From positions 1 through 7,428 of the forward strand of contig LADV01000143.1 of NCBI GenBank assembly GCA_000961805.1: a DNA stretch of 7,428 bases. Reading direction: 5' to 3'. Both the position numbers and the translations under genes were made by a program. The notes beneath the pieces were generated by a model. The model did not search any database. It was not told the DNA's origin and saw only the letters and a list, made by a program, of their open reading frames with translations. The stretch is from Peptococcaceae bacterium BRH_c23 (lineage in GTDB: Bacteria > Bacillota_B > Desulfitobacteriia > Desulfitobacteriales > Desulfitobacteriaceae). Positions within the stretch are counted from its first letter, which is position 1; each line of letters begins with the position of its first letter. Shown one piece after another: positions 1-7,428 of this stretch.

Positions 1-647
1 GCTAGGATCGTCCAACGACGAGTAATCCTAATCCACTCATCTCCGGCATTTTTGGTAATCAGTGCCGTCATCCCGTAAGCGAAGGGTATGGTAAACCCGA
101 CGTAGCCTAGGTAAGTAGTGACCGGATGGATTACCATGCCTGGGTTTTGTAGCATCGGATTCATACCTGCTCCGGCACTTACTATAGCTCCTGGGTACCA
201 GCCACTAACCCGTTCAAAGGGATTCGTCAAAAACGCTAGAACAAAGAGAAAAAAGGCTGAGTTAAAGAGCAAAATTCCACTGGCATAAGGCGCCATCAGC
301 TTTCCTTTACGCGAATAGGCAACGATTACCGTATACCAAGATAGTAGGAACAGCCAAAGCAACAAGGAACCGGAATTACCCGCCCACCAAGCAGAAAATC
401 GATAGAAGCTCGGTAAATCACGACTTGTGTATTCATAAACATATTTGATGCTGTAATCTCCACTCATGAGAAAGAAGATTAGGATTAAGCTAACCACAGT
501 GCTGAGAAAAGCCACTGCTAAAGTTGCACCTTTAGCGCTCCCCAATAAGGCTTGATTCTTAGTACGAATGGCCATTAGGAACGCGATCATTCCATATATA
601 CTCAAAACCAGAGCCAAAACTATTGAAAAATAGCCTACTTCAGCCAT
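1..647 (-). CDS. ccmF: CcmF-type cytochrome c heme lyase subunit, N-terminal 215 codons (3' part outside window)
   Basis: CcmF is the polytopic membrane component of System I cytochrome c maturation that receives heme from holo-CcmE and attaches it to apocytochrome c outside the membrane. The visible part has several hydrophobic segments, the family-typical WWAGNSGSLLLW stretch (about residues 87-98), and NPMLQNPGMVIHP (163-175) followed by a GYVGFTIPFA segment. H174 matches the conserved periplasmic-side heme-ligand histidine of the family. The sequence stops at residue 215, just before the expected tryptophan-rich WWD motif, so this is an edge truncation and not a broken gene. The ATG at 647 is the first possible start after an in-frame TGA; a GGAG lies about 12 bases upstream, a rather long spacing. 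It lies 30 bases downstream of ccmE and is surely cotranscribed. CcmF, CcsA and NrfE are related, but the LQNPGMVIHP context and the ccmE neighbour favour CcmF. Confidence 0.93.
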   Translation of the reverse strand, partial: MAEVGYFSIVLALVLSIYGMIAFLMAIRTKNQALLGSAKGATLAVAFLSTVVSLILIFFLMSGDYSIKYVYEYTSRDLPSFYRFSAWWAGNSGSLLLWLFLLSWYTVIVAYSRKGKLMAPYASGILLFNSAFFLFVLAFLTNPFERVSGWYPGAIVSAGAGMNPMLQNPGMVIHPVTTYLGYVGFTIPFAYGMTALITKNAGDEWIRITRRWTIL

Positions 648-677
648 TTGCGTACATCACTCCGATCTTGATTATTG

Positions 678-1142
678 CTACCGCTTTAGTCCTAGCGATC
701 TTAAAAACTTAGTAACCGCACCCTCCTGCTGAGATTGGTCTGCCTGCTCATATTTGGAAGGGCACTTGAGGTTAAGATTATCGGCCTGGAAAGTGCCATC
801 CTTGTTGAACTTACCTTCCACTACAGCCCCGGTTGCCTCTTGGAAATTATCGGGTTTGACATCGTTATAAATCACTATCAATCTCTTGTCGGGAGAGTTT
901 TCATCATAGATCTGAAACTTAAGTACGACCGGGTTACTTTTCCCGTCAAAGGTTGCCGTAGTGACATCAATTTTTCCTTCAATACGGTAATGCTTGCCAG
1001 GATCAACACTACCATTGATAGCTTCACTTACCTTTAGATAATAAGCTGCATTAGCAGTGCTAAACCCGGCAACTATCAAGTAGAAAACAGCGGCCACAAT
1101 TATAAGGATGCCAGCAGTTACTTTAAGGTTTTTTTGTCTCAT
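678..1142 (-). CDS. ccmE: CcmE heme chaperone, Cys-type (CxxxY) variant
   Basis: CcmE is the membrane-anchored heme chaperone that binds heme exported by CcmABC(D) and passes it to CcmF. The 154-residue product has a short basic N-terminus, one membrane anchor (about 9-31), then an OB-fold-like beta domain containing YYLKVSEA and YRIEGKI. Near the C-terminus the heme-binding motif reads C127-PSK-Y131. Enterobacterial CcmE has HxxxY, where the His binds heme covalently. A Cys-containing CxxxY variant is known from some sulfate reducers and archaea, and this gene belongs to that class. A charged tail of about 23 residues follows. The ATG at 1142 has a GGAGG seven bases upstream. It lies 18 bases after the 330-residue protein gene and 30 bases before ccmF. 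Confidence 0.94.
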   Translation of the reverse strand: MRQKNLKVTAGILIIVAAVFYLIVAGFSTANAAYYLKVSEAINGSVDPGKHYRIEGKIDVTTATFDGKSNPVVLKFQIYDENSPDKRLIVIYNDVKPDNFQEATGAVVEGKFNKDGTFQADNLNLKCPSKYEQADQSQQEGAVTKFLRSLGLKR

Positions 1143-1160
1143 TTACACGCCTCCAGTATA

Positions 1161-2153
1161 CTACTTACTATCTTCTTTAATTTCGGCCAAGAGCTGGTTA
1201 TAAGTGTCCACATCAATCTTGCCATCTAGCAACATTTGCCGAAGTTTCCTTTTTTCTTGATTTCCAGCTTCCGCCTTACTAAGCTTTTTAGATACTGGCC
1301 CTTTTTTCTTGGCTACGGTCCCTTTATAAGTACCCTGTGCAGGTTGCTTATCCCTATTGAGGCCTAAGATTAGGATACCGGCCAAGATAGCAACAAACAA
1401 CAAGATAGGGATTAGGACCTCCGGTTTACTAAGCTGACTATTCCATCCCGGTGATAAACTTTGAGGGTTACTCTCACCGATTTGTGGCTGGTCGAAGCTT
1501 GGTTTATTATCCGGCTTGGTATAGTCAACTTTGACAGCTACATTATCTTTAGGCGTCTGATTTTTATAGTTAAAGGAAAATCTATCCAACCCTTTAGAAT
1601 CTTTCCCAGTCATACTTGCAGCTGGAGTCGTGACAAAATTACTAGCGTTTTTCGGGGCTACAATGTTTAAATCCAAGTTATCTATATCATCTGTCGGAAA
1701 AAATATGTAGTTAAACGTCTTGTTTGGAGCAGCCGAACCATTATCGTAATAAAATTCTAAATAGGCCGGATACTTCTGGTTGGGAGCGATGTCTTTGGTG
1801 ATTTTCCAACTGAGCTTCACTTTGTTATCGTCTAGATCCTGAGTAGTATACGGCTGGCAGTCATGACCCCCCTGGTCAGTAATTTCGCATGCCATACCTA
1901 TTTCCGCTCCCTTAGGGATGATAAAGGAAATAAGGGTGTCTTTCTTTATAGTTTCAGTGCCAGGATTAATGAAGTCCCCTTGATAAATTACTAACGTTCT
2001 TGGGGCATCATATTCTGGTTTGACGTCTACTTGAAAGTTTGTGGCCTTTAGACTACCACTCTCTGCCCACGCAACATTAGGGCTAAGGTGACTTATACTT
2101 AAGCTTAGGAGAAGTAAAACTATCGTTAAAAGCAATTTTGTATTTGTTTTCAC
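1161..2153 (-). CDS. exported single-TM protein of unknown function with SHOCT-like cytoplasmic tail, in ccm operon
   Basis: I do not recognise a named family. The 330 residues show a signal peptide (hydrophobic about 7-22, likely cleavage after AWA at 30), an extracytoplasmic beta-rich region of about 215 residues, one transmembrane helix (about 246-265), and a basic cytoplasmic tail. The last 30 residues, with LRQMLLDGKIDVDTYNQLL, resemble the short amphipathic SHOCT-type motif often found at protein termini. Only two cysteines occur outside the membrane, C89 and C99, ten residues apart, so a disulfide is possible. The GTG start at 2153 has AAGGAGAG about eight bases upstream. The gene is 18 bases upstream of ccmE, so a role in heme delivery or apocytochrome handling is plausible by position only. 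No thioredoxin fold (CxxC) or CcmH-type LRCxxC motif is visible. Confidence 0.85.
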   Translation of the reverse strand: MKTNTKLLLTIVLLLLSLSISHLSPNVAWAESGSLKATNFQVDVKPEYDAPRTLVIYQGDFINPGTETIKKDTLISFIIPKGAEIGMACEITDQGGHDCQPYTTQDLDDNKVKLSWKITKDIAPNQKYPAYLEFYYDNGSAAPNKTFNYIFFPTDDIDNLDLNIVAPKNASNFVTTPAASMTGKDSKGLDRFSFNYKNQTPKDNVAVKVDYTKPDNKPSFDQPQIGESNPQSLSPGWNSQLSKPEVLIPILLFVAILAGILILGLNRDKQPAQGTYKGTVAKKKGPVSKKLSKAEAGNQEKRKLRQMLLDGKIDVDTYNQLLAEIKEDSK

Positions 2154-2247
2154 TTGTTAATCTCTCCTTGTGTTGTGAAGTTGTCCATTCCTTAATGCCC
2201 TAGATTAGAACCTCGATCCAATAGATGTGGCTTAAACTCAGGTAAAG

Positions 2248-2272
2248 AGGGATAGAGGGCTACCCTATCCCT
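2248..2272. other. intercistronic hairpin
   Basis: AGGGATAG (2248-2255) pairs perfectly with CTATCCCT (2265-2272) around a nine-base loop. It sits in the 173-base gap between the 64-residue miniprotein gene and the 330-residue protein gene, the largest gap inside the cluster. Neither strand has a proper T-run after it, so it is not a clear terminator. An mRNA-stabilising or attenuating role is possible. No convincing internal promoter was seen in the gap; a TTGACC (minus strand) just upstream of the hairpin has no good -10 partner. Confidence 0.4.
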
Positions 2273-2326
2273 TGGTCAAAAAGGAAATGTTTTATAACAT
2301 AGCATCACGAAAAATTAACTTAAAGC

Positions 2327-2521
2327 CTATTTGCTCTTATGACCACTGCAGCAACCCGCGTCACCTGTACTTCTATCCTGTAGATCTTTCTCAGGACTAT
2401 CGTGCCGTTGCCCATGTTTCTTCCCACCGCCACAACAACCCGCTCCCCCTGGCCGATGCATAAAGAGCATTATAGCGATGAACAAGAAAACCCACCAATT
2501 TTGACTGATAAATTGCCACAT
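2327..2521 (-). CDS. 64-residue membrane miniprotein with two CC pairs and histidines
   Basis: The protein starts with MWQFISQNWW and one transmembrane helix (about 9-22). A short hydrophilic tail follows with GCCGGG (C29, C30) and GCCSGH (C57, C58), plus H22, H36, H40 and H61. Small one-TM proteins with Cys/His/Gly-rich tails are common near metal-handling and copper or heme genes, but I cannot name this one. It is real by several signs: a strong GGGAGGG about ten bases upstream of the ATG, position 63 bases after ccdA on the same strand, and a composition (paired cysteines, charged tail) unlike a random frame. Paired cysteines and histidines suggest metal or heme binding or a thiol-redox partner of CcdA; this is inference. 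The opposite strand is also open here but lacks a ribosome binding site and any sensible protein features. Confidence 0.75.
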   Translation of the reverse strand: MWQFISQNWWVFLFIAIMLFMHRPGGAGCCGGGKKHGQRHDSPEKDLQDRSTGDAGCCSGHKSK

Positions 2522-2584
2522 TTTTCAATTCCCTCCCAAAGTAATTTATTCACTTCCACTAAACCCACAAAACGATAAATGTGT

Positions 2585-3337
2585 TCACATGCCCAGAGGC
2601 AAACGAGGCAGGAACTTAGCCAAGAAACCCGTCAGTTGAGTCAATTTGTCAGCGTAAATCACATACGAGATATAAAGCATTAGGAGGCCGGCTAGCCGTT
2701 CAACAACAATTTGCCAGCGACGCACCCTCTGCAAACTCTTCATAACCCAATTAAATGACATCCCTGCGATCATATACGGAATAGCCAGCCCTACGGAAAA
2801 AATAAACATAACTAACATTCCGCTGAACGGATTTTGAGTAGTGCCTGCTAAAGCTAGAATAGAGTAGAGAGTCGGGCCAATGCAATGGGAACAAGCAACG
2901 GCGAACAACAAGCCGACAACAAAGGATGACCAAGCACTGTATTTAGCCTTATTCCTTAACTTTTCGTAGAAGGCTGGTTCCCAGTGTAATTTAGCAAGAA
3001 ACGACAGATTGAAAACGCCCAAAAGCTTAAGCGATAAGATAAGGACAACTGTGCCACCCAAAATATTAAGCACGAACTGCCATTTACTGAGTATTGCACC
3101 AAGCTCTCCCGCAGCAGCTCCGGCAGCAGTAAACACCAGAGTAAAACCGCCGATAAAGGCTAGGGTATTCTTCAGAACTCGGCGACGCAGGAGTGCGTCC
3201 ATAGCCGTCTCTTTAAGTTGATCAGAAGTCAGCCCTGTAATCAGAGAAAAATAGACTCCTAACATCGGAATGATGCAGGGCGAGAGAAAAGAAAGAATTC
3301 CAGCAGCAAAAGCAATTGCTAATAACGACGTAGTCAA
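2585..3337 (-). CDS. ccdA: CcdA/DsbD-family transmembrane thiol-disulfide transporter
   Basis: CcdA moves reducing equivalents from cytoplasmic thioredoxin across the membrane to reduce apocytochrome c thiols or other extracytoplasmic thiols. The 250-residue protein has six to seven hydrophobic segments and the two family cysteines in typical context: LSPCIIP (C21) in the first helix and CIGPTL (C152) in a later helix. The length is normal for CcdA and shorter than DsbD, with no fused thioredoxin domain. An extra cysteine, C149, gives C-S-H-C where the family usually has a single Cys in a TPCIGP-like context. The start is TTG at 3337, since TAA is the only in-frame alternative upstream and AGGGTG lies five bases before it. 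It begins 21 bases after the GHH-motif gene. No thioredoxin-like partner (ResA/CcmG type) is visible in the window. Confidence 0.9.
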   Translation of the reverse strand: MTTSLLAIAFAAGILSFLSPCIIPMLGVYFSLITGLTSDQLKETAMDALLRRRVLKNTLAFIGGFTLVFTAAGAAAGELGAILSKWQFVLNILGGTVVLILSLKLLGVFNLSFLAKLHWEPAFYEKLRNKAKYSAWSSFVVGLLFAVACSHCIGPTLYSILALAGTTQNPFSGMLVMFIFSVGLAIPYMIAGMSFNWVMKSLQRVRRWQIVVERLAGLLMLYISYVIYADKLTQLTGFLAKFLPRLPLGM

Positions 3338-3358
3338 TGAATCACCCTGCTCTCGGTT

Positions 3359-3865
3359 TTAGTAAACCCATGTGAAGTTACGCATCGGAACTCTGACTAA
3401 ATTCTTAATGACAAGTGTAACCTGACTGCCGGGTTTCAGTTCACTTAAATCTGTACTTTGTACTCCTATTTCAGCCGAAACGTGATGACCTTCTCCGCTT
3501 TTATTTAAAACTTTAACGACAGCTGGCACAGTGGTTCCACTAATCTTTAGTTCAGTATTCTCAGTAAAATCGAAATCATCCAGATTGGTCATATGATTGC
3601 TCATCGATACCGCAAATTTCTGCATCGAAGAATTTGAACCTTCTTTTTCCCAGGTAACGGTAACATCTACTCCTCCTTGGGTATCAAATAGCGGTGCACT
3701 CTCCGAGCCAGCGACCGAAGGGCTGGAAGAACCAGAGTTGTTAATACTGGTTGTATTAGGAGCTTGCTGCGCTTGATTTTGCGTAGCTTCAACTGTTTGG
3801 AGACCCCACCAAACACCTGCCCCTAAAATAATAATTAACGCAGCTGCAAGTACTCTTACCTTCAA
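3359..3865 (-). CDS. membrane-anchored extracytoplasmic protein with GHH motif, first gene of the ccdA operon
   Basis: The 168-residue product has an N-terminal membrane anchor or uncleaved signal (about 4-21), a low-complexity Gln/Asn/Ser/Pro linker (about 28-60), and a compact C-terminal beta domain starting at GGVDVTVTW. Within that domain, FAVSMSNHMTNLDDFDF (H91, D96, D97) and GEGHHVSAEIGV (H127, H128) recall a family I remember as having F-V-x-D-T-H...D and GHH motifs, with no function I can name. The histidines and acidic residues would suit metal or heme binding, which is inference. There is no cysteine, so it is not a thioredoxin-like partner of CcdA. The start is TTG at 3865 with GGGGAG six bases upstream. 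It lies 21 bases before ccdA and about 70 bases after the predicted -10 box, so it is the first gene transcribed from the operator-promoter at 3943-3997. Confidence 0.82.
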   Translation of the reverse strand: MKVRVLAAALIIILGAGVWWGLQTVEATQNQAQQAPNTTSINNSGSSSPSVAGSESAPLFDTQGGVDVTVTWEKEGSNSSMQKFAVSMSNHMTNLDDFDFTENTELKISGTTVPAVVKVLNKSGEGHHVSAEIGVQSTDLSELKPGSQVTLVIKNLVRVPMRNFTWVY

Positions 3866-3942
3866 TCGTCTCTCCCCTTTACGAATAACAAAATTCCTAC
3901 ATCCAAGACATTTCTCCCTAGCAACTTGTCTTACTATCCCTA

Positions 3943-3997
3943 ATAATACTTACACAATCCGACTAAGCTGTGAATGAGTTGTGAATTTCCTATGAAT
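3943..3997 (-). promoter_or_regulatory. OmpR-family-type operator and promoter of the ccdA operon
   Basis: Read on the minus strand, three direct repeats ATTCATA, ATTCACA and ATTCACA begin at 3997, 3986 and 3975, an exact 11-base period. After the last repeat come exactly 20 bases and then a -10 box TATTAT (3948-3943). No good -35 hexamer exists at the expected place, which overlaps the last repeat, as in activator-dependent promoters of the PhoB/PhoP class. The repeats fit the TT(A/C/T)A(C/T)A direct-repeat pattern of Bacillus PhoP. On the other strand, GTTGTGAAT closely resembles the TTTGTGAAT motif I recall for the redox regulator ResD. The same layout occurs at 4834-4888. A weaker alternative promoter is TTGTGT with TAGTAA at 15 bases. 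Confidence 0.7.
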
Positions 3998-4065
3998 AAA
4001 ATAACTATTTTTCGTTAAATTTGTTCTAGACATAAACATGAATAGTATAATCCTTACCAAATGCC

Positions 4066-4103
4066 AAAAGGGCAGTTTCTCCCTGTGAAGATACTGCCCT
4101 TTT
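4066..4103. terminator. bidirectional rho-independent terminator
   Basis: AAAAGGGCAGT (4066-4076) pairs perfectly with ACTGCCCTTTT (4093-4103), and three more pairs (TCT with AGA) can form inside after a T-T mismatch, leaving an eight-base loop. A-run and T-run flank the stem on both strands, so it can stop transcription in either direction. It lies about 70 bases upstream of the ccdA-operon operator and insulates that operon from read-through on the minus strand. Confidence 0.8.
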
Positions 4104-4340
4104 CTAGCCTACCCTCTAGGCACCTGCTGGCCTCGCGACTTCCAAGTTAAGACAACGACGCAGATGGATCTCTTGGATCCTCTAACCGTGCGAATAATAG
4201 GTCCACATATTAACCGTAGGACAGTCGAGAATATTACTAAAGCTGACTTAAGGATCCGAAGTATAGAGGATCAGAATACCAAAATTTTAAAACATATTGT
4301 TGCGGAACCGTAAGATGTATGGATAACTTATATTAAATAG
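4104..4340. other. gene-free stretch with unexplained inverted and direct repeats
   Basis: No gene is supported here. The stretch contains a nine-base inverted repeat, GATCCTCTA (4176-4184) against TAGAGGATC (4264-4272); a direct repeat TAACCGT (4183-4189 and 4211-4217); two GGATCC palindromes (4175-4180 and 4252-4257); and a short GTCC/GGAC pair inside. This could be a folded RNA or a decayed sequence. I recognise no known riboswitch, tRNA or small RNA. A 49-codon plus-strand frame starting with ATG at 4164 and ending at 4313 has no ribosome binding site. Confidence 0.4.
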
Positions 4341-4344
4341 CAAA

Positions 4345-4370
4345 ATTCCTCCCACAAAAGAGGGAGGAAT
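4345..4370 (-). terminator. terminator of the 136-residue membrane protein gene
   Basis: ATTCCTCCC (4345-4353) pairs perfectly with GGGAGGAAT (4362-4370) around an eight-base loop. On the minus strand the stem is followed by TTTTGCTATTT, a moderately T-rich tail. It lies 21 bases after the stop codon of the gene at 4391-4801, so that gene is probably transcribed alone. Confidence 0.75.
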
Positions 4371-4390
4371 GCAATAAGTCTTAAAGCACA

Positions 4391-4801
4391 TTAATGCCCG
4401 TGGATATCTTTCTGTTGTTGCGGCTGCTGTTGTTGCTGTTGCTGAGATGGTGGGATGACGGCTGAGATCGCTTGCGGCAAGGATGTAATAACCAAAATAA
4501 TCGAGATAATGGAAGATATAAGATACACCCACGCTGAAGGACGGTCATAACTCCACTTACGTTTAGCAACAAGAATAAACCACACTGAAACAACGAGGGA
4601 GACAAGTAAAAAGATGATCTTTGTTGACGGAGATAGTGATAATAGACTTGAGCTTAGAGTGGTTAGACCCAATGCAATCAAAAGAGTATGAACCCAGTGG
4701 TGGGAAGAAGCTATAATTGCAAACAGAACTGAACCAATTGCTTTGATTATGCCTCTATCCTTTTTTGCTTTTACATCCAGAATTACTTCGCTTTTGCTCA
4801 T
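4391..4801 (-). CDS. small polytopic membrane protein with SHHWVH motif and Gln/His tail, function unknown
   Basis: I do not recognise a named family. The 136 residues give a short charged cytoplasmic-looking N-terminus, then three hydrophobic stretches (about 19-50, which may be two helices; 61-79; and 88-107). The first long stretch contains SSHHWVHTLL, with H34, H35 and H38 inside the membrane region, a pattern that could bind metal or heme. The C-terminus is a polar tail: seven glutamines, Pro, three glutamines, then KDIHGH. The Gln run is encoded by mixed CAA and CAG codons. The ATG at 4801 has AAGGAGGG eight bases upstream. A dedicated operator-promoter lies at 4834-4888 and a terminator at 4345-4370, so it is a single-gene unit apparently controlled like the ccdA operon. 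A link to metal handling or respiration is inference from that. Confidence 0.8.
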   Translation of the reverse strand: MSKSEVILDVKAKKDRGIIKAIGSVLFAIIASSHHWVHTLLIALGLTTLSSSLLSLSPSTKIIFLLVSLVVSVWFILVAKRKWSYDRPSAWVYLISSIISIILVITSLPQAISAVIPPSQQQQQQQPQQQKDIHGH

Positions 4802-4833
4802 ATGTGACCCTCCTTAGTTACTTCTACATCCTC

Positions 4834-4888
4834 AGTGTAACTCTCTAATTCGAGGATCTCATGAAAAAGCTATGAATTTCTCATGAAA
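4834..4888 (-). promoter_or_regulatory. OmpR-family-type operator and promoter of the 136-residue membrane protein gene
   Basis: On the minus strand, TTTCATG, ATTCATA and TTTCATG begin at 4888, 4877 and 4866, again at an exact 11-base period. Exactly 20 bases follow before a -10 box TACACT (4839-4834). The repeats and the 20-base gap match the module at 3943-3997. The first repeat ends one base short of the stop codon of the upstream histidine kinase gene (TAA at 4892-4890), so the operator fills the whole intergenic space before the promoter. Confidence 0.7.
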
Positions 4889-4889
4889 A

Positions 4890-6383
4890 TTACTGTACCA
4901 CCATTTTCTTTGGTAAGATAATCGTAAACATTGTTCCTTCACCAGGTTTACTCCAGACACTGATGTGGCCTCCATGGGTTTCGATAATTCTCTTGACTAT
5001 GGCTAATCCCAGTCCAGTCCCACCCTGGGATCGACTTCTGGATTTGTCTCCTTTATAAAACCTCTCCCAAATCATCGGTAAATCCTCAGACGCAATCCCT
5101 ATGCCTGAATCTTTTATTTCAATCAGCACATTATCAGCCTTGTGAGCTATGGTAATTACAATTTCTCCCCCTCTAGGAGTATGGCGGATGGCGTTATCCA
5201 GTAGATTGATAAATACTTGCTTAATCCTATCACTATCTCCCCAAGCAAGCGGAGTTTTTCTGCTTATGTGAAATATCAACTTAACTCCTTTTTCTTCAAC
5301 CAGCGTACTAAAATTACTTTGCACGGAAGAAGCAAGTAATTTTAGGTCAACATAATTCATTTTAAAATCTTCATATCCCTCTTCCATTTTCTTTAAATCT
5401 AAGATATCTGTGATCAAACGTTTGAGACGTGCAGTTTCTTCATAAATATTATTTAAGTAAGAATTTTTTTCATTGACATCAACAGCAAGGTCATCCTGTA
5501 AAGCTTCTGTAAAGGCTTGGATAATGCTTAACGGAGTTTTCATTTCATGGGATAGATTGGAAACAAACTCCCTACGCGTCTGATCTAATCTTTCCAGTTG
5601 GGCCAGCTTTTCCTGGAGTTGACCGGAAACTGTATTCAAAGAATCGGCCAGAAGACCGACTTCATCATTGGTATTAATAGTTATCCGACGGGAAAAGTCT
5701 CCGTTGGCCATCGCCAGAGCAACCCGGCTCATGCTGCGTAATGGCTCGGACACCTTTTTCGAAAAGAGGTAACTGAGAGTTATTCCGAGGGCGAGCCCAC
5801 CCACAGTCGAATAAACTGTGATCGTCTTAAAGACAGCTAGTTGCCCGGCCAATGGTTCGATTGGAACATGAATTACGACCGCCCCTATCGAACTTTGGGG
5901 ATCCGTCACCGGAACACCTACCGTAAGAACCTGGGTATTGAAGAAGGGGTTATTACCCTTGTTAAAAACCGTTTCTCCGTTCAACAGCTTTTTTATATCA
6001 TCTTCAGTTAAAGGACTATAAGTAGGATCAGTAAGTACTAAGGATGTGTCTTTGGTACTTTTAGCAAAACCCTCAAATGTTTGGACAATACCATTCTTGT
6101 CATAGACCATGATATTTCCTTCAATTAAATCAGAAGCTAGTTTTACTTTTAAATCCATCGCCAGACTGTCATTTTCAGTGCTAGTAAAGTTGGCCACCTT
6201 TTTAGCTAAAGATGTTAATTGTTTAAATTGTACATCGTAGTAAATTTTATCCATAATGCTCATATGAAGAATCCCAGCTACCCCAATGACGATTAATGTG
6301 AGGATATTTATCACTATCCAAAGCTTTGTTACAATGCTGTTTGACTTCATCCTCATCCCCACTTCATCAATCTTCGTCTGCAC
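4890..6383 (-). CDS. transmembrane sensor histidine kinase (PhoR/ResE/WalK-like layout, no PAS), orphan in this window
   Basis: The kinase senses an extracytoplasmic or membrane signal, autophosphorylates and passes phosphate to a response regulator. In the longest form (497 residues), TM1 is about 20-41, an extracytoplasmic region of about 140 residues with PDC/Cache-like features follows, TM2 is about 184-207, and HAMP about 206-258. The H box is SHEMKTPLS (H279), the N box LLDNAIRHT (N397), G1 DSGIGI (425-430), the F box ERFYKGDKSRS, and G2 GGTGLGLAIVK (454-464). All catalytic motifs are intact. The GTG at 6383 lacks a ribosome binding site; the ATG at 6350 (486 residues) has GGGG six bases upstream and is the better start. 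No receiver or winged-helix gene adjoins it, which is unusual for this class. Upstream at 96 bases is the CC/Se-motif gene, likely cotranscribed. The layout matches PhoR/ResE without the PAS domain. Confidence 0.93.
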   Translation of the reverse strand: MQTKIDEVGMRMKSNSIVTKLWIVINILTLIVIGVAGILHMSIMDKIYYDVQFKQLTSLAKKVANFTSTENDSLAMDLKVKLASDLIEGNIMVYDKNGIVQTFEGFAKSTKDTSLVLTDPTYSPLTEDDIKKLLNGETVFNKGNNPFFNTQVLTVGVPVTDPQSSIGAVVIHVPIEPLAGQLAVFKTITVYSTVGGLALGITLSYLFSKKVSEPLRSMSRVALAMANGDFSRRITINTNDEVGLLADSLNTVSGQLQEKLAQLERLDQTRREFVSNLSHEMKTPLSIIQAFTEALQDDLAVDVNEKNSYLNNIYEETARLKRLITDILDLKKMEEGYEDFKMNYVDLKLLASSVQSNFSTLVEEKGVKLIFHISRKTPLAWGDSDRIKQVFINLLDNAIRHTPRGGEIVITIAHKADNVLIEIKDSGIGIASEDLPMIWERFYKGDKSRSRSQGGTGLGLAIVKRIIETHGGHISVWSKPGEGTMFTIILPKKMVVQ

Positions 6384-6479
6384 TTTGAGTTCGAGCTTGC
6401 CAAAGTTTATCCCGCACTTGACGCTCAGGCCTTCACTGCCAGTTTATCAAATTCAAAACCGTTTCGAACATCGTTTTTT
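6384..6479 (-). other. intergenic segment with a TGA-interrupted short frame
   Basis: Between the CC/Se gene and the kinase, one minus-strand frame reads ATG at 6471, 12 codons (MFETVLNLINWQ), a TGA (6435-6433), then 21 more codons to TGA at 6369-6367, with a plausible-looking RPERQVRDKLWQ stretch. It could be the remnant of a small gene or chance. There is no well-placed ribosome binding site and no clear terminator in the gap, so the flanking genes are probably cotranscribed. Confidence 0.2.
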
Positions 6480-6770
6480 TTAATCCTCGTAGTACTTAAA
6501 TGATAACGAACTCCACCAAAGGTTCTTCCCCAGGGTTACTTCAGCCCGACCATTGTAAGCACTTAACTCATTATCGATATAGAGGGTTATTCCCGTTCGG
6601 TTTTCTACAGAGTAGTTGTCCAGTGGACGACGTGGATGCCCAAGTTCCATGTCTGGACTTGGTAACGTGCCTCCGCAGCATCCCGACAGGGTGCCGCGAA
6701 AGATTATTATTTCTCCACCTTTGCTTTGAATGTAACGTGCCGCTTCCGGCGCAATATCGACTTTCAACAC
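6480..6770 (-). CDS. HesB-like CC/Se-motif family small protein
   Basis: This 96-residue soluble protein starts MLKVDIAPEAARYI, carries SGCCGGTLP (C31, C32), continues with LGHPRRPLDNYSVE, and ends in ITLYIDNEL plus a hydrophobic C-terminus. The pattern matches, from memory, a small HesB/IscA-related family of anaerobic Bacillota annotated as a CC/Se-motif (seleno)protein, in which one of the adjacent cysteines can be selenocysteine. Here both are Cys codons. The single CC pair, with no C-terminal CxC of true A-type iron-sulfur carriers, argues against classic IscA activity. The molecular function is unknown; thiol or metal chemistry is likely. The start is GTG at 6770 with GGGGAGGG about six bases upstream; the next codon, TTG, is a less well placed alternative. 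A TATAAT -10 lies about 64 bases upstream. It is followed by the histidine kinase. Confidence 0.82.
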   Translation of the reverse strand: MLKVDIAPEAARYIQSKGGEIIIFRGTLSGCCGGTLPSPDMELGHPRRPLDNYSVENRTGITLYIDNELSAYNGRAEVTLGKNLWWSSLSFKYYED

Positions 6771-6833
6771 TGTTTTCCCTCCCCTTTTACCTAAATTTAA
6801 ACTGATTCGCTAGTGATAAGTTTTTCCCGGAGC

Positions 6834-6884
6834 ATTATATTCTAACCTCCACCTATGCCTTTAACTTCCCACTAAAACATAGGT
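6834..6884 (-). promoter_or_regulatory. putative promoter of the CC/Se protein and kinase genes, with upstream inverted repeat
   Basis: A perfect TATAAT (6839-6834 on the minus strand) lies about 64 bases before the GTG start. No consensus -35 is present; TTAAAG at 19 bases is the nearest. A seven-base inverted repeat, ACCTATG (6851-6857) and CATAGGT (6878-6884), spaced by 20 bases, covers roughly -24 to -57 and could be an operator. The 11-base TTCAYR repeats seen at the two other promoters are absent here. Confidence 0.45.
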
Positions 6885-6896
6885 ACTCTAACAAGA

Positions 6897-6932
6897 AAAA
6901 AGGCCAGCGATAATTTTAAAGCTGACCCTTTT
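6897..6932 (-). terminator. terminator of the repeat-protein gene
   Basis: On the minus strand GGTCAGC (6927-6921) pairs with GCTGGCC (6908-6902), with one T-G wobble, around a 12-base loop, and is followed by TTTTTTCTTG. It lies about 25 bases after the TAA of the repeat-protein gene and upstream of the CC/Se promoter. Confidence 0.75.
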
Positions 6933-6956
6933 CGTTACTTTTACATTTTTATCTTT

Positions 6957-7428
6957 TTACTGAGCTTCTGGAGTTTCAGGTGTTGCCTCTGCTTCTGCTG
7001 CCTCAGGTGTTACCTCTGCTTCTACTTCAGGTGTTACCTCTGCTTCTACTACTTTAGGTGTTACCTCTGCTTCTACTACTTCAGGTGTTACCTCTGCTTC
7101 TACTACTTCAGGTGTTACCTCTGCTTCTACTACTTCAGGTGTTACCTCTGCTTCTACTGCTTCAGGTGTTACCTCTGCTTCTACTGCTTCAGGTGTTACC
7201 TCTGCTTCTACTGCTTCAGGTGTTACCTCTGCTTCTACTGCTTCAGGTGTTACCTCTGCTTCTACTGCTTCAGGTGTTACCTCTGCTTCTACTGCTTCAG
7301 GTGTTACCTCTGCTTCTACTGCTTCAGGTGTTACCTCTGCTTCTACTGCTTCAGGTGTTACCTCTGCTTCTACTGCTTCAGGTGTTACCTCTGCTTCTAC
7401 TGCTTCAGGTGTTACCTCTGCTTCTACT
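6957..7428 (-). CDS. C-terminal part of an acidic nonapeptide-repeat protein (5' end outside window)
   Basis: The minus-strand frame is open from the window edge to TAA at 6959-6957, giving 156 visible codons. From the edge inward it repeats EAVEAEVTP, then shifts near the C-terminus to EVVEAEVTP (three units), KVVEAEVTP, an eight-residue unit missing one codon, and EAAEAEATP, before ending ETPEAQ. The chain is highly acidic, with a proline every nine residues, no cysteine or aromatic residue and no hydrophobic segment, so this part should be extended and soluble, perhaps a spacer, stalk or wall-spanning region. The function cannot be told without the N-terminus. The coding strand is supported by the stop followed closely by a terminator; one of the other two minus frames has a TGA in every unit. 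All three plus-strand frames are open across the array, but the Gly-Val-Thr-Ser-like one has an in-frame TGA just before it and no start. Confidence 0.75.
   Translation of the reverse strand, partial: VEAEVTPEAVEAEVTPEAVEAEVTPEAVEAEVTPEAVEAEVTPEAVEAEVTPEAVEAEVTPEAVEAEVTPEAVEAEVTPEAVEAEVTPEAVEAEVTPEVVEAEVTPEVVEAEVTPEVVEAEVTPKVVEAEVTPEVEAEVTPEAAEAEATPETPEAQ
6979..7428. repeat. tandem array of a 27-base repeat, about 17 units, running off the window
   Basis: Units begin at 6979, 7006, 7030, 7057, 7084, 7111, 7138 and every 27 bases onward, the last being cut at 7428. Unit 2 is 24 bases long, having lost one codon. The ten full units from 7138 to 7407 are identical base for base, as is the visible part of the eleventh, while the units at the 3' end of the gene differ. 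This pattern indicates recent expansion or homogenisation by slippage or recombination. Reading frame is kept throughout. Confidence 0.95.

What the first reader, a model, noticed from the sequence alone, without database searches (positions are those of the whole stretch)
3943..4888. Two promoters share an identical three-repeat operator and 20-base spacing: a candidate redox/respiration regulon
Seen directly: on the minus strand, both modules have three TTCAYR repeats at exactly 11 bases (starts 3997/3986/3975 and 4888/4877/4866), then exactly 20 bases, then a TAnnnT -10 box (TATTAT; TACACT), and no good -35. The flanking bases differ, so this is not a simple duplication of the region. Known: an 11-base direct-repeat period overlapping the -35 is the hallmark of OmpR/PhoB-family activators; Bacillus PhoP boxes are TT(A/C/T)A(C/T)A, and I recall ResD as binding TTTGTGAAT-like sites. 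Inference: one response regulator activates both the ccdA-led cytochrome c maturation operon and the 136-residue membrane protein gene.
Basis: partly seen in the sequence, partly recalled or inferred. Interest (0 to 1): 0.75.

Follow-up and report, generated by a model that had tools for sequence, protein, structure and literature searches.

The report
Shared copper-stress switch in Desulfosporosinus promoters
Two promoters in this sulfate-reducing bacterium carry the same four-part binding site, one of well over a hundred in its genus, which probably lets one control protein, perhaps copper-sensing, switch on copper-defence and cell-envelope genes together.

Summary
Both minus-strand promoters have three TTCAYR units at exact 11-bp period, then 20 nt, then TAnnnT (coordinates are one base lower than stated). 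The window is from a Desulfosporosinus. The triplet occurs 174 times in 27 of 29 genomes of the genus, against 2 for the reversed control, 5 at 12-bp and 1 at 10-bp period. Of 135 distinct arrays fetched, 127 have a -10 in register.

This is best read as the operator of a lineage-specific OmpR/PhoB-type regulon. The best candidate regulator is a 230-aa response regulator whose partner kinase has a Met-rich extracytoplasmic loop; 25 of 40 copies lie within 5 kb of a site with a -10 (0.64 expected). Half the sites precede three families of unknown function, chiefly a Met-rich secreted protein; others precede csoR-copA, copZ, ccdA/cytochrome c maturation, PspA, SigI-RsgI and wall hydrolases. Most orthologues of the window's 136-aa gene lie near csoR/copA.

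A shared regulator is well supported. 'Redox/respiration' covers only part of the targets. Binding, activation and the copper signal are inferred.

The parts
3991..3996 (-). operator 1, unit 1 TTCATA
3980..3985 (-). operator 1, unit 2 TTCACA
3969..3974 (-). operator 1, unit 3 TTCACA
3958..3963 (-). operator 1, degenerate unit 4 GTCGGA, 11 bp after unit 3
   Evidence: position-specific conservation in 110 of 122 sites
3943..3948 (-). -10 box TATTAT, 20 nt after unit 3
3359..3865 (-). 168-aa predicted secreted protein, first gene of the ccdA-led operon
   Evidence: ORF; no Pfam family
2585..3337 (-). CcdA/DsbD_TM protein, 250 aa
   Evidence: Pfam PF02683; operator upstream in 3 of 3 orthologues
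2327..2521 (-). 64-aa Cys/His-rich small protein
   Evidence: ORF; no Pfam family
1161..2153 (-). 330-aa predicted secreted protein; in G002 and G015 its relative follows an operator and is followed by CcmE- and CcmF-like genes
678..1142 (-). CcmE
   Evidence: Pfam PF03100
3..647 (-). CcmF/NrfE-type heme lyase, cut by the window end
   Evidence: Pfam PF01578; NCBIfam TIGR03145 below cut-off for the fragment
4882..4887 (-). operator 2, unit 1 TTCATG, two bases after the kinase stop codon
4871..4876 (-). operator 2, unit 2 TTCATA
4860..4865 (-). operator 2, unit 3 TTCATG
4849..4854 (-). operator 2, degenerate unit 4 CTCGAA
4834..4839 (-). -10 box TACACT
4391..4801 (-). 136-aa membrane protein with a His-ending tail; 8 of 10 genus orthologues lie near csoR and/or copA

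Best explanation
Each module is the activator site of one regulon that, in the genomes searched, is confined to Desulfosporosinus and its family. Four 11-bp direct repeats (TTCATGAGAAA / TTCACAACTTT / TTCATGAGATn / nTCGTAT) would hold two tandem dimers of an OmpR/PhoB-family response regulator. The last unit sits 9 nt upstream of the -10, and no good -35 is present, so the bound regulator would recruit RNA polymerase itself (class II activation). The likely regulator is the conserved 230-aa response regulator (L068:1614-2306) with its partner kinase, whose Met-rich extracytoplasmic loop suggests sensing of Cu(I)/Ag(I) or envelope damage by them. Activation would raise secreted Met-rich proteins, copper efflux and chaperone genes, CcdA/cytochrome c maturation and envelope-repair genes together; in the window it would drive the ccdA-ccm operon and the 136-aa gene. 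Shown: the operator, its recurrence in 27 of 29 genus genomes and its neighbouring genes. Inferred: the regulator's identity (about 0.75), activation, and copper as the signal (about 0.55).
For: 174 triplets in 27 of 29 genus genomes vs 2, 5 and 1 in controls. 122 of 153 distinct sites have TAnnnT at exactly +20, and 127 of 135 arrays are in register at +20 or +9. Unit 4 is present in 110 of 122 sites and in at least one site of 23 of 26 groups (21 gene families, 5 sites without a called gene), and is a literal TTCAYR in 12 sites. Response regulator in 26 of 29 genus genomes; 25 of 40 copies within 5 kb of a site with a -10, 0.64 expected. Family-level co-occurrence 30/6/2/7, Fisher p 0.001. 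In loci chosen for the regulator: matrix sites 86, 86 and 150 bp upstream of it in three family genomes outside the genus set (L214-L216), 224 bp upstream on the same strand in G006 (L228), and 2.57 kb away in G011, which has no strict site. Strict sites with a -10 also lie upstream of the regulator on its own strand in G028 and G029. Met-rich loop in 22 of 22 partner kinases picked by an N-terminal pattern. The most frequent target (37 of 153 sites) is a secreted protein with 14% Met after residue 30. csoR and/or copA lie downstream of the 136-aa gene in 8 of 10 orthologues.
Against: No binding, expression or metal data. Two genomes (G014, G044) have sites with a -10 but no regulator at E 1e-75; their kinase search at E 1e-60 was also empty, but that call had no positive control. 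So another regulator may use the site, or assemblies are incomplete. Six family genomes have the regulator but no strict site with a -10: three have weaker sites at the regulator, G011 a one-mismatch site, G041 and G042 none in the locus fetched. No matrix hit above 10 in the regulator loci L212, L213, L217, L218, L219 and L221. Sites at the 6 haem-protein hits, and several other groups, have no -10 at +20. Many loci were fetched because they hold a site, so neighbour lists are biased; one search does not depend on that. Half of the sites precede proteins of unknown function and many of the rest are not copper genes. In CusS itself, loss of the methionine triad could be made up to a large degree by other sites (PMC10100754), so a Met-rich loop is weak proof of copper sensing.
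Confidence: 0.7

Rival explanations
1. A ResD-like regulator runs a redox/respiration regulon with these sites.
For: The ccdA-ccm operon, NrfD/ferredoxin, nitrate-reductase-gamma and haem-CXXCH proteins are among the targets; by my sorting redox genes follow 14 of 153 sites.
Against: The regulator that co-locates with the sites has a Met-rich partner kinase. Wall and envelope genes (26 sites) plus csoR, copZ and the 136-aa gene (13) outnumber redox genes (14), though 75 sites precede unknown families. The ResD box was found in no paper of the library, so the resemblance is recall only.
Confidence: 0.15
2. The sites are bound by several paralogous OmpR-family regulators, or by the partner of the window's own orphan kinase (4890-6383), rather than by one regulator.
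For: Operator 2 begins two bases after the stop codon of that kinase. G014 and G044 have sites but no detected 230-aa regulator. Several genomes hold 2-5 copies of the regulator.
Against: At E 1e-80 the window kinase has one close relative in 29 genus genomes (86% identical over its C-terminal half, interrupted, G001 C118), next to a truncated regulator; the other 11 matches are 36-38% identical. It therefore does not explain a genus-wide motif.
Confidence: 0.12
3. A Pho- or WalR-type regulon (phosphate or wall homeostasis) using a PhoP-like TTHACA box.
For: 11-bp direct repeats and wall hydrolase/SigI targets; PHO boxes are two 11-nt direct repeats (PMC4415409, passages).
Against: No phosphate uptake or phosphatase gene was seen among the first genes listed. 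PhoB and YycF NCBIfam cut-offs are not met: 230.5 vs 296.2 and 215.8 vs 340.
Confidence: 0.05
4. Chance or a copied stretch of DNA.
For: Many secreted-protein paralogues share promoter sequence beyond the operator.
Against: Sites of 26 groups without BLAST similarity at 1e-5 keep units and spacing, 23 of them also unit 4; controls are near zero.
Confidence: 0.01

Closest known systems
E. coli PhoB / PHO box (PMC4415409, passages read)
   Same: 11-nt direct repeat units bound head-to-tail by an OmpR-family regulator that contacts sigma. From recall, the box lies about 10 nt upstream of the -10 in place of a -35.
   Different: Different half-site, four units instead of two, no phosphate genes seen among first target genes, PhoB model cut-off not met.
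Corynebacterium glutamicum CopRS (PMC3140484, passages read)
   Same: Gram-positive two-component copper response; regulator binds a direct repeat; targets include a copper ATPase and a multicopper oxidase.
   Different: Its repeat is TGAAGATTTgaTGAAGATTT at what the authors take to be one genomic site; here there are four TTCAY-type units at many promoters and wider envelope targets.
E. coli CusRS (PMC10100754, passages read)
   Same: Membrane kinase with a methionine-containing extracytoplasmic loop, sensing periplasmic copper.
   Different: Heavy-metal NCBIfam cut-offs not met (172.8 vs 279.2; 217.4 vs 292.55); efflux and operator type differ (recall).
Cupriavidus metallidurans AgrRS (PMC7380067, passages read)
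   Same: OmpR-family metal-linked regulator that may act as a type II activator; a small periplasmic protein (prsQ2) is the most upregulated gene.
   Different: AgrR box is an inverted repeat ATTACA 6-4-6 with extra direct half-sites at some operators, not four tandem repeats.
Bacillus ResD/ResE and PhoP/PhoR (recalled)
   Same: OmpR-family; ResD controls cytochrome c maturation genes (recall).
   Different: No test here placed the regulator in either family.

Membership tests
OmpR/PhoB-type class II promoter | tandem direct repeats at 11-bp period | tested here: met
   174 vs 5 and 1 at periods 12 and 10 in 29 genomes
OmpR/PhoB-type class II promoter | site replaces the -35 at a fixed distance from the -10 | tested here: met
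   127 of 135 arrays in register; -35 match at most 4 of 6 in 122 sites
OmpR/PhoB-type class II promoter | regulator with receiver and winged-helix domains | tested here: met
   candidate has PF00072 and PF00486; that it binds is inferred
OmpR/PhoB-type class II promoter | binding to the repeats and activation | not testable with these tools
   needs footprinting and reporter assays
CusRS/CopRS heavy-metal two-component systems | regulator and kinase pass the curated family cut-offs | tested here: not met
   TIGR01387 172.8 vs 279.2; TIGR01386 217.4 vs 292.55
CusRS/CopRS heavy-metal two-component systems | Met/His metal-binding extracytoplasmic loop | tested here: inconclusive
   22 of 22 kinases have 5 or more Met in residues 29-165; metal binding not testable
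CusRS/CopRS heavy-metal two-component systems | copper genes among targets | tested here: met
   csoR-copA and copZ-type operons follow operators; regulation itself not shown
Pho regulon | phosphate genes as targets; PhoB/PhoP model hit | tested here: not met
   none seen among first genes; PhoB 230.5 vs 296.2
BaeSR/CpxRA envelope-stress systems | pass curated cut-offs | tested here: not met
   BaeR 225.1 vs 380; BaeS 281.4 vs 500; CpxR 171.4 vs 341
ResDE regulon | ResD orthologue binds; respiration genes are the core | tested here: inconclusive
   some redox targets; orthology to ResD not tested; ResD box recalled only

The most novel reading that the evidence does not exclude
An undescribed Cu(I)/Ag(I)-sensing envelope regulon of Clostridia-like sulfate reducers. 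A Met-loop kinase and a four-site, class-II-type regulator control from one to about two dozen promoters per genome, chiefly families of secreted Met-rich proteins that may act as copper sponges, and tie copper stress to cytochrome c maturation, SigI-RsgI and wall remodelling.
Probability: 0.45. Interest if true: 0.7.

Novelty: new member of a known kind. Interest (0 to 1): 0.55.

Why it matters
The operator gives a sharp, testable handle on a regulon found in 27 of 29 genomes of a genus whose members include strains from metal-rich and acidic sites (recall). It names a candidate regulator, a candidate signal and several protein families without known function (Met-rich secreted protein, PepSY-like protein, SHOCT proteins, the 136-aa membrane protein). 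If copper is confirmed, it would be a two-component copper response in Clostridia-type bacteria that also reaches cytochrome c assembly. My library searches listed no paper describing it. I judged from the listings only (2 of 2, 15 of 70, 7 of 7 and 10 of 334 papers shown); one search found none.

Tried and rejected
Chance was rejected by shuffles, reversed pattern and changed period. The window kinase as regulator partner was set aside because at E 1e-80 it has one close, interrupted relative in 29 genomes. Phosphate control was set aside because no phosphate gene was seen among the first genes. A phylum sample (299 genomes) had the full four-unit pattern in 3 genomes, G001, G005 and G006, all from the genus set. 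A fold of the Met-rich secreted protein gave an all-helical model of modest confidence (pLDDT 63, pTM 0.44) with no PDB match at E 0.001, so nothing is claimed from it. Rfam had no match at gathering scores in the window. Papers on ResD's box (79 seen as a listing only), pho-box geometry and DUF2680 with copper gave nothing usable. A paper on Desulfosporosinus and oxygen (PMC11451228, passages) did not bear on it.

Full report
What is there. The window encodes, on the minus strand, a kinase (4890-6383), a 136-aa membrane protein (4391-4801), and an apparent operon of a 168-aa secreted protein, CcdA, a 64-aa Cys/His-rich protein, a 330-aa secreted protein, CcmE and CcmF/NrfE. CcdA is 97% identical to Desulfosporosinus sp. 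I2. The 136-aa protein is listed for a longest contig of 208,618 bases, a length also listed for a Desulfosporosinus sp. BICA1-9 protein, so the host is probably that strain or a close one.

The observation. Strict TTCAYR triplets at 11-bp period occur twice in the window, at 3996/3985/3974 and 4887/4876/4865, each 20 nt before a TAnnnT box. 400 dinucleotide shuffles gave none.

Genus-wide test. In 29 genomes of the genus the same triplet occurs 174 times, in 27 genomes; the reversed pattern occurs twice (totals are my addition of the table). Period 12 gives 5 matches in 4 genomes and period 10 gives 1. With the -10 box included, 32 of 45 family genomes match and the reversed control once. I fetched the surroundings of most genus sites; those of G026-G031 and a few single sites were not in this count, and identical 120-base contexts were merged. 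Of 153 distinct sites, including the window's 2 and one from G003, 122 have TAnnnT exactly at +20; in the scan of offsets 10-29 the next were 22 (20 sites) and 15 (10 sites). A scan of offsets 0-39 adds 26 sites at +9 (9 of them also at +20), where the triplet's last unit takes the place of unit 4, and 16 at +4. In all, 127 of 135 distinct arrays are in register at +20 or +9; the other 8 are listed.

The fourth unit. The alignment shows nTCGTAT exactly 11 bp after unit 3. T35, C36 and A39 hold in 110 of 122 sites, against 0-47 at 15 other offsets; 12 sites have a literal TTCAYR there; 23 of 26 groups have at least one such site. Spacers are conserved too, and units 1+2 and 3+4 look like two copies of a 22-bp dimer site. 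Unit 4 ends 9 nt before the -10. From recall this is close to the PHO-box position at PhoB promoters.

Targets. First genes downstream fall into these groups (Pfam): a Met-rich secreted protein (37 sites), a PepSY-like protein (21; best Pfam match just under its cut-off), a SHOCT protein (17), NlpC/P60 hydrolase (13 sites in 7 loci), the 136-aa gene (9), SigI-RsgI (6 sites in 3 loci), proteins with CXXCH haem motifs (6 sites in 2 loci, none with a -10 at +20), the ccdA operon (4), TPR proteins (4), PspA (3 sites in 2 loci), CsoR-CopA (3), the 330-aa protein heading ccm (2), chemotaxis receptors (2), and single cases of M23 peptidase, CWB2 wall protein, FtsH and CopZ. NrfD/ferredoxin and nitrate-reductase-gamma genes also occur in target operons. 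Overlapping arrays are counted more than once here. By my sorting, 75 of 153 sites precede the three largest families, whose function is unknown, 26 wall or envelope-stress genes, 14 redox or cytochrome genes, 9 the 136-aa gene and 4 csoR or copZ. A few first genes are doubtful short ORFs from my own gene caller, and 10 of 153 sites had no gene called within 700 bases. 1 of 153 sites lies within a same-strand ORF of at least 90 aa.

The window's own two promoters in relatives. CcdA orthologues at E 1e-60 occur in 3 of 29 genomes, and all 3 have the operator upstream. The 136-aa gene occurs 10 times in 7 genomes at E 1e-20, and all 10 have it; 8 match the strict triplet and 2 have one-base departures. 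Downstream of the 136-aa gene lie csoR and/or a copA-type ATPase in 8 of 10; these were recognised by likeness to the Pfam-tested copies of L109. Six of 10 have a second operator (matrix score above 40) in between. The matrix was built from sites that include several of these, so the strict matches are the independent evidence.

The regulator. A 230-aa response regulator with receiver and winged-helix domains, followed by a kinase, occurs in 26 of 29 genus genomes. Of its 40 copies (one with an internal stop), 25 lie within 5 kb of a site with a -10, where 0.64 are expected. In the family, 30 genomes have both regulator and site, 6 regulator only, 2 site only, 7 neither; p 0.001. These genomes are related, so the p-value is optimistic. 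In loci fetched because they hold the regulator, three family genomes outside the genus set (G034-G036) have a four-unit site 86-150 bp upstream of the regulator gene, facing away from it, without the standard -10; in one (L216) it lies next to an operon of an FtrD-like protein and a MacB-type ABC transporter. G043 has two weaker sites just after the kinase and before a gene that looks like csoR. D. acidiphilus (G006, named by its contig length) has one 224 bp upstream of the regulator on the same strand. Six other such loci (L212, L213, L217, L218, L219, L221) show none above a score of 10. In G028 and G029 a strict site with a -10 lies upstream of the regulator on its strand (coordinates).

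The signal. The 22 partner kinases that I picked by an N-terminal pattern all have 5 or more Met in residues 29-165, with 1-7 MxM or MM motifs. In CusS a Met-containing loop takes part in copper sensing, although loss of its methionine triad could be made up to a large degree (PMC10100754, passages). The top target is a secreted protein with 14% Met after residue 30, above 97% of 968 ORFs of at least 80 aa in the fetched loci, a set that itself contains many targets. Together with csoR-copA and copZ this favours Cu(I)/Ag(I) or the envelope damage they cause. It is an inference.

Verdict. A real, lineage-specific operator family, best read as an OmpR/PhoB-type regulon. The full pattern was found in 3 of 299 phylum genomes, G001, G005 and G006, all from the genus set.

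Noticed in passing
window 4890-6383: Orphan sensor kinase with no response regulator beside it in the window. Its closest relative (86%, G001 C118) is interrupted and lies next to a truncated regulator; the other 11 matches at E 1e-80 are 36-38% identical.
   Followed up: partly
window 6957-7427: Open frame made of repeats of VEAEVTPEA or close variants, running off the window end.
   Followed up: no
window 6480-6770: CC/Se motif family (seleno)protein (NCBIfam NF041239 above cut-off).
   Followed up: no
G001: Desulfosporosinus sp. I2 holds five copies of the regulator gene, one with an internal stop.
   Followed up: partly
L070:14849-16918, L067:11324, L109: Arrays before SigI-RsgI and NlpC/P60 genes have a literal or near-literal TTCAYR as unit 4, so the regulon may feed a sigma-factor cascade.
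   Followed up: partly
G014 (L110, L111): Has consensus operators before the same targets but the regulator was not detected at E 1e-75, nor the kinase at E 1e-60; unexplained.
   Followed up: partly
L068:5093-5455, L075:10654-11016: Cys-rich proteins sit close to operators but on the opposite strand; the L068 copy is DUF326, copper-storage type by recall, and the L075 copy resembles it.
   Followed up: no
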